Shown here: piece after piece, positions 1 to 64,000 of the stretch
Layout: each line of letters begins with the position of its first letter
How positions within the stretch are numbered: the stretch's first letter is position 1
Assembly (NCBI GenBank): GCA_012520575.1
Contig: JAAYOB010000023.1
Coordinates: 62,001-126,000 of the forward strand
Direction of reading: 5' to 3'
From: Candidatus Stramentimicrobium fermentans
GTDB taxonomy: Bacteria > Atribacterota > Phoenicimicrobiia > Phoenicimicrobiales > Stramentimicrobiaceae
Length of the DNA stretch: 64,000 nt
The notes under the pieces: generated by a model
Told to the model about the DNA's origin: nothing
What the model saw: the letters and a program-made list of their open reading frames with translations, nothing else
The model's database searches: none
Position numbers and translations under genes: made by a program

Positions 1-365
1 AAGGAGATTAAGGGAACTCCGGTACCGGAAGAATAGAGGTAGCTGTAGTCTCCTGCGACTATCTTGTCCGGGTCCGGTGCATCACTGGTCCTAACGTAAC
101 CGCCTTGAAATTTAGCATTTATTTTTTTTGCACCTTCCGCTTCCTGCACCTGCTCTTCTTTTATTTCCACTTTACTTTGAGCAATCTGGTAGCTCAAATT
201 ATTTTGCAGGGCAAGCTCAATGCAATCTTCAATATTTAAACTCAAACTTTCGGCCGGATAAGCTGTACCAGACAAAAATAAAAGAAGAGATGCCACCAAC
301 AGCAAGTAGAGGCAAAATCCCCTCAACATTACTCCTGCCCTTTCTAATACTCTTCTCGTTTTCAT
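1..365 (-). CDS. TolC-family outer membrane efflux protein, N-terminal part (cut by window edge)
   Basis: The first about 121 residues are visible; the rest lies left of base 1. An uncleaved-looking basic start is followed by a hydrophobic signal segment (about residues 17-37, ending near TAYPAES). Next comes the typical OEP/TolC opening LSLNIEDCIELALQNN, then an amphipathic helix (KVEIKEEQVQEAEG). In this family the protein forms the outer-membrane trimeric channel of efflux pumps or type I secretion, so its presence argues for an outer membrane. The ATG at 365 is preceded by a purine-rich GGAGGAGGGGG Shine-Dalgarno stretch. An internal ATG at 329 could also give a signal peptide. The family call is good; the substrate is unknown. 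Confidence 0.75.
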   Translation of the reverse strand, partial: MKTRRVLERAGVMLRGFCLYLLLVASLLLFLSGTAYPAESLSLNIEDCIELALQNNLSYQIAQSKVEIKEEQVQEAEGAKKINAKFQGGYVRTSDAPDPDKIVAGDYSYLYSSGTGVPLIS

Positions 366-430
366 AAATAACACCCCCTCCTCCCCATTTAGATAAAACA
401 AGATTAATTTCATCTATTAAGCTAAATAAC

Positions 431-832
431 TTATTCTTTATTCTGCCCGTCTCTTTCCAATTGCTTCATTTTTTGCCAGACTAAAAGTGCCTCCTCAGCA
501 CTATTGACCCGGATATCGCCAAAAACATGGGGATGACGACGGATTAGCTTGCTTTTAGCTCCCATCAACACCTGCTGATAGTCAAATAACCCTGCCTCAC
601 GGGCTATCTCGATTTCAATTAAGATATCCATAAGTAAATCTCCCAACTCCTCGCACAGATTCAGGTAATCACCCTTCTCTGCGGCCTCTTTTACCTCCTG
701 TGCTTCTTCCGTAATATTGTGAGCCATAGATGACAAGGTCTGTTTTTGATCCCAGAGACAGCCCTGAGGTCCCCTCAATCGTGTCGCGATAGAGATTAAT
801 TCTGAAAATAACTCCCGTTCTTTCCGATGCAT
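431..832 (-). CDS. mazG: MazG nucleoside triphosphate pyrophosphohydrolase
   Basis: A single-domain MazG of 133 aa, which hydrolyses (d)NTPs to NMP and pyrophosphate as a housecleaning enzyme. Visible family signatures are RGPQGCLWDQKQT, the metal-binding EEAQEVKEA (EExxE) helix with the partner EELGDLLMD (ExxD), and the terminal KLIRRHPHVFGD. The open frame extends upstream to a TTG at 883. The ATG at 832 is preferred because AAAAGGAG lies 11 nt upstream and the homologous part begins there. It is about half the length of the two-domain E. coli MazG and resembles the single-domain form. It lies downstream of mfd, as yabN (mazG) does in Bacillus, separated by 230 AT-rich bases. Confidence 0.9.
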   Translation of the reverse strand: MHRKERELFSELISIATRLRGPQGCLWDQKQTLSSMAHNITEEAQEVKEAAEKGDYLNLCEELGDLLMDILIEIEIAREAGLFDYQQVLMGAKSKLIRRHPHVFGDIRVNSAEEALLVWQKMKQLERDGQNKE

Positions 833-1065
833 GAAAAAATATTCTCCTTTTGACTGTACCGGCACAACATTTTTTTCTTTCAAATCATAATTGCTAAATT
901 TTTAATTCCACATATTGTTTTATTATATTAACAAAATTGTTAAGAATCTATAAAGTAAATTCGAAGATTTAAAGTTTTTATAAATATTTTCTCTATTATG
1001 GTTAAGTCATTCTGATTATACCATTTATAGTAGATATTTCCGATATTCTATACTTATTCCTATTC

Positions 1066-4000
1066 CTATAGTATTTTTTCTAAAAAAGAAAGTCCTTGGG
1101 AAAGTGCACTATTTTCCGGAATTGACTGGCCGGTTCTTGGGGCAGTCAATATTAACTCCCCCTGACTCCCCTTTTGCCGGAAAAATGCATTCTTAACAGG
1201 GTTAATCGTTAAACTTTTTTGAATCTTATCAGACAGAGATGAACCGATGGGAAATTTAAGGGAAAGATGGCGCGTAGTTATCCTAATGTCCAAAACTTCC
1301 TGATTTTTTAATTTCAATTTCAAAGAGATGATCTGTAGTAAGGTTTCCAGTTCTTTCGGAAATGAACCATAGATATCTTGGAGCTCTGTCTTTATATCAT
1401 TGAGCTCTTCCTCGCTGTTTATCCGGCTGAGCTTCTGATAATAACTTATCCTAATCTCCGGACTGGAGATATAGTATTCAGGAATGAGGCTTTCGAGCTT
1501 TACGTCAATTTCCGGTCCGGTATCTTGCAATTCGTTACCGGCCGTTTCGGGGTGCAGAAGCCGGCTGACACTCTCCTCCAGCATCTGGCAATAATAATTG
1601 AAACCAACTTCAGTAACAAACCCATGTTGTTCTTTTCCCAGTAAATTACCGGCTCCTCTAATCTCTAAATCACGCATGGCCAGTCGGAATCCTGAGCCTA
1701 AATCGCTAAATTCCCGGATTGCTTCCAGCCGTTTTCGAGCATTATCCGTTAATATTTTTTTAGAAGGATAGAGCAGATAGGCATAGGCACGCCGGCTGCT
1801 TCTGCCCACACGTCCCCTAAGCTGATAGAGCTGGGATAGGCCAAAACGATGTGCCTGGTCAATAATGATGGTGTTCACATTGGATATATCCAATCCTATT
1901 TCAATAATGGTGGTGCAGACTAAAACATCACTCTCATGATTTATAAAACTAATCATGATCTTTTCCAACTGGTCCTCCACCATCTGACCATGGGCTGTGA
2001 TAACTCTGGCTTCCGGCACCAGTCTTTTTACTTTTTGGGCAACAGAATCAATATCTTCAACCCTATTATGGACATAGTAGACCTGACCACCTCTTTCTAA
2101 TTCTCTCCTGATGGCCTCTCGGATAACTTCATCTGTTTCGGACTTAAAAAAAGTGACTATGGGTAAACGGAGTTCCGGCGGGGTATTTATGATACTCATT
2201 TCCCTGATACCGGTTAAAGATAAATAGAGCGTTCTGGGAATAGGGGTAGCGGTGAGAGTTAGCGAGTCTATCTGTTCTTTCAAATTTTTGATTCTCTCTT
2301 TATGGATTACCCCAAAACGCTGCTCTTCATCCACCACTAACAAACCCAGGTCTTTGAAAACCACATCCGGCTGGATTAAACGATGGGTCCCGATAATAAT
2401 ATCGATATTTCCTTTTTTTAAATCTGCAATAATCTTTTCCTGTTCTTTTTTAGTTTTAAATCGAGAAAGCATCTCAATCCTTATAGGAAATCCCTTCATT
2501 CTTTCGCTAAAATTTTCCCAATGCTGTTGAACCAAAATAGTGGTAGGTGCCAATACCGCTACCTGTTTATTGTCCATAACTGATTTAAAGGCAGCCCGAA
2601 TGGCAATTTCTGTCTTACCATAACCAACATCTCCGCAGATGAGACGTTCCATGGGGTAAGATGATTCCATATCCTTTTTCACATCCTGAAAAGCCTTTTC
2701 CTGGTCCGGTGTTTCCTGAAAAGGAAATGCCATTTCTAATTCCTGCTGCCATACGGTATCGGCGGAAAAAGTGTGTCCTTTAATACTCTTCCTCTTCCTA
2801 TATAGTTCAAATAACTCCAGAGCTGCTTTCCGAATGGATTCCTGTACCCTCCTTTTGGTTGACTTCCAGAGGCTGCCTCCTAAGCGGTTTAATTTTGGAA
2901 TTCCTCCACCCGCTCCAATATACTTATGTACCGAGGATAATTGTTCTACCGGTACATACAGTTCGTCATCGGAGGCATACTTGATTAAAAGATACTCCCT
3001 CCTGATACCATCGGTAATACGAGATTTGACGCCCTCATACCTGCCAATACCATGATTAACATGTACTACAAAATCCCCCACTCTCACTTCATCCAACTCA
3101 TAAAAGGATTTGCCCTGAAATCTTTTCGGTTTATAACTTTTTTCGCGTTGCTTACCAAAGATTTCCTGCTCGGTAATGAGAAAAAGATTTAGTTTCGGAA
3201 TAGAAAAACCATTACTAACCGACCCATAGCTTAAGCAGACCTGTTCAGGATTAAGGTCAGCTTCCTTTAAATCCTGCAAACGATACCGGGTAAAGCCCCT
3301 ATCATCTAAGATATCAGCCAGACGTGAAGCTCTGACTTTGTTACCGGCTAAGATAATAATATTCTGTTTTTCCTGATGATTTTTCCGGAGAGCCTTCTGG
3401 AATAAATCTAAATTTCCAAAATAATGTTCTACAGCAGTTGCCTCAAAGGAATAGAAATGATTGTTCTCTTCCCCGCTTTGCTCCGGGCTGAGGTTGTCTT
3501 GTGCCAACCAAGGTTCGATAGTTACTAAACGTTGTTTTTGAGAAAATAGCCCCCTGATTTCCGACCAGTTGAGGTAATAATAATCCGGTGGCAAGACATT
3601 TTTGTCCTCCTCTTTTTTTGATAAATAGGATTTTCGGATTTCTTTTTCAAAATCCAGGCCATGTTTTTCCATTTCCTGATACTGAGAAACTATGATATCG
3701 GTATTCTCAGGTAGATAATCAAAAAAAGAGCCTGCTTCTCTCTCTTTTTCTTTAGATTCGGCAGTCAGTTCAATTCGGGGAACCAGTACAATTTCTTCGA
3801 TTTTTCTGATAGAACGTTGTGATTCCGGGTCGAAAAGCCGGAGAGAGGAAATCCTATCACCATCTAACTCTATTCTTAATGGATTTTCCTCGGCAAAGGG
3901 AAATACATCAATAATCCCGCCGCGTTGGCTGAACTGCCCGGATTGTTCGATCATTCCCGAGGATTGATAGCCCTGGTCTAAAAGATGATTAAGGAAGTTT

Positions 4001-4503
4001 TCAATATTTAATAGCCCTTCCCGCTCTAATTTGAGGTGTCCTTTCAGAAATTTATCGCCGATAAGGATTTTAGGCAGGAGCGCTCGATAGGTACTGATTA
4101 TAATTAAGGGATAAGAAAGGTTATTTTTATACTGCTGACGGGAGTATATTATGGGGGATAAGGCAGATAAAACCTTAATTCTCTGTTTTATAATTTCTAT
4201 ATCATAGGGCAGTTCTTCATAAGGCAAGACCTCAGGTGCCGGAAAAATCAGGATGCTATTATTTTCCGGCCAGCCGGTAAAAGTCAGTAAATCCTGGTAA
4301 CTGCGTTGTGCCTCTTCTAAGCTACTAGTTAAAAAAAGTAACACCTGTTTTATCTCTCCTTTTAAAACTAAAGAAGAGATAAAAAAAGAGAGTGCGCTGG
4401 ACTGCAATCCTCTTATTCGGAAAGTTTTTTTCTGCTTGATTCCAAAATCCTGTAAAAACTGATTATAATTAGGGTCCTGAGCCCAAAATTTACTTAATTC
4501 CAT
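1066..4503 (-). CDS. mfd: transcription-repair coupling factor Mfd
   Basis: This is a full-length Mfd (1145 aa), the ATP-dependent translocase that displaces stalled RNA polymerase and recruits UvrA. The N-terminal third has the UvrB-homology module. The RNA-polymerase interaction (CarD-like) domain is near residue 470, with VGDFVVHVNHGIGRYEGV. The RecG-like motor follows, with Walker A GDVGYGKTE near residue 625, a DEEQRFGV box near 725, TATPIPRTL, and motif VI QLYQLRGRVGR. The C-terminal D7/TRCF domain is present. No motif is missing. It sits between pfkA and mazG in the Bacillus-like pth-mfd-mazG order, with pfkA inserted between pth and mfd. Confidence 0.97.
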   Translation of the reverse strand: MELSKFWAQDPNYNQFLQDFGIKQKKTFRIRGLQSSALSFFISSLVLKGEIKQVLLFLTSSLEEAQRSYQDLLTFTGWPENNSILIFPAPEVLPYEELPYDIEIIKQRIKVLSALSPIIYSRQQYKNNLSYPLIIISTYRALLPKILIGDKFLKGHLKLEREGLLNIENFLNHLLDQGYQSSGMIEQSGQFSQRGGIIDVFPFAEENPLRIELDGDRISSLRLFDPESQRSIRKIEEIVLVPRIELTAESKEKEREAGSFFDYLPENTDIIVSQYQEMEKHGLDFEKEIRKSYLSKKEEDKNVLPPDYYYLNWSEIRGLFSQKQRLVTIEPWLAQDNLSPEQSGEENNHFYSFEATAVEHYFGNLDLFQKALRKNHQEKQNIIILAGNKVRASRLADILDDRGFTRYRLQDLKEADLNPEQVCLSYGSVSNGFSIPKLNLFLITEQEIFGKQREKSYKPKRFQGKSFYELDEVRVGDFVVHVNHGIGRYEGVKSRITDGIRREYLLIKYASDDELYVPVEQLSSVHKYIGAGGGIPKLNRLGGSLWKSTKRRVQESIRKAALELFELYRKRKSIKGHTFSADTVWQQELEMAFPFQETPDQEKAFQDVKKDMESSYPMERLICGDVGYGKTEIAIRAAFKSVMDNKQVAVLAPTTILVQQHWENFSERMKGFPIRIEMLSRFKTKKEQEKIIADLKKGNIDIIIGTHRLIQPDVVFKDLGLLVVDEEQRFGVIHKERIKNLKEQIDSLTLTATPIPRTLYLSLTGIREMSIINTPPELRLPIVTFFKSETDEVIREAIRRELERGGQVYYVHNRVEDIDSVAQKVKRLVPEARVITAHGQMVEDQLEKIMISFINHESDVLVCTTIIEIGLDISNVNTIIIDQAHRFGLSQLYQLRGRVGRSSRRAYAYLLYPSKKILTDNARKRLEAIREFSDLGSGFRLAMRDLEIRGAGNLLGKEQHGFVTEVGFNYYCQMLEESVSRLLHPETAGNELQDTGPEIDVKLESLIPEYYISSPEIRISYYQKLSRINSEEELNDIKTELQDIYGSFPKELETLLQIISLKLKLKNQEVLDIRITTRHLSLKFPIGSSLSDKIQKSLTINPVKNAFFRQKGSQGELILTAPRTGQSIPENSALSQGLSFLEKIL

Positions 4504-4634
4504 ATTATTTACTCTGAACAGAAAGGGCTTTTACTATCAACAAAATTCTTTCTTTATTATTAATCATAGGATTAGAATAAATATAGCTAAAGACCGTACT
4601 GCCTTTTGATTATCAGTTTTTGTAGAGAAATGGA

Positions 4635-5606
4635 TTAACGGGCTAAAACATCAGCCAACCGGTACAGTGAATCAGGGAGAGGTTTTTGGTGAGACAAGAC
4701 TTCTTTTATGGGAATAGCTGAGATCTTATCTCCATTTAAAACAACCATATGGTGATACTGTTTTTGCAGCAATTGCTCTACTGCTGCTGAACCTAAGCGA
4801 CTTCCTAATATACGGTCAAATGCTGAAGGAAATCCACCTCTCTGCACATACCCCAATACGGTAACCCTCATCTCAAAACCAATCTTATCTTCTAAATATT
4901 TTCCAATCTCATAGGGATTACCGGCCCCTTCGGTTACTATTACCAGACAGTGGGTTTTGCCTCTCTCATAACCCTGTTTCAATTTTATGCTAATTTCTTC
5001 CAGATTGGCCGGAAACTCCGGAACGATTACTGTTTCAGCACCACCGGCAATTCCACCCATTAAGGCCAGATATCCGGATTCTCTTCCCATGACTTCAATA
5101 ATGAAAGCCCTGCGCAGCGAGGAGGCGGTATCTTTAATCTTGTCTATGGTAGAAATAACGGTATTTAAAGCGGTATCAACACCAATAGCCATATCGGTGC
5201 CATAAAGGTCATTATCAATACTGGCCGGTATACCAGCCACAGGAATCCCTTCCTGTTGATAGAGTTGGAGGGCGCCCGCCATGGAACCATTTCCTCCAAT
5301 TACTATAAGTGCATCAATTTTATTATCCCTTATAATGGCAGAAGCTTTTCGAATCCCGGACTCGGTTTTAAATTCCTCACTGCGGGAGGTCATCAACATA
5401 GTGCCACCACGCTGCATAATCCCACCCACAGTTTTTAAATTAAGGGGAATAATTCGGTTTTTCAACAGTCCTTGATAACCGCTCTGTATGCCTAAGACTC
5501 CCAATTTATGGTATATTCCCTTGCGCACTACCGCCCGGATAGCGGCATTCATTCCCGGAGAATCCCCTCCACTAGTCAATACAGCAATTTTTCTAATTAT
5601 ATTCAC
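4635..5606 (-). CDS. pfkA: 6-phosphofructokinase
   Basis: A PfkA-family enzyme of 323 aa, the size of short bacterial ATP-PFKs, phosphorylating fructose 6-phosphate in glycolysis. Visible are the phosphate-binding LTSGGDSPGMNAAIR (residues 10-24), catalytic SIDNDLYGTD (129-138; D131 is the general base, D133 next to it), the substrate motif MGRESG, and GYVQRGG. At the nucleotide site the motif is GGNGS (104-108). The glycine at the second key position fits ATP use rather than pyrophosphate use, but the usual aspartate before it (D103 in E. coli) is asparagine. It begins with GTG and lies 15 bases after pth, so it is probably in the same transcript. PFK inside this repair/translation block is not the Bacillus order. 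Confidence 0.92.
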   Translation of the reverse strand: MNIIRKIAVLTSGGDSPGMNAAIRAVVRKGIYHKLGVLGIQSGYQGLLKNRIIPLNLKTVGGIMQRGGTMLMTSRSEEFKTESGIRKASAIIRDNKIDALIVIGGNGSMAGALQLYQQEGIPVAGIPASIDNDLYGTDMAIGVDTALNTVISTIDKIKDTASSLRRAFIIEVMGRESGYLALMGGIAGGAETVIVPEFPANLEEISIKLKQGYERGKTHCLVIVTEGAGNPYEIGKYLEDKIGFEMRVTVLGYVQRGGFPSAFDRILGSRLGSAAVEQLLQKQYHHMVVLNGDKISAIPIKEVLSHQKPLPDSLYRLADVLAR

Positions 5607-5621
5607 CTGCCTAGCTCTGCC

Positions 5622-6218
5622 TTAGAGACTTTCCTCAGTTAAATTCAGACTATTGTATTCTCTCATGGCAAACTCCAAACCTTTTAAGAGAATATCCCTT
5701 ACTGCCCGTACAGCGTAAGTTAGAGTGGTCTCTATCAGTCTCTCCTCTTCCGACAAAAAAGAGGTTATTACGAAATCGGTATAGTCTAAATTTGTTAGCA
5801 GCTGCTCATTCCCTATACCGATTCGTAGGCGAGGAAACTCTTCGGACTTTATGGAATTTATGATAGAATCTACTCCGTTATGTCCCCCGGAGCTTCCATG
5901 TCTTCTTATACGTATTTTGCCTAAAGGTAGATGAAAATCATCATAGATAACTAATAATTGCTCCGGCATAATATGGTAATAAGTCATAATTTCTTTTACT
6001 GCTTTGCCGCTAAGATTCATATAAGTCTGCGGTTTAACCAGAATAAGGTCCTGTTCTAGAAATTTAAAAGGGAGAATGTGGGCTAAAAATTTCTTTTTCC
6101 ATTTAAGGTTGTGGTCACCTATCTTGAAAGCAAATTGGTCTACAACTCGAAACCCCACATTATGTCGAGAATGTTTATATTTAATTCCAGGGTTACCCAG
6201 ACCTACTATTATGTTCAC
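5622..6218 (-). CDS. pth: peptidyl-tRNA hydrolase
   Basis: Pth (198 aa) cleaves peptidyl-tRNA released by abortive translation. All four family landmarks are visible: GLGNPG (Asn), SRHNVGF with the catalytic His near residue 19, VIYDDFHLPLGKIRIR (Asp), and SSGGHNGVDSII (Asn). The start is GTG at 6218. It follows rplY by 49 bases and precedes pfkA by 15, consistent with one operon. The order ctc-pth-mfd matches Bacillus subtilis. Confidence 0.96.
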   Translation of the reverse strand: MNIIVGLGNPGIKYKHSRHNVGFRVVDQFAFKIGDHNLKWKKKFLAHILPFKFLEQDLILVKPQTYMNLSGKAVKEIMTYYHIMPEQLLVIYDDFHLPLGKIRIRRHGSSGGHNGVDSIINSIKSEEFPRLRIGIGNEQLLTNLDYTDFVITSFLSEEERLIETTLTYAVRAVRDILLKGLEFAMREYNSLNLTEESL

Positions 6219-6267
6219 ATCATCACAGCCTTAGCTGAATATATTTTTAGTTAGATATAGGATTCTC

Positions 6268-6960
6268 TTATTCTTTACCTTTATGTTCCTCAGACTTTGC
6301 ATCATGAGCTTTTGCCTTATCAGCAGCTTCCTCACCAGTCCCTTCAGCAGCTTCTTCTGCTTCCTCTTCCGGTACTTCTTCCTCTACTTTGGTAGGAGCA
6401 ACTACTGAGGCAATCGTACGATCAATATCCGTTATCAGTTTAACCTCTTCCGGTAAAACAATGTCTTGTAATGTTATAACATCATTAAAGCCCATTTCAC
6501 TGATATCGATAGTTATAGCACCGGGGTCATCTGCCGGAAAACACTCTACCTCTATTTCGCGTAAAGATATATCCAAAATTCCCCCTTCTTTAACCCCTTT
6601 TGGTTCACCTTCCAGAATAAGCGGTACAACCAAGGTAATCTTCTCCTTCATAGAGACACCATAAAAATCAAAATGATTTATTTTTTTCTTCAAGGAATCA
6701 TATTGGAAATCCTTAATTACCGCTAAGCGAGTAGTTTCCTTAGCTTTGTCAGTCTTTATTTTTAAATCAATTATTCCATGGGAATGTTTTTTATCTGATA
6801 AAAAACGAAAGAGTTCCTTTTCCGGAATTTTTAATAAAATGCTATTCTTATCCCGTGGGGAGTAAAGAATACCCGGAACATACCCTGTCTTTCTAAGCCT
6901 TTTGCTCTCCTCCTTGCCAGATTTCTCTCTGGTTTCAACTTCTAACTTAATTCGTTTCAT
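6268..6960 (-). CDS. rplY: 50S ribosomal protein L25, long Ctc type
   Basis: This is a 230-aa L25/Ctc/TL5-type protein that binds 5S rRNA. The N-terminal L25 domain is about residues 1-95 (EVETREKSGKEESKRLRKTGYVPGILY). It is followed by the C-terminal TL5 beta domain (about 100-190) and an acidic, Glu/Ala-rich tail (EEEVPEEEAEEAAEG and onward) that is probably disordered. The ATG at 6960 has a GGAGGG-like ribosome binding site. It lies between prs and pth as ctc does in Bacillus. The call is firm; stress regulation, as known for Bacillus ctc, cannot be inferred here. Confidence 0.93.
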   Translation of the reverse strand: MKRIKLEVETREKSGKEESKRLRKTGYVPGILYSPRDKNSILLKIPEKELFRFLSDKKHSHGIIDLKIKTDKAKETTRLAVIKDFQYDSLKKKINHFDFYGVSMKEKITLVVPLILEGEPKGVKEGGILDISLREIEVECFPADDPGAITIDISEMGFNDVITLQDIVLPEEVKLITDIDRTIASVVAPTKVEEEVPEEEAEEAAEGTGEEAADKAKAHDAKSEEHKGKE

Positions 6961-7085
6961 AACCCGCTTCCCTCCATGTCATCACTTTTTAAATAGTTAT
7001 ATTAGATATATGTCAAAAATACCTAAAATAGTATTATAGCACAACTTTCTACTAAAATATAATTCCATAGTATGGTTTAATTCTA

Positions 7086-8048
7086 TTACCTGAATAGAGC
7101 ACTTATGGATTGATTATAATGAATGCGTTTAATTGCTTCTGCAAACAATTCTGAAACAGATAAAATTTTTATACAGTCCAATTTTTTTTCTGCCGGAATC
7201 TGTATGGTGTTGGTTACTACTATCTCTTTAAACAATTTTTCCCGTGAATATTTCTCAATACGCTCCCGTGCCGGACCGGCAAGAACGGGGTGAGTGGCAC
7301 AGATATAAATTTCTTTGGCTCCGGCGTTGAAGATGGCCTGGCTGCCTTTAATAATTGAACCGGCTGTATCAATCATATCATCAACTATAATAGCCGTTTT
7401 ATCTTTGACATCACCTACAATGTGCATTATTTCCACATTAGAAAAAGAGGATCTGTATTTATCGATAATGGCAATGGGCTTATTTAAATAGCCGGAGAAA
7501 TTACGAGCCCGGGCTGTTCCCCCTACATCAGGTGAAACAACTACTGCCTTGTCAAGATTTTTCATTTTAAAATAGTCTACTAGTATGGGGGCGGCCTCTA
7601 AATGGTCTACCGGGATATCAAAAAACCCCTGTATCTGTCCTGCGTGTAAATCCATAGTTAAAATACGGTTAGCTCCCGCCTCTACTAACAGATTAGCCAC
7701 TAATTTGGCAGTAATAGGTTCTCTGGGTCGGGTTTTCCTGTCTTGCCTGGCATAACTATAATAAGGTATTACGGCAGTAATTCTACCTGCCGATGCCCGA
7801 TGAAGTGCATCGATCATAACTAATAGTTCCATGAGATGGTCATTAACCGGATGACAGGTGGGCTGTATTACAAATACATCCCGCCCCCGCACATTTTCAC
7901 CAATCTCTACATGTAGTTCACCATCTGGAAACCTGGATATATCAGCTTTCCCCAGCTGAGTTCCTAAATGCGCCACTATTTCTTCTGCTAAAGACAGATT
8001 AGCATTCCCAGAAAATATCTGCAATTCTTTGCTGTCACATGCAATCAA
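7086..8048 (-). CDS. prs: ribose-phosphate pyrophosphokinase (PRPP synthetase)
   Basis: Class I PRPP synthetase (320 aa), which converts ribose 5-phosphate and ATP to PRPP and AMP for nucleotide, His, Trp and NAD synthesis. The PRPP-binding loop VVSPDVGGTARA and the metal/ribose-phosphate loop IVDDMIDTAGSI are intact, as are FPDGELHVEI and SYARQDRKTRPREPI. The start is TTG at 8048, chosen because TTGGAGG lies 7-8 bases upstream and the family N-terminus begins there. This ribosome binding site sits just after the glmU stop codon, implying co-transcription. PRPP is also the co-substrate of the nicotinate phosphoribosyltransferase at 45.7 kb. Confidence 0.97.
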   Translation of the reverse strand: MIACDSKELQIFSGNANLSLAEEIVAHLGTQLGKADISRFPDGELHVEIGENVRGRDVFVIQPTCHPVNDHLMELLVMIDALHRASAGRITAVIPYYSYARQDRKTRPREPITAKLVANLLVEAGANRILTMDLHAGQIQGFFDIPVDHLEAAPILVDYFKMKNLDKAVVVSPDVGGTARARNFSGYLNKPIAIIDKYRSSFSNVEIMHIVGDVKDKTAIIVDDMIDTAGSIIKGSQAIFNAGAKEIYICATHPVLAGPARERIEKYSREKLFKEIVVTNTIQIPAEKKLDCIKILSVSELFAEAIKRIHYNQSISALFR

Positions 8049-8067
8049 ATTATTGCCTCCAATCTTT

Positions 8068-9471
8068 TTATTTTTCTATTTTTTTATTTTCGTTCTGCTT
8101 CTTTTTTTTGCTTACCCAACCGGTAATATTTTCTTGTTTAGCCCTGGCAATTCCCAAACTTTGAGCAGGAACATTGCCGGTAATAGTAGAGCCGGCGGCA
8201 GTATAGGAATCTTTACCGATAATTACCGGGGCTACCAATGCATTATTGCTGCCGATAAAGACACCATCCTCAATAGTGGTGCGATTTTTTCTTACTCCAT
8301 CATAATTGCAGGTTATGGTACCGGCCCCGATATTAACCTGTTTCCCTAAAACGGCATCTCCCAGATAAGTGAGGTGCCCCACTCTGGTACCCTCACCCAC
8401 CAGGGTCTTCTTAATCTCTACAAAATTTCCAATTTTTACCTCATCACAGATAATACTTTCCGGTCTGATATGGGCAAAAGGCCCTATGTCCGAGTTGCTG
8501 CCAATCCGGCTCTTTTCTACTAAAGAGGAGAAAATCCTGGTTTGGCTGCCAATCTTACTCTCTACGATATGTGCATAGGGGCCAATTTGGCAGCCGCTTC
8601 CTATTTGACTGCCAGCGGTAATCACCGTAAAAGGGCAAATAATGGTGCCGGGACCTATTTGCACTCGTTGTTCCAGAAAGGTATTTCCCGGGGAAATGAC
8701 GATAACACCTTCTTCCATATGTGCCAGAGCATTTCTTTCATATATTAACTGAGAAACCTGGGATAAGGTTTGCTGGTCATTTATACCGGTTATCTCAACC
8801 GGGTCGTCTACCGTAATACTGCCAATAGAAGAACCCTTTTCTAACAGTATCCTAATAACATCTGTTAAATAGTATTCTTTTTGGCTATTATCTTTTTTAA
8901 CTTGGGCTAAGGCCTGAAATAATTCTTTACTATTAAAACAATAAATTCCACTGTTAATCTCGTTTACTTTCCGCTGTTCGGGCAAAGTATCGCCCTCCTC
9001 AACGATTTGTATTACTTCTCCCGCTGCATTACGTATTATTCGCCCATACCCTTCCGGATGCTTTACCCTGGCAGTCAATAAAGTACCGGAATTTGCCGCT
9101 CTTTGGTGGTGTGTGATAATTTTTTGAATAGTAGATGCCTTCAAAAGGGGTACATCAGCTGAGATAATTAGAATAATACCCGAAAAGTCAGTCAAATAGG
9201 GTTCTGCTGCTTGTACTGCATGGGCGGTGCCCAGCTGCTCTTTCTGATGAACAAATAGCACTTTCCGGTCCACACTCAAGATTGCTTCTTTAATTCTTTC
9301 GAACTGATGGCCGAGAACTACAATTCTTTTAGCCAGATTTAGAGAGCCGGTTAGTTCTAAAGAATAGGAGACCATAGGTATTCCAGCTACCGGGTGTAAA
9401 ACTTTGGGAAGTGTGGACTTCATTCTTTTTCCCTGACCGGCAGCTAATATAATAGATGCAACAGCACTCAT
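8068..9471 (-). CDS. glmU: bifunctional UDP-GlcNAc pyrophosphorylase / glucosamine-1-phosphate N-acetyltransferase
   Basis: GlmU (467 aa) makes UDP-GlcNAc for peptidoglycan and lipopolysaccharide. The N-terminal uridylyltransferase domain (about 1-230) begins LAAGQGKRMKSTLPKVLHPV and has the downstream GTAHAVQ motif. The C-terminal left-handed beta-helix (about 250-450) shows hexapeptide repeats and the acetyltransferase motifs FAHIRPES and HLTYLGDAVLG, with GAGTITCNYDG. It ends in a Lys-rich tail. It is the first gene of a probable glmU-prs pair and follows tRNA-Gln and spoVG, reproducing the Bacillus spoVG-glmU-prs order. Confidence 0.97.
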   Translation of the reverse strand: MSAVASIILAAGQGKRMKSTLPKVLHPVAGIPMVSYSLELTGSLNLAKRIVVLGHQFERIKEAILSVDRKVLFVHQKEQLGTAHAVQAAEPYLTDFSGIILIISADVPLLKASTIQKIITHHQRAANSGTLLTARVKHPEGYGRIIRNAAGEVIQIVEEGDTLPEQRKVNEINSGIYCFNSKELFQALAQVKKDNSQKEYYLTDVIRILLEKGSSIGSITVDDPVEITGINDQQTLSQVSQLIYERNALAHMEEGVIVISPGNTFLEQRVQIGPGTIICPFTVITAGSQIGSGCQIGPYAHIVESKIGSQTRIFSSLVEKSRIGSNSDIGPFAHIRPESIICDEVKIGNFVEIKKTLVGEGTRVGHLTYLGDAVLGKQVNIGAGTITCNYDGVRKNRTTIEDGVFIGSNNALVAPVIIGKDSYTAAGSTITGNVPAQSLGIARAKQENITGWVSKKKKQNENKKIEK

Positions 9472-9588
9472 AGCATTATCCTGTCAAAAAATAATTTATG
9501 AAAATTCGGAAAAGATATAATTTGAGTTGAGGTAAAATAATTAATATAAAGAAATTTGGATAAACAAAAATAAAAAAAGAGCAATATT

Positions 9589-9662
9589 TGGCTGGGGTGG
9601 AAGGATTCGAACCTCCGGTGAGGGAGCCAAAGTCCCTTGCCTTACCGCTTGGCTACACCCCA
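9589..9662 (-). tRNA. tRNA-Gln(UUG)
   Basis: The cloverleaf folds on the minus strand. The 7-bp acceptor stem TGGGGTG/CACCCCA carries discriminator G and an encoded CCA. The anticodon stem AGGGA/TCCCT encloses loop CTTTGGC with anticodon TTG, and the T loop is GGTTCGAATCC. It lies between spoVG and glmU, interrupting an otherwise Firmicutes-like pair. Confidence 0.95.
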
Positions 9663-9836
9663 TCCAATTGGTTATAACTCCATCTTTTTTAATTTTATTC
9701 GGCAAGAAGAATAGATGCGGAATATAGTAAATTCAAAACCGAGTATTGTTTTTATTCTCCCCCACCGAGATAAATTGAATTTAGCTGCTTATATTATAAG
9801 AAAGCAATAGCTATTAATCGTCAAATCAAATCTGAT

Positions 9837-10193
9837 TTATTCTTGTTCAGTTGATTCGAATTCGGAATCATCCGAAAGCTCAGTACTACTTAGCTCGACA
9901 TCTTCAGCTTCTACAGGTTCACTGGTTATTTGCTCTTCATGTTCAGTTGCTTCATATTCCTTTAATACAGCGGTCTGAATCTGTTCCCTGACTTCTGTAT
10001 TGATAGGATGAGCTATATCCTTATGATTTCCGTTAGGCAATAGCTTGCTGGGCATCGCTACAAACATGCCCTTTCTACCGTCAATAATTCTTAAATCATG
10101 AACCACAAAGGAATCATCAAAGGTTATGGATACATATGCTCTCAGCTTGCCATCGGTCTGTATTCTTCTAATTCTAACATCAGTAACTTGCAC
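9837..10193 (-). CDS. spoVG: SpoVG-family RNA-binding regulator
   Basis: SpoVG (118 aa) is a small global regulator that binds nucleic acid. The conserved core is the first about 85 residues ([46 protein letters not shown]). The C-terminal tail is strongly acidic (about residues 85-118, many Glu and Ser) and probably disordered. The start is GTG at 10193 after an AAAAAGGCGGTG ribosome binding site. No sporulation gene is seen in the window, so a septation or general regulatory role, as in non-sporulating relatives, is likelier. It is adjacent to glmU, as in Firmicutes. Confidence 0.93.
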
Positions 10194-10743
10194 TTGCTTA
10201 CACCGCCTTTTTGTTTTTTGGTTTAATAATCTTTCCAGTTAATAACATTGAAGTACCGTACTTTCTTTTTACACAGTATAGTATTTAATATCTAACCCGC
10301 ATTGAACCTTCCTTGTTGCCAAATTCCAAAAAGATAGCTAAACCCCCTCTGCTACATATTTTCATTTACCTCCTGTCATATTCGCAATTTGATGCAATAG
10401 TTAATTACGGTTCTATTAAAAAATAAACACAGCATAATAATAATAATAATTGCTGTGCTGATTATTATCCTATATTAACACTAACTGATTTAAAAAGTAA
10501 AAACTTTTCTACTCTTGAGCCTGCCATTATAATGTCTAGTGCTATCATACACTTTTCCAATTCTTAAAGTTATTCCTTTTTCAGAGTTTGTCAAATTTTA
10601 TCATGTAGAATAGTTATTTGTCAAAAACTTTTTCTATTTTAGAGAACAAGCAGTCTAAAATGAACAAGAAACATGATTATAGCCCCATTTAACTAAAAAC
10701 CATGCTCTTCAACCAAGAGATTTAAAAATATATATGAAGCCGT
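10194..10743. other. 550-base AT-rich intergenic region between ksgA and spoVG
   Basis: No open frame with protein-like composition was found on either strand. It contains the hairpin at 10428-10457, described separately, around an (ATA)n-like loop. The spoVG promoter should lie in its last about 150 bases, but no convincing hexamer pair was seen. In Bacillus this interval holds ispE, purR and yabJ; none is recognisable here. Confidence 0.6.
10415..10457 (-). terminator. possible intrinsic terminator after ksgA
   Basis: On the minus strand a 7-bp perfect stem CACAGCA/TGCTGTG (10428-10457) encloses a 16-base loop made almost wholly of ATT repeats. It is followed by the T-rich tract TTTATTTTTTAA. 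The large AT loop and short stem make it weaker than a classic terminator. It sits about 300 bases past the ksgA stop and ahead of spoVG. Confidence 0.45.
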
Positions 10744-11631
10744 TTAACATTCTTTTAGAACAGCGGTGAGACGGGCCAGTTCTTCTAAAGACAGACTTTC
10801 TCCTCTCTGATTGGGATTAATACCTGTTTGTATTAAGGTAACTTCTAACAGCTCTTTGGAAAGAGAATCCCCATAATACAATTTAAGTGCATTGAAGAGG
10901 CTTTTCCTTCTATGCCGAAAAATGGCCTTTACTATATCAAAGAAGAGCGTTTCATCTGTCACTTTAATTCTTGGTGTCGGTAGGAATTGCATCCTTAGAA
11001 GCATGGATTCAACTTCGGGTTTGGGGAAAAAGACATTTGGTTTTACGCGATGTATTTTCTCTGTTTCGGTATAATATTTTGTTATTACCGACAACAATCC
11101 ATAGTCTTTACCGCCCGGATTAGCGAGCATTCTTTCGGCTACTTCTTTTTGCACCATTACTACCGCAATCTTTAGACCATCTTTCAACTCCATTAGTTTT
11201 TTTAATAGGGGTAGGGAAATAGAATAGGGTAGATTGCCTACTAATTTTTCTATATGGTATCCTCTCTGTTCTTTTTGCCGAAGAAAACCGACCAAATCAA
11301 AAGTCAAAATGTCTTCGTATATCACCGTAACAGAATCACGGTAAGGTGCCAATATCTCCTCTAATATCGGTTTAAGACGTATATCGTTTTCAATAGAAAA
11401 AATGTGCCGTACATGAGGTATCAAGGACAAAGTAAGACCACCAAAGCCGGTACCGATTTCAAATAGAGTTTCCTCTTTTTCTAAATTCAGGGATTTGACA
11501 ATAATATCTTTAATATTCCGGTCCAGCAAGAAGTTTTGGCCTAATTTTTTCCGGGGTTTAAAGTTGTATTGAGCCATGTATGCCAGTATTTTTTTGAGAG
11601 AGGGCTGGGGAAGTGGCGATGGGGCAGGCAT
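10744..11631 (-). CDS. ksgA: 16S rRNA dimethyladenosine transferase KsgA
   Basis: KsgA/RsmA (295 aa) dimethylates two adjacent adenosines in the 3-prime hairpin of 16S rRNA during 30S maturation. Its SAM-dependent Rossmann methyltransferase motifs are clear: KKLGQNFLLD, motif I EIGTGFGGLTL, motif IV NLPYSIS, and the C-terminal rRNA-adenine methylase region with FFPKPEVESM. The ATG at 11631 has AAGGAAGG 5 bases upstream. An N-terminal Pro/Ser-rich stretch (PAPSPLPQPS) precedes the domain. KsgA near spoVG is also seen in Bacillus. tRNA-Thr lies immediately upstream. Confidence 0.95.
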   Translation of the reverse strand: MPAPSPLPQPSLKKILAYMAQYNFKPRKKLGQNFLLDRNIKDIIVKSLNLEKEETLFEIGTGFGGLTLSLIPHVRHIFSIENDIRLKPILEEILAPYRDSVTVIYEDILTFDLVGFLRQKEQRGYHIEKLVGNLPYSISLPLLKKLMELKDGLKIAVVMVQKEVAERMLANPGGKDYGLLSVITKYYTETEKIHRVKPNVFFPKPEVESMLLRMQFLPTPRIKVTDETLFFDIVKAIFRHRRKSLFNALKLYYGDSLSKELLEVTLIQTGINPNQRGESLSLEELARLTAVLKEC

Positions 11632-11701
11632 AAAAACCTTCCTTTGAATAAAGATTTATTAATGTTCAAACATTACCTTGTTGACTATTGCCCAAAACTT
11701 A

Positions 11702-11777
11702 TGGAGCCGGCGATCTGAGTTGAACAGACAACCTACGGATTACGATTCCGTTGCTCTGCCAATTGAGCTACGCCGGC
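11702..11777 (-). tRNA. tRNA-Thr(CGU)
   Basis: Minus-strand cloverleaf: acceptor GCCGGCG/CGCCGGC, discriminator T, encoded CCA. The anticodon stem ACGGA/TCCGT holds loop ATCGTAA with anticodon CGT. The T stem GTCTG/CAGAT includes one G-T pair. It is the last gene of the Lys-Glu-Val-Thr cluster. Confidence 0.93.
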
Positions 11778-12159
11778 TCAATGTTCATCTTATTTTTTAT
11801 GTTTTTCGTCATTCAAGTCTTCTTGCTCTGTTGTTAATTAACGTATCTTTTATATTCTACCATATAAATAGACTCAGTAATATTTGTAAACCTAACTTTT
11901 TAATTATTCAAAGTCCTTATACTATTTTTTAGAAAATTTTTTAAGAGGAGTGGTTTTAGTGGGGATACCTTAGGATAAGTAATCGGAGCATAAGGAATCG
12001 GCGTTAACGATATCTTTACAAAACTCCGGAGTTATAAGCCCTATAGAGCCGGGAGCAACCTGATAATGCCGAAAATAGATGGCAAAGGCATAGACAAGTC
12101 CGGAATTTCAGAAAACACACTTTATAGAATCTTTGGTCAATTTTACCATTCAAAAATAA
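11778..12159. other. gap within the tRNA cluster, possible gene remnant
   Basis: This is about 380 bases between tRNA-Thr and tRNA-Val, far longer than the other spacings in the cluster. The first half is very AT-rich. From 11994 to about 12158 on the plus strand a frame stays open with protein-like composition (around the ATG at 12066 it reads MPKIDGKGIDKSGISENTLY) before running into the tRNA-Val complement. No family is recognised. It could be the remnant of something inserted next to the tRNA, or chance. Confidence 0.3.
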
Positions 12160-12235
12160 TGGTAGGCGGAACAGGACTTGAACCTGTGACCCCCTACATG
12201 TGAAGCAGGTGCTCTGCCGACTGAGCTATCCGCCC
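12160..12235 (-). tRNA. tRNA-Val(CAC)
   Basis: Minus-strand cloverleaf with acceptor GGGCGGA, encoded CCA, and anticodon stem CCTGC/GTAGG around loop TTCACAT (anticodon CAC). The D arm AGCTCAGTCGGCAGAGC is normal. It is the third gene of the cluster in the direction of transcription. Confidence 0.93.
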
Positions 12236-12335
12236 ATTTAATGGAAAACGATTAATTATTTTAATTTAAAAAGGAAATTCTTTTTTCTTTCTATTTCCTG
12301 ATTAACCTTTTTTAAATTGAGCAATTTAGAAAAGG

Positions 12336-12408
12336 TGCCCCCAAGGGGATTCGAACCCCTGCCGCCGCCGTGAAAGGGCGGTGTCCTGAACCCCTAGACG
12401 ATGGGGGC
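12336..12408 (-). tRNA. tRNA-Glu(UUC)
   Basis: Minus-strand cloverleaf: acceptor GCCCCCA/TGGGGGC, discriminator A, with CCT rather than CCA following, so CCA must be added enzymatically. The anticodon stem CCGCC/GGCGG encloses CTTTCAC (anticodon TTC). It lies 11 bases after tRNA-Lys. Confidence 0.95.
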
Positions 12409-12419
12409 ATACTATACAG

Positions 12420-12492
12420 TAGGCCGTGCAGGTCTCGAACCTGCGACCCTCTGATTAAGAGTCAGATGCTCTACCAACTGAGCTAACGGCCC
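12420..12492 (-). tRNA. tRNA-Lys(CUU)
   Basis: Minus-strand cloverleaf: acceptor GGGCCGT/ACGGCCT with a G-T first pair, discriminator A, no encoded CCA (CTG follows). The anticodon stem TCTGA/TCAGA encloses CTCTTAA (anticodon CTT). It is the first gene of the cluster, 47 bases from a strong promoter. Confidence 0.94.
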
Positions 12493-12538
12493 GTAACTAT
12501 TGCTTATTTGAAATTATTTCTTTTTCAATTGCTTTCCA

Positions 12539-12567
12539 ATGTTACTATGTTTTAGAAAAAGTGTCAA
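12539..12567 (-). promoter_or_regulatory. sigma-70-type promoter of the tRNA cluster
   Basis: On the minus strand a consensus -35 TTGACA (12567-12562) is separated by exactly 17 bases from -10 TAACAT (12544-12539). It lies just upstream of tRNA-Lys and inside the gap after dnaB, so it probably drives the Lys-Glu-Val-Thr cluster. Confidence 0.7.
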
Positions 12568-12612
12568 CGGAATTTCAGACAAAAAGTCTTTAAATAATGT
12601 CCATGATGGTGT

Positions 12613-13950
12613 CTATTCCATATCTTCATCTACTATCGCTAAATTTTCAAAACGGGTGTATTCTTTTAAAAAAGTCAGCTCGAATGTTCCGGTAGGCCCA
12701 TTTCTTTGCTTACCAATATTAATCTCAGCAATTCCTTTCTTACTTGTCTTTGGTTTATAATATTCTTCCCGGTATAGTATCAGGACTACATCGGCATCCT
12801 GTTCCAAGGCACCGCTTTCTCTCAAATCGGAAAGGCGTGGACGCTGATTGGTACGTTGCTCAACCGCCCTGGACAATTGAGATACTGCCACCACCGGTAT
12901 GTTTAATTCCCGGGCAAGTCCTTTCAAAGAACGGGATATTTGCGATATTTCCTGTTGACGATTCTCAACTCTAAGTCCCGTCTGGATTAATTGCAGATAA
13001 TCGATTAATATTAGCCCTAAATCATGTTTAGCTTTTAATCTGCGAGCTTTTGCCTTAATTTCAAGAGGCGATATGCCTGCCGAATCATCAATAAAAATGG
13101 GCGCGGCAGATAATCTACCGGCAGCCGAAGATAGCTTAGGCCAATCTTTGTCCGGTATTAACCCCCGGCGCAAAGCATGTGTATCGATACGAGCCTCTGA
13201 ACACAATATTCTCTGGACAATTTGTGATTTAGACATTTCTAAACTAAAAATAGCTACCGGGATATTGTGCTGCATAGCAGCATATTGAGCAATATTCATA
13301 CAAAAAGCGGTTTTCCCCATAGATGGTCTCCCGGCCACTATTATCAACTCTGAGGGCTGTAAACCGGTAGTCAGTTCATCTAATTTTATAAAACCGGTGG
13401 GTACTCCGGTGATAAAATTCCCACTATGATATAAATCTTCAATTTTTTCAAAACTCTCTGTTAACAGGTCTTTGATGGGGGTAAAAAAATCTTTAGTTTT
13501 TTGCTGAGATACCTCGAAAATCAAGTTCTCCGCCTTATCCAGCAATACCTTTGCCTCATCTTGCTCTTCATAACTCATAGTTACAATCTGGGTAGCATTA
13601 TTAATTAGTTTTCGCAGGATAGACTTTTCTGCTACAATTTTAGCATAATAGACGACATTAGCCGCAGTAGGCACACTATTCATTAAGGTAGCCAGATAGG
13701 AAGCTCCCCCCACCTCATCCAACTGTTTTCTTTTTCTTAGCTCTTCGGTTAGAGTAACTAAATCCACAGCCTCATTTTTTTCAAACAAGTCCAGTGAACA
13801 TTGGTAGATAACCTGGTGGGCAGTGTTATAATAATCATCAGGCTTCAGGATTTCAATGCAATTCAAGATAGACTCCTTCTCTAAAATAATAGAGCCCAAG
13901 GTAGCCTGTTCTGCGCTAATATTTTGGGGAGCGCTTCTGGTTATTTCCAT
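12613..13950 (-). CDS. dnaB: replicative DNA helicase DnaB
   Basis: DnaB (445 aa) is the hexameric 5-to-3 helicase of the replisome. The N-terminal collar domain (about 1-115) starts at PQNISAEQATLGSIILE. The RecA-like motor has Walker A AGRPSMGKTAF near residue 205 and Walker B LGLILIDYLQLI near 315, followed by SQLSRAVEQR and LRESGALEQDADVV. No intein interrupts it. A TTG precedes the ATG at 13950; the ATG is preferred, with GGGAG upstream. It follows rplI, as the rplI-dnaB association does in many bacteria. Confidence 0.97.
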   Translation of the reverse strand: MEITRSAPQNISAEQATLGSIILEKESILNCIEILKPDDYYNTAHQVIYQCSLDLFEKNEAVDLVTLTEELRKRKQLDEVGGASYLATLMNSVPTAANVVYYAKIVAEKSILRKLINNATQIVTMSYEEQDEAKVLLDKAENLIFEVSQQKTKDFFTPIKDLLTESFEKIEDLYHSGNFITGVPTGFIKLDELTTGLQPSELIIVAGRPSMGKTAFCMNIAQYAAMQHNIPVAIFSLEMSKSQIVQRILCSEARIDTHALRRGLIPDKDWPKLSSAAGRLSAAPIFIDDSAGISPLEIKAKARRLKAKHDLGLILIDYLQLIQTGLRVENRQQEISQISRSLKGLARELNIPVVAVSQLSRAVEQRTNQRPRLSDLRESGALEQDADVVLILYREEYYKPKTSKKGIAEINIGKQRNGPTGTFELTFLKEYTRFENLAIVDEDME

Positions 13951-13999
13951 CAATTTTTTCTCCCATTTTTCCTCTCTGAGGCAGAAGGGTTATTCTTTC

Positions 14000-14533
14000 T
14001 TAATCTTCCTTATCTTCCTTTTTTACTACACTTTCCTCTTTTTTATCCTCCAGAGGAAGAGCCTCCTCTGCTTCCGGCTTGACTTCCTCTTCGGGTACTA
14101 CCTTAATATTTAACTCAGCAATTACTTCCTTGTGCAGACGTAAGCTTAGCTTATAGTCATCAATTTTCTTTAAGGGGTCGCCGGGTTCAATCTTCTTACG
14201 GTCAACCTCAATCTGATAATTATCAGCGAGAGCTTGGGCAATATCTTTATTGGTAATGGAGCCAAATAATTTCCCGTCCTTTCCTGCTTTTACTTCAAAG
14301 GTTAACACCAGCTGATTAATTTTCTCCGCTAATTCTTGAGCTTCCAGTAATTCCCGATTCCTTTTTTCCCACTCTTTTTTCTTAAGATGTTCAATAGATT
14401 TTAGATTACCGCTGGTGTATTCCATAGCCAATCCACGTGGAAATAAATAATTTCGGGCATACCCCTTATTAACCTCTATTACATCACCAGTATATCCCAA
14501 ATTATCAACATTTTCTTTTAGTATTACCTTCAT
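14000..14533 (-). CDS. rplI: 50S ribosomal protein L9
   Basis: L9 (177 aa) binds 23S rRNA domain V. The conserved N-terminal domain MKVILKENVDNLGYTGDVIEV with YARNYLFPRG is followed by the long connecting helix and the C-terminal domain (about 75-148). A charged Glu/Lys-rich extension of about 30 residues follows. The start is the ATG at 14533, with GGGAGGT 8 bases upstream; the frame stays open 14 codons further but without homology. It stands between yybS and dnaB, as in Firmicutes. Confidence 0.95.
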   Translation of the reverse strand: MKVILKENVDNLGYTGDVIEVNKGYARNYLFPRGLAMEYTSGNLKSIEHLKKKEWEKRNRELLEAQELAEKINQLVLTFEVKAGKDGKLFGSITNKDIAQALADNYQIEVDRKKIEPGDPLKKIDDYKLSLRLHKEVIAELNIKVVPEEEVKPEAEEALPLEDKKEESVVKKEDKED

Positions 14534-14612
14534 AAACAATACCTCCCTCAGTTTTCGGTAAGATACAAGATACATCCCTAAATATTTATTTTTTTCTTTA
14601 TAATTCTATTAC

Positions 14613-15587
14613 TTAACCGGCTTTCTTGCCAAAATTTTGAGAAATTAATTTTCGAAAATCCAGCCAAACATCCGCTAATCCCATCCAAGCAACCACCAGA
14701 GAGAGTGAGGGTTGTATAAAGACAAGAATACAGATTGCCCAGAAGAAAAAAGGTTTAATCTTATAATATTGTATAAGATAAGCTATTAGAGCTAAACCGG
14801 TTATCAGGAATATTATTGAGAACAATATCTGAATATTAACCCCAATTCTTTGCAGAACCGGGATATTGAAGCGGGTGTTAATAATGAGTAAAGATATCCC
14901 CGCCAGATAGCTCCAAAAAAAGGATTGTCCCACTCTCCACTCCCGAAATGGGATAAAAGGTGCTAAGGTATATCCAAATCTTTTCAGTATTTTCCCCGAT
15001 ACCCAATAATTGATTATAGTATCGAATGCAGAAGCAAGCACTAACATCGCCGGAAAAGCAATTCTGAGTAATTCTAAAGACTGTAACAGAGAATTTTTTA
15101 AAGTTTCCAACTGTTCGGGGTCAAAACCCATATTCCGGTAAAAAGACAAGCTTTGATTAATACTCTGGTCAATTTGATCTACACCGAGTAAAAGCGGATT
15201 GACCCCCACTAGCCATAGCCCTAGAAACATCAGTAATATTTTAGATGCGAAAGAAGTAATGCTCCCTATCAAAAGTATTTCCCATACTGACAGCTTTTTT
15301 TTAATTGTGACCCCTAAGGCTATTCCTAATAATCCAAAACCAAATACAGCGATTAAGCCTTGAAAGGGTCCCGCTAATAAGGTCACCATTATAAAAGAAA
15401 CGAACAGTGCCAGTAGGGCTATTTTAATATCATGGCGCAAGCATAAGATTATCAGTGGCAAAGGGCATAGAAAACTGATCAGGGTACCTAATAAAGGAAT
15501 ATAGAGACTGGCCAGGAATAATAATGCTGTAATTGCCGAAAGAAAAGCTCCTTCTACAATTGATTTTGTCGGCATACGTTCTTTCAA
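14613..15587 (-). CDS. DUF2232 (YybS-like) polytopic membrane protein
   Basis: This 324-aa hydrophobic protein has about eight predicted membrane segments. The first ones are at residues 10-60 (AFLSAITALLFLASLYIPLL and what follows). It resembles the DUF2232/YybS family, which is encoded beside rplI and dnaC in Firmicutes, and its position between rpsR and rplI supports this. The family resembles ECF-transporter S components in topology, but no substrate is known. The first codon is TTG at 15587; the ATG at 15575 is an alternative, and neither has a clearly better ribosome binding site. Confidence 0.75.
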   Translation of the reverse strand: MKERMPTKSIVEGAFLSAITALLFLASLYIPLLGTLISFLCPLPLIILCLRHDIKIALLALFVSFIMVTLLAGPFQGLIAVFGFGLLGIALGVTIKKKLSVWEILLIGSITSFASKILLMFLGLWLVGVNPLLLGVDQIDQSINQSLSFYRNMGFDPEQLETLKNSLLQSLELLRIAFPAMLVLASAFDTIINYWVSGKILKRFGYTLAPFIPFREWRVGQSFFWSYLAGISLLIINTRFNIPVLQRIGVNIQILFSIIFLITGLALIAYLIQYYKIKPFFFWAICILVFIQPSLSLVVAWMGLADVWLDFRKLISQNFGKKAG

Positions 15588-15754
15588 TAAAATAACAATC
15601 CTTTCTTTTTTCCTTTGCAGGCAGCCTAATTATTACTTTCCATAATATAATAATTACTCTATGAGCGCCTTAAAATAGCATTCTTATCTGTTTCAGCGGA
15701 AAACGGTTAAAGATACCATTTGGCTAGTTATTTCTTATATTAAAAAAAATAGAA

Positions 15755-15988
15755 CTATCTGACAAAGGGCAGCAAGGCAGCCTCTCTCGCTCTTTTTATA
15801 GCTACCGCAAGAGATCTTTGGTGTTTAGCACATGTCCCGGTAACTCTACGAGGTAAAATCTTCCCATTGTCGCTTATAAAGCGATTTACAAGTTCTACAT
15901 CCTTATAATCTGCTACCTTTTTTTCAGCACAAAAATAACAAACTTTTTTTCTTACTCGAAATCCTTTGTAACTACTTCTCCTAATCAT
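15755..15988 (-). CDS. rpsR: 30S ribosomal protein S18
   Basis: S18 (77 aa) is the partner of S6 on the 30S platform. Recognisable features are the basic start, [34 protein letters not shown] and the final [14 protein letters not shown]. It carries three cysteines plus a histidine (CxxC and CxxH), the arrangement of zinc-type S18. It follows rpsF after only 77 bases; the ssb gene usually found between them is absent. Confidence 0.96.
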
Positions 15989-16065
15989 TAACTATTTCCT
16001 TCCTATTTCCCATATCGCTATTGCACTTCGTAGAAACACAAATCTACCTTTATTGAAATACTGAC

Positions 16066-16410
16066 TTATTCTTCTTCTTTCTTTTCTTCTTCTTTTGCTG
16101 ATTTTTCCTGTGGCACAGTGAATTTTTCTGAGCCGATAATCAAAAGATATCTAATTATTTTCTCTTCAAATTTAATGCTGCTTTCTAAATTAGCTATACT
16201 TCCCGGTTCAAGATTAAAATAAACAATGACATAAATGGCTTCTTGAAATTTCTTAATCGGGTAGGCTAGTTTTCTTTTTCCCCACTGGTCTGTCTTAACT
16301 ACTTTTCCTTGATTGGCAGTTATAGTGTTGCGGATTTTGTCCAGTAAAGTCGTCTTATCCTCATCTGGCAGGTTTGGGTCAAAGAGAATCATCAATTCGT
16401 AATTACGCAT
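16066..16410 (-). CDS. rpsF: 30S ribosomal protein S6
   Basis: S6 (114 aa): MRNYELMILFDPNL opening, WGKRKLAYPIKKFQEAIYV and the final strand region are typical. A Lys/Glu tail follows. The ATG at 16410 has a strong GAAGGAGGTG ribosome binding site. It is the first gene after the promoter at 16483-16511 and likely heads an rpsF-rpsR-yybS-rplI-dnaB transcript. Confidence 0.96.
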   Translation of the reverse strand: MRNYELMILFDPNLPDEDKTTLLDKIRNTITANQGKVVKTDQWGKRKLAYPIKKFQEAIYVIVYFNLEPGSIANLESSIKFEEKIIRYLLIIGSEKFTVPQEKSAKEEEKKEEE

Positions 16411-16482
16411 GTGGTCACCTCCTTCTGGTCATAATGGCCCCTATTCTTTTTATCCGATAGGAGCAAGGAAAAATGTTTTATC

Positions 16483-16511
16483 ATTATAACATTGTCTATT
16501 TTAGATGGCAA
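16483..16511 (-). promoter_or_regulatory. sigma-70-type promoter upstream of rpsF
   Basis: Minus strand: -35 TTGCCA (16511-16506), 17-base spacer, perfect -10 TATAAT (16488-16483). Transcription would start about 65 bases before rpsF. It is the best candidate promoter for the ribosomal/replication operon. Confidence 0.72.
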
Positions 16512-16635
16512 CATTAAAATATGACTTTTCTTAATATTATTTGGTATAGTATTGCTGTAAAAAAGGTGGATTGATACAGTTCTTTAGCATGAAGAATCTT
16601 GAATTTATCCAGTCTATTCTTTTGGAGGGGGTTTT

Positions 16636-16653
16636 AAGGGGCATACGCCCCTT
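16636..16653 (-). repeat. GC-rich hairpin between the DUF951 gene and rpsF
   Basis: A perfect 7-bp stem AAGGGGC/GCCCCTT has a 4-base loop and begins 16 bases past the DUF951 gene stop. It is stable and compact but lacks a downstream T tract on the minus strand (AAAACCCCC follows). It may therefore be a processing or attenuation element rather than a simple terminator. Confidence 0.45.
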
Positions 16654-16668
16654 GGTGGGCCGGATTTA

Positions 16669-16857
16669 TTAATCTTTTTTTATGATAAGTTTTATGTTTC
16701 TTTCCACCTTTACTCTGGGCACCAATACCTTCCTGCCACAACAAAGGCATCTCAGCCCTATATCTATTCCTGTTCTGCTTATCTCCCAATGGTATCCTCC
16801 ACAAGGATGCTTTTTTTTCAGTTTTACTATATCTCCCACCCTTAAATCAAGCGGCAT
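16669..16857 (-). CDS. DUF951 small protein (YyzM-like)
   Basis: A 62-aa protein of the DUF951 family: DLRVGDIVKLKKKHPCGG, WEISRTGIDIGLRCLCCGRKV and PRVKVERNIKLI match the usual pattern. Three cysteines (one in PCGG and two in CLCC) could bind metal. The function is unknown; the family is encoded near ychF/rpsF in Firmicutes, the same setting as here. It lies 18 bases after the M16 peptidase gene, so probably co-transcribed. Confidence 0.8.
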   Translation of the reverse strand: MPLDLRVGDIVKLKKKHPCGGYHWEISRTGIDIGLRCLCCGRKVLVPRVKVERNIKLIIKKD

Positions 16858-16875
16858 TATCTTATCCCCCTCGCT

Positions 16876-18159
16876 CTATATTTCTAAAACGGGGAGCAAA
16901 CTTTGCCGACTGACTTTGAGGTCAGCAGGAGAAAAGACTACCAACTTAAGCTTCTGATTTTGGAATATGTCCTGAGCTAACCTGCTCAGGTCTTCTAATT
17001 TCACTCTCTCTATTTGAGCAATAATCTCATTAACACTATATTTTTTATTGTATAACAGTGCGTAACTGCACAGGCGGAAGGCAAAGCTCATGGTATTTTC
17101 TAACCCCATCAGGACACTTCCTTTGTACATTTCTTTGGCTATCTTTAATTCAGCGGCAGTAACCCCTGTCTCTTTAATATTTTTTAATTCCTGCAATATC
17201 TTGCGGATACTATGAACCAGTTTATCAGCTATCACACCGGCATAGATATTAAATGAACCGGTTTTATCAAAATATTGGAGGTAGGAATGGATATCATAAG
17301 CCAACCCTTCTTTAACCCGCACTCCTTGAAACAAACGAGAGCTTAACCCTCCACCTAAAATTATATTCAATAAATCTAAAGCGAATTTGTGGTGATGAAA
17401 CCGAGGAATGGCTTCAAAACCAAAACATAGATGGGCTTGGCTGACCCTTTGGGGCAGCAGTTTTAATTCCGGTGCTGAATTTTTAGTCTGTTCAAAGGGC
17501 AAGACCGGACCGGATACACCTTTTTGAACAATAAGAGGGAATTTATCCAGCATACTATTTATTTCTTCGGGAGAGATATTACCGGTAATGCTGATAACTA
17601 TATTCTGAGACTGATACCTTTCTTGAAAATATCTTAATAATGAGTCCCGGTTAATACTCTGTACTGTTTTTTTCTCTCCTAAGACATCTTGTCCCAATAC
17701 TGTATCTTTCCACATCAGCTTATTAATTAAAAAAACGATCCAATCTTCCGGTATATCCCGGTATTTATTAATCTCTTCCAAAATTACATTCTTTTCCTGC
17801 TTGATATCCTCTTCTCTGAAGAGTGAGTTATTCAGAATATCAGTGAGCACTTCAAAAGCAGCAACAAATTTTTTCTGTGGTACCTTGCTATATAGAAAGG
17901 TGCACTCCTCCGAAGTAGAGGCATTTATCTCCCCGCCCAACTGCTCTATGGCTTGCGATATGGCTAAAGTATCCGGTCTGTTTTGAGTGCCTTTAAAGAG
18001 CATATGTTCTATGAAATGGGAGATACCCTGCTCTTTTTTTGATTCATAGATGGAACCGGCTTTGATTCCTATTACCATAGAAACGGATTGCATGTACGGC
18101 ATCATGCCGGATATTACTCTAAGATTATCATCCGTGTTTGTGGTTGTAATGCTATCCAT
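16876..18159 (-). CDS. M16-family zinc peptidase
   Basis: This 427-aa insulinase/processing-peptidase family protein has the inverted zinc motif HFIEHMLFKGT (HxxEH, about residues 48-58) and the downstream glutamate region of this family. The second M16 C domain (about 175-350) contains the typical GGGLSSRLFQGVRVKEGLAY. It resembles the YmxG/PqqL-like bacterial single-chain type. There is no signal peptide, so it is cytosolic. It starts 25 bases after mreC. The substrate is unknown. Confidence 0.88.
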   Translation of the reverse strand: MDSITTTNTDDNLRVISGMMPYMQSVSMVIGIKAGSIYESKKEQGISHFIEHMLFKGTQNRPDTLAISQAIEQLGGEINASTSEECTFLYSKVPQKKFVAAFEVLTDILNNSLFREEDIKQEKNVILEEINKYRDIPEDWIVFLINKLMWKDTVLGQDVLGEKKTVQSINRDSLLRYFQERYQSQNIVISITGNISPEEINSMLDKFPLIVQKGVSGPVLPFEQTKNSAPELKLLPQRVSQAHLCFGFEAIPRFHHHKFALDLLNIILGGGLSSRLFQGVRVKEGLAYDIHSYLQYFDKTGSFNIYAGVIADKLVHSIRKILQELKNIKETGVTAAELKIAKEMYKGSVLMGLENTMSFAFRLCSYALLYNKKYSVNEIIAQIERVKLEDLSRLAQDIFQNQKLKLVVFSPADLKVSRQSLLPVLEI

Positions 18160-18184
18160 ACTTTAAAATATAACCTTTATTTTT

Positions 18185-19030
18185 TTATTCATTACCCTGA
18201 GGCTGTTTGACTACATAAACCTCTTCTAATCTATTGAAGTCAACTTCAGGTTTAATTAATATTTTTTGAAAAAGTTCATGCTTTTCTTTTCTAATAGCCA
18301 CTACCCGGCCAACAATGATACCTTTGGGGATTGAGCTGCCCATGCCGGAGGTAACTATAATATCACCAATCTGAACATCTGCATCATGGGCAATATAATC
18401 AAGATAGGAATAGAAACCTTCAACTCCTCCTTTTATTACGCCCACCTCTCTGCTTCTTTGTACTAAGGCTCCCACGGAACACCCCTGGTCCAGTAATAAA
18501 ATCGCTTCTGAGGTATGGTGTTCTACCTCTATAATCTTACCCACCAACCCTCTATGGGTAGCAACTCCCATATCGACCTCCACTCCATCCTTGCTCCCTA
18601 AATCAATAATTACACTGTGGAACCAATTGCTCGGTTCCCGGCCAATTACCTGAGCAGAGATCATCTCATAATTATAGTACTCTTTGAATTGTATCATCTT
18701 CTCTATCTGCTCATAAGAGGCTAATTTCTCTTTCAGTAAGGCATTCTCTCTTGACAGCTCGCGGTTTTCTTGTTGTAATTGGGTATTTTTTTGTTGTATT
18801 ACTTCAGTTTCTGTAAATACTTGGTAATATTTAGTAAGCAAGTTTACCGTATTATGAACCATCTGATTAAACGGCTTTAAGATTATAAAGCCTGTATTCT
18901 TTAATAAGCCGAAAATTCCTTTACCATGGTAATCCACAGTCATAATTAAAACCGACAACAAAGTAAGACATAAGAACAGGATGAATACTTTACTTTCTTT
19001 AGATAACCTCTTCCAAAAAAACATTTCCAT
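18185..19030 (-). CDS. mreC: rod shape-determining protein MreC
   Basis: MreC (281 aa) scaffolds the elongasome in the periplasm. One N-terminal membrane anchor (about 13-32) is followed by a coiled coil (about 70-105, QQKNTQLQQENRELSRENAL) and the twin beta domain with VIGREPSNWFHSVIIDLGS, GLVGKIIEV and GDIIVTSGMGSSIPKGI. Upstream is mreB; downstream is an M16 peptidase instead of mreD. ATGs at 19030 and 19024 are both possible starts. Confidence 0.94.
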   Translation of the reverse strand: MEMFFWKRLSKESKVFILFLCLTLLSVLIMTVDYHGKGIFGLLKNTGFIILKPFNQMVHNTVNLLTKYYQVFTETEVIQQKNTQLQQENRELSRENALLKEKLASYEQIEKMIQFKEYYNYEMISAQVIGREPSNWFHSVIIDLGSKDGVEVDMGVATHRGLVGKIIEVEHHTSEAILLLDQGCSVGALVQRSREVGVIKGGVEGFYSYLDYIAHDADVQIGDIIVTSGMGSSIPKGIIVGRVVAIRKEKHELFQKILIKPEVDFNRLEEVYVVKQPQGNE

Positions 19031-19129
19031 CTATCCTCTTTTCCAACAATACAAATTCAGGTTCTTATTATGGCGAGCGGGTTATTAAAAAGATAAGATA
19101 TGCTCTGTAATTATTTGCCTTGGTTAGCA

Positions 19130-20194
19130 TCATCTGCTCCGAGCAGTTTTTACAAGTACACTGCTGTATTTACTAAAATTCTCTAATGCTTCTCCTGTTC
19201 CTTTTACAGCACAATAGAGCGGCTCCCTGGATATAAAAACAGGTATTTGGATCTGTTCTTGCAGTATCTTATCTAAATCAGCTAACAGGGAACCACCCCC
19301 GGTCATGATTAATCCCTTATTGATAATGTCAGAGACTAACTCTGGAGGAGTTCTTTCTAAAGCCGTTTTCACCGTACTGGCTATTATCTCAACTGAACCA
19401 TAAAGGGCATCTTTTAATTGTTCTTTGCTAAGCTTTATAATAACAGGTAGGCCGCTGATACGATCACGGCCTCTTACTTCGAAATAATCTTCTTTATTAT
19501 GTTCCCGGTTATTATTCTTGCAGAGTTCTATTTTTAAATCTTCTGCAGTTAATTCCCCAATATAGAGACCATGGGTTTCTTTAATATATTTGGCTATCTG
19601 CTGATTAAGGTGATCTCCGGCAACCTTAGTAATACCGTTAACCACGATTCCTCCTAAGGAAATAACCGCTACTTCGGAGGTACCTCCGCCAATATCAAGA
19701 ACAAAGTTTCCCATTGGTTCAAAAATGGGTAATCCTGCACCAATAGCGGCAGCAACCGGTTCCTCAATTAGAAATACACTTCGGGCACCACATTCATAAG
19801 CTACTTCTGATACTGCCCTTTTTTCCACTTCAGTAACGCCAGTGGGAACACAGATAGTTATGGTGGGCCTAATAAATTTATATCGAGTAAAAATTTTTTT
19901 AATAAAATAGCGCAGCATTCCGGCTGTTGCTTCAAAATCGGCAATTACACCGTATTGCAAAGGACGAATGGTGTAAATACCTTTTGGTGTTCTCCCTATC
20001 ATAGCCTTGGCTTTTAAGCCCACTTCCAAGATACGATTACTATTTCTTTGACAAGCCACTACGGAAGGCTCTTCCAGGATAATCCCTTTCCCCTTGACAT
20101 ATATCAAGGTAGCACTGGTACCTAAATCGATACCTATATTTCGAGAAAGAGTAAAGGGGAAAGAAAGGTTAATTCGGCTCAAATCTTTTCCCAT
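19130..20194 (-). CDS. mreB: actin-like rod shape protein MreB
   Basis: MreB (354 aa) is the bacterial actin that guides lateral wall synthesis. Phosphate 1 GIDLGTSATLIYVKGKGIIL, connect and phosphate 2 VLDIGGGTSEVAVISLGGIV, and adenosine motif MTGGGSLLADLDKIL are all visible. It precedes mreC by 99 bases. The MreB/MreC pair shows that the cell builds an elongated wall; mreD, pbp2 and rodA are not nearby. Confidence 0.96.
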   Translation of the reverse strand: MGKDLSRINLSFPFTLSRNIGIDLGTSATLIYVKGKGIILEEPSVVACQRNSNRILEVGLKAKAMIGRTPKGIYTIRPLQYGVIADFEATAGMLRYFIKKIFTRYKFIRPTITICVPTGVTEVEKRAVSEVAYECGARSVFLIEEPVAAAIGAGLPIFEPMGNFVLDIGGGTSEVAVISLGGIVVNGITKVAGDHLNQQIAKYIKETHGLYIGELTAEDLKIELCKNNNREHNKEDYFEVRGRDRISGLPVIIKLSKEQLKDALYGSVEIIASTVKTALERTPPELVSDIINKGLIMTGGGSLLADLDKILQEQIQIPVFISREPLYCAVKGTGEALENFSKYSSVLVKTARSR

Positions 20195-20349
20195 TATAAA
20201 AAATTCCTTTTTGTTTTTAAACCAAACATCGCTTCAGTACAAGCAACTGTTTCCTTAAAGATAGCTAATTGGGCGGTATTGCTAAACATTTATCACATCT
20301 TTAAAATAATAATAGCATGTTTTTTAAGAATTAAGAAAATATATTTCCG

Positions 20350-20874
20350 TTAAAAATACCTTTTAACTTCAAATCTTTCAATCTCTACCGTCTCTTCAGA
20401 AAAAATTCCTGCTTTTTGCTTAGCGATATCGACCTGCTTCTCTACAGTATCTACACCCTCCAGGTCAGGCAGTAAAAGACCTCTTTTAAATCCGCTGCTC
20501 ACTATAACCCCATATTTCTTGGGATTCAGCTGGCTGGTGTCTTTAACTTTTTCCGGAACAGAAAGGAGGTCTACCGAGATGCTCAACTGTGATACCTCAT
20601 CCAACGTTACCGGAGAAAACCTGGGGTCATGAATTGCTGCAGATACGGCATTTTCTATAATCTCCTCTGCTGCATTGCGCTTAGTAGCCAAAGGTGTACC
20701 GATGCATCCCCTTAATCTATCCCCTTTATGTAATGACACAAATACTCCTGCTCGGTTTTCAATTAATTCTCCAGGTAAATCATCGGGAGGGATTAACTTT
20801 TTTTTATTTGCTAAGTAATAGTTGATACTTTTACGAGCTAATTGTACCGGGTAGCTCTCTTTTCGTTGCTCCAT
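20350..20874 (-). CDS. AMMECR1-domain protein
   Basis: A 174-aa protein covering one AMMECR1 domain with the signature LRGCIGTPL (about residues 56-64), preceded by GVFVSLHKGDRL. In many prokaryotes this is protein A of the AmmeMemoRadiSam set, but no Memo or radical SAM partner is in this window. Its molecular activity is not established. It begins 33 bases after the hypE stop, so it is likely transcribed with the hydrogenase-maturation genes. mreB follows after 155 bases. Confidence 0.88.
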   Translation of the reverse strand: MEQRKESYPVQLARKSINYYLANKKKLIPPDDLPGELIENRAGVFVSLHKGDRLRGCIGTPLATKRNAAEEIIENAVSAAIHDPRFSPVTLDEVSQLSISVDLLSVPEKVKDTSQLNPKKYGVIVSSGFKRGLLLPDLEGVDTVEKQVDIAKQKAGIFSEETVEIERFEVKRYF

Positions 20875-20907
20875 TTTACCTCAACTCCTTCAGTATATAT
20901 TAAAATT

Positions 20908-21918
20908 CTAACAGATTCTGGGAAGTTGCTCACCGCTTAGCATCCCCAGTAGTCTTTTACCGCCGATATCTGTTTTAAGGAATACCTCTGCTCTCCCACT
21001 GGCAATTACCCTGCCGATAATGGTGGCTTGCTCTCCTAATTTATTACCCCTCATCCTCCGTAATGCTTTCTCGGCAAATTGCTCCGGCAGAAAGGCGATT
21101 AATTTGCCCTCATTGGCTAAATAGAGAGGGTCATAGCCCAGAATTTTACAGGTGTCACGGACCATAGTGTCAATAGGTATCTTCTCTTCCAACACCTCTA
21201 TCTCTACTTGAGATGATTGGGCTATCTCGTTTAGGGCAGTGGCGAGCCCGCCTCGTGTGGGATCGCGTAAAACATGAATTTCTTTAGTCACGGATAGCAT
21301 CTCCTGTACCAGCTCCGCCAGCGGGGCGGTATCGCTTATTACATTTTCTTCCAACTGCAGGTTTTCCCGGGAGGCCAGGATGCTGATACCATGATTTCCT
21401 ATCGGACCATTAACGATTATAACGTCATTAACCTGTGCACTACCGGGATGGATATGAACATCATTATCGATAAAGCCTATTCCGGTAGTATTGATAAAGA
21501 TTCCATCAATATCACCTTTGTTGACAACTTTAGTATCTCCGGTAACTATCTCAACACCTGTTCTCCGCGATGCCTCGGCCATACTGCAGGTAATCTGTTC
21601 CAATGTTTGCAAAGTGACCCCCTCTTCAATTAAAAAGGAGACACTGAAATACTTCGGAATAGCCCCGCACATGGCTAAATCATTTACCGTTCCATGTATA
21701 GCAAGATCTCCGATATTTCCACCATTAAAAAAAAGAGGGCTGACTGTATAAGAGTCTGTAGAGAAGGCTATTCTTTTTTTTGTCTGCGGCAATATTGCCC
21801 CATCGTGTAATTGATTCAAAATCGAATTATTAAAATATTTTAAAAATAGGGAACGAATCAGCTGATTGGTTAATTTTCCTCCACTGCCATAGTCCAACGT
21901 AATTATTTGGTCAGTCAT
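20908..21918 (-). CDS. hypE: [NiFe]-hydrogenase maturation protein HypE
   Basis: HypE (336 aa) dehydrates the C-terminal thiocarboxamide to the thiocyanate that supplies cyanide ligands to the Fe centre. The N-terminal LDYGSGGKLTNQLIRSLF, FSTDSYTVSPLFF, NDLAMCGAIPKYFS and TGDTKVV match AIRS-family ATP-binding segments. The C-terminus ends in LPRIC, the conserved terminal Pro-Arg-Ile-Cys needed as the carbamoyl acceptor. It is downstream of hypD by 352 bases, and AMMECR1 follows. Confidence 0.97.
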   Translation of the reverse strand: MTDQIITLDYGSGGKLTNQLIRSLFLKYFNNSILNQLHDGAILPQTKKRIAFSTDSYTVSPLFFNGGNIGDLAIHGTVNDLAMCGAIPKYFSVSFLIEEGVTLQTLEQITCSMAEASRRTGVEIVTGDTKVVNKGDIDGIFINTTGIGFIDNDVHIHPGSAQVNDVIIVNGPIGNHGISILASRENLQLEENVISDTAPLAELVQEMLSVTKEIHVLRDPTRGGLATALNEIAQSSQVEIEVLEEKIPIDTMVRDTCKILGYDPLYLANEGKLIAFLPEQFAEKALRRMRGNKLGEQATIIGRVIASGRAEVFLKTDIGGKRLLGMLSGEQLPRIC

Positions 21919-22270
21919 GGTTTCTCCTTTCTTTGGAAAATATAATTTTCAGTTCATGGTTTATGGCCATTGGATTATGGTTTTCGGTTTTTGGTAAAAA
22001 TGGTTAACACTTGTTGGTTTTCAGTAAAAACAATCTCATCCACTCGTACCCGCAGTATTTATTAATTAATTAGTTAATTCGTCAGTTAAAAGAATATGTT
22101 TACAATTTCGGTTTTCGGATGCAGGATAACTAAACCATCAAAAACATACTAAACATTTCTTTATTATTTTTCTATTCGGCTTATTAAGAGTTCGTTTAAT
22201 AAAGCGCAAGTTTTTTAAGTCATTTTAGGGTCTGTTCTTTAGACTGATAGCTAATAACTTAATTACGTAT
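21919..22270. repeat. hypD-hypE spacer with degenerate repeated motif
   Basis: This is 352 bases without a gene. The motif GGTTTTCGG occurs at 21979 and 22110, and GGTTTTCAG at 22016. The 12-mer TTAGCTATCAGT appears on the minus strand at 22243-22254 and again on the plus strand at 55669-55680 beside tRNA-Arg. This looks like a decayed member of a dispersed intergenic repeat family. No promoter pair or open frame was found. Confidence 0.45.
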
Positions 22271-23359
22271 CTAGCCTTTTACTGAGCTATACTTGTAGTA
22301 TGCCGCACAGACTCCCTCACCGGAGACCATACAGGCACCTATCGGATTCCCCGGTGTACAGACTTTCCGGAAAAGTGGACATTGTAAAGGCGTAATTACA
22401 CCTCGCAAGACCTCTCCACACAAGCATTGTTCATTCTCTTTGGTAATCTCCGCTACTACAGAGAAATTCCGGGCATCCCACCCGGAAAATTCAGACCTTA
22501 ATGCCAACCCGCTATCTTTTACCCTTCCCATGCCCCTCCATTCGCTTTCTCTGGGGATAAAGACTTGATTTATCAAGTTGAGAGCTGTCGGATTACCCTC
22601 TTCTCTTACCGCCCTCTTGTACTTGTTTTCTACCCTCGGGTCTTTATTAATGTTCTGCATAATAAGATGATAGATGGCAATTAAAATATCAACAGGTTCA
22701 AAGCCGGCAATGACACAGGCAATCCCATAGCTGTCCGGAATAAACTGATAGGGTTTGCTGCCTATAATGGCACTGACATGTCCCGGACAGAGCATACCAT
22801 CTATTCTCGCCTCATGACTTCCCAAAAGAGCTTTTATGATAGGGGGCATGAGCTTTCCCAGGCTGAGCAGATAAAAATTATTTATATTCTTCTCTTTTGC
22901 CTCCAGCACTACACTGGCCAACAAAGGTACCGTGGTCTCAAAACCAATTCCAACCAGAATAACCTTTTTTCCCGGAAACTCCAGAGCAATATCCAGCGCT
23001 TGGCTGGGAGAATAGATAATCCTTATATCAGCCCCTATTGCCTTTTCTCTTTTCAGACTGGAGGTACTTCCCGGCACATTAATCATATCACCGAAAGTAA
23101 CAATTATAGTATTGTCCATTCGAGATAAAGCTATGATACGGTCAATATCGGAAATGGGGGTAACACATACCGGGCATCCGGGACCGGAAATTAGATGAAT
23201 ATTTTCGGGCAGCAAATCTTTTATTCCGGAACGAAAAATAGATATGGTATGGGTGCCGCAAACTTCCATAAAAGTGAAACTTTCTTCAGTCAAACTACTA
23301 ATTTTAGCTATCAGGGCTTGACAGAGTTCTTTATCGCGGTACTCATCATAATATTTCAA
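22271..23359 (-). CDS. hypD: [NiFe]-hydrogenase maturation protein HypD
   Basis: HypD (362 aa) is the Fe-S scaffold that, with HypC, assembles the Fe(CN)2CO unit. Conserved segments are EVCGTHT, SGPGCPVCVTP, TFGDMINVPGS, GFETTVPL, CPGHVSAIIG, GFEPVDIL, and the C-terminal cluster cysteines in CLCGEVLRGVITPLQCPLF with KVCTPGNPIGACMVSGEGVCAAYY. The start is TTG at 23359, overlapping the hypC stop, with GGAGGAG 8 bases upstream. No family cysteine appears to be missing. Confidence 0.97.
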   Translation of the reverse strand: MKYYDEYRDKELCQALIAKISSLTEESFTFMEVCGTHTISIFRSGIKDLLPENIHLISGPGCPVCVTPISDIDRIIALSRMDNTIIVTFGDMINVPGSTSSLKREKAIGADIRIIYSPSQALDIALEFPGKKVILVGIGFETTVPLLASVVLEAKEKNINNFYLLSLGKLMPPIIKALLGSHEARIDGMLCPGHVSAIIGSKPYQFIPDSYGIACVIAGFEPVDILIAIYHLIMQNINKDPRVENKYKRAVREEGNPTALNLINQVFIPRESEWRGMGRVKDSGLALRSEFSGWDARNFSVVAEITKENEQCLCGEVLRGVITPLQCPLFRKVCTPGNPIGACMVSGEGVCAAYYKYSSVKG

Positions 23360-23571
23360 GATTCAAGCTCCTCCCAGGCTTGTTCTATCTCATTTGCTTG
23401 CTGAAAATCTACTTTAGTAATAGCATATCCGGCATGAACCAGAACATAATCACCATCTTTTACTTCCGGTAAAAGGCTAACTCTAATCAGTTTTTTTACC
23501 TTTCCCAACAAGACTTCTGCCTGCTCATTATCAATTTTTTTTATTATCTTACCCGGTATAGCTAAACACAT
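23356..23571 (-). CDS. hypC: hydrogenase maturation chaperone HypC
   Basis: HypC/HupF (71 aa) carries the Fe(CN)2CO group with HypD. The essential start MCLAIPGKI (Cys2) is intact, followed by the small beta barrel DGDYVLVHAGYAI. It overlaps hypD by 4 bases and follows hypF by 30, indicating translational coupling. Confidence 0.96.
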   Translation of the reverse strand: MCLAIPGKIIKKIDNEQAEVLLGKVKKLIRVSLLPEVKDGDYVLVHAGYAITKVDFQQANEIEQAWEELES

Positions 23572-23601
23572 TTCGACAACACTTCCTCTGTAGCGATAAC
23601 T

Positions 23602-25767
23602 CTATTTACACTCATTGAACGATGACAATATACCCTCCCGCTTTATCTGTGCATCAGCAATAAGTGACTGTCCTAAGGAGATACAGGCATCATTGGGCGG
23701 AAGTGCTTTATGAACCAATACCTTAAAGTGCTCTTTCTTTAATTTTTTGAAAGCTCTCTCCAAGAGAAAACTATTTTGGAAAACACCCCCGCTTAAAGCA
23801 ACATAATTAATATTATAATCTTGTCTTATTCTAACACATAGTGAAAGAATAAAATCAGCCACCGTATTGTGAAACTGGCTGGCGATTTGAGATAAAGGAA
23901 CATTTCTTTCCAAATCTGTAATTATCTGTTGAAACATCTCCAGACTATTCACCACCCAATTATTATCTTCCTTTTCAATGAGATAATGGTAATTTTCTTT
24001 ATAGCTTTCCCGGCACAAAGATTCTAATTCTATGGCCGCTTGTCCTTCAAAATCTACCTCATCCCTTAACCCAATCAATGAGGCAACCGCATCAAATAAT
24101 CTACCGCAACTGGAGGTCATGGGCGAATTAATTCCTCTGTCTATCATCTGCTTAAGCAAAGGCAGATTTTTCACACTTTTTTTGTTTCTGAATAGTCCGG
24201 GAATAGCAGTCAGCTCGGGCCCATAAATAGAATAAAGATAACTGAAGGCCATTCTCCAGGGTTCGTGAATTACCTGTTCCCCTCCGGGCATAGCTATATA
24301 TTTTAAATGGCCCACTCTCTGATAATCTTCCGTTGAGACAATCAGAAACTCTCCGCCCCAGATAGCACCATCCGGTCCATAACCGGTCCCATCAAAGGCT
24401 ATTCCAATGGTCTGTTCAGAAATACGATGTTCAGCTAAGCAGCTCGCGATATGGGCAAAATGGTGCTGAACTTTTATCAGTGGTAATCTATATTTCTCCG
24501 CTAATTGCTCGGCATAACGGGTGGAGAGATAATCGGGGTGTGAATCACAGGCGATTACTTCGGGTTCAAATTTTAAAACCCGGGAGAGGTGTTTGATTGA
24601 CTCCTGATATGCGGTGAAGCTTTCTTTATTCTTTAAATCACCTAAATGTTGACTGGGAAAGGCATAGTTGTCACGGACAAAACATACAGTATTTTTTTCT
24701 TCCGCCCCTAAGGCAAGAACTGACTTCGTTTTTTGAGCCAACATTATCGGATAGGGGGCGTAACCTCGTGACCTCCTGATAAAGATAGGCTGCAATGGAG
24801 TAATTTTTAGGACCGAATCATCACAACGATTATAAATTTCTCTATCATGGATGAGTAGAAAATCTACTTTATCAGCAAATTCCCGAAAGACTTTTTCATC
24901 TTCGATTATTATCGGCTCCTCACTATAATTGGCACTGGTCATAATCAGAACCAGATTACTCTTCTGCAATAAGAAATAATGTAAAGGAGTATATGGAAGC
25001 ATAAAACCTAAATAGGCATTACCCGGTGCAACATTTGGTGATAGGAGACAGGTTTTCTTCTTTTTTAAAAGCAGAATTGGTTTTTCCCGGCTCTCTAAAT
25101 ACTGCTGAGCAATTTTTGAGACAAAACAGAAATTTTTAATGTGGGAAATGCTCTCAGCCATTAGAGCCAAGGGTTTTTGGTCTCTTTTTTTTATCTCTCT
25201 AATCTTTGAAACTGCCCTCTCGTTTTGAGCATCACAGGCAAGATGGAATCCCCCTAACCCTTTAATAACACCAATTTCTCCTTTCCTCAACCTCATTTTA
25301 GCTTCCCGTATAGGGTCAGGTATGTTAATCTGCTCATTTCCCACATAGAGAGCAGCCTGCGGTCCGCAAACCGGGCAGGTATCGGGTTGTACATGGTAAT
25401 GGCGGTTTTTTATATCCCGGTACTCCTGAACGCAATCTTCGCAACTTGAAATATCGGGAGGCATCAAAATCATAGGGTGTTTATATTTAGAATTACTTTC
25501 TTTTATATAAAATTTAGAGTACCAGACAACAGGAAGATTCTCAATCTTAATCTGATTTATAAAGGCTGGAGTAGGTGGATGATTTTTTAATTCAGCCAAA
25601 AATTTCTGATAACCGGACTCTTCCCCTTCCACTTCTATCTCTACCCCTTGATTGGAATTACAAATACAACCATACAAATCATATTTTTTAACCAGTCTAT
25701 GAATAAAGGGGTGGAAGTCCACCCCCTGCGCAATGCCATACAAGATAATCTTTTTTCTTATTTTCAT
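23602..25767 (-). CDS. hypF: carbamoyltransferase HypF, variant with altered acylphosphatase site and one zinc finger
   Basis: HypF (721 aa, versus about 750 in typical members) converts carbamoyl phosphate to the cyanide precursor carried by HypE. Domain order is normal: acylphosphatase-like (about 1-90), zinc region, YrdC-like (about 145-330, with LMTSANYSEEPI), and Kae1-like (about 365-720, with HHFAHIASCLAEH, FDGTGYGPDG, ALSGGVFQN). Two departures are visible. The acylphosphatase loop reads QGVDFHPF, with His19 where the catalytic Arg of GVGFRPF should be (Asn37 is kept). Only one CX2C-X18-CX2C finger (C109-C134) is present instead of two. The remaining finger resembles the usual second one. 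The gene precedes hypC by 30 bases. Confidence 0.93.
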   Translation of the reverse strand: MKIRKKIILYGIAQGVDFHPFIHRLVKKYDLYGCICNSNQGVEIEVEGEESGYQKFLAELKNHPPTPAFINQIKIENLPVVWYSKFYIKESNSKYKHPMILMPPDISSCEDCVQEYRDIKNRHYHVQPDTCPVCGPQAALYVGNEQINIPDPIREAKMRLRKGEIGVIKGLGGFHLACDAQNERAVSKIREIKKRDQKPLALMAESISHIKNFCFVSKIAQQYLESREKPILLLKKKKTCLLSPNVAPGNAYLGFMLPYTPLHYFLLQKSNLVLIMTSANYSEEPIIIEDEKVFREFADKVDFLLIHDREIYNRCDDSVLKITPLQPIFIRRSRGYAPYPIMLAQKTKSVLALGAEEKNTVCFVRDNYAFPSQHLGDLKNKESFTAYQESIKHLSRVLKFEPEVIACDSHPDYLSTRYAEQLAEKYRLPLIKVQHHFAHIASCLAEHRISEQTIGIAFDGTGYGPDGAIWGGEFLIVSTEDYQRVGHLKYIAMPGGEQVIHEPWRMAFSYLYSIYGPELTAIPGLFRNKKSVKNLPLLKQMIDRGINSPMTSSCGRLFDAVASLIGLRDEVDFEGQAAIELESLCRESYKENYHYLIEKEDNNWVVNSLEMFQQIITDLERNVPLSQIASQFHNTVADFILSLCVRIRQDYNINYVALSGGVFQNSFLLERAFKKLKKEHFKVLVHKALPPNDACISLGQSLIADAQIKREGILSSFNECK

Positions 25768-25812
25768 TATATTCTCAAAATATATTTATGTCATTTGTCC
25801 TTAGCGGAATTC

Positions 25813-26760
25813 TTATTTTTTAACACTAATAAAGTCAAAAAGATCAAGGAACCCTCTTATAATTATACAGGAGATAAAAGCCAATGTTCCTAATTTGCCG
25901 CCGGTGCCTCCAAAATAGGGAATACTCAAAATAAAAAAGAAGGCAGTGAGCAGACCAGCAATAGCAATATATATTTCATTAGGAATTCTATCCCGGGAAG
26001 ACATACCGGCATAGGAAGCACAAATTACCATAACGGCAAGTGTATTGCCAATCTCAGGAAAGAGAGCCGGCATAATCAGCCCTCCCAACAATCCTACAAT
26101 TCCCGAAGAAAGAACTGGTCCGTGTTTTAAACGAACATTGAGAATATAGGTAACTACAGCGGCAACAACAGAATAGAAGACAAAATATTTCTCAATATCC
26201 CATCCCGATATAATTCCTCCGGTGAGAAAGCCTTTTCCGGCAAATACCGATGCCAGAATACAGCCCGTAAGGGCTGAGGCTCCCAATTTACCTCCAAATC
26301 CATTAAATGTATTTTTAGACAGGACAAACACCGCACCGGCTATCATGCCGGCAACCGCAATATGGGTATGGGTTTCAAAAAGAAGGCAGGAGGCCATGCC
26401 TACAATAGAGCCACAGTGCAATGGTACCGCAAACTTAGGAATTATAATGGCTGAGATTGTAGCTACCAGGGCTGAGGCAACCACTGAACCCATGCCCAGA
26501 TGATTATTAAAAATAAAGGTGAGTAATGTCCCAGCCAATATCGCTACGAAATTATAACCATCTGTGCTCCGGAAAGAAAATTCCTTTTCAATTTCTTTTT
26601 TTCTCTCTCCATTTATGCCATAGAGAAGACCAATTAATAAAATCAACTGCAGGGAAACTAACCCGGAAATGCCGTATGCTGCAACATTATCCTTAAGCAC
26701 AACACTGTACAATACCAAGGCTGTAATCGGTAAGACTATGAAACCAATAACCGTAACCAT
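25813..26760 (-). CDS. uncharacterised polytopic membrane protein
   Basis: I do not recognise this 315-aa protein. It is almost entirely hydrophobic, with about ten membrane segments and one longer cytosolic-type loop near residues 50-68 (NGERKKEIEKEFSFRSTDGY). A short motif recurs: FNGFGGKLGASALTG near 152 and FGGTGGKLGTLAFIS near 287, suggesting an internal duplication. HCGSIVGMASC and FETHTHIAVAG carry His/Cys residues within or near the membrane. It lies 45 bases upstream of hypF in the same direction, so it may belong to the hyp transcript. A transport role is guesswork. Confidence 0.7.
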   Translation of the reverse strand: MVTVIGFIVLPITALVLYSVVLKDNVAAYGISGLVSLQLILLIGLLYGINGERKKEIEKEFSFRSTDGYNFVAILAGTLLTFIFNNHLGMGSVVASALVATISAIIIPKFAVPLHCGSIVGMASCLLFETHTHIAVAGMIAGAVFVLSKNTFNGFGGKLGASALTGCILASVFAGKGFLTGGIISGWDIEKYFVFYSVVAAVVTYILNVRLKHGPVLSSGIVGLLGGLIMPALFPEIGNTLAVMVICASYAGMSSRDRIPNEIYIAIAGLLTAFFFILSIPYFGGTGGKLGTLAFISCIIIRGFLDLFDFISVKK

Positions 26761-26870
26761 ATAATTACCTCGCTCATTGAATTTTTAAATATTAATTTAA
26801 CCGTACCCTCCATACTTACTCCGTATTCTTAATCTGCTTGTCGTGTCAAAAATATCTAAACATCGAAGAC

Positions 26871-26957
26871 TCAACAGCCCATAAAGGTCCGAATATCCTT
26901 GCTTGTAGTAATTACTGCCTCGCCTCTTTTTAGGTCCCCGACAACCTGCTTTGCCAA
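26871..26957 (-). other. short open frame or gene remnant
   Basis: In the 270-base gap before the membrane-protein gene a 28-codon frame has protein-like composition. It runs from TTG to TGA, starts MAKQVVGDLKRGEAVITT and ends in Gly-Cys. A purine-rich GAAGAGGGGG stretch lies about 15 bases upstream, and an unrelated ATG frame begins nearer it. No family is recognised. It could be a microprotein or the tail of a deleted gene. Confidence 0.25.
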
Positions 26958-27030
26958 ATATTCATTATCCCCCTCTTCTTAAATCTAATTCGATTTTCCA
27001 AACAAATTTAAACCCTCTGCCTCGTTTTTA

Positions 27031-27465
27031 TTATGAACTTAATTTATTTCTTAAAGGAATAAAAGAGGGGTTGCGAAAAAATCTTCGGGCAATGGCATAG
27101 GCAGCAAAATCATCATAAGGGCGAGGCGGTATGCGTAAAGAGCTCGGTATAATTCTCAGCCATCCACGAGGCGGGTTATACTCAAAGTAATATTTACGAG
27201 CCTCTATAGTGGTATCTCTCTCGGGAATTATTGTCACAAAAATTTCGGGAAATTTTTCTTTGACGGTAGTAATAATGATTTCCGAATTGGTTCCACTTCC
27301 CACTATCATATTTCTGATTCCGTATTTTTTAATATATCCTCTCAGATTGTCCACTAAATCCTCATTCTTAATCACACTTCCCGCTAAATATCTCAAATCG
27401 GAATTTACTAATGCGATGCCACATCTTTTTCTACCCGGATCAATGGCCAATATCGTATCATCCAT
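27031..27465 (-). CDS. RuvX/YqgF-like RNase H-fold protein
   Basis: A 144-aa protein of the RNase H-like resolvase superfamily. Three acidic positions expected at a YqgF-type site are visible: Asp in LAIDPGRKRCGIAL, Glu in IPERDTTIEARKYYFE, and Asp in RPYDDFAAYAIARRF. The family is linked to pre-16S rRNA processing or resolvase activity; this divergent member may not be the orthologue of RuvX itself. It lies between fdhD (57 bases away) and the membrane-protein gene. Confidence 0.72.
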   Translation of the reverse strand: MDDTILAIDPGRKRCGIALVNSDLRYLAGSVIKNEDLVDNLRGYIKKYGIRNMIVGSGTNSEIIITTVKEKFPEIFVTIIPERDTTIEARKYYFEYNPPRGWLRIIPSSLRIPPRPYDDFAAYAIARRFFRNPSFIPLRNKLSS

Positions 27466-27522
27466 TTTAAACCCCTTATTTACTTAATTATAAAATATAA
27501 AAGAGCAAGTATCGAAACAGGA

Positions 27523-28293
27523 TTAATTTTCAATTCTTTCCGGTAAGTTATAGACATTCATTCTCTCCCCTCGGGTAAATCCAATAAGAGTTACACTAAA
27601 TCTTTCTGCCAGTTTAATTGCATAATCGGTTACAGCAGACCTGGAAATCACTACCGGTACCCTCCCTATTATAATTTTCTGCATGATACCAGCGGTAATG
27701 CGACAGGTGGTCAGTATCACTTTATTTTCGGTATCTATACCTTTTAAGAGAGCCTCTCCTAAAATTCTATCTATAGTATTATAACGGCTGATATCTTCGC
27801 AGAATAGTACCATTTGACCGCCGGGGTCTGCCAGGCCACAACTATGAACACCACCGCTTAATTTAAAAAAACCTGCTTTTTCCTGCATTGCGGATAACAG
27901 AGTATAAATCACATCGTTCTTAATTCTAATTCTATTTTTGTCGTTGGTGAATTTTTGTGTTTTGAGTATTAACTTACTAATCTGGCTAGGATATGAGACT
28001 CTGTTTCGAAAAGCATTTGTGAATAAAGACTGATTAATTTCAAAATAGGCAGATTTTTTACCGATTTTAATAGAGATAATATCTTGCCTGTTCTTTATTA
28101 TTCCTAAGCTATATAGAAACCCTGCTGTCAGATATTTTAAATTACCGGGGCTGCAGGATAAAGTAGCAATATTTTCCTGATTGACAAAAACATTTACCAT
28201 TATCTCTCTTGCTACTAAATCGATAATTCTTTTTTTCTCATTTTTGTTAATATGCGTTAATTCCAACTCAACCCCTTTTTTATCTTTTAACAT
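27523..28293 (-). CDS. fdhD: FdhD-like formate dehydrogenase accessory protein, divergent
   Basis: A 256-aa FdhD-family protein. In E. coli FdhD passes sulfur from IscS to the Mo-bisMGD cofactor of formate dehydrogenase. Recognisable blocks are LSCSPGNLKYLTAGFLYSLG, LSGGVHSCGLADPGG, CEDISRYNTIDRILGEAL, VPVVISRSAVTDYAIKLAE and LIGFTRGERMNVY. Where active members carry a CxxC pair (SSCGVCG-like), this one reads VSYPSQISKL (about residues 99-108), so the sulfur-carrying cysteines are absent. The usual GRHN is SRYN. It overlaps mobA by 7 bases. A functional sulfurtransferase role is therefore doubtful. Confidence 0.85.
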   Translation of the reverse strand: MLKDKKGVELELTHINKNEKKRIIDLVAREIMVNVFVNQENIATLSCSPGNLKYLTAGFLYSLGIIKNRQDIISIKIGKKSAYFEINQSLFTNAFRNRVSYPSQISKLILKTQKFTNDKNRIRIKNDVIYTLLSAMQEKAGFFKLSGGVHSCGLADPGGQMVLFCEDISRYNTIDRILGEALLKGIDTENKVILTTCRITAGIMQKIIIGRVPVVISRSAVTDYAIKLAERFSVTLIGFTRGERMNVYNLPERIEN

Positions 28294-28928
28294 TTTTTCT
28301 TTCTCCTGATTAGAGCCAATCTCTCTGCCTCTTTAAAATCATTTCGGAAATTAATATTAAAAAAAGAACATAATTCCGGATCAAATTTTCTAATCTCTTT
28401 TTCGGTAATCTTTCGAATGTTTAAAAAGGGGAAAGTAGACCTTACTGCTAAAACATTTTTTTTGAGATTCTGCTCAATTATGCTCAGACAATTTTTACTA
28501 TAAATGGCACATAAAGGCTCCAACAGCCCCTGACCATGTGTGGGAATAACAATGTCATAGCCTTCCATAAGTCCTGTCATATATTCTATTAAATTAACCT
28601 CCACAAAAGGCATATCGTATCCAATAATCAGATTGTAAAATGTTTTAGAATATTGCAAGCCGGAATAAATTCCCCCCAATGGCCCCTTTTGAGGGAAATA
28701 ATCTTCTACAATGTTCTTATATTGGACAAATCTATCTTTTGGTCCTACAATTATAATATCATGCTCCGTAATTGTTTTCAGAGAAAGAATATTTAGAATA
28801 ACCTGCCCGATCAGGCTACTACCCCTAAATGGCAGATAACCTTTGTCTTTATCCAAGCCTATTCTGCTGCTTTTCCCGCCTGCTAAAACAATGACCGAAA
28901 TAGGAAAAGGTTTCTTCTCTGAAATCAT
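28287..28928 (-). CDS. mobA: molybdenum cofactor guanylyltransferase MobA
   Basis: MobA-family nucleotidyltransferase (213 aa), which attaches GMP to molybdopterin. The N-terminal VIVLAGGKSSRIGLDKDKG (about 11-29) is the GTP-binding signature, with GPLGGIYSGLQ and GYDMPFV (metal-binding Asp) downstream and PLCAIYS further on. The ATG at 28928 is chosen over a TTG five codons earlier; neither has a good ribosome binding site. Translationally coupled to fdhD, it suggests a bis-MGD enzyme such as formate dehydrogenase somewhere in the genome, although none remains intact here. Confidence 0.88.
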   Translation of the reverse strand: MISEKKPFPISVIVLAGGKSSRIGLDKDKGYLPFRGSSLIGQVILNILSLKTITEHDIIIVGPKDRFVQYKNIVEDYFPQKGPLGGIYSGLQYSKTFYNLIIGYDMPFVEVNLIEYMTGLMEGYDIVIPTHGQGLLEPLCAIYSKNCLSIIEQNLKKNVLAVRSTFPFLNIRKITEKEIRKFDPELCSFFNINFRNDFKEAERLALIRRKKKC

Positions 28929-28990
28929 TTTTATTTTTACCAACTCAATTAAAAGTTAATACTCTTAGCAGATTGACAGCCTCTCCAGTT

Positions 28991-29026
28991 AAAAAGGGGT
29001 TATACAGATGAAATAAGTATAACCCC
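28991..29026 (-). terminator. intrinsic terminator after the hnd cluster
   Basis: Minus strand: perfect 10-bp stem GTATAACCCC paired with GGGGTTATAC (28996-29026, 11-base loop), followed by TTTTT. It lies between the gene remnants downstream of hndC and the start of mobA, so it should end the hnd transcript before mobA-fdhD. Confidence 0.75.
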
Positions 29027-29065
29027 CCGCAGAATTTATTTCCTTAACTTCAGGAAACAATACAA

Positions 29066-29140
29066 TTATCCTTCTCTTAAATATGCGTACCGGTATAAAG
29101 TAGCTCCAAAAAAGACCCCGCCAATTATATTTCCAAATAA
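29066..29140 (-). pseudogene. remnant of a formate/nitrite transporter (FNT/FocA) C-terminus
   Basis: Only the last 24 codons and stop of a membrane protein survive. They include GNIIGGVFFGATLYRYAYL, which matches the last transmembrane helix of FNT-family formate channels, where GNIIGG-type motifs and an aromatic-rich ending are typical. Two stop codons (29141-29146) stand immediately upstream in the same frame and no start codon is present. This is a decayed gene end, consistent with a former formate-metabolism locus. Confidence 0.65.
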
Positions 29141-29146
29141 TTATTA

Positions 29147-29301
29147 TGATATCTTCCTAACTTTAACAACACATACTTTGTATTCAGGCATTTTAGAAAT
29201 TAGGTCGGGGCCGCATTGGTCAACACAGGCTAGTTAATGCCTGCCTTTATTGCTGCCTCTAAAATAGTTGTATCAGGTTCTACTATTACCCTTCTTGCCA
29301 T
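29147..29301 (-). pseudogene. remnant of a 2Fe-2S N-terminal domain (FdhA/HydA-like)
   Basis: From the ATG at 29301 the frame reads MARRVIVEPDTTILEAAIK and stops after AGIN. A shift of frame continues with LACVDQCGPDLISKMPEYK and VCVVKVRK before TAA. The pattern of EPxTTILEAAxKAGI, then PDL, then a Cys-Val-Val-Lys-Val strand is that of the N-terminal 2Fe-2S ferredoxin domain of NuoG-like catalytic subunits (formate dehydrogenase alpha, or FeFe hydrogenase HydA/HndD). Usual cluster cysteines are disordered and the rest of the gene is gone. It lies just where hndABC operons usually have the catalytic subunit. The assignment is by eye and moderate. Confidence 0.5.
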
Positions 29302-29429
29302 CAATAGCAGCTTATACCGTTGGTGTGGTATTTGCTTCTCTTTTTGAATCTTTTGTTTTATTCATTCTTGACTTTCTAAAACCTGTAATTTTTGTTATAA
29401 GTTTTGTTCAACAATATTTATGAAAATTA

Positions 29430-31223
29430 TTAATGGCTCTTTATGGCATTAAATCGACAAGCATCGTAGCAAACCCCACATTTTATACAGATATTCTGGT
29501 CTATCTTATGAGGCTTTTTCTTTTCACCGGAAATAGCCTTAACCGGACACTTTATAGCACAAACCGTGCAACCGGTACATTTTTCCGGATTAATTTCAAA
29601 TTTTAATAGCGATTTACATACTCCTGCTCGGCATTTTTTATCCCTGATATGTTCGATGTACTCATCTCTAAAATATCTAAGGGTGGTTAGAATGGGATTG
29701 GGAGCAGTCTGTCCTAAGGCACAAAGAGAAGTGTCCTGTATGCGAACAGCTAATTCTTCTAAAACATCTAAGTCTTCCATTTTACCCTTCCCCTGACAAA
29801 TTTTAGTTAACATATCCAGCATAATCCTGGTACCTTCTCTACAGGGGGTACACTTACCACAGGATTCATCTTGAATAAAATTCATGAAATAGCGAGCAAT
29901 ATCGACCATGCAGGTATCTTCATCCATTACTACCAATCCACCCGAACCCATAATGGCCCCGAGCTCCTTTAATGATTCATAATCAATTCTTGCATCGAGA
30001 TGTTCTTCGGGAATACAGCCTCCTGATGGTCCCCCAATCTGCACTGCTCTTAATTTCTTATTGTTAGGGATTCCACCGCCAATATTGTAGACAATTTCTC
30101 TTAAAGTTATTCCTATGGGCACTTCAATAAGCCCCGTATTAGTAACATCTCCGGCAAGAGCAAATACCTTAGTCCCTTTGCTTTTTTCAGTTCCCATTGA
30201 AGCAAAATTTTCAGCTCCATGCAGAATTATGTATGGAATATTTGCTAATGTTTCCACATTATTTAAAACAGTTGGCAATCCAAACAAACCTTTATTGGCA
30301 GGGAAAGGTGGTCTGGGGCGAGGCTCTCCCCTTTTTCCCTCAATAGAGTGAATCAAAGCAGTCTCTTCGCCGCAAACAAATGCACCAGCACCTATTCTAA
30401 TTTCTACATCAAAATCAAAACCGGTATTTAATATATTCTTTCCTAATAGCTCATATTTTCTCATTTCGGCAATAGCAATCTCTAGCCTCTTAATTGCTAG
30501 GGGATATTCGGCACGGACATAGATATAGCCCTGATTGGCGCCAATAGCGTATCCTGCAATCATCATAGCCTCTAATACACTATAGGAGTCACCTTCTAGC
30601 ATACTGCGGTCCATAAAGGCACCCGGGTCACCCTCATCAGCATTACACAAAACATATTTTTGTTTACCGGGGGCTTTGGCAGCAAATTCCCATTTCAGTC
30701 CAGTGGGAAATCCGGCTCCCCCTCTACCTCTTAATCCTGATTTCTTTATCTCTTCAATCACCTCTTGTGGAGTCATCTCAGTCAAAACCTTCCCCAGTGC
30801 TACAAAGCCATCAGCCCCTATATAGTCATCTATCGCATTAACATCAATTATCCCACAATTTCTTCTTGCAATTGTCTTTTGCAGTTTAAAGAAATCAATT
30901 TCTTCCATAATAGATATTAATTCTCCCGTGTCCGGTTTTTTGTAAAAAAGGCGCTGTACAACTCTTCCTTTCAGAAGATGTTCTTGTACAATTTCCCGGG
31001 TGTCCTCCGGTGTAACCCGTTGGTAAAAAACCCCATCAGGATAAACAACCATTACAGGACCAAGTTCGCATATTCCCATACAACCTGTAGTAATTATTTC
31101 GACTTCTTTGTCCAATTTAGCTTCTTTTAGTGCCGCTTTAAATGCTTTTACCACTTCTACTGCACCATTTGACACACAAGAAGTGCCCTGGCAAATAAGA
31201 AGCTGGGTTCTTATATTATTCAT
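29430..31223 (-). CDS. hndC: NuoF-like NAD(P)H-binding flavoprotein subunit (HndC/HydB type)
   Basis: A 597-aa diaphorase subunit that moves electrons between NAD(P)H, FMN and Fe-S clusters. Domains in order: N-terminal thioredoxin-like 2Fe-2S (about 5-95, CQGTSCVSNG and TTGCMGICELGP), NADH/FMN domain (GLRGRGGAGFPTGLKWEF, NADEGDPGAFMDRS), SLBB, a 4Fe-4S motif ESCGKCTPCREGT, then two C-terminal ferredoxin clusters CTGCTVCAIKCP and CIKCGVCYDAC. All cluster cysteines look intact. The catalytic subunit gene expected next is reduced to a remnant, so the partner must be encoded elsewhere or is lost. Confidence 0.93.
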   Translation of the reverse strand: MNNIRTQLLICQGTSCVSNGAVEVVKAFKAALKEAKLDKEVEIITTGCMGICELGPVMVVYPDGVFYQRVTPEDTREIVQEHLLKGRVVQRLFYKKPDTGELISIMEEIDFFKLQKTIARRNCGIIDVNAIDDYIGADGFVALGKVLTEMTPQEVIEEIKKSGLRGRGGAGFPTGLKWEFAAKAPGKQKYVLCNADEGDPGAFMDRSMLEGDSYSVLEAMMIAGYAIGANQGYIYVRAEYPLAIKRLEIAIAEMRKYELLGKNILNTGFDFDVEIRIGAGAFVCGEETALIHSIEGKRGEPRPRPPFPANKGLFGLPTVLNNVETLANIPYIILHGAENFASMGTEKSKGTKVFALAGDVTNTGLIEVPIGITLREIVYNIGGGIPNNKKLRAVQIGGPSGGCIPEEHLDARIDYESLKELGAIMGSGGLVVMDEDTCMVDIARYFMNFIQDESCGKCTPCREGTRIMLDMLTKICQGKGKMEDLDVLEELAVRIQDTSLCALGQTAPNPILTTLRYFRDEYIEHIRDKKCRAGVCKSLLKFEINPEKCTGCTVCAIKCPVKAISGEKKKPHKIDQNICIKCGVCYDACRFNAIKSH

Positions 31224-31245
31224 AATTCAGATACTCCTTATTATA

Positions 31246-31743
31246 CTATTTATACTGTTCTAAAATTGCATCCAACATATTCGTGGTCAACCTGCCATGC
31301 ACATGATTGTCAATCATAATTACAGGCGCCATACCGCATGAGCCAAAACAGGGCTGACAACCTAAGGTAAACCTCATATCTTCCGTAGTTTCCCCTTCTT
31401 TGATGCCCAGTTTCTTTTCTAGTTCGTCCAATATTTTCTGGGCTCCTCTTACATAACAGGCCGTCCCCATACAAACAGTTATCGTGTGCCTGCCTATAGG
31501 ATTTGTTTTAAAATAAGAATAGAATGTTGCTACCCCAAATACTTCGCTCTCAGATAAATTCATTTCTTGCGCAATAAATTCCATAACCTCCGGAGGCAAG
31601 TATTTGAATAATTCTTGCGCTTTATATAAAGCAGGGATTAAGTAACCCCTTTTATCCTTGTTTTCCACAATAAATTTTTTTAATTGGTCGTACTTTTCCC
31701 GTGAGGGAGATGCTTTGGGTTCTACAATAGTCATTTTACTCAT
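31246..31743 (-). CDS. hndA: NuoE-like 2Fe-2S subunit (HndA/HydC type)
   Basis: A 165-aa NuoE-family subunit with a helical N-terminus (about 15-75) and a thioredoxin-fold 2Fe-2S domain. Cluster ligands are visible as CMGTACYVRG (C-x4-C) and CQPCFGSCGMAP (the CxxxC pair plus one extra Cys). It overlaps hndB by a few bases (ATGAG junction) and precedes hndC by 22, a tightly coupled set. In family members it relays electrons between NADH:FMN and the catalytic subunit. Confidence 0.93.
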   Translation of the reverse strand: MSKMTIVEPKASPSREKYDQLKKFIVENKDKRGYLIPALYKAQELFKYLPPEVMEFIAQEMNLSESEVFGVATFYSYFKTNPIGRHTITVCMGTACYVRGAQKILDELEKKLGIKEGETTEDMRFTLGCQPCFGSCGMAPVIMIDNHVHGRLTTNMLDAILEQYK

Positions 31744-32110
31744 TAGTTTTTCCTCTTTGAAATATATATTGTTCTACTACCTTGTTATTTAAAACATGTT
31801 CATCAAAAATAAGTCTAGCAGCTTCCACATCAACATTGTGATAAGTTACGGGAATTTGGTCTTCTGCATAGATATGTACCATGGGTTCCTGAACACAAAA
31901 ACCAAAACATCCTGAGGCAGTAACCACGATGTCATTTCTTTCACTCTTTAGGATCAAATTCAAGAACTCGTTCATTGTCTCTCTTGCTCCGGCAGCTATT
32001 CCACAGGTACCCATTCCAATAACAATTTTGATATTGTGCTTCCCCGATCTGAGTGCCAAATCTTTCTGCGCTTTGTCCCGCATAATCTTTAGTTCTTCTA
32101 GGTTTTTCAT
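31736..32110 (-). CDS. hndB: (2Fe-2S) thioredoxin-like ferredoxin, HndB type
   Basis: A 124-aa protein matching HndB, the second small Fe-S subunit of NADP-reducing/bifurcating hydrogenases. IVIGMGTCGIAAGARET and TASGCFGFCVQEPMV supply the CxnC...CxxxC ligands of a thioredoxin-like 2Fe-2S cluster, although the first half shows one Cys (GTC) rather than two. It overlaps hndA and lies 56 bases past the HATPase gene. Confidence 0.88.
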   Translation of the reverse strand: MKNLEELKIMRDKAQKDLALRSGKHNIKIVIGMGTCGIAAGARETMNEFLNLILKSERNDIVVTASGCFGFCVQEPMVHIYAEDQIPVTYHNVDVEAARLIFDEHVLNNKVVEQYIFQRGKTNE

Positions 32111-32166
32111 AAAAACTCCTCTCCAAATGTTACATTTATATTAAAATATGCCGATATCTGTTTGTA

Positions 32167-32703
32167 TTAAACAACATTTATGCTCTTCAACTCTTTTTTA
32201 GTAGTCTCATAAATATGCTTTCTTATCTGCAGATAATCTTTCGAACCTTCTTCTATCTCCTTTTGCAACCCTGAAAAGTCTAAAATCAAATGTTCTCTTC
32301 CCTCTTTTATTATAAAAATCTTCAGTCCGATATCAGGCCTAGACAGGAAGATGTCAGAGAAAGTCATAGCTAAATCTCCAAACGGTTTAGCATCAATATG
32401 GGAGGTATTTATTTTGAATTCCAGTTCAGTTCCTCCTGCCTCATCTTTTCTTCTTATTTTTAAATATCCTCCAGTGTCTTCTGCTGCCCTTTCTAACAAA
32501 GGTAGACCTAGCCCGATTCTCCTGGTTTTCCGGGTAGTTACAAAAGGATCCAGCACTTCCTGTCCGGTAATTCCTCTCCCATTATCAGAGATGCTGCAGA
32601 AAAAATGATTTTTATCATAAGCTATTTTTAATACAACTTCATTAGCTTCTGCATTAAAAGAATTTTCTAAAATATCGAAAATGTGGTCAGCTATATCCTT
32701 CAA
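32167..32703 (-). CDS. HATPase-domain protein of the hnd operon
   Basis: A 178-aa GHKL ATPase-like protein with N-box ILENSFNAEANEV, SDNGRGI and GLGLPLLERAAEDTGGYL. There is no histidine-kinase dimerisation region, so it resembles the stand-alone anti-sigma/ATPase proteins that accompany NuoEF-type hydrogenase operons. The frame is open further upstream (TTG at 32793), but TTG at 32703 is preferred: AGGAAGG lies 6 bases before it and homology begins there (KDIADHIFDILENS). The C-terminal 60 residues are family-specific. The role is probably regulatory; the partner is unknown. Confidence 0.75.
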   Translation of the reverse strand: MKDIADHIFDILENSFNAEANEVVLKIAYDKNHFFCSISDNGRGITGQEVLDPFVTTRKTRRIGLGLPLLERAAEDTGGYLKIRRKDEAGGTELEFKINTSHIDAKPFGDLAMTFSDIFLSRPDIGLKIFIIKEGREHLILDFSGLQKEIEEGSKDYLQIRKHIYETTKKELKSINVV

Positions 32704-32832
32704 TTTCGGCCTTCCTGAGAAAATTATGCAATGAATTAAAATCTTCTCTATCTGTATATTTTCTTGCACATCCCCCAAAATGGGCCAGGCCAACTAACTC
32801 ATTCATACTTTCCTATGAAGCATTTTGCCTTA

Positions 32833-33020
32833 TTAACCATACTCTCCTTCTTTAAGTCGATTGAGTAAAATAGAATGGACTACCGCATTATGGTCAGTAA
32901 TAGCAATCAGGTTTAGCCCACTCTGTTCTGCTTTTTTGGTATCCTTTGTGGTGACATTATATTTTCCCCACAAGCTGAAAGAGAAGAATGGATGTGCAAA
33001 TCAAGCTTGATTTTTATCAT
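32833..33020 (-). pseudogene. PHP-domain protein, frameshifted and truncated
   Basis: It starts at an ATG inside the end of the DRTGG gene and opens MIKIKLDLHIHSSLSACGEN, the HxH metal motif of PHP phosphoesterases. At a run of six A residues (T run at 32932-32937 on the plus strand) the frame breaks. One base more would restore it and continue with KKAEQSGLNLIAITDHNAVV, including the conserved TDHN. The gene then ends after about 60 codons where relatives have some 200. It is a pseudogene, or a real frameshift plus truncation; PHP proteins are usual neighbours of hnd/hyd genes. Confidence 0.8.
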
Positions 33021-33345
33021 CCTCTAATAATTTATAAATCATTCCACATAATTGAAATGAATTTTTATCGCTACTATACAAATTAATTCCTTCTTCTTTG
33101 GCTTTATCAGTCAATTCTTGATCAACAACAACATCATTACTAAAAACAATTGCTCGAATACCTTTGATTAGCGCAACAGCGATACTGTTTTTGTGAGCTT
33201 GAACGGTTATCCAGATACTTTCACTTTCGGCGTGCCCAATAACATCTGACATTAAGTCTCCACAATAACCTGCTTTAATCTCGTCATTGGAGCAGAAAAC
33301 TATTTCATTCAGATTACAACTCTGCACAATCTGACTTAGCTTCAT
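33001..33345 (-). CDS. DRTGG-domain protein
   Basis: A 114-aa protein resembling the stand-alone DRTGG-domain proteins found in FeFe-hydrogenase and hnd operons (LSQIVQSCNLNEIVFCSND, GYCGDLMSDVIGHA, ALIKGIRAIVFSND, KNSFQLCGMIYKLL). The family is thought to be regulatory or ligand-binding; nothing more specific is known. Its last codons overlap the start of the PHP pseudogene. It appears intact although the genes on both sides are broken. Confidence 0.78.
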   Translation of the reverse strand: MKLSQIVQSCNLNEIVFCSNDEIKAGYCGDLMSDVIGHAESESIWITVQAHKNSIAVALIKGIRAIVFSNDVVVDQELTDKAKEEGINLYSSDKNSFQLCGMIYKLLEDDKNQA

Positions 33346-33428
33346 CTTGAATCCTCCAAATAAACTATTGCTTTTAATACAGTACCTGTCTTTATAGAAG
33401 ATTCCCGTCTAATTTGTCAGCACGTTTT

Positions 33429-34180
33429 TTAGATTAGGCAACTCATTCCGGCACCAAATCCTAATACTCCAATCTGCTCAGAAGCTGCGGCAAAACCGGA
33501 TTTCAAAACCTTTTCTATATCATGAATACCTGGACTATAATCTACAGCAGCAATGATTATCCTATCTTACTCCACCTGTGAGATTGTATACCTTCCCAGA
33601 GAATGTGTACTGATATTTATATCAGCTCCGTAATAGATTATCGACGCTCTTTTTAGAATCTGTTTTTATCAATATTTAATTTTTGTAAATACTTTGCTTA
33701 TAACACTAGCAGGTCTACCAACATTATCGAAATCAGCCTTTCCTGCTTCAAATCGTAGTGGTTTTTGCTGAAATCGCCCATGGTAAGTATTTCAACTATT
33801 TTTGGGGAATGTGTATTTTCTGTTACGGGTAACTGCCCGTATTTATATTTTTCAAATTTTTTAATGGCAGAAACAGGAGAATGGTTCTGAGGGATAGCTA
33901 TGACATCTTTAGACATATAGTCTTTTATTTTCTCGGTAATATAGTTTTCGTCCAGAGTGGTTATTGCATCATCTAGACTAATGATGCCAATTACTTTTTT
34001 TGCTTCATATAAGATAGGCGTACCAGGCATTCTATTCTTCTTTAATGATTGTTGAATTTCACGAAAGGTGACGTCTTCACTAAGAAAAATGACTTTTCTG
34101 GTCATGGCATTTTCTATTTTTAATTGATAGATGAGCTCATGGGCTAAGGTCAATTTTTCTCCGGACTGTAAAATATTCAT
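33429..34180 (-). pseudogene. CBS-domain plus anti-sigma HATPase protein, degraded
   Basis: The first 160 codons (34180-33698) are open and encode two CBS repeats (IENAMTRKVIFLSEDVTF; IKDYMSKDVIAIPQNHSP). After a stop, homology to the RsbW-like HATPase half continues in pieces: KYLQKLNIDKN, then in another frame ILKRASIIYYGADINIS, an in-frame stop near 33570, and GVLGFGAGM just before a final stop at 33429. Intact relatives read through into DNGPGIPD and GFGAGMGLPNI. At least one frameshift, two internal stops and a missing C-terminus mark it as a pseudogene, although the CBS part could still be translated. Confidence 0.85.
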
Positions 34181-34531
34181 TAGTTTTTCTGTAATTAGAT
34201 GATTATCATATCGGTCTGCACAAAAGTCATTATATCAAGTAGTCGTATGGATAATATTTACACCATAAGCTTATTTTTGTTTATGATTATCGCTCGCTTA
34301 AGGGTAGTTTTTACGATTAAATAGTTTTGTGAAATATATCACAAAGTTAGCCGAAATATTGTACCATATGCCGATAAGACATGTCAAATTTATTAAGTAC
34401 AGTCTAAGTAAGTACCTACCTAATTTTGCACTAATCCTATATTTAATAGCAACCATTGATTGTTTTTTCTGTTAATATAACATTCTAGTGAAATAGTATT
34501 TTCTTTTTACGTATGTTCATTTACCGACAGA
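34181..34531. other. regulatory region between rex and the hnd cluster
   Basis: This is 351 AT-rich bases without a gene. It contains the Rex operator at 34327-34344 and a promoter-like pair overlapping it, listed separately. A second TATAAT-like hexamer (minus strand, 34234-34239) lacks a good -35. Nothing else was recognised. Confidence 0.55.
34316..34344 (-). promoter_or_regulatory. Rex operator overlapping a putative hnd-cluster promoter
   Basis: The palindrome TTGTGAAATATATCACAA (plus strand 34327-34344) has perfect TTGTGA/TCACAA half-sites, the established Rex consensus. On the minus strand its outer TTGTGA can act as a -35 (34344-34339), with a 17-base spacer and -10 TTTAAT (34321-34316). 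Rex bound at low NADH would thus occlude the promoter of the CBS/DRTGG/hnd genes. The rex gene itself is 190 bases upstream in the same direction, which supports the assignment. Confidence 0.8.
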
Positions 34532-35164
34532 TTAAAACAGATAATAAACCAATTTTTCTAATTCAATAGCAATATCTATATGTTTAATTGATACTTCCGG
34601 TGGGTGCTTAATGTTGATAGGGGCAAAATTAAGTATAGACCTAACCCCTCCTCCTATCATCTTATAAGCTACTTCTTGAGCGGATTCGGCAGGAACCGTT
34701 ATAATACCGATGTTTATTTTCTGATCTTTTAAACATTTTTCCATTTTCTGAATATCTTGTATTTTAATATTATCTACTTTAGTACCTATCTTAGAAACAT
34801 CGTTATCGAAAACTAATTTAATATTAAAACCCCTTTTAGAAAAACCCTTGTAACGAAGGAGGGCGGTGCCGATATTGCCAACACCAACCAGGGCGACATC
34901 CCATTTTTGGCCAGCCCTCATTACTTCTTTTAATTGTTCAGTTAATCCGAATAGAGGATAGCCTACTCCTCTCTTCCCAAAGGCACCAAAATAGGAAAAG
35001 TCTTTTCTAATCTGACTGGAATTAATGCCGGTTATCTCTGACAACTTAGTAGAGGATATGGTAGGTAGATCGGTATCCTGCGCAAATTCAAGTAAAGACA
35101 GTAAAGTCCTATAATAAATTGGTAATCGACCAATAGTTGCTTGCGGAACATGTTTTTTTCTAAT
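34532..35164 (-). CDS. rex: redox-sensing transcriptional repressor Rex, no canonical start codon
   Basis: Rex senses NADH/NAD+ and represses fermentative and respiratory genes. The winged-helix domain is fully encoded: RKKHVPQATIGRLPIYYRTL, KLSEITGINSSQIRKDFSYF, and KRGVGYPL. The Rossmann domain follows with VALVGVGNIGTALL and an Asp-containing FDNDVSKIG. The first ordinary start in frame is TTG at 35044, which would delete most of the DNA-binding domain. The homologous region begins near an ATT (35164) or ATC (35167) codon, with an in-frame TGA just upstream. An AGAGG plus ATG at 35177 is in another frame. A rare AUU start or a one-base lesion are the options. Confidence 0.85.
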   Translation of the reverse strand: MRKKHVPQATIGRLPIYYRTLLSLLEFAQDTDLPTISSTKLSEITGINSSQIRKDFSYFGAFGKRGVGYPLFGLTEQLKEVMRAGQKWDVALVGVGNIGTALLRYKGFSKRGFNIKLVFDNDVSKIGTKVDNIKIQDIQKMEKCLKDQKINIGIITVPAESAQEVAYKMIGGGVRSILNFAPINIKHPPEVSIKHIDIAIELEKLVYYLF

Positions 35165-35196
35165 CTTGATAAGTCATGACCTCTTCTAAAGAGTGC

Positions 35197-35218
35197 GGGG
35201 ACTTAAAAAGTTGTCCCC
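35197..35218 (-). repeat. hairpin between the SPOR gene and rex
   Basis: A 6-bp stem GGGGAC/GTCCCC with a 10-base loop sits 13 bases after the SPOR gene stop and just ahead of the rex ribosome-binding region. No clear T tract follows on the minus strand, so it is a weak terminator or a leader structure for rex. Confidence 0.35.
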
Positions 35219-35230
35219 ATATCTATATTA

Positions 35231-35863
35231 TTATCTTTGGGTAAGCCAGGTCTCATAACCCATTCTTTTTAATTGCTTCAAGGCTTCTTCTGCTTGCCCC
35301 TTAGTTGCATAAGCACCAACTTGCACTTTAAAAGAATTATTTTGTTTTAAAACAAAAGTCTGAAATCCTCGACTTTCAATCTCTTTGGCTAGATTTCTCG
35401 CATTACTCTCTACGGAAAAAAAACCTACCTGCACAGTATATGCTGAGCCTGAGGGTGGCGTTATCTCGGCCTGTGGGGCATTCGTTTCTGGTTTTGAAGG
35501 GGTTTTAACTATAGGTTTAGCCGGTGTTGGCATTTGGCCTTCTTTAGGGGGTGTTTGTGCCATTGATGGGACCGGACTTTCTTTTTCAACCGGTTTTAGG
35601 GGGACCGTTTTATCTGGCTCAACTAATCCTTCGTTTTGGATAAATAGTTCATCGATTGCTCTTTGCTCTCCTTCACTAATTTTAACCATTTCCTCATCAG
35701 CTACAGTCTCTTGTTCGGCCTTGAATTCTTTGGGAGGTAAAAAACTTTTTTCTCGAGCCATATAAAATGCCACCGATAAGATTACAATCGCTCCAATCAG
35801 GATAATGAGAGTTTCCAGATTACTTCTGGTCTGCCTCTTATAGATTCGTCTGGTTCTTCTCAC
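35231..35863 (-). CDS. SPOR-domain membrane-anchored protein
   Basis: A 210-aa protein with a basic cytosolic start (MRRTRRIYKRQTRS), one membrane segment (about 17-35, LETLIILIGAIVILSVAFYM), a long Pro/Glu/Lys-rich linker (about 75-135) and a C-terminal SPOR domain (about 140-210, YTVQVGFFSVESNARNLAKE, FKVQVGAYATKGQAEEAL). SPOR domains bind denuded peptidoglycan at division sites. The start is GTG at 35863 behind AAAGGAGGGG. A separate promoter (35917-35945) suggests a monocistronic or rex-linked unit. Confidence 0.88.
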   Translation of the reverse strand: MRRTRRIYKRQTRSNLETLIILIGAIVILSVAFYMAREKSFLPPKEFKAEQETVADEEMVKISEGEQRAIDELFIQNEGLVEPDKTVPLKPVEKESPVPSMAQTPPKEGQMPTPAKPIVKTPSKPETNAPQAEITPPSGSAYTVQVGFFSVESNARNLAKEIESRGFQTFVLKQNNSFKVQVGAYATKGQAEEALKQLKRMGYETWLTQR

Positions 35864-36210
35864 TGGTATACCCCTCCTTTAAACAATACAGGGCATCAAG
35901 AATAGCTTTTGATATAATTTTACAATTCTTTTAACATTACTGCAACTTTTTATAACTTTTTTTAAGATTATGTCGGCAGTATCTCAATTGTTTTTTCTGC
36001 TCAAGGTTTGGTTTAATTGACCGTTTAATAATAAATATCAGCTAATCCCGCTTGTATGAATTATGATATTATATTAATATTATCTTAACCTTCTATTTAG
36101 TTGAATATAAGCTAGTGTAATAATTTTACAATAAAGAATAGTTGTATATTTTATAGTGTTCCCAATCTAAAAAAATACTATTTCGCTGGGACTAACTATT
36201 ATTTTCTGCT
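35864..36210. other. divergent intergenic region, SPOR gene versus hydrogenase protease gene
   Basis: This is 347 AT-rich bases separating the only plus-strand gene from its divergent neighbour. A good minus-strand promoter for the SPOR gene is present (listed separately). The plus-strand promoter for the protease is not clear; TTTACA at 36127 with an AT-rich stretch about 18 bases on is the best, weak, candidate. Confidence 0.5.
35917..35945 (-). promoter_or_regulatory. promoter of the SPOR-domain gene
   Basis: Minus strand: -35 TTGCAG (35945-35940), 17-base spacer, -10 TAAAAT (35922-35917), about 55 bases before the GTG start of the SPOR gene. Confidence 0.6.
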
Positions 36211-36657
36211 ATGTCTAAAAATTTTCTTTTAGGAATAGGTAATTCTTTACGGACCGATGATGGTGCCGGCTCTTTTGTTGCTCAACATTTCCAGCACCAT
36301 AACTGGAGAGTTATAGATGGTCAGACAGCCCCAGAAAACTATGCCTCAGTAATAAAAAAATTCCGTCCAGACCTTTTGATAATTATCGATGCTGTGGAAA
36401 TGAACCTTAGAGCAGGTACTATAAGGCTAATTCCTTTAGAAAAAATTGCTTCTTTCCAATTTTCCACTCATTATTTGCCTTTATCCTATTTGGTGGAATA
36501 TGTGGCTCCTTATTGCTCAAATATAATACTAATAGGCATACAACCATTATCTACTGAATTGGGTGAAAATTTAAGTGAACCTGTACTAAAAGCATGTTAT
36601 CTGCTTATTGACCTATTGCAAGATAACAGACTAAGCTCCATTCCAATTTTAACCTGA
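36211..36657 (+). CDS. HycI-type hydrogenase maturation endopeptidase
   Basis: A 148-aa aspartic-type maturation protease of the HyaD/HycI family, which removes the C-terminal extension of the NiFe large subunit once nickel is inserted. LGIGNSLRTDDGAGSFVAQH (first metal ligand Asp16 or 17), LLIIIDAVEM (Asp60) and FSTHYLPLSYL (His87) give the nickel-sensing residues. STH-LPLS is the pattern of the group-4 (HycI) branch, fitting the mbh large subunit at 38.4-39.6 kb with its cleavable 32-residue tail. It is the only plus-strand protein gene in the window, convergent with the mbh operon. The ATG at 36211 lacks an obvious ribosome binding site. Confidence 0.9.
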   Translation: MSKNFLLGIGNSLRTDDGAGSFVAQHFQHHNWRVIDGQTAPENYASVIKKFRPDLLIIIDAVEMNLRAGTIRLIPLEKIASFQFSTHYLPLSYLVEYVAPYCSNIILIGIQPLSTELGENLSEPVLKACYLLIDLLQDNRLSSIPILT

Positions 36658-36777
36658 TTCTTACTCTGACTCAATTTATTTCTACATCCAATAAGATTTT
36701 ATCTTGCTATAGAATAAAAACTTTACTTGAACTGCAGAGAAAAATAGTGGGAATTCATATCTTCTCTGTTAGCTAAA

Positions 36778-37185
36778 TTATTTAACAATTAATTCCGGGG
36801 CATGCCGGTCCTCATTTGCTAACAAAAAATCTTCAGACATACTCAGCACATTGACCGGGCAAATATCATTACACTGTGAACAAAAGATACAGCGGTCAAT
36901 TCTAATCTTTATTTTTTTATCTTCAGGTAAAAATTCAATCGCCCGAGAAGGACATACCTTTATACATAAGCGGCACCCGATACATTTTTCCCGATCATAG
37001 GTTATTTTTCCTCTAAATTTTTCCGGAACTGTAACCGGTGCATTAATCTCAGCTTCACCATCCTGTACTTTATTGATAAGCTCGGTAACGGTTATTTTAC
37101 CGGGATGGTGTTTCACCGGAAAACAATTTGTAGTCGGTTTGCGTATCAGTTGTTTTATTAATTCCCATATTAACGGGGTCGGCAT
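36778..37185 (-). CDS. mbhN: membrane-bound hydrogenase 2x[4Fe-4S] subunit (MbhN, NuoI-like)
   Basis: A 135-aa ferredoxin-like subunit with two complete 4Fe-4S motifs, CIGCRLCIKVCP (C68, 71, 74, 78) and CIFCSQCNDICP (C99, 102, 105, 109). In Mbh it accepts electrons from ferredoxin and passes them to MbhJ. The ATG at 37185 is chosen because AAGAGGTG lies 7 bases upstream. It is the last gene of the operon, separated from mbhM by an unusually long 200-base spacer with a hairpin. Confidence 0.92.
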   Translation of the reverse strand: MPTPLIWELIKQLIRKPTTNCFPVKHHPGKITVTELINKVQDGEAEINAPVTVPEKFRGKITYDREKCIGCRLCIKVCPSRAIEFLPEDKKIKIRIDRCIFCSQCNDICPVNVLSMSEDFLLANEDRHAPELIVK

Positions 37186-37215
37186 AATCAAACACCTCTT
37201 TCGTCTGCACTGTGT

Positions 37216-37247
37216 GCCATCAGAGTAAAAACTTCCACACTGATGGC
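37216..37247 (-). repeat. hairpin in the mbhM-mbhN spacer
   Basis: A perfect 8-bp inverted repeat GCCATCAG/CTGATGGC with a 16-base loop stands about 30 bases ahead of the mbhN start. No T tract follows on the minus strand. All other mbh genes overlap or are nearly contiguous, so this spacer may set mbhN expression by processing or attenuation. Confidence 0.45.
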
Positions 37248-37386
37248 TTGCAGCTTTAAATTTTTTGTTGTAAAAGCATATTTACGGTATAGATGTTAAA
37301 AACACCAAAATTAATTTTTCATGAACTATATTCTTTAGTAAAACACTAAGATTATCTTCTTGTAAACGATACTATCCGGATTAATC

Positions 37387-38394
37387 TTATATCAGATAGT
37401 CAACTGCCATAAACAATAAACCGATTAGCCCTATTACCGATAAAAAGATTAAATAGGCCGAGGAGGCTTGATCTATCTTCAATCGTGCCAAAGCAACACG
37501 GATAAAGGTTACTTCAAAGAATAGAACCACAAATAATTTAACAAAAAAGAATAGTATGTCCATAATATAGGCCGGGAATCCGCTTAAAGAGAGTAATGGT
37601 GATATATTATAAGGAAAAAATAACACTATAGTCAGGGTTCCCATTACCACCATTTTAACCGCATTGGTCAGTTCAAATAAAGCCAAGTTACGACCGGAAT
37701 ACTCCACCAGGACACCACCGGCTAATTCCGTTTCCGCCTCAGGTGTATCGAAAGGTACAACGGATAACTCAGCCGGAGTAACTATAACCAAGGTAAATAG
37801 CAATAGTATGGCACCTAAGAAACCGAGTGGGCCAACTATGCCCCAGATAGGATTAGTGCTGAACGATGCTAGTGAAAAGACTTTTAGTCCGGGAAAGGCT
37901 AGATTCAGGCGCCAGCCTAAAACAATAACGGTGGTCACTAAGGGTAGCTCATAACTCATCAACAGGACCATCTCTCTTTGTGCTCCGATGCTGGCATAAG
38001 AAGAGCCAGAGGAAAACCCTCCTGTCACCAGAGCAACGGCAGGCATAGCAAGTAAATAGACAATCAGTATTAAATCACCGGAATTGGCAAACAGTGCCGG
38101 TATAGGACCAAATGGGAGATAGAATAAAATGGTTATTGTAGATACTAATGCCAGAACCGGTGCACCGTTAAAAATCCAGGGAACTGCATTTTTAGGAACA
38201 ATATTCTCTTTGATCATCAGCTTAAAAAAGTCCAAAAAAGGCTGTCTGATAGGAGGCCCTACACGAGATTGCAACAAGGCTGCCAATTTACGGTCAATAC
38301 CTTTATAAAACAGCCCTATTATTACCCCTAATACTGCAATTAGCAACGTACCTAAGATTTTTAAAATAAAAATAAAGATACTGCTTACGCTCAT
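37387..38394 (-). CDS. mbhM: membrane-bound hydrogenase membrane anchor subunit (MbhM, NuoH-like)
   Basis: A 335-aa NuoH/HycD family integral membrane protein with about eight helices. Conserved loops are YKGIDRKLAALLQSRVGPP near residue 30 (the KxxAxxQxRxGP pattern), GSSYASIGAQREMVLLMSYE, and PFDTPEAETELAGGVLVEYSG with its Glu-rich quinone-loop equivalent. It links the hydrogenase module to the antiporter module. It overlaps mbhL by 4 bases. Confidence 0.95.
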   Translation of the reverse strand: MSVSSIFIFILKILGTLLIAVLGVIIGLFYKGIDRKLAALLQSRVGPPIRQPFLDFFKLMIKENIVPKNAVPWIFNGAPVLALVSTITILFYLPFGPIPALFANSGDLILIVYLLAMPAVALVTGGFSSGSSYASIGAQREMVLLMSYELPLVTTVIVLGWRLNLAFPGLKVFSLASFSTNPIWGIVGPLGFLGAILLLFTLVIVTPAELSVVPFDTPEAETELAGGVLVEYSGRNLALFELTNAVKMVVMGTLTIVLFFPYNISPLLSLSGFPAYIMDILFFFVKLFVVLFFEVTFIRVALARLKIDQASSAYLIFLSVIGLIGLLFMAVDYLI

Positions 38395-39614
38395 TTCATC
38401 ATCCTCCTGGTTTTAGCAATACTCAATTTTATTAAATCTTCCCTGGTAAGCACCTGTTGTTGATTGGTCTTGGATTCTACCAGTGTTACCCTATCCATGC
38501 AACCTATGCAGGGGTCAATAGATGCTGTGACAATAGGGATATCGGCTATTTCTTGGCCCTGCAGCATGGGTATCCAGGACATCAGATTGTTATATGTTGG
38601 GGCTCTCGCTCTCCAAACTTCCGGATTCTCTGATTCATTTAATTTTATATAATGGATGGCTTCACCGCGAGGAGCTTCATGTCTGCCCACTCCTTCACCC
38701 TTTGCTTTTTTTAAAACAGCAAGCAGTTTCGCCAGTTTAGGCTCTGAAACAATATCCCCCTCAGGCAAGTTATCTAAACAGTATTCGATAATCTCTACTG
38801 ATTGAGCAACTTCCAATATTCTAACTATAATACGGTCAAAAACATCTCCTTTAACTTCGCCGGTGAAGAAATCCGGTGTTATAGCTTTGATATCCATATC
38901 GGCATAGGCAGAATAAGGTTGGTCCTGTCTGATATCTTTTTTGATTCCCGACGCTCTTGCAGTAGGTCCCACGCTGGCTAAATGTAAAGCCTGCTCATAA
39001 GTCAAAATACCCACATTCTTAGTTCTTATGGCAATACTGGGGTCTTTTAGAAAGACATTTTCTAAAGTCTGATAAGTCTCTTTATAATAATCCAGAGTCT
39101 TTCTGATACGAGGTAAGTGCTCTTCGGTAATATCTCTTCTAACCCCTCCAATCATAAACATGCCATAGTTAATCCGGTTACCGGTAAGCAATTCCAGGAG
39201 GTCCAGCACCTCTTCCCGTACTTTCCAGGAAAGGTATAATACTGAATTAAATCCTAACTCCTCTGCAGCTATTCCGGCCCACAATATATGGGACTGTATT
39301 CTTTCTAATTCAGCAATGATAACTCTGATATATTCCGCCCTGGGCGGCACTTCAATGCCGGCGGCATTTTCTACGGCACGGCAAAAGGCATAGGGATGTG
39401 AGGCAGAACATATACCGCATATTCGCTCAGCCAGATAAATTATCTGGATAATGTTCCTATTTCTGCCCATAAATTCGATGCCTCGATGATTATCGCCGGG
39501 GACCAGGTCAACCCTTTCAATTCTTTCACCGGTTATCTCAAAATTGAAGGTCATCGGTTCCGCCAATGAGGGATGAATGGGACCAATAGGTATTTTATAG
39601 GTAGTTTTACTCAA
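38391..39614 (-). CDS. mbhL: membrane-bound [NiFe] hydrogenase large subunit (MbhL)
   Basis: A 407-aa group 4 NiFe large subunit. Both nickel-binding motifs are present: L1 ERICGICSASH (C66, C69) and L2 DPCIGCMDR (C369, C372), so it is a true hydrogenase rather than a NuoD-type subunit. After Arg375 a 32-residue tail remains, the expected substrate of the HycI-type protease at 36211. It reduces protons with electrons from MbhJ. Both flanking genes are within 12 bases. Confidence 0.97.
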   Translation of the reverse strand: MSKTTYKIPIGPIHPSLAEPMTFNFEITGERIERVDLVPGDNHRGIEFMGRNRNIIQIIYLAERICGICSASHPYAFCRAVENAAGIEVPPRAEYIRVIIAELERIQSHILWAGIAAEELGFNSVLYLSWKVREEVLDLLELLTGNRINYGMFMIGGVRRDITEEHLPRIRKTLDYYKETYQTLENVFLKDPSIAIRTKNVGILTYEQALHLASVGPTARASGIKKDIRQDQPYSAYADMDIKAITPDFFTGEVKGDVFDRIIVRILEVAQSVEIIEYCLDNLPEGDIVSEPKLAKLLAVLKKAKGEGVGRHEAPRGEAIHYIKLNESENPEVWRARAPTYNNLMSWIPMLQGQEIADIPIVTASIDPCIGCMDRVTLVESKTNQQQVLTREDLIKLSIAKTRRMMK

Positions 39615-39625
39615 TTGTAATCACC

Positions 39626-40141
39626 TCAGCTTTCCTGTTGAACGAGTTCGTCCAAGCCTTTTTGTTCTTTTCTAAGAGGAAAGACGTCTTTGGGGAAGTC
39701 TTCCGGTAAAAAGATATTACGCATTTCCGGAAGCCCTATAAATTCTACTCCGAACATCTCTTTGATTTCCCTCTCAGTTGTTTGAGCTCCAGGAAGTAAA
39801 TCAGTTATACTATCTATAGATGGCTTTTCTCTTTCTAAACTGACTTTTAGGTTGAGTGAAATTTCTTTAAACTTTTCTCCATAAAAAAGGGTAAAGAGAT
39901 AGGTCAAATCAATACTTTCCCCAGTATCATTACCAACAATTATGGCGATGTGGGGATAGTGCAGACTCATTAATAATTTTACCGTATCTCTGAATTTCTC
40001 TTTTTTTACTTCTAACCAGATATTATAAAACTCTTCCTCTTTAATTCCCGCTTTTCCAGTTGCGATATGACTATCTAAAATATTGTCTTTTAAATTTTCT
40101 TTTAAAAATGATAATAAATTTTTGGGATTTAAAAACTCCAT
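39626..40141 (-). CDS. mbhK: membrane-bound hydrogenase subunit MbhK (NuoC-like)
   Basis: A 171-aa NuoC-like 30-kDa-subunit homologue: the segment LLPGAQTTEREIKEMFGVEF, then FLPEDFPKDVFPLRKEQ, is the family signature. It has no metal site and acts as a structural partner of MbhL in the peripheral arm. The N-terminal 80 residues are divergent. It is in the standard mbhJ-mbhK-mbhL order. Confidence 0.93.
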   Translation of the reverse strand: MEFLNPKNLLSFLKENLKDNILDSHIATGKAGIKEEEFYNIWLEVKKEKFRDTVKLLMSLHYPHIAIIVGNDTGESIDLTYLFTLFYGEKFKEISLNLKVSLEREKPSIDSITDLLPGAQTTEREIKEMFGVEFIGLPEMRNIFLPEDFPKDVFPLRKEQKGLDELVQQES

Positions 40142-40169
40142 ATTATCACCTGAGCCCTCTCATTATATT

Positions 40170-40637
40170 TTAAGCATTAACCTCTGCTATTTTCTTTTCA
40201 ATGTCAGCACCAGAGCCTCTTAACCTTTCTAACTTCAACCATGCTTGTAAAACACCGTTTATGATGGCTTCCGGCCTTACCGGGCAACCGGGAACATAGA
40301 CATCCACCGGTATATGTTTGTCTACCGGACCAACTACATTATAGGAATCATAAAACACTCCTCCACTGGTTCCACATGCTCCCACTACGATTACCGCTTT
40401 AGGGTCAGGAGTCTGCTCGTATATCAATTTTAATCTGGGCAGCATTTTCCTATTTACAGGGCCTGTTACCAGTAAAACATCGGCATGCCTGGGAGTTCCC
40501 ACTAACTTGATGCCAAATCTTTCCACATCATATCTAGGTGTCAAGAGAGCTACTATCTCTATATCACACCCATTGCAAGAACCGGTATTTAAATGGAATA
40601 CCCATAAGGAACGATCGAAATAGTTATCTAATTTCAT
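40170..40637 (-). CDS. mbhJ: membrane-bound hydrogenase small subunit (MbhJ, NuoB-like)
   Basis: A 155-aa NuoB/HycG-like subunit carrying the proximal 4Fe-4S cluster. Ligands are visible as SCNGC (C21, C24), GACG (C88) and PGCP (C118). It passes electrons to the NiFe site of MbhL. No twin-arginine signal, as expected for a cytosol-facing group 4 enzyme. Confidence 0.96.
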   Translation of the reverse strand: MKLDNYFDRSLWVFHLNTGSCNGCDIEIVALLTPRYDVERFGIKLVGTPRHADVLLVTGPVNRKMLPRLKLIYEQTPDPKAVIVVGACGTSGGVFYDSYNVVGPVDKHIPVDVYVPGCPVRPEAIINGVLQAWLKLERLRGSGADIEKKIAEVNA

Positions 40638-40641
40638 TATA

Positions 40642-40983
40642 CTAACTCACCCCAACTATAATAAAGATAATAGCCATTATTAAGATAATCCAGCCGCTGT
40701 AATCGTTAATGCTTCCGGTATGCATCTTGACCAGAGGCTCATAATAATTTTTTAAAGCCTCGGTAAATCCCCAGTAGATATGGCTTGCTCCAACATGAGA
40801 ATCTTCTTTACTTATTTCCGGGTTACCGGAAAGAAAGGGTTTAGTCTGGTTGGTACCTTTCTTATATTTCTCTTCACCTTCATTCCGTAAATAGATAACC
40901 CCTGCTCCGATTATCAGTACGGCTATGAACCATATTAGTGCATTCCAGTGACCACTCCCTGTTTCCAATAAGCCAATATTCAT
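40642..40983 (-). CDS. mbhI: membrane-bound hydrogenase subunit MbhI
   Basis: A 113-aa protein with two membrane helices (about 15-32 and 93-112) separated by a hydrophilic loop. By position between mbhH (MrpD-like) and mbhJ, and by the segment SHIYWGFTEALKNYYEPLVKMH, it corresponds to MbhI, which bridges the antiporter and hydrogenase modules. Its sequence is divergent, so the assignment leans on gene order. Confidence 0.82.
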   Translation of the reverse strand: MNIGLLETGSGHWNALIWFIAVLIIGAGVIYLRNEGEEKYKKGTNQTKPFLSGNPEISKEDSHVGASHIYWGFTEALKNYYEPLVKMHTGSINDYSGWIILIMAIIFIIVGVS

Positions 40984-40984
40984 A

Positions 40985-42553
40985 TTACATTCCTCCTAAA
41001 ATTGTTGAGGTGTAGTGAGATTGATTAATTAAAGCCATCACAGCAGGATGCACAATATATTTAACAATGAGATTGGGGAATAGTCCAAAAAAGATAATGA
41101 TGATGCTTAAAACCGCCATAGCGAACACCATACTCTTAGGTACTTCCTGTACTGACTTATACTGCTCCAGCTGCGGTCCTAAAAATGCACTATGGAATAT
41201 TTTTACAAAAGAAGCCAGAGTTAAAATACTGACCAGCATGGCAATAATGGCCAGCAGCGGATTGAACTGATAGACCGATTCATAGATAATCAATTTGGAG
41301 GCAAACCCATTGAATGGCGGAATCCCGGCTATAGCTGCTGCTCCAATAATATAAAATAAAGTAGTATAAGACATATTATGAGCTAATCCGCCCATTTTAT
41401 TCAAATCTCTGGTCCCGGTCCTATAAAATAAAGCACCTGCTGTTAAAAACAAGAGCCCCTTATACAAGGCATTATTAATAATATGAAAGATTCCGCCCTC
41501 CATTGCTTTTATCCCATAGCTTGCTAATGCTGCCGGATTGGCTAAAACTGCTAGCCCTACTCCCACTCCTAAAAGCATATACCCGGTCTGAGAAATAGAG
41601 TGATAGGCCATCAGGCGCTTAATATCCTTCTGTATAACGGCCATGGTAACACCGATAAACATGGAGAGGACTCCTAAAATAATAAGAATCCAACCCACGG
41701 TTACCGTGTTTAAAGTAACATTATAGAGCGAAAAGATAATCCTAAAAAGTGCATATAGACTGGCTTGGCTGGTGGCAACTAAAACCACAGTAATTGCTGA
41801 TGGTGCTTCAGAATAGGCATCAGGAGTCCACATATGCATGGGTACCGCCCCGGATTTCATAGCCAACATGGTAAGAAAAAGTATCAAGGCCATCTTATCC
41901 AATTTAGTAAATTGCATAAAACTCGCAATGGCCGCCATGTTTAAAGTGCCGTATTGTCCATAGAACAACCCGATAGCAAATAATACCATCAGCGCAGAAA
42001 TAGAGCTGATTACCATATATTTGATGGCTGCCTCTGCCGGCTCTCCATTGAAAGTACTGCGAAAACTAATCAGGGCAACCGAGGAAATAGAAGAAATTTC
42101 AAAAAAAACAAAGAAGTTAAATATGTCACCGGTTAATTCCATTCCAAACATACTGGTAGCCAAAAGAAGAAGGAGAGTATAATATTTATCCACTCCGCTA
42201 TAATCTTCCATATAAGAGATAGAGTAAACAGCAGCCAAAAAAGAAATTACGGCTGTTATTAAAGCCATAAATATTCCCATAGCATCTATCTGGAAAATGA
42301 TACGGATGGGAAAAGTATATCCGGATGGCAATGCCAGTCCCGCCTCACCTCCCCCAAAGACATAGACAATGGTACCATTGGTGAGAATCTGTCCGGCCAT
42401 AAGAAGGGTTAAGAGCAGAGTTACTCCAAATACAGCAGAAACAAACCAGCTAATCTTCTTGTAATTAAACCGACCCAATATTGGTGTGACAAAAGCCGCT
42501 AACAGGGGTAGGGCAATTACCAGAGCAGGTGCATGCATCAAAATCCCATTCAT
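40985..42553 (-). CDS. mbhH: membrane-bound hydrogenase antiporter-like subunit MbhH (MrpD/NuoL-like)
   Basis: A 522-aa polytopic protein (about 14 helices) of the proton-conducting NuoL/M/N and MrpA/D family. It shows FNFFVFFEISSISSVALISF (helix-5 Glu), MWTPDAYSEAPSAITVVLVA, and KRLMAYHSISQTGYMLLG (key Lys and His). It is one of the ion-translocating parts. It overlaps mbhG by 4 bases. Confidence 0.95.
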   Translation of the reverse strand: MNGILMHAPALVIALPLLAAFVTPILGRFNYKKISWFVSAVFGVTLLLTLLMAGQILTNGTIVYVFGGGEAGLALPSGYTFPIRIIFQIDAMGIFMALITAVISFLAAVYSISYMEDYSGVDKYYTLLLLLATSMFGMELTGDIFNFFVFFEISSISSVALISFRSTFNGEPAEAAIKYMVISSISALMVLFAIGLFYGQYGTLNMAAIASFMQFTKLDKMALILFLTMLAMKSGAVPMHMWTPDAYSEAPSAITVVLVATSQASLYALFRIIFSLYNVTLNTVTVGWILIILGVLSMFIGVTMAVIQKDIKRLMAYHSISQTGYMLLGVGVGLAVLANPAALASYGIKAMEGGIFHIINNALYKGLLFLTAGALFYRTGTRDLNKMGGLAHNMSYTTLFYIIGAAAIAGIPPFNGFASKLIIYESVYQFNPLLAIIAMLVSILTLASFVKIFHSAFLGPQLEQYKSVQEVPKSMVFAMAVLSIIIIFFGLFPNLIVKYIVHPAVMALINQSHYTSTILGGM

Positions 42554-42897
42554 CCTCTTAACCTCCTTATCTCATCTGTTTCTATGGTGCCATATTGTTT
42601 ATAAAGAATCATGGCGATAGATAGAACCAGAGCTGTAGTTGCTACACCGATTACGATGCTGGTCAGGCATAGCGCTTGTGGTGTGGGTAGTACCATTTTG
42701 ACCCCCTCCGGCGCCATAGTATAAATAGGGGCCACCCCGCCCTTGCGATATCCTAAGGTAATCAGAAATAAATTGACACCGCCTTCAAGTAAAGTTAAGC
42801 CTATAGCAATTTTAATTAAATTCTTTTTAAACATTAGGGAATACATCCCTAATGCAATTAGCATAATCACAGCAACAAAGGGGAAATTTCCTATCAT
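42550..42897 (-). CDS. mbhG: Mrp-type antiporter subunit MbhG (MrpC/NuoK-like)
   Basis: A 115-aa, three-helix MnhC/NuoK-like subunit. IAIGLTLLEGGVNLFLITLGY contains the conserved membrane Glu of this family, and ALCLTSIVIGVATTALVLSIA the third helix. It overlaps mbhH and abuts mbhF. Confidence 0.94.
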   Translation of the reverse strand: MIGNFPFVAVIMLIALGMYSLMFKKNLIKIAIGLTLLEGGVNLFLITLGYRKGGVAPIYTMAPEGVKMVLPTPQALCLTSIVIGVATTALVLSIAMILYKQYGTIETDEIRRLRG

Positions 42898-42898
42898 A

Positions 42899-43378
42899 TT
42901 ATGATTTCTCCTTATTCTGTATAATTTCAGCGGCAGCTGACATAGTCAAAACTATCACTCCTAATGCTGCTAAAACCTCTAAACCAACAGCAATATTCAT
43001 CAAGGCTATAGTACCGCTTGTATTTAAATCACCCGGGTTCACTCCGATAACAGTCGGAGAGCCGAATAAACCTCCGCTGTTAGCTACAATATTGTAAAAA
43101 TAAGTTGCACTTATTCCTAAAAAGCCAAACGAACCAAAAAGGATCAGACCGGTACTCTCTATCACAGAAAGTAAGTCTTTCGCTATATATTGTTGTATCA
43201 CCTCGGTACCGTAGGTAACCAACAACAAGGCAAAGGCAGAGGCGACGATTGCTCCGCCTTGGAATCCTCCTCCTGGTGAGAGATGACCATGGGCAATAAC
43301 ATAAAACCCAAAGACAACTATAAAACCAAAAATTATATTCGTCATAGTCCTTACAATGCGTGACATTTCACCTATCAT
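42899..43378 (-). CDS. mbhF: Mrp-type antiporter subunit MbhF (MrpB-like)
   Basis: A 159-aa MnhB-domain protein with four helices: MTNIIFGFIVVFGFYVIAHG, LSPGGGFQGGAIVASAFALL (the PGGGFQGG signature), and later helices near 75-95 and 125-150. It overlaps mbhE by 4 bases. Confidence 0.94.
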   Translation of the reverse strand: MIGEMSRIVRTMTNIIFGFIVVFGFYVIAHGHLSPGGGFQGGAIVASAFALLLVTYGTEVIQQYIAKDLLSVIESTGLILFGSFGFLGISATYFYNIVANSGGLFGSPTVIGVNPGDLNTSGTIALMNIAVGLEVLAALGVIVLTMSAAAEIIQNKEKS

Positions 43379-43641
43379 TTTGCCACCTCCCTGAACAATG
43401 CTACAATACCTATAACAGCGGTGAACAATACCGTCCCTTCGCCCAAGGTATCGAAACCTCGATAATCAAAAACTATGGAAGTTACTACATTATTTGATGA
43501 CGCTTGCACCTGAGCATTTTCTATAAAATAATCATCCATTTCACTCCTTGCAGGTTCTCCGAAGGGTCTCATATCAATGGCAGCCATAAACATAAAAGCT
43601 GCAAAAAATATGAAAGCAAGAATAAAAATTGGTTTTTTCAT
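43375..43641 (-). CDS. mbhE: membrane-bound hydrogenase subunit MbhE
   Basis: An 88-aa protein with an N-terminal helix (about 4-20) and a C-terminal helix (about 68-85). SIVFDYRGFDTLGEGTVLFT is the conserved MrpA-C-terminal/MbhE signature. Position between mbhD and mbhF confirms it. Confidence 0.92.
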   Translation of the reverse strand: MKKPIFILAFIFFAAFMFMAAIDMRPFGEPARSEMDDYFIENAQVQASSNNVVTSIVFDYRGFDTLGEGTVLFTAVIGIVALFREVAK

Positions 43642-43651
43642 TTTTCACTCC

Positions 43652-43894
43652 TCACCTTCTAGTTGCCCTAACCGCAAAAATATAAATTGCCGTAGATAAT
43701 GCAGCACCAATCGCTGCTTCTGCTATAGCTACATCCGGTGCATGCAGGAGATAGTACTCTAGAGCTAGAAGTAGACTGGCAGCTGCCAGAGCAATAACCG
43801 AGGACATTAAATCACGCAAGGTAACTGCCAGAAATGCCGCTATCACCAAGGTAACCAATACTGCAATATGAGCAAAACTAACTAATGGGCTCAT
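43652..43894 (-). CDS. mbhD: membrane-bound hydrogenase subunit MbhD (DUF4040)
   Basis: An 80-aa three-helix protein; SLLLALEYYLLHAPDVAIAEAAIGAALSTAI-like residues 38-68 contain the APDVAIAEAAIG motif of the DUF4040/MrpA C-terminal domain with its membrane acidic residues. It starts within the end of mbhC (4-base overlap). Confidence 0.93.
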   Translation of the reverse strand: MSPLVSFAHIAVLVTLVIAAFLAVTLRDLMSSVIALAAASLLLALEYYLLHAPDVAIAEAAIGAALSTAIYIFAVRATRR

Positions 43895-44256
43895 TTTAAA
43901 TCAGCCTCCTCTAATTCGTCTATTACTGCCGGTTTAGGCATAACCCCGCTGCGGTGTGCAGCCCGGGCAATAGCATGAGCACCGGTAGGGTTGGTAATCA
44001 GCAAGCAGATTAAGGCTACAGTAGTGTGCAGCGCCATAACTAAAAATTTTGAATCACCGCTGGCTTTCCAGAAATAAAAAGCGAAAATAATCACAGACAT
44101 TGAAGTAAATATAGAGCCAAAAGTAGTGCATTTAGTGGTAGCATGCATTCTGGTATAAACATCAGGAAATTTTAAGAGGCCAACAGAACCTAATCCGTTG
44201 AAAAATATCCCTATTAGTAAAAATACGAATATAATTATAGTTAAAATGATTATCAT
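43891..44256 (-). CDS. mbhC: Mrp-type antiporter subunit MbhC (MrpG-like)
   Basis: A 121-aa MnhG/PhaG family protein with three helices. GSVGLLKFPDVYTRMHATTKCTTFG (about 24-48) is the family signature, here within LLKFPDVYTRMHA. It overlaps both neighbours by 4 bases. Confidence 0.94.
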   Translation of the reverse strand: MIIILTIIIFVFLLIGIFFNGLGSVGLLKFPDVYTRMHATTKCTTFGSIFTSMSVIIFAFYFWKASGDSKFLVMALHTTVALICLLITNPTGAHAIARAAHRSGVMPKPAVIDELEEADLK

Positions 44257-44528
44257 TTATCTTTTGCCCTCCTCTCGATGAATTTAGCAATATAGAGAGT
44301 AGTAATATATGATAATAAGGCGTAGACTATTGCTACATCAATATAGATTATTTCTTCAAAGGCTGCGCCAAATAATATCATAGCTGCTACAACATAAGTA
44401 TTAATGGTATCTAAGGCTATCACTTTATCAGGAATGGTTGGTCCGACAATTAAACGAAATAACGGTAATATAATGAAGGCAGCAATCAGTGCACCGGTGA
44501 ATAAAAAGAAGCTCATTAATTGAGTCAT
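44253..44528 (-). CDS. mbhB: Mrp-type antiporter subunit MbhB (MrpF-like)
   Basis: A 91-aa, three-helix MnhF/PhaF protein: LFRLIVGPTIPDKVIALDTI is the signature. The ATG at 44528 is chosen because it overlaps the mbhA stop (ATGA) and has GAGGAGG 8 bases upstream. The frame is open 13 codons further, but that part is not homologous. Confidence 0.93.
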   Translation of the reverse strand: MTQLMSFFLFTGALIAAFIILPLFRLIVGPTIPDKVIALDTINTYVVAAMILFGAAFEEIIYIDVAIVYALLSYITTLYIAKFIERRAKDK

Positions 44529-45034
44529 TCTGCTATCCTCCTCGCCCATGCGCAAAAAGTACCGCAAATATCTTCTACAGAAGGGTTCAAATTAGTAACG
44601 TTAATCCAGTGAATATAAAGGTCATTATTATTTCCATCTATATCTACACTTAATGTTCCGGGAGTAAGGGTAATTGAGTTTGCCAATAGGGTTATAGCGG
44701 CATCGCTCTCTAATTGTGGAGATATTTTTACTATTCCCGGGTTAATCTTACCGGTAATAACCCGGTAGGCAACATCAAGATTTGCTGTGACCAAGGCGGG
44801 CAAGAATACCGCAATTAAATAATACAAAAAAAGGGCCCATCTCACCGGATTTAAAAGACGGTAATCCTTTTTTTGAAATAATACCCTGCTGGCTAAAGCA
44901 GAAGCAATTAGGGCAACAATTATACCGGTGAACACCTCGCACTTACTCCACAGGGCTAATATTTCTCCTGAGCTGGCAGCTATGAATAAATAAGCAAGGA
45001 AGGTCAAAAAAAACGTGGCCAAAAAAGGAATCAT
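44525..45034 (-). CDS. mbhA: Mrp-type antiporter subunit MbhA (MrpE-like)
   Basis: A 169-aa MnhE-family protein: N-terminal helices, VRWALFLYYLIAVFLPALVTANLDVAYRVITG, then the conserved periplasmic/cytosolic beta part ANSITLTPGTLSVDIDGN and LYIHWINV. It is the first gene of the 14-gene mbh operon; GAGGTG lies 5 bases before the ATG. Confidence 0.94.
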   Translation of the reverse strand: MIPFLATFFLTFLAYLFIAASSGEILALWSKCEVFTGIIVALIASALASRVLFQKKDYRLLNPVRWALFLYYLIAVFLPALVTANLDVAYRVITGKINPGIVKISPQLESDAAITLLANSITLTPGTLSVDIDGNNNDLYIHWINVTNLNPSVEDICGTFCAWARRIAE

Positions 45035-45162
45035 TATATCACCTCACTATAGGTCTCAATTTATTATTTTAACGACATGCCTATCTATGTCTAAGGGGGG
45101 TACGTATTTTTATAGTATTCAGGTAATATACTTCTCATTTAATCAAACAAAATACAAGTAGT

Positions 45163-45192
45163 AGTGTAACACATTTTTACTATATCTTGCAA
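45163..45192 (-). promoter_or_regulatory. putative promoter of the mbh operon
   Basis: Minus strand: -35 TTGCAA (45192-45187), 18-base spacer, -10 TACACT (45168-45163). The resulting leader would be about 120 bases. The spacing is slightly long and the -10 matches 4 of 6. Confidence 0.5.
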
Positions 45193-45314
45193 TTCTTTTA
45201 GTAAATATTTCCTATTATTTTCTAAAATTTCTTATCGTTTTTTCAATAACTGTAAGAACGGAAACTGTTTTAAAATTGCCCAAAAAACAGATAAATCTTA
45301 TTTAGTATTCTTTA

Positions 45315-45350
45315 TAATAAATTAAAAGAGGGTATTCTGATATACCCCCT
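45315..45350 (-). terminator. terminator after tRNA-Leu
   Basis: Minus strand: stem AGGGGGTAT/ATACCCTCT (9 positions, one mismatch; 45327-45350) with a 6-base loop, followed by TTTAATTTATT. It separates the tRNA-Leu transcript from the mbh operon. Confidence 0.6.
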
Positions 45351-45411
45351 AGCTACTTACAATATTAATTTTGTTCAATCCCGATTATTTTTTTAAAACA
45401 AAGTTTTGCAA

Positions 45412-45498
45412 TGGTGCCGGGAGGGGGATTTGAACCCCCACAAGCATACGCTCACCAGCCCCTCAAGCTGGCGCGTCTACCTATTCCGCCATCCCGGC
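45412..45498 (-). tRNA. tRNA-Leu(GAG)
   Basis: An 87-base type II tRNA on the minus strand: acceptor GCCGGGA/TCCCGGC, discriminator A, encoded CCA. The anticodon stem CCAGC/GCTGG encloses TTGAGGG (anticodon GAG), followed by a long variable arm. Confidence 0.95.
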
Positions 45499-45667
45499 AA
45501 CATAAAGGAGTTTTTAGTTTACAACTGTTTGGCAGTTTGCCCAATTTACGAATTTTTATTTTTAAAATCTTTGATTAATAACTATCTTTATCTATTACAT
45601 CTGCACTCTGTTCTTCCAGGTTTTAGACCGAAAACCAATAACCCAAGCTAACGTTTATTCCCACAAC

Positions 45668-46711
45668 TTATATCAATTGTACAAGTTTTTTATTTTCAAT
45701 CTTACCAGGAATCCGGCCTCTTTTTGCGATAGGCTTGCCCTTTACCTCTTTAATATCCAGAGTCATATCGATAGGCGAGGAGTCGCTGATATAACTTCCT
45801 ACCCCAAAAGCATCAACGGCTTCTTTACTTAGCAAGGCGATTCTCTCAGGCGTCACTCCTCCAGAAACAAAAATTTTAACCTTAGAATGTCCGGCCTGGT
45901 CTAAACGTGCGCGCACTTCTTTCACCAGATCGGGAGAAACTCCCCCCCTTTCACTGGGAGTATCCAACCGAACTCCCAATAGATCTTTTCCCAGAGCATC
46001 TGCCACTCTAATAGACTCTTCCGCCTCATCTTTAAAGGTATCTATTAAAATCACCCGAGGTATATCCGGGGCAAAACACTTATGGTATGCTTCGGCAGCT
46101 TTCACAGTATCCCCGATGATGATAATTACAGTATGGGGAATAGTTCCTTGAGGTTCCTGCCCCATTAGCTTAGCCCCCAAAACACAGCTCGCTCCATCCA
46201 CTCCCCCGATAAGAGCAGCCCTTTCCATAACAGGCGCCACAGCGGGATGAATGTGTCGGGAACCAAAGCAGAATATCTGTTTGCCTTGAGCCACTTCAAC
46301 GCATTCCCGTGCTGCCGTCGCCCAGGCTGAACTGCTGGCTAATATACCAAGAATAATTGTTTCATATACTCCAAATTCATTGTAGGCACCTTGAATTCTC
46401 ATAACGGTCTCTTTAGTTTGGAAGGATTCGCCCTCCGGTATGGACCAGAGTTTAATCTTTTTATCTTTGAGTAGATTATAGACTTCTTGTGAACCTGCAA
46501 AAATTCCCGCCCGCCGGGAAAATATTTCTGCGGTAACTTCGGTATTAGCTAATCCCAAAAAATTAAGGACCTCTAAGGCCCTAATAAAATATATGTCTGT
46601 TGTCAAGCCTTTTTTAATCTCATCATGATTAGCGGAAAAAAATTCTCGTCCAGGGTCAACCCGATAGTTTCTTACTTGGTCAGTGGTATACATTTTTTTG
46701 TTTAATACCAT
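45668..46711 (-). CDS. nicotinate phosphoribosyltransferase
   Basis: A 347-aa type II phosphoribosyltransferase-fold enzyme that makes nicotinate mononucleotide from nicotinate and PRPP in NAD salvage. Visible features are FSRRAGIFAG, FGSRHIHPAVAPVMERAA, GTIPHTVIII, VRLDTPSERGG and KIFVSGGVTPERI, then AFGVGSYIS. It is the short archaeal/bacterial form. AAGGA lies 5 bases before the ATG at 46711. It follows secG by 16 bases. The match to NAPRTase rather than quinolinate PRTase is supported by the GSRHxHP and GTxPHT motifs. Confidence 0.9.
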   Translation of the reverse strand: MVLNKKMYTTDQVRNYRVDPGREFFSANHDEIKKGLTTDIYFIRALEVLNFLGLANTEVTAEIFSRRAGIFAGSQEVYNLLKDKKIKLWSIPEGESFQTKETVMRIQGAYNEFGVYETIILGILASSSAWATAARECVEVAQGKQIFCFGSRHIHPAVAPVMERAALIGGVDGASCVLGAKLMGQEPQGTIPHTVIIIIGDTVKAAEAYHKCFAPDIPRVILIDTFKDEAEESIRVADALGKDLLGVRLDTPSERGGVSPDLVKEVRARLDQAGHSKVKIFVSGGVTPERIALLSKEAVDAFGVGSYISDSSPIDMTLDIKEVKGKPIAKRGRIPGKIENKKLVQLI

Positions 46712-46727
46712 TTGTTTCCTTATTTTT

Positions 46728-46952
46728 TTACTTAAAAATGCTAATCATAACAGAAGAAATTATAAACAGAACTGCTATACCTGTGGTCAATCTGAGTAAG
46801 AGTACTTCTTTGCCTTTTTTCCCTTTATGGTCAGCAAGAGTACCTCCCCCGAAGATGCCTCCACCGGCACTTTCTTTTCTATTTTGAAACAGCACTGCGC
46901 CAATAAGTAATATACTTATAATAATCTGAAACAACATAAGCCATGTAGGCAT
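46728..46952 (-). CDS. secG: preprotein translocase subunit SecG
   Basis: SecG (74 aa) has two membrane helices (about 3-22 and 52-72), with the conserved cytosolic linker FQNRKESAGGGIFGGGT. It is part of SecYEG. It lies downstream of tpiA, the usual tpiA-secG association. Confidence 0.94.
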   Translation of the reverse strand: MPTWLMLFQIIISILLIGAVLFQNRKESAGGGIFGGGTLADHKGKKGKEVLLLRLTTGIAVLFIISSVMISIFK

Positions 46953-47120
46953 CGTTAATAATCTCCTTTTATAGTACTTTTTACCTGGAAAACTGTAAGT
47001 AATTCTTTAAAATGAATCATTCTAGTCAATATACTTATGAATAATAACATATTTACCCTATTGCTTCAAGGTGTTTACTATATTTATATTATTAAAATTG
47101 ATTTTCTTTTCTGTTGGTTT

Positions 47121-47891
47121 TTAGATTAAACCGTTACTATCATTGTATTTTACTAATCTGGCAAAGGTGTCTGCCTGTAGACTCGCTCCACCGACCAGAG
47201 CACCATCAATATCCGGTTCAGCCATAAGGGCTTTGATATTGTCTGGGTTAACGCTCCCTCCATATAAGATTCTGACCTGTTCGGCGGTTTTTTTACCATA
47301 CTTATCCTTTAATAATTTACGGAGATATTTAATCATATCTTGGGCATCCCGAGGTGTTGCCGCTTTACCGGTACCGATAGCCCAGATAGGTTCATAGGCA
47401 AACACTGCCCTGCCAGCATCTAATGGTTTTAAGATAGAGAAGATGGCTTCTACTTCTTCCTTAACTACTTTCTGTGCTATACCTTCGTTCCTCTCTTTTA
47501 GTTTTTCTCCCACGCAAATAATCGGCTTAAGTCCAAAATCAAGGGCCTGCTGTACCTTTCTGGCAATATCTTTTGAATTCTCCTGAAAGTATTCTCTTCT
47601 CTCGGAATGACCAAGAATTACATAACTGCAACCGATGTTCTGCAGCATACGAGCAGATATTTCTCCCGTATAGGCACCATCGTTCTGAAAATAAAGATTC
47701 TGGGCACCCAGAAGTATATTGGAATCCTGAATTAATTCCCGGGCAACCCACAAAGAGGTGTAAGGCGGGCAAATAACAATCTCGGTCTTGCGATAATCTT
47801 TCAAAAATTCTGTCAAATCAGTTATCAAGGGAATACTTTCGGTAATAGTCTTATTCATTTTCCAGTTTCCCACCATTAAAGGTTTACGCAT
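47121..47891 (-). CDS. tpiA: triosephosphate isomerase
   Basis: TpiA (256 aa) interconverts DHAP and GAP. It shows GNWKMNKT (Lys12 equivalent), VILGHSERREYF (catalytic His), AYEPIWAIGTGKAA (catalytic Glu, start of loop 6) and RILYGGSV. It follows gapA by 137 bases and precedes secG. The pgk gene normally lying between gapA and tpiA is missing. Confidence 0.97.
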   Translation of the reverse strand: MRKPLMVGNWKMNKTITESIPLITDLTEFLKDYRKTEIVICPPYTSLWVARELIQDSNILLGAQNLYFQNDGAYTGEISARMLQNIGCSYVILGHSERREYFQENSKDIARKVQQALDFGLKPIICVGEKLKERNEGIAQKVVKEEVEAIFSILKPLDAGRAVFAYEPIWAIGTGKAATPRDAQDMIKYLRKLLKDKYGKKTAEQVRILYGGSVNPDNIKALMAEPDIDGALVGGASLQADTFARLVKYNDSNGLI

Positions 47892-48028
47892 CTACAAATC
47901 TCCTCTCTTCAGGAACATAAATTATTATCATAATTGTGAGAATTTGTGTTCATTTCTTATTGCCTGTTATCGGTATCAACGGTTAAGATTCAAGAATAAC
48001 TCTAATATATTATTTAAAACTCTACAGC

Positions 48029-49063
<1,035 letters not shown>

Positions 49064-50530
49064 TTAATTATACCTTTTACGTAATCTCGCAGAAGGTATA
49101 TCCATTAGTTTTCGATACTTAGCTACCGTTCTACGTGCTACTTTTACTCTTTCCTTCTCTTGTAATATTTCAGTTAATTCTTGATCTGAATAAGGACAAA
49201 TAGTGTCTTCCTCTAGAATATATTTTTTTATTAAATTTTTTATTATTTCATTGGATATTGGTCCATTGTTTGCCTGGGGTAGACCTTTAGAAAAGAAGTA
49301 TTTCAGCTCATAGACACCCCTGGGTAATTGTATCTTTTTAGATTTGATGGCCCTGGAAATGGTAGACTTATTTAAACCCAGAGCATCTGCTGCCTGTTCT
49401 AAGGATAATGGCTTCAAGTAAATGACTCCATTTTCCAAAAATTCCTGCTGATAGCTGATTATAAATCTGACTATCTTAAAAATAGTATTTCTTCTTTGCT
49501 CTATACAGCGTAAAATCCAGCGTGCAGTGCTAATTTTTTCCTTCAAATAATCCAGGGTTTTTTGAGTTTCCAGCAACTTTTCCTGTGAAAGTGTCTTCTG
49601 GTTTCCTGACTTCCGGACCTGCTGATACTCAAACAGCATTTTTTCATAGAATGAGTTAATCTTGATACCGTTAAAATTATTCTTATGTTCAAAAATTTCG
49701 TATTGATTATCTATTCTTTTTATTATAATATCCGGAACTAAAAATTTAGTCTCCTGATACTGTGAAAAGACACGGCCCGGCTTCGGATTAAATTCTTTCT
49801 TTAAAACATCCAACAAATGTTGTATTTCGGGAAATGTGAGTTCCAGTTCACGTCCGATAGTTTTAAAATCCTTCCTGGACAGTTCATCTAAATATGAGAG
49901 TACTAATTCCTTAAGGAATCTCTTTTCGGGCAGTTCCTTTTGCTTTAATTGCAGCAACAGGCACTCTTTTAGATTTCTGGCTCCTAAGCCAGGTAGAGAA
50001 CAATTTTGAATGAGAGTCAGTATTTGCCTGACTTTCTTTTCCGGTATCCTTAAATCAGAAGCTGCTTCTTTGCAACTAATGGTTAAATAACCATTATAAT
50101 CAATATTACCAATCAAGTATTCTCCAATTTTATAATCTAATTCGTCATTTACTAATACTCCAAAATTTTGCCGAAGGTGTTCCTCTAAAGAGGTTTTATT
50201 TAAAATGGTATCTAATTGTCTTCCCTCTCGTTTCTGTTCATTAGCGTCAATTTTTTTATTAGTGGTAAGCCCTTTCCATCTGACAAGATAGTCTAACAGG
50301 AAATTGTCATCACTCTCTTTATTATCACTACTACGATCTCTTTTAGTGGTATCTTCGCCTGGGGAATCAGTTCGGTTAAAAATTATCTCTAAAACCGGAT
50401 TTTCCTGAGCTTCTTTTTCCAGCCACCTATTTAATTCTATTATATTCATCTGCAATATTTTAATAGATTGATACATCTGGGGCGAGAGTTGTAACTGCTG
50501 CCTTTGTTCTAACAATAGGTTCTGTTCCAT
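49064..50530 (-). CDS. rpoN: RNA polymerase sigma-54 factor
   Basis: Sigma-54 (488 aa) recognises -24/-12 promoters and needs AAA+ activators. Region I is Gln/Leu-rich (QNLLLEQRQQLQLSPQMYQS). The core-binding and HTH regions follow (about 330-400). The RpoN box appears as RRTVAKYRKLM near the C-terminus. The ATG at 50530 with AAGGGA upstream is preferred over a TTG seven codons earlier. No sigma-54 activator gene or clear -24/-12 site was seen in the window. Confidence 0.96.
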   Translation of the reverse strand: MEQNLLLEQRQQLQLSPQMYQSIKILQMNIIELNRWLEKEAQENPVLEIIFNRTDSPGEDTTKRDRSSDNKESDDNFLLDYLVRWKGLTTNKKIDANEQKREGRQLDTILNKTSLEEHLRQNFGVLVNDELDYKIGEYLIGNIDYNGYLTISCKEAASDLRIPEKKVRQILTLIQNCSLPGLGARNLKECLLLQLKQKELPEKRFLKELVLSYLDELSRKDFKTIGRELELTFPEIQHLLDVLKKEFNPKPGRVFSQYQETKFLVPDIIIKRIDNQYEIFEHKNNFNGIKINSFYEKMLFEYQQVRKSGNQKTLSQEKLLETQKTLDYLKEKISTARWILRCIEQRRNTIFKIVRFIISYQQEFLENGVIYLKPLSLEQAADALGLNKSTISRAIKSKKIQLPRGVYELKYFFSKGLPQANNGPISNEIIKNLIKKYILEEDTICPYSDQELTEILQEKERVKVARRTVAKYRKLMDIPSARLRKRYN

Positions 50531-50672
50531 TAGCATCCCTTGATTCCACAAAATATGATTCTAACTTTTAGACAGTATTATACCACTTTTACGCAACTTT
50601 GGTTTTTGTCTGGCGATCTAATTTTAACATTAACACCGATAAGGATAATTTTTACTTTAATGTAGTATCTGT

Positions 50673-51605
50673 TTAGAGGTAGTCCCCAGCCAGTTGTTCA
50701 ATTTTTTTCAGACGATGATAAATCCCGGACTTTGTGATGCCCCCTCCCAGAATATTGGCCAGTTCCTGAATACTGGCATAGGGGTTTTCTAAACGGATTT
50801 TTGCCACTTCCCTGAGATTAGGAGGTAAGTTTTCCAGACCAATATTTTTTTGTACTGTTTCGATGAATAGTAATTGTTGAGAAGCTGATAATATAGTCTT
50901 GTCAAGGTTAGCTGTTTCGCAATTAACCAGTCTGTTTACAGTATTCAATAAGTCTTTGCGTGCAATAATATCCTGAAGATTCAATAAAGCCCTTTGTACT
51001 CCTAAAAAGCGTAAAAATTCAAATATCTGCTCATTTTTCTTGATATAAACAGTCCACTCCTTTTGCCAGAAACTTATTTTGGTAGAAAAAGAGGAATCAT
51101 GCATGATACTTCTGACCATTTGAGCTATATCTTTGGAAGGACAGGCAATCTCCAAGTGATACATCCTTTCCGGATCATTTACAAAGCCACCTGCTAAAAA
51201 AGCACCTCTTAGAAAATCCTTACCAGAAAACTTGTCTGTTATTATTTTATCCTTTCCCTCTCCTATGCTCTTTCTAATTAATTCCCCCTTACCATTATAA
51301 ATTAATCCAAATTGTTCTAAAACAAATTTTGTTTTTCCGGTATCAGGAATAACTATATTATAAATCTTTCTCTTCCTGTTTTTATTGTTCGAGCTTACTC
51401 GGGCTTCAAAGTGAAAAACTTTCTTCAATAAAAGATAAACAACTTTAACCATAACCGGATTATCCAGAATAATCAGCAATTGATTATTGAGAGGACTAAT
51501 TCTGCCATTCATAATAACAAAAGCAAGTAATTCGCTCTTTTGTTCATAATCCTTTTGGGGGATAATACGGGCTAATTCTTGTTTTACCAAAGGTGAAAAA
51601 TACAA
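50673..51605 (-). CDS. whiA: WhiA-family DNA-binding regulator
   Basis: WhiA (310 aa) combines a degenerate LAGLIDADG-like N-terminal region (about 90-215, DFLRGAFLAGGFVNDPERMYHLEI) with a C-terminal helix-turn-helix (about 225-305, LPPNLREVAKIRLENPYASI, LGGGITKSGIYHRLKKI). It regulates cell division or development in Gram-positives. The start is TTG directly after the yvcK stop (TAATTG), with AAGGAG 9 bases upstream. The yvcK-whiA pairing is the same as in Firmicutes and Actinobacteria. Confidence 0.94.
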   Translation of the reverse strand: MYFSPLVKQELARIIPQKDYEQKSELLAFVIMNGRISPLNNQLLIILDNPVMVKVVYLLLKKVFHFEARVSSNNKNRKRKIYNIVIPDTGKTKFVLEQFGLIYNGKGELIRKSIGEGKDKIITDKFSGKDFLRGAFLAGGFVNDPERMYHLEIACPSKDIAQMVRSIMHDSSFSTKISFWQKEWTVYIKKNEQIFEFLRFLGVQRALLNLQDIIARKDLLNTVNRLVNCETANLDKTILSASQQLLFIETVQKNIGLENLPPNLREVAKIRLENPYASIQELANILGGGITKSGIYHRLKKIEQLAGDYL

Positions 51606-52901
51606 TTATTTTTTCTCCTTATGTATAGTATCTATGATGAGTTCAGCTAATCTTCCAGAATGGTGCCGGGCAAAATTATATTCTGATAATAGCTTCTGTC
51701 TTATTATTTTGGTCCTCTGATCTAAATCGGTAGGTAAGTCATCTTTAACCATATGGGCATCTTCTTTTTGATATTTTGCGGCTACCTTTTTACTTATTCT
51801 CTCGCTATTGATCACTACATAATCTAAGCAATTGTGCGGCAGGTATTTTATAATTTCCCTTACATGCATAGAAGCAGTGTAATCATCAGTCTCGCCCGGC
51901 TGAGTCATGACATTACAGATATACATTTTAAGTGCTTTAGCCTGACAAATTGTCTCCGGGACATCTTTAACCAGCAGGTTACAAATTACACTGGTATATA
52001 GACTTCCGGGACCAAGAATGATCATATCAGCCTCTCGGATAGCCTGAAGCGCCTCCGGTGAGGGCAGGACCGAGGAGGGTTCCAAAAAAATACTCTCAAT
52101 TCCGCTTTTATACCGAGAGATTTTATCTTCACCTTTAATAATTTGCTGATTTTTTAATCTGGCACAGAGAGCAACATTTTCTATCGATGAAGGCAGTACT
52201 TTACCTCTAATAGCCAGTATTTCACTCGATTTTTCAACGGCCTTAGAGAATTCACCGCTTACTTCAGACATAGCAGTAATAAATAGGTTGCCAAAACTAT
52301 GTCCCTTCAGACTACCATTACTAAATCTGTACTGGAATAACTTTTTCATTAATAATTCTTCCGTGGAAAGAGCTACCAAGCAGTTTCGGATATCGCCGGG
52401 GGGCAGTACACCTAATTCATCTCTTAATCTACCGGAGCTGCCGCCACTATCAAAAGCAGTTACTATGGCTGTGATATTACTGGTAAACTGCTTTAAACCT
52501 CTCAATAGAGTGTAAAGACCAGTCCCTCCACCAATCACTACTATGCGTGGTCCTTTTTCTAATCTCCTCTGTTCATAGATAATTTCCGGCAACTGATCTA
52601 CCTGCTTAGGGATAATGAGTTTTAAAATAGAGCGATTCACATTGGAGATACCTAAAATTATTAGCAGTGAGCCGGAGATTAGTAAGATTAAACCGGAAAA
52701 AAGGGGGGCGATACTATAATAGATAAAAAGGTTTTTTATCTGATTCTTTATCCATAAAAACCCTGAGAGGTCAATAAGATATATTAAGCCCACCGCCATA
52801 AATATTATGCCCAGTAAAACAATGAGCAAGAAACGTTTTACTCTCATTCCGGGATAAAACCACTTTACCAGTGATTTTAAATAGTAGCTTCTTTTTATCA
52901 T
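51606..52901 (-). CDS. yvcK: YvcK/GlmR/CofD-like protein with N-terminal membrane helices
   Basis: A 431-aa CofD-family protein that binds UDP-sugars and is needed for wall homeostasis in Firmicutes. The core (about 118-425) has RIVVIGGGTGLYTLLRGLKQ, AFDSGGSSGRLRDELGVLPPGD, RNCLVAL, and GPGSLYTSVICNLLV. The first about 110 residues add two membrane helices (about 22-45 and 65-90) absent from Bacillus YvcK, so this form should be membrane-bound. It lies between rapZ (13 bases) and whiA (0 bases). Confidence 0.93.
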   Translation of the reverse strand: MIKRSYYLKSLVKWFYPGMRVKRFLLIVLLGIIFMAVGLIYLIDLSGFLWIKNQIKNLFIYYSIAPLFSGLILLISGSLLIILGISNVNRSILKLIIPKQVDQLPEIIYEQRRLEKGPRIVVIGGGTGLYTLLRGLKQFTSNITAIVTAFDSGGSSGRLRDELGVLPPGDIRNCLVALSTEELLMKKLFQYRFSNGSLKGHSFGNLFITAMSEVSGEFSKAVEKSSEILAIRGKVLPSSIENVALCARLKNQQIIKGEDKISRYKSGIESIFLEPSSVLPSPEALQAIREADMIILGPGSLYTSVICNLLVKDVPETICQAKALKMYICNVMTQPGETDDYTASMHVREIIKYLPHNCLDYVVINSERISKKVAAKYQKEDAHMVKDDLPTDLDQRTKIIRQKLLSEYNFARHHSGRLAELIIDTIHKEKK

Positions 52902-52914
52902 TTTTCACTTTACT

Positions 52915-53802
52915 TTATTGCTTTTGTCGAGATATTTTTTCTTCCCTTCTGATATCTCTATGCCTGAAAAAAACAGGATACCCTTTCTGTTTCAACTGGT
53001 GGGCCAATTTATTTACCATAAATACTGAACGGTGTCTACCTCCGGTACAACCAATAGCAATTGATAGATAGTTTTTTCCTTCTTTAATATAATAAGGTAT
53101 TAAAGAATCAATTAGCATAAAGAATTGTTTACTGGCTTGTTCCGTGATTGGAAATTGCCATAAATATTCTTGGACTTTTTTATCATTTCCGGAAAGCTCG
53201 CTGAGTGTGCTTTCATAAAAAGGATTAGGCAGGAACCGTACATCTAAAATAAGGTCAACATCAATGGGCAAACCATATTTATAGCCAAAAGACATCAGGC
53301 TAATCTGCATTTGGTCAACTGACCCTTGTTGAAAGTATTCGCGAATCTCTGCACTGAGCTGCCTGGGATCAAATCCAGAGGTATCAATGATTATACTTGC
53401 TCTGGATTTTAAATCATTCAATTTTTTCCGCTCCTCTTGTATATTCACTAAGATACTGGGAGAGGTCCGTAGGGGGTGCTTTCTTCTGGTCTCTCCAAAT
53501 CTCCGCACTATAACCTCATCTCTGGCTTCTAAAAATAGTATTTTCGGAGAAATATTCATGGTTTTCAGCTCTTCTAATGATTGAACCAGATCCCGTAAAA
53601 ATATTTCTCCTCTGATATCAACAACAAAAGCTACTTTAGATAGTTTACCTTTGGATTTCAGGCATAGCTCAGAGAATTTGGGAATTAACTGGGGAGGCAT
53701 ATTGTCAACACAAAAAAAATCCATATCTTCAAATACTTTAATGGCAACACTTTTGCCGGCACCAGACATTCCACTGATAATAATAAGTTGAAAGTTACTC
53801 AT
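52915..53802 (-). CDS. rapZ: RapZ/YvcJ nucleotide-binding protein
   Basis: A 295-aa RapZ-family protein: P-loop ISGMSGAGKSVAIKVFED near the N-terminus, FCVDNMPP, FLEARDEVIVRRFGETRRKHPL, and the C-terminal domain with IAIGCTGGRHRSVFM. In E. coli it controls GlmS via small RNAs; in Firmicutes it is linked to yvcK and whiA as here. ATG at 53802 begins at the family N-terminus; a GTG at 53823 overlapping the argS stop is an alternative with coupled translation. Confidence 0.94.
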   Translation of the reverse strand: MSNFQLIIISGMSGAGKSVAIKVFEDMDFFCVDNMPPQLIPKFSELCLKSKGKLSKVAFVVDIRGEIFLRDLVQSLEELKTMNISPKILFLEARDEVIVRRFGETRRKHPLRTSPSILVNIQEERKKLNDLKSRASIIIDTSGFDPRQLSAEIREYFQQGSVDQMQISLMSFGYKYGLPIDVDLILDVRFLPNPFYESTLSELSGNDKKVQEYLWQFPITEQASKQFFMLIDSLIPYYIKEGKNYLSIAIGCTGGRHRSVFMVNKLAHQLKQKGYPVFFRHRDIRREEKISRQKQ

Positions 53803-53819
53803 GTAAACTATTATTTCCT

Positions 53820-55508
53820 TCACATTTTTTCAGGAGCTTGAATACCTAGTAAAGAGAGTGAATTCTCTAAGACAATTTTAATACAGCTAATCAGATAAAG
53901 GCGGGCTAAGGAGAGTTTTTTATCCTCACCAATCACTTTATATTCGGTATAATATTTATGAAATAGGCTGGCTAATTCATGTAAATAGCCGGCAATTAAA
54001 TAGGGTTTACGCTGCTCCGCACTTCTCTCCACTATCTTTTTAAATTGACCTAATTTTTTAATAATCTCCAATTCTTCTTTTTTATCTAATAGCACTAAGT
54101 CGATACTATCCTTATTCCAGTCATTTAAAACTATATTTCTGGCACTGCCCTTTTCTATTATACTGCAAATACGGGCATAGGCATACTGGATATAAAAAAC
54201 AGGGTTTTCCAGGGATTGGGATTTGGCAATATCCAGATTAAATTCGGTATGACTATCATGGCTATTCATCAGGAAAAAATATCTGGCTACATCCGTGCCT
54301 ACCTCTTTTAGCAAATCTTTTAAGGTGATGAATTGCCCTCCCCGGGTACTCATACCGATTATTTGTCCTGCCCTCACTAAGGTAACAAATTGCACCAGAA
54401 GCACCTGGAAAGAATCTTTGGCATAACCTAAGGCCTGAATGGCAGCTTTCATCCTGTTGATGTAACCATGGTGGTCAGAGCCCCATATATCGATTAAAGT
54501 GGTAAAGCCTCTCCGGTATTTATCATCATGGTAGGCAATATCAGAAGCGAAATAAGTATCTTCCCCATTCTCCTTAGTTACTACCCTGTCTTTTTCATCT
54601 CCAAAATCGGTCGATTTAAACCACAGAGCGCCTTTACTCGAAAAAATAAAGCCCTTTTGATTTAATTTCTCGATAACTGTCTGTACCCTGTTTTGGACAT
54701 ATAGTGATTCTTCGCTAAACCAATTATCAAATTTGACTCCAAAGGCAATTAGGTCTTCTCTGATATCTGCTAAAATTCTCTGCTTGGCATAATCCCTAAC
54801 AAAGCGTTTTGTTCCGGAATCAATTTTACCTTTAAATTTGTCTTGATTTTTTTCTTTAATTTCTTGTGCTATTGTAACAATATAGTCTCCCTGATATCCA
54901 TTTTCCGGAAAGACTACTTCTTCCCCGCAGAGCTGTCTATAACGGGCCAAAACTGACTCACCGAGAAGGTCTATCTGTTTACCATGATCATTAATATAAT
55001 ATTCTGTAGCAACTTGATAACCGGCAGCGGCTAAGATTCTGGATAATGAATCTCCCACCACTGCACACTTTCCATGTCCAATATGTAACGGACCGGTGGG
55101 ATTCACACTAACATACTCCACTAATACTTTCTCGCCATTGCCTCTCTTGGAATGACCATATTTTTCTTTTTCAGAAATAATTTCAAGTAATAGACCATAG
55201 AATAAATCTTTCCGAAAATAAAAATTAATAAAACCAGGTCCCTCTATTTTAATTTTCTCAAATATTTCTGGGTTGTTCTGTTCCGCTTCCCGGCCAATGA
55301 ACTGAGCTATATTTTTAGCATTTCCTTCTAGCAGTCCTGACAGTTGTAAAGCAATATTGGTAGAAAGATGACCATGTGCCGGATTTTTGGGAATAGTTAA
55401 GATAATTTTTGGAATAGCTTTCAGTTCAATCTTATTATTTTCTAGATATTGTGTTACAGCCCTACTAATAATCTGTTTTAAGTTATCGTCATTGGCTTTA
55501 TCAAACAA
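53820..55508 (-). CDS. argS: arginyl-tRNA synthetase
   Basis: Class I ArgRS (562 aa). The Arg-N domain (about 1-95) is followed by the Rossmann domain with PTGPLHIGHGKCAVVGDS (HIGH), and IIGMSTRGGQFITLKDLL in place of KMSKS. The first Lys is absent, as in most ArgRSs. The C-terminal DALR anticodon-binding domain has NPVFYIQYAYARICSI. The start is TTG at 55508 behind AGAGGA. tRNA-Arg(CCU) lies 72 bases upstream in the same direction, and both may share the promoter at 55918-55946. Confidence 0.96.
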   Translation of the reverse strand: MFDKANDDNLKQIISRAVTQYLENNKIELKAIPKIILTIPKNPAHGHLSTNIALQLSGLLEGNAKNIAQFIGREAEQNNPEIFEKIKIEGPGFINFYFRKDLFYGLLLEIISEKEKYGHSKRGNGEKVLVEYVSVNPTGPLHIGHGKCAVVGDSLSRILAAAGYQVATEYYINDHGKQIDLLGESVLARYRQLCGEEVVFPENGYQGDYIVTIAQEIKEKNQDKFKGKIDSGTKRFVRDYAKQRILADIREDLIAFGVKFDNWFSEESLYVQNRVQTVIEKLNQKGFIFSSKGALWFKSTDFGDEKDRVVTKENGEDTYFASDIAYHDDKYRRGFTTLIDIWGSDHHGYINRMKAAIQALGYAKDSFQVLLVQFVTLVRAGQIIGMSTRGGQFITLKDLLKEVGTDVARYFFLMNSHDSHTEFNLDIAKSQSLENPVFYIQYAYARICSIIEKGSARNIVLNDWNKDSIDLVLLDKKEELEIIKKLGQFKKIVERSAEQRKPYLIAGYLHELASLFHKYYTEYKVIGEDKKLSLARLYLISCIKIVLENSLSLLGIQAPEKM

Positions 55509-55580
55509 TTTGGTTTATCCTCTCATTTTTGCTAGTTTTCATAGTTTATATTTTTTCTTAGTGTAGGATTAAAACAATAG

Positions 55581-55656
55581 TGGAGCGCCCGAGAAGAGTC
55601 GAACTTCCAACACGGGGCTTAGGAAGCCCCTGCTCTATCCATTGAGCTACGGGCGC
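55581..55656 (-). tRNA. tRNA-Arg(CCU)
   Basis: Minus-strand cloverleaf: acceptor GCGCCCG/CGGGCGC, discriminator T, encoded CCA. The anticodon stem GGGGC/GCCCC encloses TTCCTAA (anticodon CCT). It is directly upstream of argS. Confidence 0.93.
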
Positions 55657-56022
55657 TTGAAATGGCTTTTAGCTATCAGTTTTCGGACTAAAACTGGAAA
55701 AGCAATGCCATGCAAAGATTATTACAGTTACTTGACACCAGCGCGATTACCAATAGGCTGAACATTGCCTTTTTAGTACATTCAAATATCACCGATTTTT
55801 TTAAAAGTTTACTCTTAACTAATGCTCCGTAGTTTTATTCTGCAATATTATATTCTGATATAATTTTTGGATTTTGGTGTAAAAATAATATGATTTTGAA
55901 AATTTTTACTGCACACTATTTTAACACAAAAACTGTTGATTAACAATTTGCTCTTGCACGTATTATGGGGAAATTTCTGATGCAGACTCTAATTTTTTAT
56001 TATTCAGCGAAGATATTTTTGG
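55657..56022. other. intergenic region between oppF and tRNA-Arg
   Basis: This is 366 AT-rich bases. It holds the repeat motif TTAGCTATCAGTTTTCGG (55669-55686) near the tRNA, shared in part with the hypD-hypE spacer, and a promoter at 55918-55946. No terminator with a T tract was found directly after oppF and no open frame of interest. Confidence 0.5.
55918..55946 (-). promoter_or_regulatory. promoter upstream of tRNA-Arg and argS
   Basis: Minus strand: -35 TTGTTA (55946-55941), 17-base spacer, -10 TAAAAT (55923-55918). It is 262 bases before tRNA-Arg and is the best-spaced pair in this gap. Confidence 0.5.
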
Positions 56023-56988
56023 TCAATAGAGGTGACATGCTACAAAATGTCCTTCTTCTATTTCTATAAACTCAGGTTCTGCTTTAGAACATATTTCCAT
56101 CACTTTGGGACAGCGGGGATGAAAATGGCAGCCCTTGGGTGGATCAACAGGGCTGGGTACATCTCCGGGCAATAAAATTCGGTGTCTCTTGTAATCAGGG
56201 TTGGGTACCGGTACTGCGGAGACCAATGCCTGAGCATATGGGTGCATGGTCTTCTGAAAAAATTTTTTAGTTGGCGCAATCTCCACCATCTTACCCAAAT
56301 ACATAACTGCAACACGGTCACTGACAAATTTAATAACACTCAAATCGTGGGCAATAAAGAGATATGTTAAGTTAAACTCTTTTTGTAATTCTTTAAACAG
56401 ATTAATTATCTGCGAACGAATAGAAACATCCAGTGCTGATACTGCTTCATCACAAATAATTATTTTAGGGTCCAAAGCCAGAGCCCGGGCGATTCCTATT
56501 CTCTGCCTCTGTCCGCCGCTAAATTCATGCGGGAAACGGTCCATACTATTAGCGGATATCCCAACCCTTTCCAGTACCTCTCCGACTTTCTTCATTCTCT
56601 TTTTATTATCCAATAAATTGTGTACTACCAAACCTTCCGCTATAATATTCTTTATTTTCATTCTGGGGTTGAGAGAGCTATAAGGGTCCTGGAATATCAT
56701 CTGCAAATCTTTCCTATAATCTCTCATCTTTTTTTTACTGATTCTGGCAATATTCTCTCCTTGATAGATTATTTCTCCACTGGTTGGTTCTTCTAAACGA
56801 AACATAGTTAAAGCAGCAGTTGACTTGCCACACCCTGATTCACCGACCAGCCCAAGAGTTTCCCCTTCATAAATGTCAAAACTGATATCATCTACTGCCT
56901 TTACCCATCCGGCGATAGTTCGAAATACCCCTTTTCTGATAGGAAAATATTTTACTAAATTCTTGACTGAGATTAATCGATTATTCAA
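56023..56988 (-). CDS. oppF: oligopeptide ABC transporter ATP-binding protein OppF
   Basis: A 321-aa ABC ATPase: Walker [16 protein letters not shown], signature [15 protein letters not shown], Walker [16 protein letters not shown], and the C-terminal oligo/dipeptide domain (from about 240) with [14 protein letters not shown]. It works with OppD to drive peptide uptake. TTG start at 56988 overlaps the oppD end by 8 bases, with AGGAGG 10 bases upstream. Confidence 0.95.
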
Positions 56989-58012
56989 CTAAAGAAAGCC
57001 TCCTACTAAAACCAATCTTTTTGCTCTCTTCTCTTACTTTATCTACATACCAGCAGCGGACCAAGTGACCATCTTCAACTCCGGTCAACTCCGGTTCTTC
57101 CCTCTGACAGATTTCGGTAGCAAATACGCAACGGGGATGAAACTTACATCCTGTAGGAAAACAAAGACAGTCCGGTACCATGCCCGGTATTGACTCCAAT
57201 TTTTCCATTTCTAAGTCTAAACGGGGTATAGAGGTAAGCAAACCGAAGGTATAAGGGTGGAGAGGGTTGAAGAATATCGTTCGTGTATCACTATGCTCCA
57301 CTATCTTGCCAGCATACATTACAGCTATTCGGTCAGCAATCTCTGCTATTACTCCTAAGTCATGTGTTATCATAATCAAAGAACTATTAAACTGTTTTAA
57401 TAGATTTTTCATCAACTCCAGTATCTGAGCCTGAATGGTAACATCCAAAGCCGTCGTCGGCTCATCGGCTATTAATAAACTTGGATTACAGGCTAAAGCC
57501 ATAGCAATCATTGCCCTCTGCCTCATCCCTCCACTTAATTGGTGGGGATATTCGTCAAACCTTTGCTCCGGAATTGGAATACCTACCTGTTTTAAAAGCT
57601 CTATTACTTTTGTTCGTGCCTCTTGGTTACCCATCTTATAGTGTATTTTTAATACCTCTGAAATTTGAAAACCAATAGTTAAAACCGGATTTAAGGAGGT
57701 CATCGGCTCCTGAAAAATCATACCAATCTCTTTTCCTCTAATTTTACGCATCTGGTCTTCACTTTTCTGCAGTAAATCATCCCCTTTAAAGATAACTTCC
57801 CCTCCTACTACCTTTCCCGGATAATCAAGCAGTCTGACAACAGAAAAAGCAGTAACACTTTTACCGCACCCTGATTCACCGACCAACCCAAGTGTTTCCC
57901 CCTGGAATATGTCAAAATCAACACCATCGACAGCCTTGGCAATGCCATTTTCAGTAAAAAAATGGGTTTTTAGATCTTTTATTTCCAGAATTTTTTGTTT
58001 CCGTTCTACCAT
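56981..58012 (-). CDS. oppD: oligopeptide ABC transporter ATP-binding protein OppD
   Basis: A 343-aa ABC ATPase with Walker [16 protein letters not shown], signature LSGGMRQRAMIAMAL, Walker B LLIADEPTTALDVT, H-loop ITHDLGVIAE and a C-terminal extension with the cysteines DCLCFPTGCKFHPRC and FATEIC, a pattern linked to a possible Fe-S site in DppD-type proteins. The ATG overlaps the oppC stop (TAATG). Confidence 0.95.
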   Translation of the reverse strand: MVERKQKILEIKDLKTHFFTENGIAKAVDGVDFDIFQGETLGLVGESGCGKSVTAFSVVRLLDYPGKVVGGEVIFKGDDLLQKSEDQMRKIRGKEIGMIFQEPMTSLNPVLTIGFQISEVLKIHYKMGNQEARTKVIELLKQVGIPIPEQRFDEYPHQLSGGMRQRAMIAMALACNPSLLIADEPTTALDVTIQAQILELMKNLLKQFNSSLIMITHDLGVIAEIADRIAVMYAGKIVEHSDTRTIFFNPLHPYTFGLLTSIPRLDLEMEKLESIPGMVPDCLCFPTGCKFHPRCVFATEICQREEPELTGVEDGHLVRCWYVDKVREESKKIGFSRRLSLVE

Positions 58013-58947
58013 TACAATTCACCTCTCAGGCGAGGATCCAGTATATCCCTCAAGGTATCCCCTACTAAATTCCAGGAAAGCACAAACAAAACTATAAAAA
58101 TCCCGGGGAAGAATACGGCATACCAGTATTTCCCGGCATTTCCCGGTGAACCTATAATCCAATTACGGGCAAAGCTGACCATTTGACCCCAATCAGCATA
58201 ACCTAAAGGTGCTCCAACCCCTAAAAAACTGAGGGCTGCAGCGGTAACCACCATGGAACCGATGTTCATACTAGCCTGCACCAATACCGGAAAAATAGTG
58301 TTGGGCAGCAAGTGTAGCAATATAATTCGAAAATCCTTCACCCCTAAAGCTCTGGCTGCCATAATATAAATCTCCTGTTTAGTACTCAGAATACTCCCTC
58401 TGATAACCCGGGCATAGCCCATCCAGCCAAAGGCAATTAGCGCTACCATCACCTTATCCAGTCCGCGCCCTAAAATAGTAGTCAAAACCATGGCAGCAAC
58501 CAAGAAGGGGATAGATAAAAAGATATCCGTTATACGCATGAGCAGTTCATCTATCCAGCCACCGAAATAGGCAGCAATAGAGCCACTGATTACACCGATT
58601 AACATAGAGAAGACCACAGTAATTATTCCTACACGGAAGGCAGTCCTGGTCCCCCATATTAAGCCATAGAATATATCATAGCCACCCTGCGCCGTACCAA
58701 ATAGGGCTTTATCTCTATCTACCTGTTTACCTAAGGATTCAAAGACAACTCTCATTTCATCAGCCATAGGAAAACCAGGCGGTCTAGGCTCAATATCCCA
58801 GGTCATGCGCACTATCTGATAGGGGTCATCAAACAGAGGAGGAGCAATATAAGGAGCAAATATGGCTATAACAACAAAAAACAGGAGAAGCAACAAACCA
58901 ATTAAGGAAGTAGTATTGCTCAATAATTTTTTAATTATTCTATTCAT
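58012..58947 (-). CDS. oppC: oligopeptide ABC transporter permease OppC
   Basis: A 311-aa permease of the BPD_transp_1 family. The N-terminal OppC_N helix (about 14-35) is followed by five more helices. The EAA-type loop GVKDFRIILLHLLPNT is visible near residue 205. There is an insertion (about 45-85) between helix 1 and the permease core, on the outer side. It lies 5 bases after oppB. Confidence 0.93.
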   Translation of the reverse strand: MNRIIKKLLSNTTSLIGLLLLLFFVVIAIFAPYIAPPLFDDPYQIVRMTWDIEPRPPGFPMADEMRVVFESLGKQVDRDKALFGTAQGGYDIFYGLIWGTRTAFRVGIITVVFSMLIGVISGSIAAYFGGWIDELLMRITDIFLSIPFLVAAMVLTTILGRGLDKVMVALIAFGWMGYARVIRGSILSTKQEIYIMAARALGVKDFRIILLHLLPNTIFPVLVQASMNIGSMVVTAAALSFLGVGAPLGYADWGQMVSFARNWIIGSPGNAGKYWYAVFFPGIFIVLFVLSWNLVGDTLRDILDPRLRGEL

Positions 58948-58952
58948 TTGTA

Positions 58953-59990
58953 CTACTCCAAACGTACCCTGGGATCAATTAAGGCATAGGAAACATCAAC
59001 AATCAGGTTTCCTACTACCATTATAAAAGCAAACAGTACTGCAAAGCCGATAACTGAGCCATAGTCAAGCTGTTGAGCAGATGTTGCTGCCCAATAACCC
59101 ATTCCCGGATAGGTGAATACCGTCTCGGTAATTACCACCCCACCTAACATCCCAATAATCATCATTCCGGCTACGGTTACTACCGGTATCAGCGCATTCT
59201 TTTGGGCGTGCAGATAAATGACTTTTTTCTCTTCTACGCCTTTAGCCCGAGCAGTGCGGATATAATCTTTTCTCAGCGTATCCAGCATGCTGGAGCGGGT
59301 AATTCTCAGCAAATAAGCCCAGCTGATATAGGATAAGGTTATTATGGGACCGATTAAATGAATAATGGCATCCCAGAAAATATCTAAACGTCCGTTTAAA
59401 AGGGCATCAAAGGTAATAAAATGGGTGTAGTGTTTAAAATTACCCCCGGTATAGACTGCAAATTGTGCCCAGGCACTCAATCTTCCCGGCGGCATCCAGC
59501 CCAATATTCCATAAAAAATAAAAAGGATTAGTAAGCCAAAAATGAAAGTTGGTAAAGACCAGCCTATTATTGCCGTTACCCTGATAACCTGATCCAACAA
59601 ATCATTGTGATGGACTGCCGATATCACACCCAGCCAAATCCCCACCAAAATCACAGGAATAATAGAATAAAATACCAACTCCATAGTCGCAGGAAAGCGC
59701 TGCATAATTGCCTCCCATACCGGTTGATTCGCCGTGGAAGACCAACCAAAATCGAGCTTCATAAGCGATTTTAACCAATGAATATAACCTGCCGGGAAAG
59801 GGTCATCGAGATGGTATTTTTCTATCAAGCGCTGGGCAGACTGTGGATTTTTTAGCACATTAGGATTGTTGATATAAGTGGCTAACCTTTCCATGGGACT
59901 TAGCAATGAAAAAAGACAGAAGATAAGAAAGGTTACTCCCAATAAGATTAGAGGTAGCATCAATAACCGTCTTATTATATAGGACAACAT
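58953..59990 (-). CDS. oppB: oligopeptide ABC transporter permease OppB
   Basis: A 345-aa permease with six helices; the first (about 9-30) is typical of OppB/DppB. The EAA loop reads RAKGVEEKKVIYLHAQKNAL. The periplasmic region FPAGYIHWLKSLMKLDFGWS fits the family. It is separated from oppA by 200 bases that contain a strong hairpin. Confidence 0.93.
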   Translation of the reverse strand: MLSYIIRRLLMLPLILLGVTFLIFCLFSLLSPMERLATYINNPNVLKNPQSAQRLIEKYHLDDPFPAGYIHWLKSLMKLDFGWSSTANQPVWEAIMQRFPATMELVFYSIIPVILVGIWLGVISAVHHNDLLDQVIRVTAIIGWSLPTFIFGLLILFIFYGILGWMPPGRLSAWAQFAVYTGGNFKHYTHFITFDALLNGRLDIFWDAIIHLIGPIITLSYISWAYLLRITRSSMLDTLRKDYIRTARAKGVEEKKVIYLHAQKNALIPVVTVAGMMIIGMLGGVVITETVFTYPGMGYWAATSAQQLDYGSVIGFAVLFAFIMVVGNLIVDVSYALIDPRVRLE

Positions 59991-60077
59991 ATTTTTTTCT
60001 TCCTTATATTAGCAAACTTTCAACCTCTGGACAGAAGCAATTGTATTATATTAAAAACCATGTCTTATTTTAAAATT

Positions 60078-60122
60078 AAGGGTATGGAGCGAAAAGGGAT
60101 ATTAATCCCGCTCCATACCCTT
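60078..60122 (-). terminator. strong hairpin between oppA and oppB
   Basis: A perfect 14-bp inverted repeat AAGGGTATGGAGCG/CGCTCCATACCCTT has a 17-base loop that itself contains a smaller palindrome. On the minus strand AATTTTAAAATAAG follows, only moderately T-rich. Probably a partial terminator or 3-prime stabiliser that keeps oppA mRNA in excess over oppBCDF. Confidence 0.7.
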
Positions 60123-60190
60123 GCTATTTTCTATAAAAAACAATTATTTTTAACAAGAAATGACATCATTATCTATATGCTCTCTTCTTT

Positions 60191-62044
60191 CTATTCCTTG
60201 TAAATATAGTAGAAGTCAGCACTTTCCGGTAATCCGGAAATTACCGGGCTATGATAGAATCCTTTCACCCAATCTCTCTGCACATGAATACCGATAGGCT
60301 GATAGAGGTATAGGGCTAGCGCTTGATCATGGGCAATCTTAGTTAACTCTTCATAGATAGCCTTCTGCTCTTCCGGATCAACAGATTTGAGCGCTTTATC
60401 TATGAGCGGGTCGGTATTCTCTTTAGCCCAATCAACATATGGCTTTCCATAGAAGGCACTGTAAGTTCCGGTGCTTCCTAAATAGGTCGGCGCCCAGTTA
60501 TGGGGATGAGGATAATCCGCTAACCAGCCGATGGTATACATGGGCAGTTGTTCTGCCAAGAATTGTTTCAAGTAGGAAGACCACTGTACACCAATTGGAG
60601 TAAGCTCAAACTTGGGGTTAACAACTTTGGCATAGGTAGATAGCATATCACATACTGCCTTACGGACATCATTTCCTTCATTGTAAAAGATGTTGAATTT
60701 ACAGCCCTTCTCCCAGAGTTCTCCATTCCAGGCTAATTTGAATTCCTCTTTAGCTTTTTCTATATCGAATTCATAATACATTGCCGGGTCTTCGGTATAA
60801 CCATATAACGGTCTTGGGAAAGGTCCCGGATTACGAATAGCCTGTCCCTGTACGGTTTTTTCAATAAAGGTATCATAGGGGAATAGATAGGAGAATCCCT
60901 TTCGGACATGAATGTCGGAGAAGAAATCGGGGGGGATGCCCTCACCATCCAATTTACCGCTACCCAGGTTGGCATTGCCTTCCGCATTTAAGAGCCAGGG
61001 CATATTAGTAACTGTATTAGTCATTGTATCCCAGCCTTTTGTCAATTCTACACCTTCCATGTCTTCTACTTCATTCATATTAGTCACCGGAACATAGACT
61101 ATATCAGCATCACCCCTCTGCAGCATTAACTTACGAGTAGTCCATTCATTGATATACTGATATACTACTTCTTTCAGATGAGCGGGACCTCTCCAATGGT
61201 CATCAAATCTCTCTAACATGGTAGTCTCTTCCGGTACCCATCTCACCAGTTTAAACGGTCCCGTTCCGTTGGTTACTCTATAAAGCGGGTCTTCCTCGTT
61301 CTGTGGGTCATGGTATTTCCACCAGGTGTCGGCTTTACCATCCCAAGCACCCTGCTCAATAGACCATTCTTTGTTAATTATTGATGACCAGGAACCGCCA
61401 TGTGCCAAAATATTCATAAAGGGAGAATACGCCTGAGCCAGATGGAATATGATATTATTGCCGTCAATTTCTACTGCCTTGTCCACATAATCGGTAAATA
61501 CCTTAATCATGGCTTCTTTGTATTCATCTTTTACTTCACCATCAACAAAGATATCGCTATAGTTTTCTACTCCGGTAAGCTCCATGGCTATACCTTCAAT
61601 ACTATCTACCCCTAACAGGGGCTCTAAGAGCATCCACATTGGACCACCGGCACGGTCAAATATCATACCTCTCTTGAAACTATATTCAACATCTTCCACG
61701 GTTAATACGGCACCATTGTGGAATTTGACATTTTGTCTGATGGGGAAGGTGTAATTTAAACCGTCTGCTGAAATTAATCCGTTTTCTGCAGAGGGCACTT
61801 CGGTGGCGAGCATAGGAATAAACTTTTCAATACTGCCACCATCGTAAGCAATTAGGTTATCATAAATCGCAAAAATTATCTCACCGCTGGCGGTATCATA
61901 TGCCCAATGGGGGTCTAGGGTCTCTGGACCACCGATAGTGGCATAGACAACTCTATCCGGATTTGGCGGTTGAGCCAGAGCTCCGATTCCCAAACCCATA
62001 ACTATTGTTAGTACTAAAAGCATTGTCCATACTTTTCTACTCAA
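60191..62044 (-). CDS. oppA: peptide ABC transporter substrate-binding protein
   Basis: A 617-aa SBP_bac_5 family protein. The signal peptide (about 1-24, TMLLVLTIVMGLGIGALA) ends without a lipobox cysteine, so the protein should be free in the periplasm, as in diderms. The core shows the typical YATIGGPETLDPHWAYDTAS, FHNGAVLTVEDVEYSFKR and LDPALYLYQPIG-like late segment (LALYLYQPIGIHV). TTG start at 62044 has AAGGAGG 8 bases upstream. It is the first gene of the opp operon. Peptide versus nickel or sugar specificity cannot be read from sequence. Confidence 0.92.
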   Translation of the reverse strand: MSRKVWTMLLVLTIVMGLGIGALAQPPNPDRVVYATIGGPETLDPHWAYDTASGEIIFAIYDNLIAYDGGSIEKFIPMLATEVPSAENGLISADGLNYTFPIRQNVKFHNGAVLTVEDVEYSFKRGMIFDRAGGPMWMLLEPLLGVDSIEGIAMELTGVENYSDIFVDGEVKDEYKEAMIKVFTDYVDKAVEIDGNNIIFHLAQAYSPFMNILAHGGSWSSIINKEWSIEQGAWDGKADTWWKYHDPQNEEDPLYRVTNGTGPFKLVRWVPEETTMLERFDDHWRGPAHLKEVVYQYINEWTTRKLMLQRGDADIVYVPVTNMNEVEDMEGVELTKGWDTMTNTVTNMPWLLNAEGNANLGSGKLDGEGIPPDFFSDIHVRKGFSYLFPYDTFIEKTVQGQAIRNPGPFPRPLYGYTEDPAMYYEFDIEKAKEEFKLAWNGELWEKGCKFNIFYNEGNDVRKAVCDMLSTYAKVVNPKFELTPIGVQWSSYLKQFLAEQLPMYTIGWLADYPHPHNWAPTYLGSTGTYSAFYGKPYVDWAKENTDPLIDKALKSVDPEEQKAIYEELTKIAHDQALALYLYQPIGIHVQRDWVKGFYHSPVISGLPESADFYYIYKE

Positions 62045-62213
62045 CTTTATATCCTCCTTACTTTTTTATTCTTTCCTTCAATCAAAATAAATAGTTATTA
62101 CCTTTGTATTCCTGTTTATTTTCACCTCCTCCCACTCTTTGTGCTGATCTATTATTGTTTTATAGTTTAGTCTGATATTATCCTGAATTTGCAAGTATGT
62201 CTATAATTATTTT

Positions 62214-64000
62214 TTATACTACACCCCAGGCAAGCAAAGAGCAAACCTGTAATCCCGTGGCAAGCTTGACACCTTTTAGCAATACATCCAGCTCCTCTTT
62301 TTCCAAAGTCTCTTTTTCTAAGAGTTGTGTTGCCAGCTTTTTTAATTTTGTTTTATTTTTAACCAACAGCTCTTTTGCTCTGCTATAAGCGCTCTCAATA
62401 ATCTTTTCTACTTCTTTATCGATTTGAAAGGCAACTTCATCACTATAGTTTTTATCTTCAGCGATATCTCTGCCTAAGAATACTTGGTGCTCTTTCCGGC
62501 CTAATGCAATAGGGCCTATAGATTCACTCATACCGAATTCTGTCACCATCTGCCGCGCAATCTTGGTAGCCCTCTCTAAATCATTCTGGGCACCGGTAGT
62601 AACATCCTTAAAAGTAATCTCTTCTGCTACTCTGCCAGCCAATAAAACACTCAATCTGTCCATCAGCTCTGATTTACTGACCAGATAGCGGTCTTCAGTC
62701 GGTAATTGCAGGGTATAACCAAGGGCTGCGCTACCTCGAGGGATAATAGAAACCTTGTGCACGGGATCACAATTAGGCAATAGCTTTGCTACCAGAGCAT
62801 GCCCGGATTCATGGTAGGCCACAATTTCTTTTTCTTTTTCATTCATAATTCTACTCTTCTTCTCAGGACCGGCAATCACTCGGTCTATAGAGGCTTCAAA
62901 TTCGGCCATGTTGATAAGTTTCTTACCATTACGGGATGCCAATAGGGCTGCCTCATTTACCAGATTAGCAATATCGGATCCTGTAAATCCCGGTGTCCTG
63001 CGAGCCAGAACGTTTAAATCCACATCCTTATCCAGGGGCTTTCCCTTAGCATGCACCTTTAAGATCTGCTCTCTTCCAATTAAATCCGGGCGGTCGACTA
63101 CGATACGGCGGTCGAAACGTCCCGGTCTTAACAGAGCAGGGTCAAGTATATCCGGCCTATTGGTAGCAGCAATAAGAATGACACCGGCATTCTGGTCAAA
63201 GCCGTCCATCTCTACCAATAATTGGTTTAAGGTCTGTTCTCTTTCATCGTGTCCTCCACCTAAACCGGCGCCCCGGTGACGACCAACTGCATCAATCTCA
63301 TCCATAAAAATAATACAGGGTTTATTTGCTTTGGCTTGTTTAAATAGGTCTCGTACCCTGGAGGCCCCTACCCCGACAAACATTTCTACAAAATCAGAAC
63401 CGCTGATACTGAAAAAAGAAACCCCCGCCTCACCGGCAACTGCTCGCGCCAGCAGGGTCTTCCCGCATCCTGGGGGCCCATAGAGAAGTACTCCCTTGGG
63501 AATTTTAGCTCCCAGCTGATTAAACTTGGCCGGGTTCCTTAAAAAATCTATTACTTCCTGTAATTCTTCTTTGGCTTCATCAACACCCGCTACATCAGCA
63601 AAAGTGACATTAGGAGTATCTTTGCCCAATAGTTTAGCCTGACTTTTGCCAAATGACATTACTCTATTGCCACCACCCTGCATCTGTCTCATCATGAATA
63701 TCCAAATACCGATTATCAGAACCATAGGCAGAAGTGATGAGAGTATTCTCATCCACCAAGATAACTCTACCGGCGGTTTGGCTTCAATACTGATATTCTT
63801 ACTACGTAAAATGCTCATTAACTCCGGGTCATCCGGTAAATAGGTAGAAAATTTATGGTTATCATTGAGCAACCCGTTTATAGTATTTCCGGAAATGGTA
63901 ATACTCTTTACATTATTATTCTCAACTTCAGCTAAGAATTGGGAATAAGATAGCCCCTTAATGGAAGAGCCTGGTTCAAATAAAGAACTGAGCACAGAAA
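62214..64000 (-). CDS. ftsH: ATP-dependent zinc metalloprotease FtsH, 5-prime end beyond window
   Basis: About 595 codons are visible; the start and first membrane helix lie past base 64000. The periplasmic domain ([17 protein letters not shown]) is followed by the second helix ([20 protein letters not shown]), then the AAA+ module with [29 protein letters not shown] and RPGRFDRRI. The zinc site is [14 protein letters not shown] (HExxH). FtsH degrades membrane and regulatory proteins. The C-terminus is short, ending hydrophobically after the usual helical domain ([12 protein letters not shown]) rather than in the common acidic tail. Confidence 0.96.

Follow-up and report, generated by a model that had tools for sequence, protein, structure and literature searches.

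A single-copy HypF with degenerate acylphosphatase and zinc-finger domains and a conserved YrdC-Kae1 half in Candidatus Stramentimicrobium fermentans

The only hypF gene found in the genome of Candidatus Stramentimicrobium fermentans, a sediment-type bacterium, encodes a protein that appears to be undergoing reduction to its YrdC-Kae1 half. The gene lies in a window of 64,000 nucleotides of contig JAAYOB010000023.1, the whole stretch of DNA analyzed here, to which all coordinates refer unless stated otherwise. HypF is required to assemble the metal centre of the hydrogen-producing hydrogenase and is described as a three-site enzyme, in which carbamate is freed from carbamoyl phosphate (CP) and channelled within the protein. 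In the variant described here, the phosphate-binding residues Arg19 and Gly17 are replaced, and the two-finger zinc domain that would seat the acylphosphatase site appears to have collapsed through an in-register deletion of 150 bp. We tentatively favor, at slightly less than an even chance, the explanation that the YrdC-Kae1 half keeps this HypF working and that carbamate, which would no longer need to be released from CP within HypF, is produced elsewhere; both the continued function and the carbamate source are what we infer.

The hypF open reading frame occupies positions 23602-25767 of the reverse strand and encodes 721 aa, and its translation is open over the whole length. The protein scores 680 bits against the NCBIfam equivalog model TIGR00143 (cut-off 466), which identifies it as a HypF, and Pfam recognizes an acylphosphatase domain, a single zf-HYPF match, Sua5_yciO_yrdC and both HypF_C domains. 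The acylphosphatase domain (ACP; residues 1-95, 25483-25767) is followed by the zinc region, the YrdC-like domain (residues 146-340, 24748-25332), which is conserved at the canonical rate, and the conserved Kae1-like domain (residues 341-721, 23605-24747), all on the reverse strand. A second, canonical hypF, named in an earlier sequence-only reading of this DNA as the observation that would overturn its interpretation, was sought in the genome, which is 98% complete, and was not found: there is one zf-HYPF locus and one HypF. Hereafter, the genome carrying the window is denoted G000, and G001, G002, G003 and G004 are other members of the same genus. Adjoining hypF, positions 25813-26760 of the reverse strand encode a 315-aa membrane-type protein without a Pfam match, which among the relatives compared has an orthologue only in G003 (61% identity).

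The phosphate-binding loop, GIAQGVDFHPF (25705-25737, reverse strand), contains GVDFHPF in place of the usual GVGFRPF. The replacement of Arg by His at residue 19 (codon CAC, 25713-25711), already noticed in the sequence-only reading, is confirmed by translation and by alignment of HypFs, and is accompanied by a change which that reading had missed, G17D (codon GAC, 25719-25717); both substitutions sit in the phosphate-binding cradle. All other aligned HypFs covering the loop carry GVGFR (once GVGYR), two N-terminally incomplete proteins (L058 and L063) having been left out of this comparison. In acylphosphatases, the Arg binds the substrate and the Asn is catalytic (PMC13044899). The catalytic Asn37 and the overall acylphosphatase fold are retained in the HypF of G000, and three further residues, at sites conserved in 7/7 family members, are changed (W34C, L67P and G82W), all of these substitutions, like those in the loop, being non-conservative. 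With Arg19 and Gly17 gone and the zinc domain collapsed, acylphosphatase activity is probably lost or very low. The earlier interpretation had left a choice between a dispensable acylphosphatase step and a different mechanism employing the His. Because other conserved acylphosphatase sites are changed too, we consider it more probable that the acylphosphatase and finger half as a whole has degenerated selectively than that the His takes over; dispensability is the better reading of the two, short of proof.

Canonical relatives possess two CX2C-X18-CX2C modules, in register and 50 residues apart, whereas the HypF of G000 has one, CEDC-X18-CPVC (25366-25443, reverse strand). Exactly 50 residues (150 bp, one finger period) are absent between CxxC-1 and the region before CxxC-4, which accounts for the shorter protein as had been proposed. 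The count of one module was likewise correct, but the survivor is not an intact finger: its first pair, CEDC, is CxxC-1 of finger 1 in the finger-1 context DISSCEDC, and its second is CxxC-4 of finger 2 in the finger-2 context YHVQPDTCPVCGP. Plain loss of finger 2 was rejected, because in the alignment fingers 1 and 2 are fused in register. The tandem repeats have thus been joined into a chimera by an in-register deletion from one to the other, with the junction of the in-frame deletion placed, relative to relatives, approximately at 25420-25434 of the reverse strand. In an AF2 model of this HypF built from 28 sequences, the mean pLDDT is 89 and residues 119-134 fall below 50, whereas a canonical control from the same sequence set has no residue below 50; the low finger pLDDT is weak evidence because the alignment is awkward around the deletion. 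Elsewhere, the last finger motif in the HypFs of two Theionarchaea (L061 and L064) is CPQE rather than CxxC, with one zinc ligand lost. A regular expression flagged these proteins as single-finger HypFs, an assignment that was rejected because their alignment contains two fingers with one Cys lost.

Within the phylum, the finger change of G000 stands out. HypF is present in 21/50 genomes of the phylum, and two fingers were found in all 18 other complete copies, the HypFs of G019 and G023 being incomplete at contig ends and outside this set. At least two finger matches were found in 93/93 HypF-bearing genomes of a second phylum. The HypFs of G001, G002 and G003, from the same genus, are canonical. 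Judged by its sequence, the HypF of G000 is an atypical HypF by descent, a variant of a known enzyme seen in one genome and not a canonical member.

The damage is unevenly distributed along the protein. At near-invariant positions, taken as those with 92% or more conservation across 27 distant HypFs, the protein is changed at 7/32 in the acylphosphatase and finger part and at 3/78 in the YrdC and Kae1 part (Fisher p = 0.006), and beyond these 7 changes a further 17 conserved finger positions are deleted. The same test reveals no excess in any of 17 canonical relatives (p 0.48-1). Measured against seven sequences from its own family, the protein is changed at 7/34 positions in the acylphosphatase domain, 4/23 in the finger, 8/99 in YrdC and 8/155 in Kae1, that is, 11/57 against 16/254 for the two halves. 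The YrdC and Kae1 domains, described as intact in the sequence-only reading, are so by Pfam and by retention of 75/78 near-invariant positions, and the YrdC branch length in G000 is typical. Whole-gene pseudogenization was rejected, given the conserved C-terminal half and the open frame. Neutral drift of the acylphosphatase domain is not supported by dN/dS: in the G000-G002 comparison, dS is saturated and dN is ordinary (0.165 for the acylphosphatase domain, 0.151 for YrdC and 0.186 for Kae1). Since its overall dN is not raised, the acylphosphatase domain is not drifting freely. An excess of branch length in the N-terminal half was also rejected as proof of decay, being non-specific, as the canonical HypF of G003 is fast in this half too (N/C ratio 2.43 vs 1.83). 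Taken at the level of sequence, the decay singles out sites that are conserved and functional, and there is no free drift; a degenerate front half combined with a conserved back half suggests that the carbamate-freeing first step can be skipped.

Directly downstream of hypF, on the same strand, lie hypC (23356-23571), with its N-terminal MC motif (Cys2) intact, full-length hypD (22271-23359) and hypE (20908-21918), whose C-terminal PRIC, containing the carbamoyl acceptor cysteine, is intact. The claim that the Mbh hydrogenase is intact holds for the large subunit of this Mbh-type [NiFe] enzyme (38391-39614, reverse strand), which possesses both Ni-binding CxxC motifs (RICGIC and DPCIGC) and the C-terminal extension. 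The Mbh open reading frames that were compared have lengths close to those in G003, a full-length HycI-type hydrogenase maturation protease is encoded at 36211-36657 of the forward strand, and HypA is encoded elsewhere in the genome. The rates of HypE and HypD in G000 are normal (0.96 and 0.97), and the branch lengths of its Mbh genes are somewhat raised (1.1-1.7).

Between hypF and mbh, an [FeFe]-hydrogenase cluster (28950-34180, reverse strand) is decayed in G000, where its genes are true pseudogenes, and intact in G001 and G002. Of hydA, which encodes 924 aa in G001, a remnant persists near 29200-29300; HydB has 597 aa vs 1009 in relatives, the GltD-like C-terminal half of the latter being absent; most of the PHP gene (about 32845-33110) is deleted and the rest is out of frame; and the second half of the CBS/ATPase gene (33357-34180) is interrupted by a frameshift and five stops. 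In the same genus, the genome of G004 (1.1 Mb, 90% complete) encodes the Mbh large subunit and HypA, and neither hypD nor hypF was detected in it at this completeness, which possibly reflects a parallel loss or else incompleteness of the assembly.

The supply of CP in this organism bears on what HypF would have to do. A search for CarB yielded no match above the cut-off in G000 or its genus, and carbamate kinase is the only CP source found in G000. The kinase gene is directly followed by that of aspartate transcarbamylase (ATCase) (L116:8781-10723, in G000 contig C45), and the same pair occurs in several relatives. Pyrimidine synthesis probably relies on the kinase in the role of carbamoyl-phosphate synthetase; its presence led us to reject the absence of any CP source as the cause of the HypF changes. 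Carbamate kinase needs high ammonia to make CP (PMC6022934). Because CP is made, on present evidence, only from carbamate by this kinase, its hydrolysis back to carbamate inside HypF would be futile. Ornithine transcarbamylase (OTC) is absent from G000 and present in 4/4 other members of the genus; an OTCace match in G000 was rejected as an ornithine transcarbamylase and represents the aspartate enzyme. With a single genome, the loss of OTC and the altered HypF amount to one coincidence, and G001-G003 also combine carbamate kinase and ATCase with no CarB, yet retain the canonical loop. Carbamate kinase could not stand in for the OTC route when T. kodakarensis had to make pyrimidines (PMC13260591). 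A separate acylphosphatase with the canonical Arg is encoded in G000.

Under the favored explanation, carbamate could come from the cell's own pool of ammonia and bicarbonate, on which carbamate kinase would also draw, from CP that breaks down in the YrdC site in the manner of TobZ-type carbamoyltransferases, or from the separate acylphosphatase with the canonical Arg, acting in trans. In principle, the YrdC-Kae1 half would be chemically sufficient, since TobZ-type enzymes make carbamoyl-AMP with just these domains. A more specific proposal, that the [NiFe] cyanide ligands arise directly from free carbamate (ammonia and CO2) through the YrdC-Kae1 half, in an acylphosphatase-independent manner permitted by the kinase-only supply of CP, appears doubtful to us. 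The main rival is an early stage of hypF loss, in which the lineage sheds hydrogen metabolism and HypF has recently become inactive, Mbh and hypCDE having not yet decayed. The wreckage of hydA, hydB and the PHP and CBS/ATPase genes nearby makes a future loss of hypF plausible too, and G000, with 1.58 Mb vs 2.0-2.3 Mb, is small for its genus, G004 apart; the gene content of G004 and the somewhat raised Mbh branch lengths point the same way. Against early loss, the lesions are gathered in one half instead of ranging over the gene, and the C-terminal half is as well conserved as that of canonical relatives; the genes for HypD, HypE and the large subunit show no damage, HypE and HypD evolve at normal rates, and a decayed neighbour carries 5 stops in 140 codons while hypF has none, and no frameshift, in 721. 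That hypF stays open among decaying neighbours argues for selection on it, and we regard early loss as possible, if on the unlikely side.

The protein could also be an ordinary HypF, in which the Asp17/His19 loop together with Asn37 would sustain sufficient acylphosphatase activity, and in which the chimeric module, with a single zinc bound, would keep the domain in place. Retention of Asn37 and of the overall fold, the ordinary dN of the domain and the complete-module spacing of the retained CxxC pairs are consistent with this, and His might plausibly serve as a phosphate ligand, albeit a weak one. The substituted Arg is nevertheless the substrate-binding residue (PMC13044899), found in every other aligned HypF that fully covers the loop, a carboxylate in place of Gly17 would lie within the cradle for the phosphate, the conserved residues W34, L67 and G82 have also been replaced, and the chimeric finger is modelled at low confidence, so that ordinary function seems distinctly unlikely. 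A sequencing or assembly error, or a mixture of strains, at the loop and finger region is highly improbable. The sequence is known from one assembly of this species, the two loop changes would each come from a single G-to-A transition, in a GGC and a CGC codon, and the deletion has the length of the repeat period; on the other hand, the finger repeats of relatives have only about 50% DNA identity to each other, too low for collapse by an assembler, the deletion is in frame and the frame open throughout, the changes are not of the homopolymer type, and the excess changes are spread over many separate sites of the same half.

If the HypF of G000 functions with a degenerate first site beside an intact hydrogenase operon, the first step could be uncoupled, as O-carbamoyltransferases suggest. 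The protein thus offers a direct test of whether a textbook step is dispensable, and of whether carbamate itself can serve as the source of cyanide ligands. Should hypF be on its way out, the locus would be a snapshot of a lineage dismantling its hydrogenases, with the [FeFe] cluster going first.

Among known systems, the closest is canonical HypF, the carbamoyl:HypE ligase, a class II carbamoyltransferase (PDB 3vth, 3vti, 4g9i, 3tsp). The HypF of G000 resembles it in family (TIGR00143 over the cut-off), in the operon with hypC, hypD and hypE, in its intact YrdC and Kae1 domains and in predicted fold, with a TM-score of 0.87 by query length between the model and 3vth; it differs in the replaced loop Arg and Gly and in having one chimeric zinc module instead of two. 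A precedent for natural HypFs that dispense with the acylphosphatase step is provided by HypF1 of Cupriavidus necator and other short HypFs. HypF1 is assumed to depend on an activated carbamoyl compound that is supplied to it (PMC9100943). When tested anaerobically in E. coli, this truncated protein was inactive (PMC5350229, PMC9100943), which tells against the explanation favored here. HypF1-like proteins consisting of the Kae1-like half only were also observed inside the hyp operon of an Acidovorax plasmid (L165:3004-4185) and in Cupriavidus taiwanensis (match H40). Unlike C. necator HypF1, which has only the C-terminal domain, the HypF of G000 keeps four recognizable domains, the first two degenerate. 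HypF1 was inactive anaerobically, whereas the present organism, in which a search found no other HypF, is expected to live as an anaerobe. The way in which the remaining half would work is best illustrated by O-carbamoyltransferases of the TobZ/GdmN type (class III), which have no acylphosphatase domain and need no more than YrdC-like and Kae1-like domains to convert CP and ATP into carbamoyl-AMP and to transfer the carbamoyl group (PMC6022934, PMC9633730). These enzymes belong to a different family, modify small-molecule hydroxyl acceptors without HypE and have the reversed domain order, Kae1-like N-terminal to YrdC-like, whereas the HypF of G000 has YrdC followed by Kae1.

Follow-up and report, generated by a model that had tools for sequence, protein, structure and literature searches.

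Operons for electron-bifurcating or NAD(P)-linked formate dehydrogenases (EBFdh) are described in JS1 Atribacterota (PMC6776118), and the operon carried by relatives of the species studied here resembles them in combining NuoE- and NuoF-like subunits with an FdhA that has a NuoG-like N-terminus. The source species differs in being without the catalytic subunit and the channel, so that FdhA is not encoded with hndABC. The HydABC hydrogenases of A. woodii (7q4v, 8a5e), T. kivui (8a6t) and T. maritima (7p5h) are also close, as HndC corresponds to HydB, HndA is NuoE-like, and the HydA of the source species can be matched to HydA1 along almost all of its length; the differences are that hydA lies on a different contig, that there is an additional HndB subunit and that no known maturases are found. 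In the HytA-E/FdhA system of Clostridium autoethanogenum, going by its citation in PMC12905484, hydrogenase and formate dehydrogenase share one module, as would be the case in the relatives that have both enzymes, but that system is known as a complex and the present one from genes, and in the source species fdhA is gone. The Sporomusa-type Nfn enzyme StnABC (PMC7483475) has NuoE- and NuoF-like subunits with a GltD-like domain, as do the same-genus relatives, whereas in these it is the NuoF subunit, not a NuoG-like one, to which GltD is fused, and the source species is without GltD.

The window, meaning the whole 64 kb stretch that was analyzed (G000:C50:62001-126000), belongs to the draft genome G000 (1.58 Mb, 98% complete, 50 contigs). 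The relatives comprise genomes of the same genus (G001-G004), family (G005-G009), order (G010-G023) and phylum (G024-G040). The traits of the group match those in PMC6776118 and PMC11227167, by which it would be assigned to Atribacterota/JS1.

Broken and retained genes of the operon

The operon of G001 and G002 runs in the order rex, DRTGG1, CBS/ATPase (310 aa), DRTGG2, PHP (259 aa), HATPase, hndB, hndA, hndC-GltD (1009 aa), fdhA (923-924 aa), focA (290 aa), mobA and fdhD. G003 has the same order, with DRTGG1 missing from the part that was read; the contig of G004 begins within hndC and carries an intact 3′ part of the operon. Intact fdhA (923-924 aa) and focA occupy this locus in all four same-genus genomes, and the CBS/ATPase and PHP genes are intact in all three whose contigs reach the operon start. 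The existence of the same arrangement with intact frames in close relatives shows that the decay is specific to the source species, in which the locus has the following features (dN/dS values, here for the G000 branch, are rough).

28996-29026, minus strand: hairpin followed by a U run, the likely operon terminator (fold z-score -2.8 for the stretch; G001 likewise has a hairpin and T run)
29072-29134, minus strand: focA remnant, last 21 aa of the formate channel (tblastn, 71-81% identity)
29144-29206, minus strand: fdhA 3′ remnant, last 20 aa (29206-29147) and stop (tblastn, 70-75% identity)
29221-29343, minus strand: fdhA 5′ remnant, 2Fe-2S N-terminus, aa ~7-47, ~41 codons (tblastn with G001/G002 FdhA)
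29430-31223, minus strand: hndC, intact, HydB-type NuoF subunit with two C-terminal [4Fe-4S] motifs (Pfam; A. woodii HydB, E 1e-266)
31246-31743, minus strand: hndA (NuoE-like), intact (Pfam PF01257; 69-75% identity to orthologs of G001-G003, G006 and G008)
31736-32110, minus strand: hndB, intact, 2Fe-2S ferredoxin-like subunit (71-74% identity to same-genus orthologs; dN/dS 0.08)
32167-32703, minus strand: HATPase gene, intact, 178 aa (63-70% identity to same-genus orthologs; dN/dS 0.06)
32684-33011, minus strand: PHP pseudogene remnant (tblastn with the intact 259-aa G001 protein)
33001-33345, minus strand: DRTGG-type gene, second copy, intact, 114 aa (64-70% identity to same-genus orthologs; dN/dS 0.05)
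33357-34180, minus strand: CBS/anti-sigma-type ATPase pseudogene (tblastn with the intact 310-aa G001 protein)
34327-34344, no strand: predicted Rex operator TTGTGATATATTTCACAA, a perfect palindrome and the sole perfect match in G000
34358-34387, minus strand: sigma-70-type operon promoter TTGACA-18-TACAAT (11/12 matches; G001, G002 and G009 have a similar promoter in this position)
34532-35125, minus strand: rex, redox-sensing repressor, intact (frame open over the full length of the relatives' protein; Rex structures, E 1e-41)

The initial annotation had described the CBS/anti-sigma gene as broken by a frameshift and stops and the PHP gene as frameshifted and truncated, and both descriptions are borne out. 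In the former, aa 1-136 are intact at 34180-33773, followed by a deletion of ~35 codons with a change of frame and by several stops within 33767-33357. The break is probably recent relative to the G000 branch, since the first half of the gene still has a branch dN/dS of 0.09. The PHP remnant consists of the gene start (33011-32916), a frameshifted piece (32937-32866) and scraps down to 32684, with the remainder lost. DRTGG1, which precedes the CBS gene in G001 and G002 (two of the three same-genus genomes covering the operon start), is absent from the window. Open frames remain for hndC (597 aa), hndA, hndB, HATPase, the second DRTGG gene and rex, in agreement with the annotation for the five genes it had called open, except that its HATPase frame extended to 32793 and likeness to relatives begins at 32703. 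In the conserved N-terminal stretch of rex (window 35044-35140), as in G001, G002 and G009, there is no clear ATG, GTG or TTG start.

The position after hndC had been read as a 2Fe-2S N-terminal remnant followed by the end of a formate channel, and the fragments do match FdhA and FocA by tblastn. The catalytic partner lost from the operon is thus, as judged from these fragments, the 2Fe-2S formate dehydrogenase FdhA and not a hydrogenase; of the recent loss of a "formate dehydrogenase or FeFe-hydrogenase" proposed earlier, the first half holds, and a hydA remnant 3′ of hndC is ruled out by the same matches. A search with FdhA of 12 relatives and G000 gives a long fdhA match in every one of the relatives and none in G000, where matches are limited to a shorter formate dehydrogenase, the second of the genome, and to the N-terminal domain shared with HydA. 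Two G006 contigs with partial fdhA were considered as two genes, which an exact 127-base overlap rules out. No direct repeats are found around the fdhA/focA junctions, and repeat-mediated deletion is therefore rejected.

The decay is local and confined to one operon. Gene-by-gene comparison shows the 64 kb window to be colinear with pieces of G001 contigs, and about 40 other G001 genes that match it contain no stops and nearly all align over most of their length, the hypF match being fragmentary. Beside the operon lie an intact hydrogenase maturation protease gene (window 36211-36657) and intact group-4-type membrane NiFe hydrogenase genes (window 36781-45000).

The HndABC module and its control region

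The only full hndC among those listed for G000 is the one in the window. In its product a NuoF core is preceded by a thioredoxin-like 2Fe-2S domain and followed by two additional [4Fe-4S] sites, as expected of a bifurcating-type HydB, and A. woodii HydB aligns with it from one end to the other. It also contains QIGGPSGGC and with it the GGPSG motif, which in the SLBB region is diagnostic of bifurcating beta subunits (PMC7311640). Further residues considered for this type are, in T. maritima HydB numbering, 232 (A or E), 234 (M) and 367 (F); hndC has EAM and F in the expected regions, as located by region and not by that numbering. The hndC of same-genus relatives has a fused C-terminal GltD-type domain, which in G000 and G006 is replaced by the two [4Fe-4S] motifs as in HydB (window 29430-31223; L003:363-2174). 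In FastTree trees of hndBAC, hydA and flanking genes, the hndBAC genes of G000 pair with those of G006 with support of 0.97-0.995, and hydA and the flanking genes do not; the HydB-type module was therefore either shared by descent and then lost in the same-genus relatives, or exchanged. As the HydB-type module of G006 still precedes an intact fdhA, loss of the GltD domain alone did not cost fdhA.

Constraint on the retained genes was estimated with a two-ratio codon model (G000 branch vs background), whose values are rough, with synonymous sites near saturation, and whose assumed tree may be wrong for hndBAC because these genes pair G000 with G006; dN/dS is 0.057 for hndC against a background of 0.028 (p=0.01), 0.077 for hndB, 0.064 for HATPase and 0.049 for DRTGG2, and the value for hndA, 0.56, is high but unstable. 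Purifying selection is clear for hndC and hndB. The high hndA estimate and the mild rise in hndC could signal relaxed constraint. The branch value for hydA, 0.039, equals its background.

Upstream of the operon, a perfect Rex site occupies the same place in G001, G002, G003, G007 and G009, and a genome-wide search of G000-G003 finds no other perfect site in any of them. A simple promoter scan gives 18 sites against the 22 expected from shuffled sequence, thus no excess, and the promoter assignments therefore rest on position and conservation.

hydA and the H-cluster maturases

G000 has one hydA, intact on contig C25. Its product has all three H-cluster motifs and the NuoG-like N-terminus expected of HydABC, scores 898.9 bits against NCBIfam NF040763, "NADH-dependent [FeFe] hydrogenase", where the cut-off is 765, and matches structures of bifurcating HydA1. 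It is the only complete NADH-type catalytic partner found in G000. As hndBAC is on C50, the genes are not adjacent as they would be in HydABC; in G007-G009 hydA follows the hnd genes. G004 has fdhA and no hydA was found, the reverse of G000. On C25, hydA is near wtpABC-type tungstate transport genes, and the possibility that the contig is foreign is not supported, its composition fitting the genome.

In G001, G002, G003 and G006, the stand-alone hydA is preceded by a Moco (molybdenum/tungsten) riboswitch (74-84 bits).

L131:10158-10292, L132:6824-6958, L133:8343-8477 and G002:C54:1716-1850: Moco riboswitches before hydA in the four relatives

The hydA leader of G000 (L107:7455-7596) retains much of the pairing and scores 30.4, below the 36-bit threshold. 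The first strand of this weak element coincides with TTGTGCAATATTTCACAA, a Rex-like operator with one mismatch that adjoins the hydA promoter, and no Rex-like site is found at the hydA promoters of G001, G003 and G006. Genome-wide, G000 has as many one-mismatch Rex sites as matches to a control pattern (5 vs 5), and the claim of Rex control of hydA therefore rests on position. Seven Moco riboswitch matches occur in G000, more than in any of the 40 relatives searched, despite the loss of a Mo/W enzyme.

Within G000-G024 (25 genomes, covering the own order and the neighboring family f3), HydG has no match at all and neither HydE nor HydF reaches the family cut-off in any genome, although hydA is present in 11 of the 25 with H-cluster motifs conserved wherever the sequence is complete. 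The other 16 genomes of the set, of sister families in the phylum, have HydG in 12, HydE in 13 and HydF in 13 cases at cut-off. Missing contigs are unlikely to cause so consistent an absence. G000 itself is without HydE, HydF or HydG over cut-off, a departure from HydABC, and an active H-cluster in its HydA is for this reason predicted at most; either HydA is matured by unknown proteins or it has another role. A literature search found no paper that describes missing maturases in this group.

Possible partners of HndABC

The locus was formerly an operon under Rex control that encoded a formate dehydrogenase based on the HndABC electron-transfer module, which we take, from knowledge of the family, to exchange electrons with NADH and ferredoxin and with a NuoG-like catalytic partner. 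In the source species deletions have taken nearly all of fdhA and focA, and DRTGG1, CBS/ATPase and PHP have been deleted or have decayed; the promoter, Rex operator, rex, hndB, hndA, hndC, DRTGG2 and HATPase are retained. Most likely, HndABC now works with the HydA of C25, the two forming an NADH/ferredoxin-linked HydABC enzyme with H2 rather than formate as its product, a use that the HydB-type C-terminus of hndC fits, and at high NADH Rex would derepress both transcripts, the hndBAC operon and hydA. That HndABC of G000 now serves HydA is, in our judgment, reasonably likely, the physical pairing of the two being presumed. As only HydA remains as a partner, the expected product is H2, and with intact group-4-type hydrogenase genes nearby, making H2 would be no novelty for the cell. 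The initial annotation had the diaphorase part "retained or reassigned"; this is supported by the purifying selection, the conserved promoter and Rex operator and the intact hydA, and "reassigned" may overstate the case because G007-G009 already encode hnd genes and hydA together. HydA is probably an old partner of HndABC. To judge by the gene content of the relatives, a single HndABC module may be able to serve either FdhA or HydA, or the two together.

Among the other readings, it is unlikely that the operon is being lost in its entirety, with hndBAC, now without a job, the last part to break. CBS, PHP, DRTGG1, fdhA and focA no longer exist as intact genes, the dN/dS of hndC is twice background, hndA looks relaxed, and the hnd proteins of G000 have diverged from those of its same-genus relatives more than flanking proteins have. 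Yet hndBAC contains no stop or frameshift across ~890 codons while its neighbors are riddled with them, its pN/pS is 0.13-0.26, the promoter and Rex operator are conserved, and an intact candidate partner is present in HydA.

Transfer of HndABC to the second formate dehydrogenase (G000:C34, ~691 aa) is improbable. This enzyme, intact in G000 and most same-genus relatives, would as a partner explain the retained fdhD and mobA, which are probably kept for it in any event. But it is without the N-terminal iron-sulfur domain of FdhA and HydA, its likeness to FdhA is confined to the Mo/W part, its gene adjoins, by eye, two HdrB- and HdrC-like genes, and it coexists with the complete operon in the same-genus relatives. 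We give equally little credence to an unrecognized partner, or to HndABC acting alone as a diaphorase: HndABC-like modules do serve varied catalytic subunits, e.g., a NiFe hydrogenase (7t2r), but among the FdhA-domain matches of G000, to which the search extended, only HydA has the N-terminal domain. Sequencing or assembly error, for which the draft state of the genome (50 contigs) could speak, is a very remote prospect, as several independent deletions (some large), stops and frameshifts fall in neighboring genes of one operon that is intact in relatives and the rest of the colinear window is essentially clean.

The reading in which HndABC serves HydA can be tentatively extended to the order, as a doubtful proposal: HndABC would be common to a Mo/W formate dehydrogenase and an iron-only hydrogenase, with cofactor supply choosing between them (Moco riboswitch for stand-alone hydA, Rex for the fdh operon), and G000 would have fixed the choice through loss of fdhA and replacement of the hydA riboswitch by Rex, its HydA working without HydE, HydF and HydG.

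For a catalytic gene to decay while the modules next to it are kept is nothing unusual in evolution, and the components belong to known families. As far as the literature was searched, the loss of the partner, the apparent change in hydA control and the missing maturases are new, and the search yielded no publication linking hydrogenase operons with DRTGG and PHP. Should the hydrogenase prove active, an order apparently devoid of HydE, HydF and HydG would directly challenge present knowledge of H-cluster assembly. With related genomes that combine one and the same electron-transfer module with formate dehydrogenase only, with both enzymes or with hydrogenase only, the group offers a natural experiment in how a modular redox enzyme swaps its terminal catalyst.
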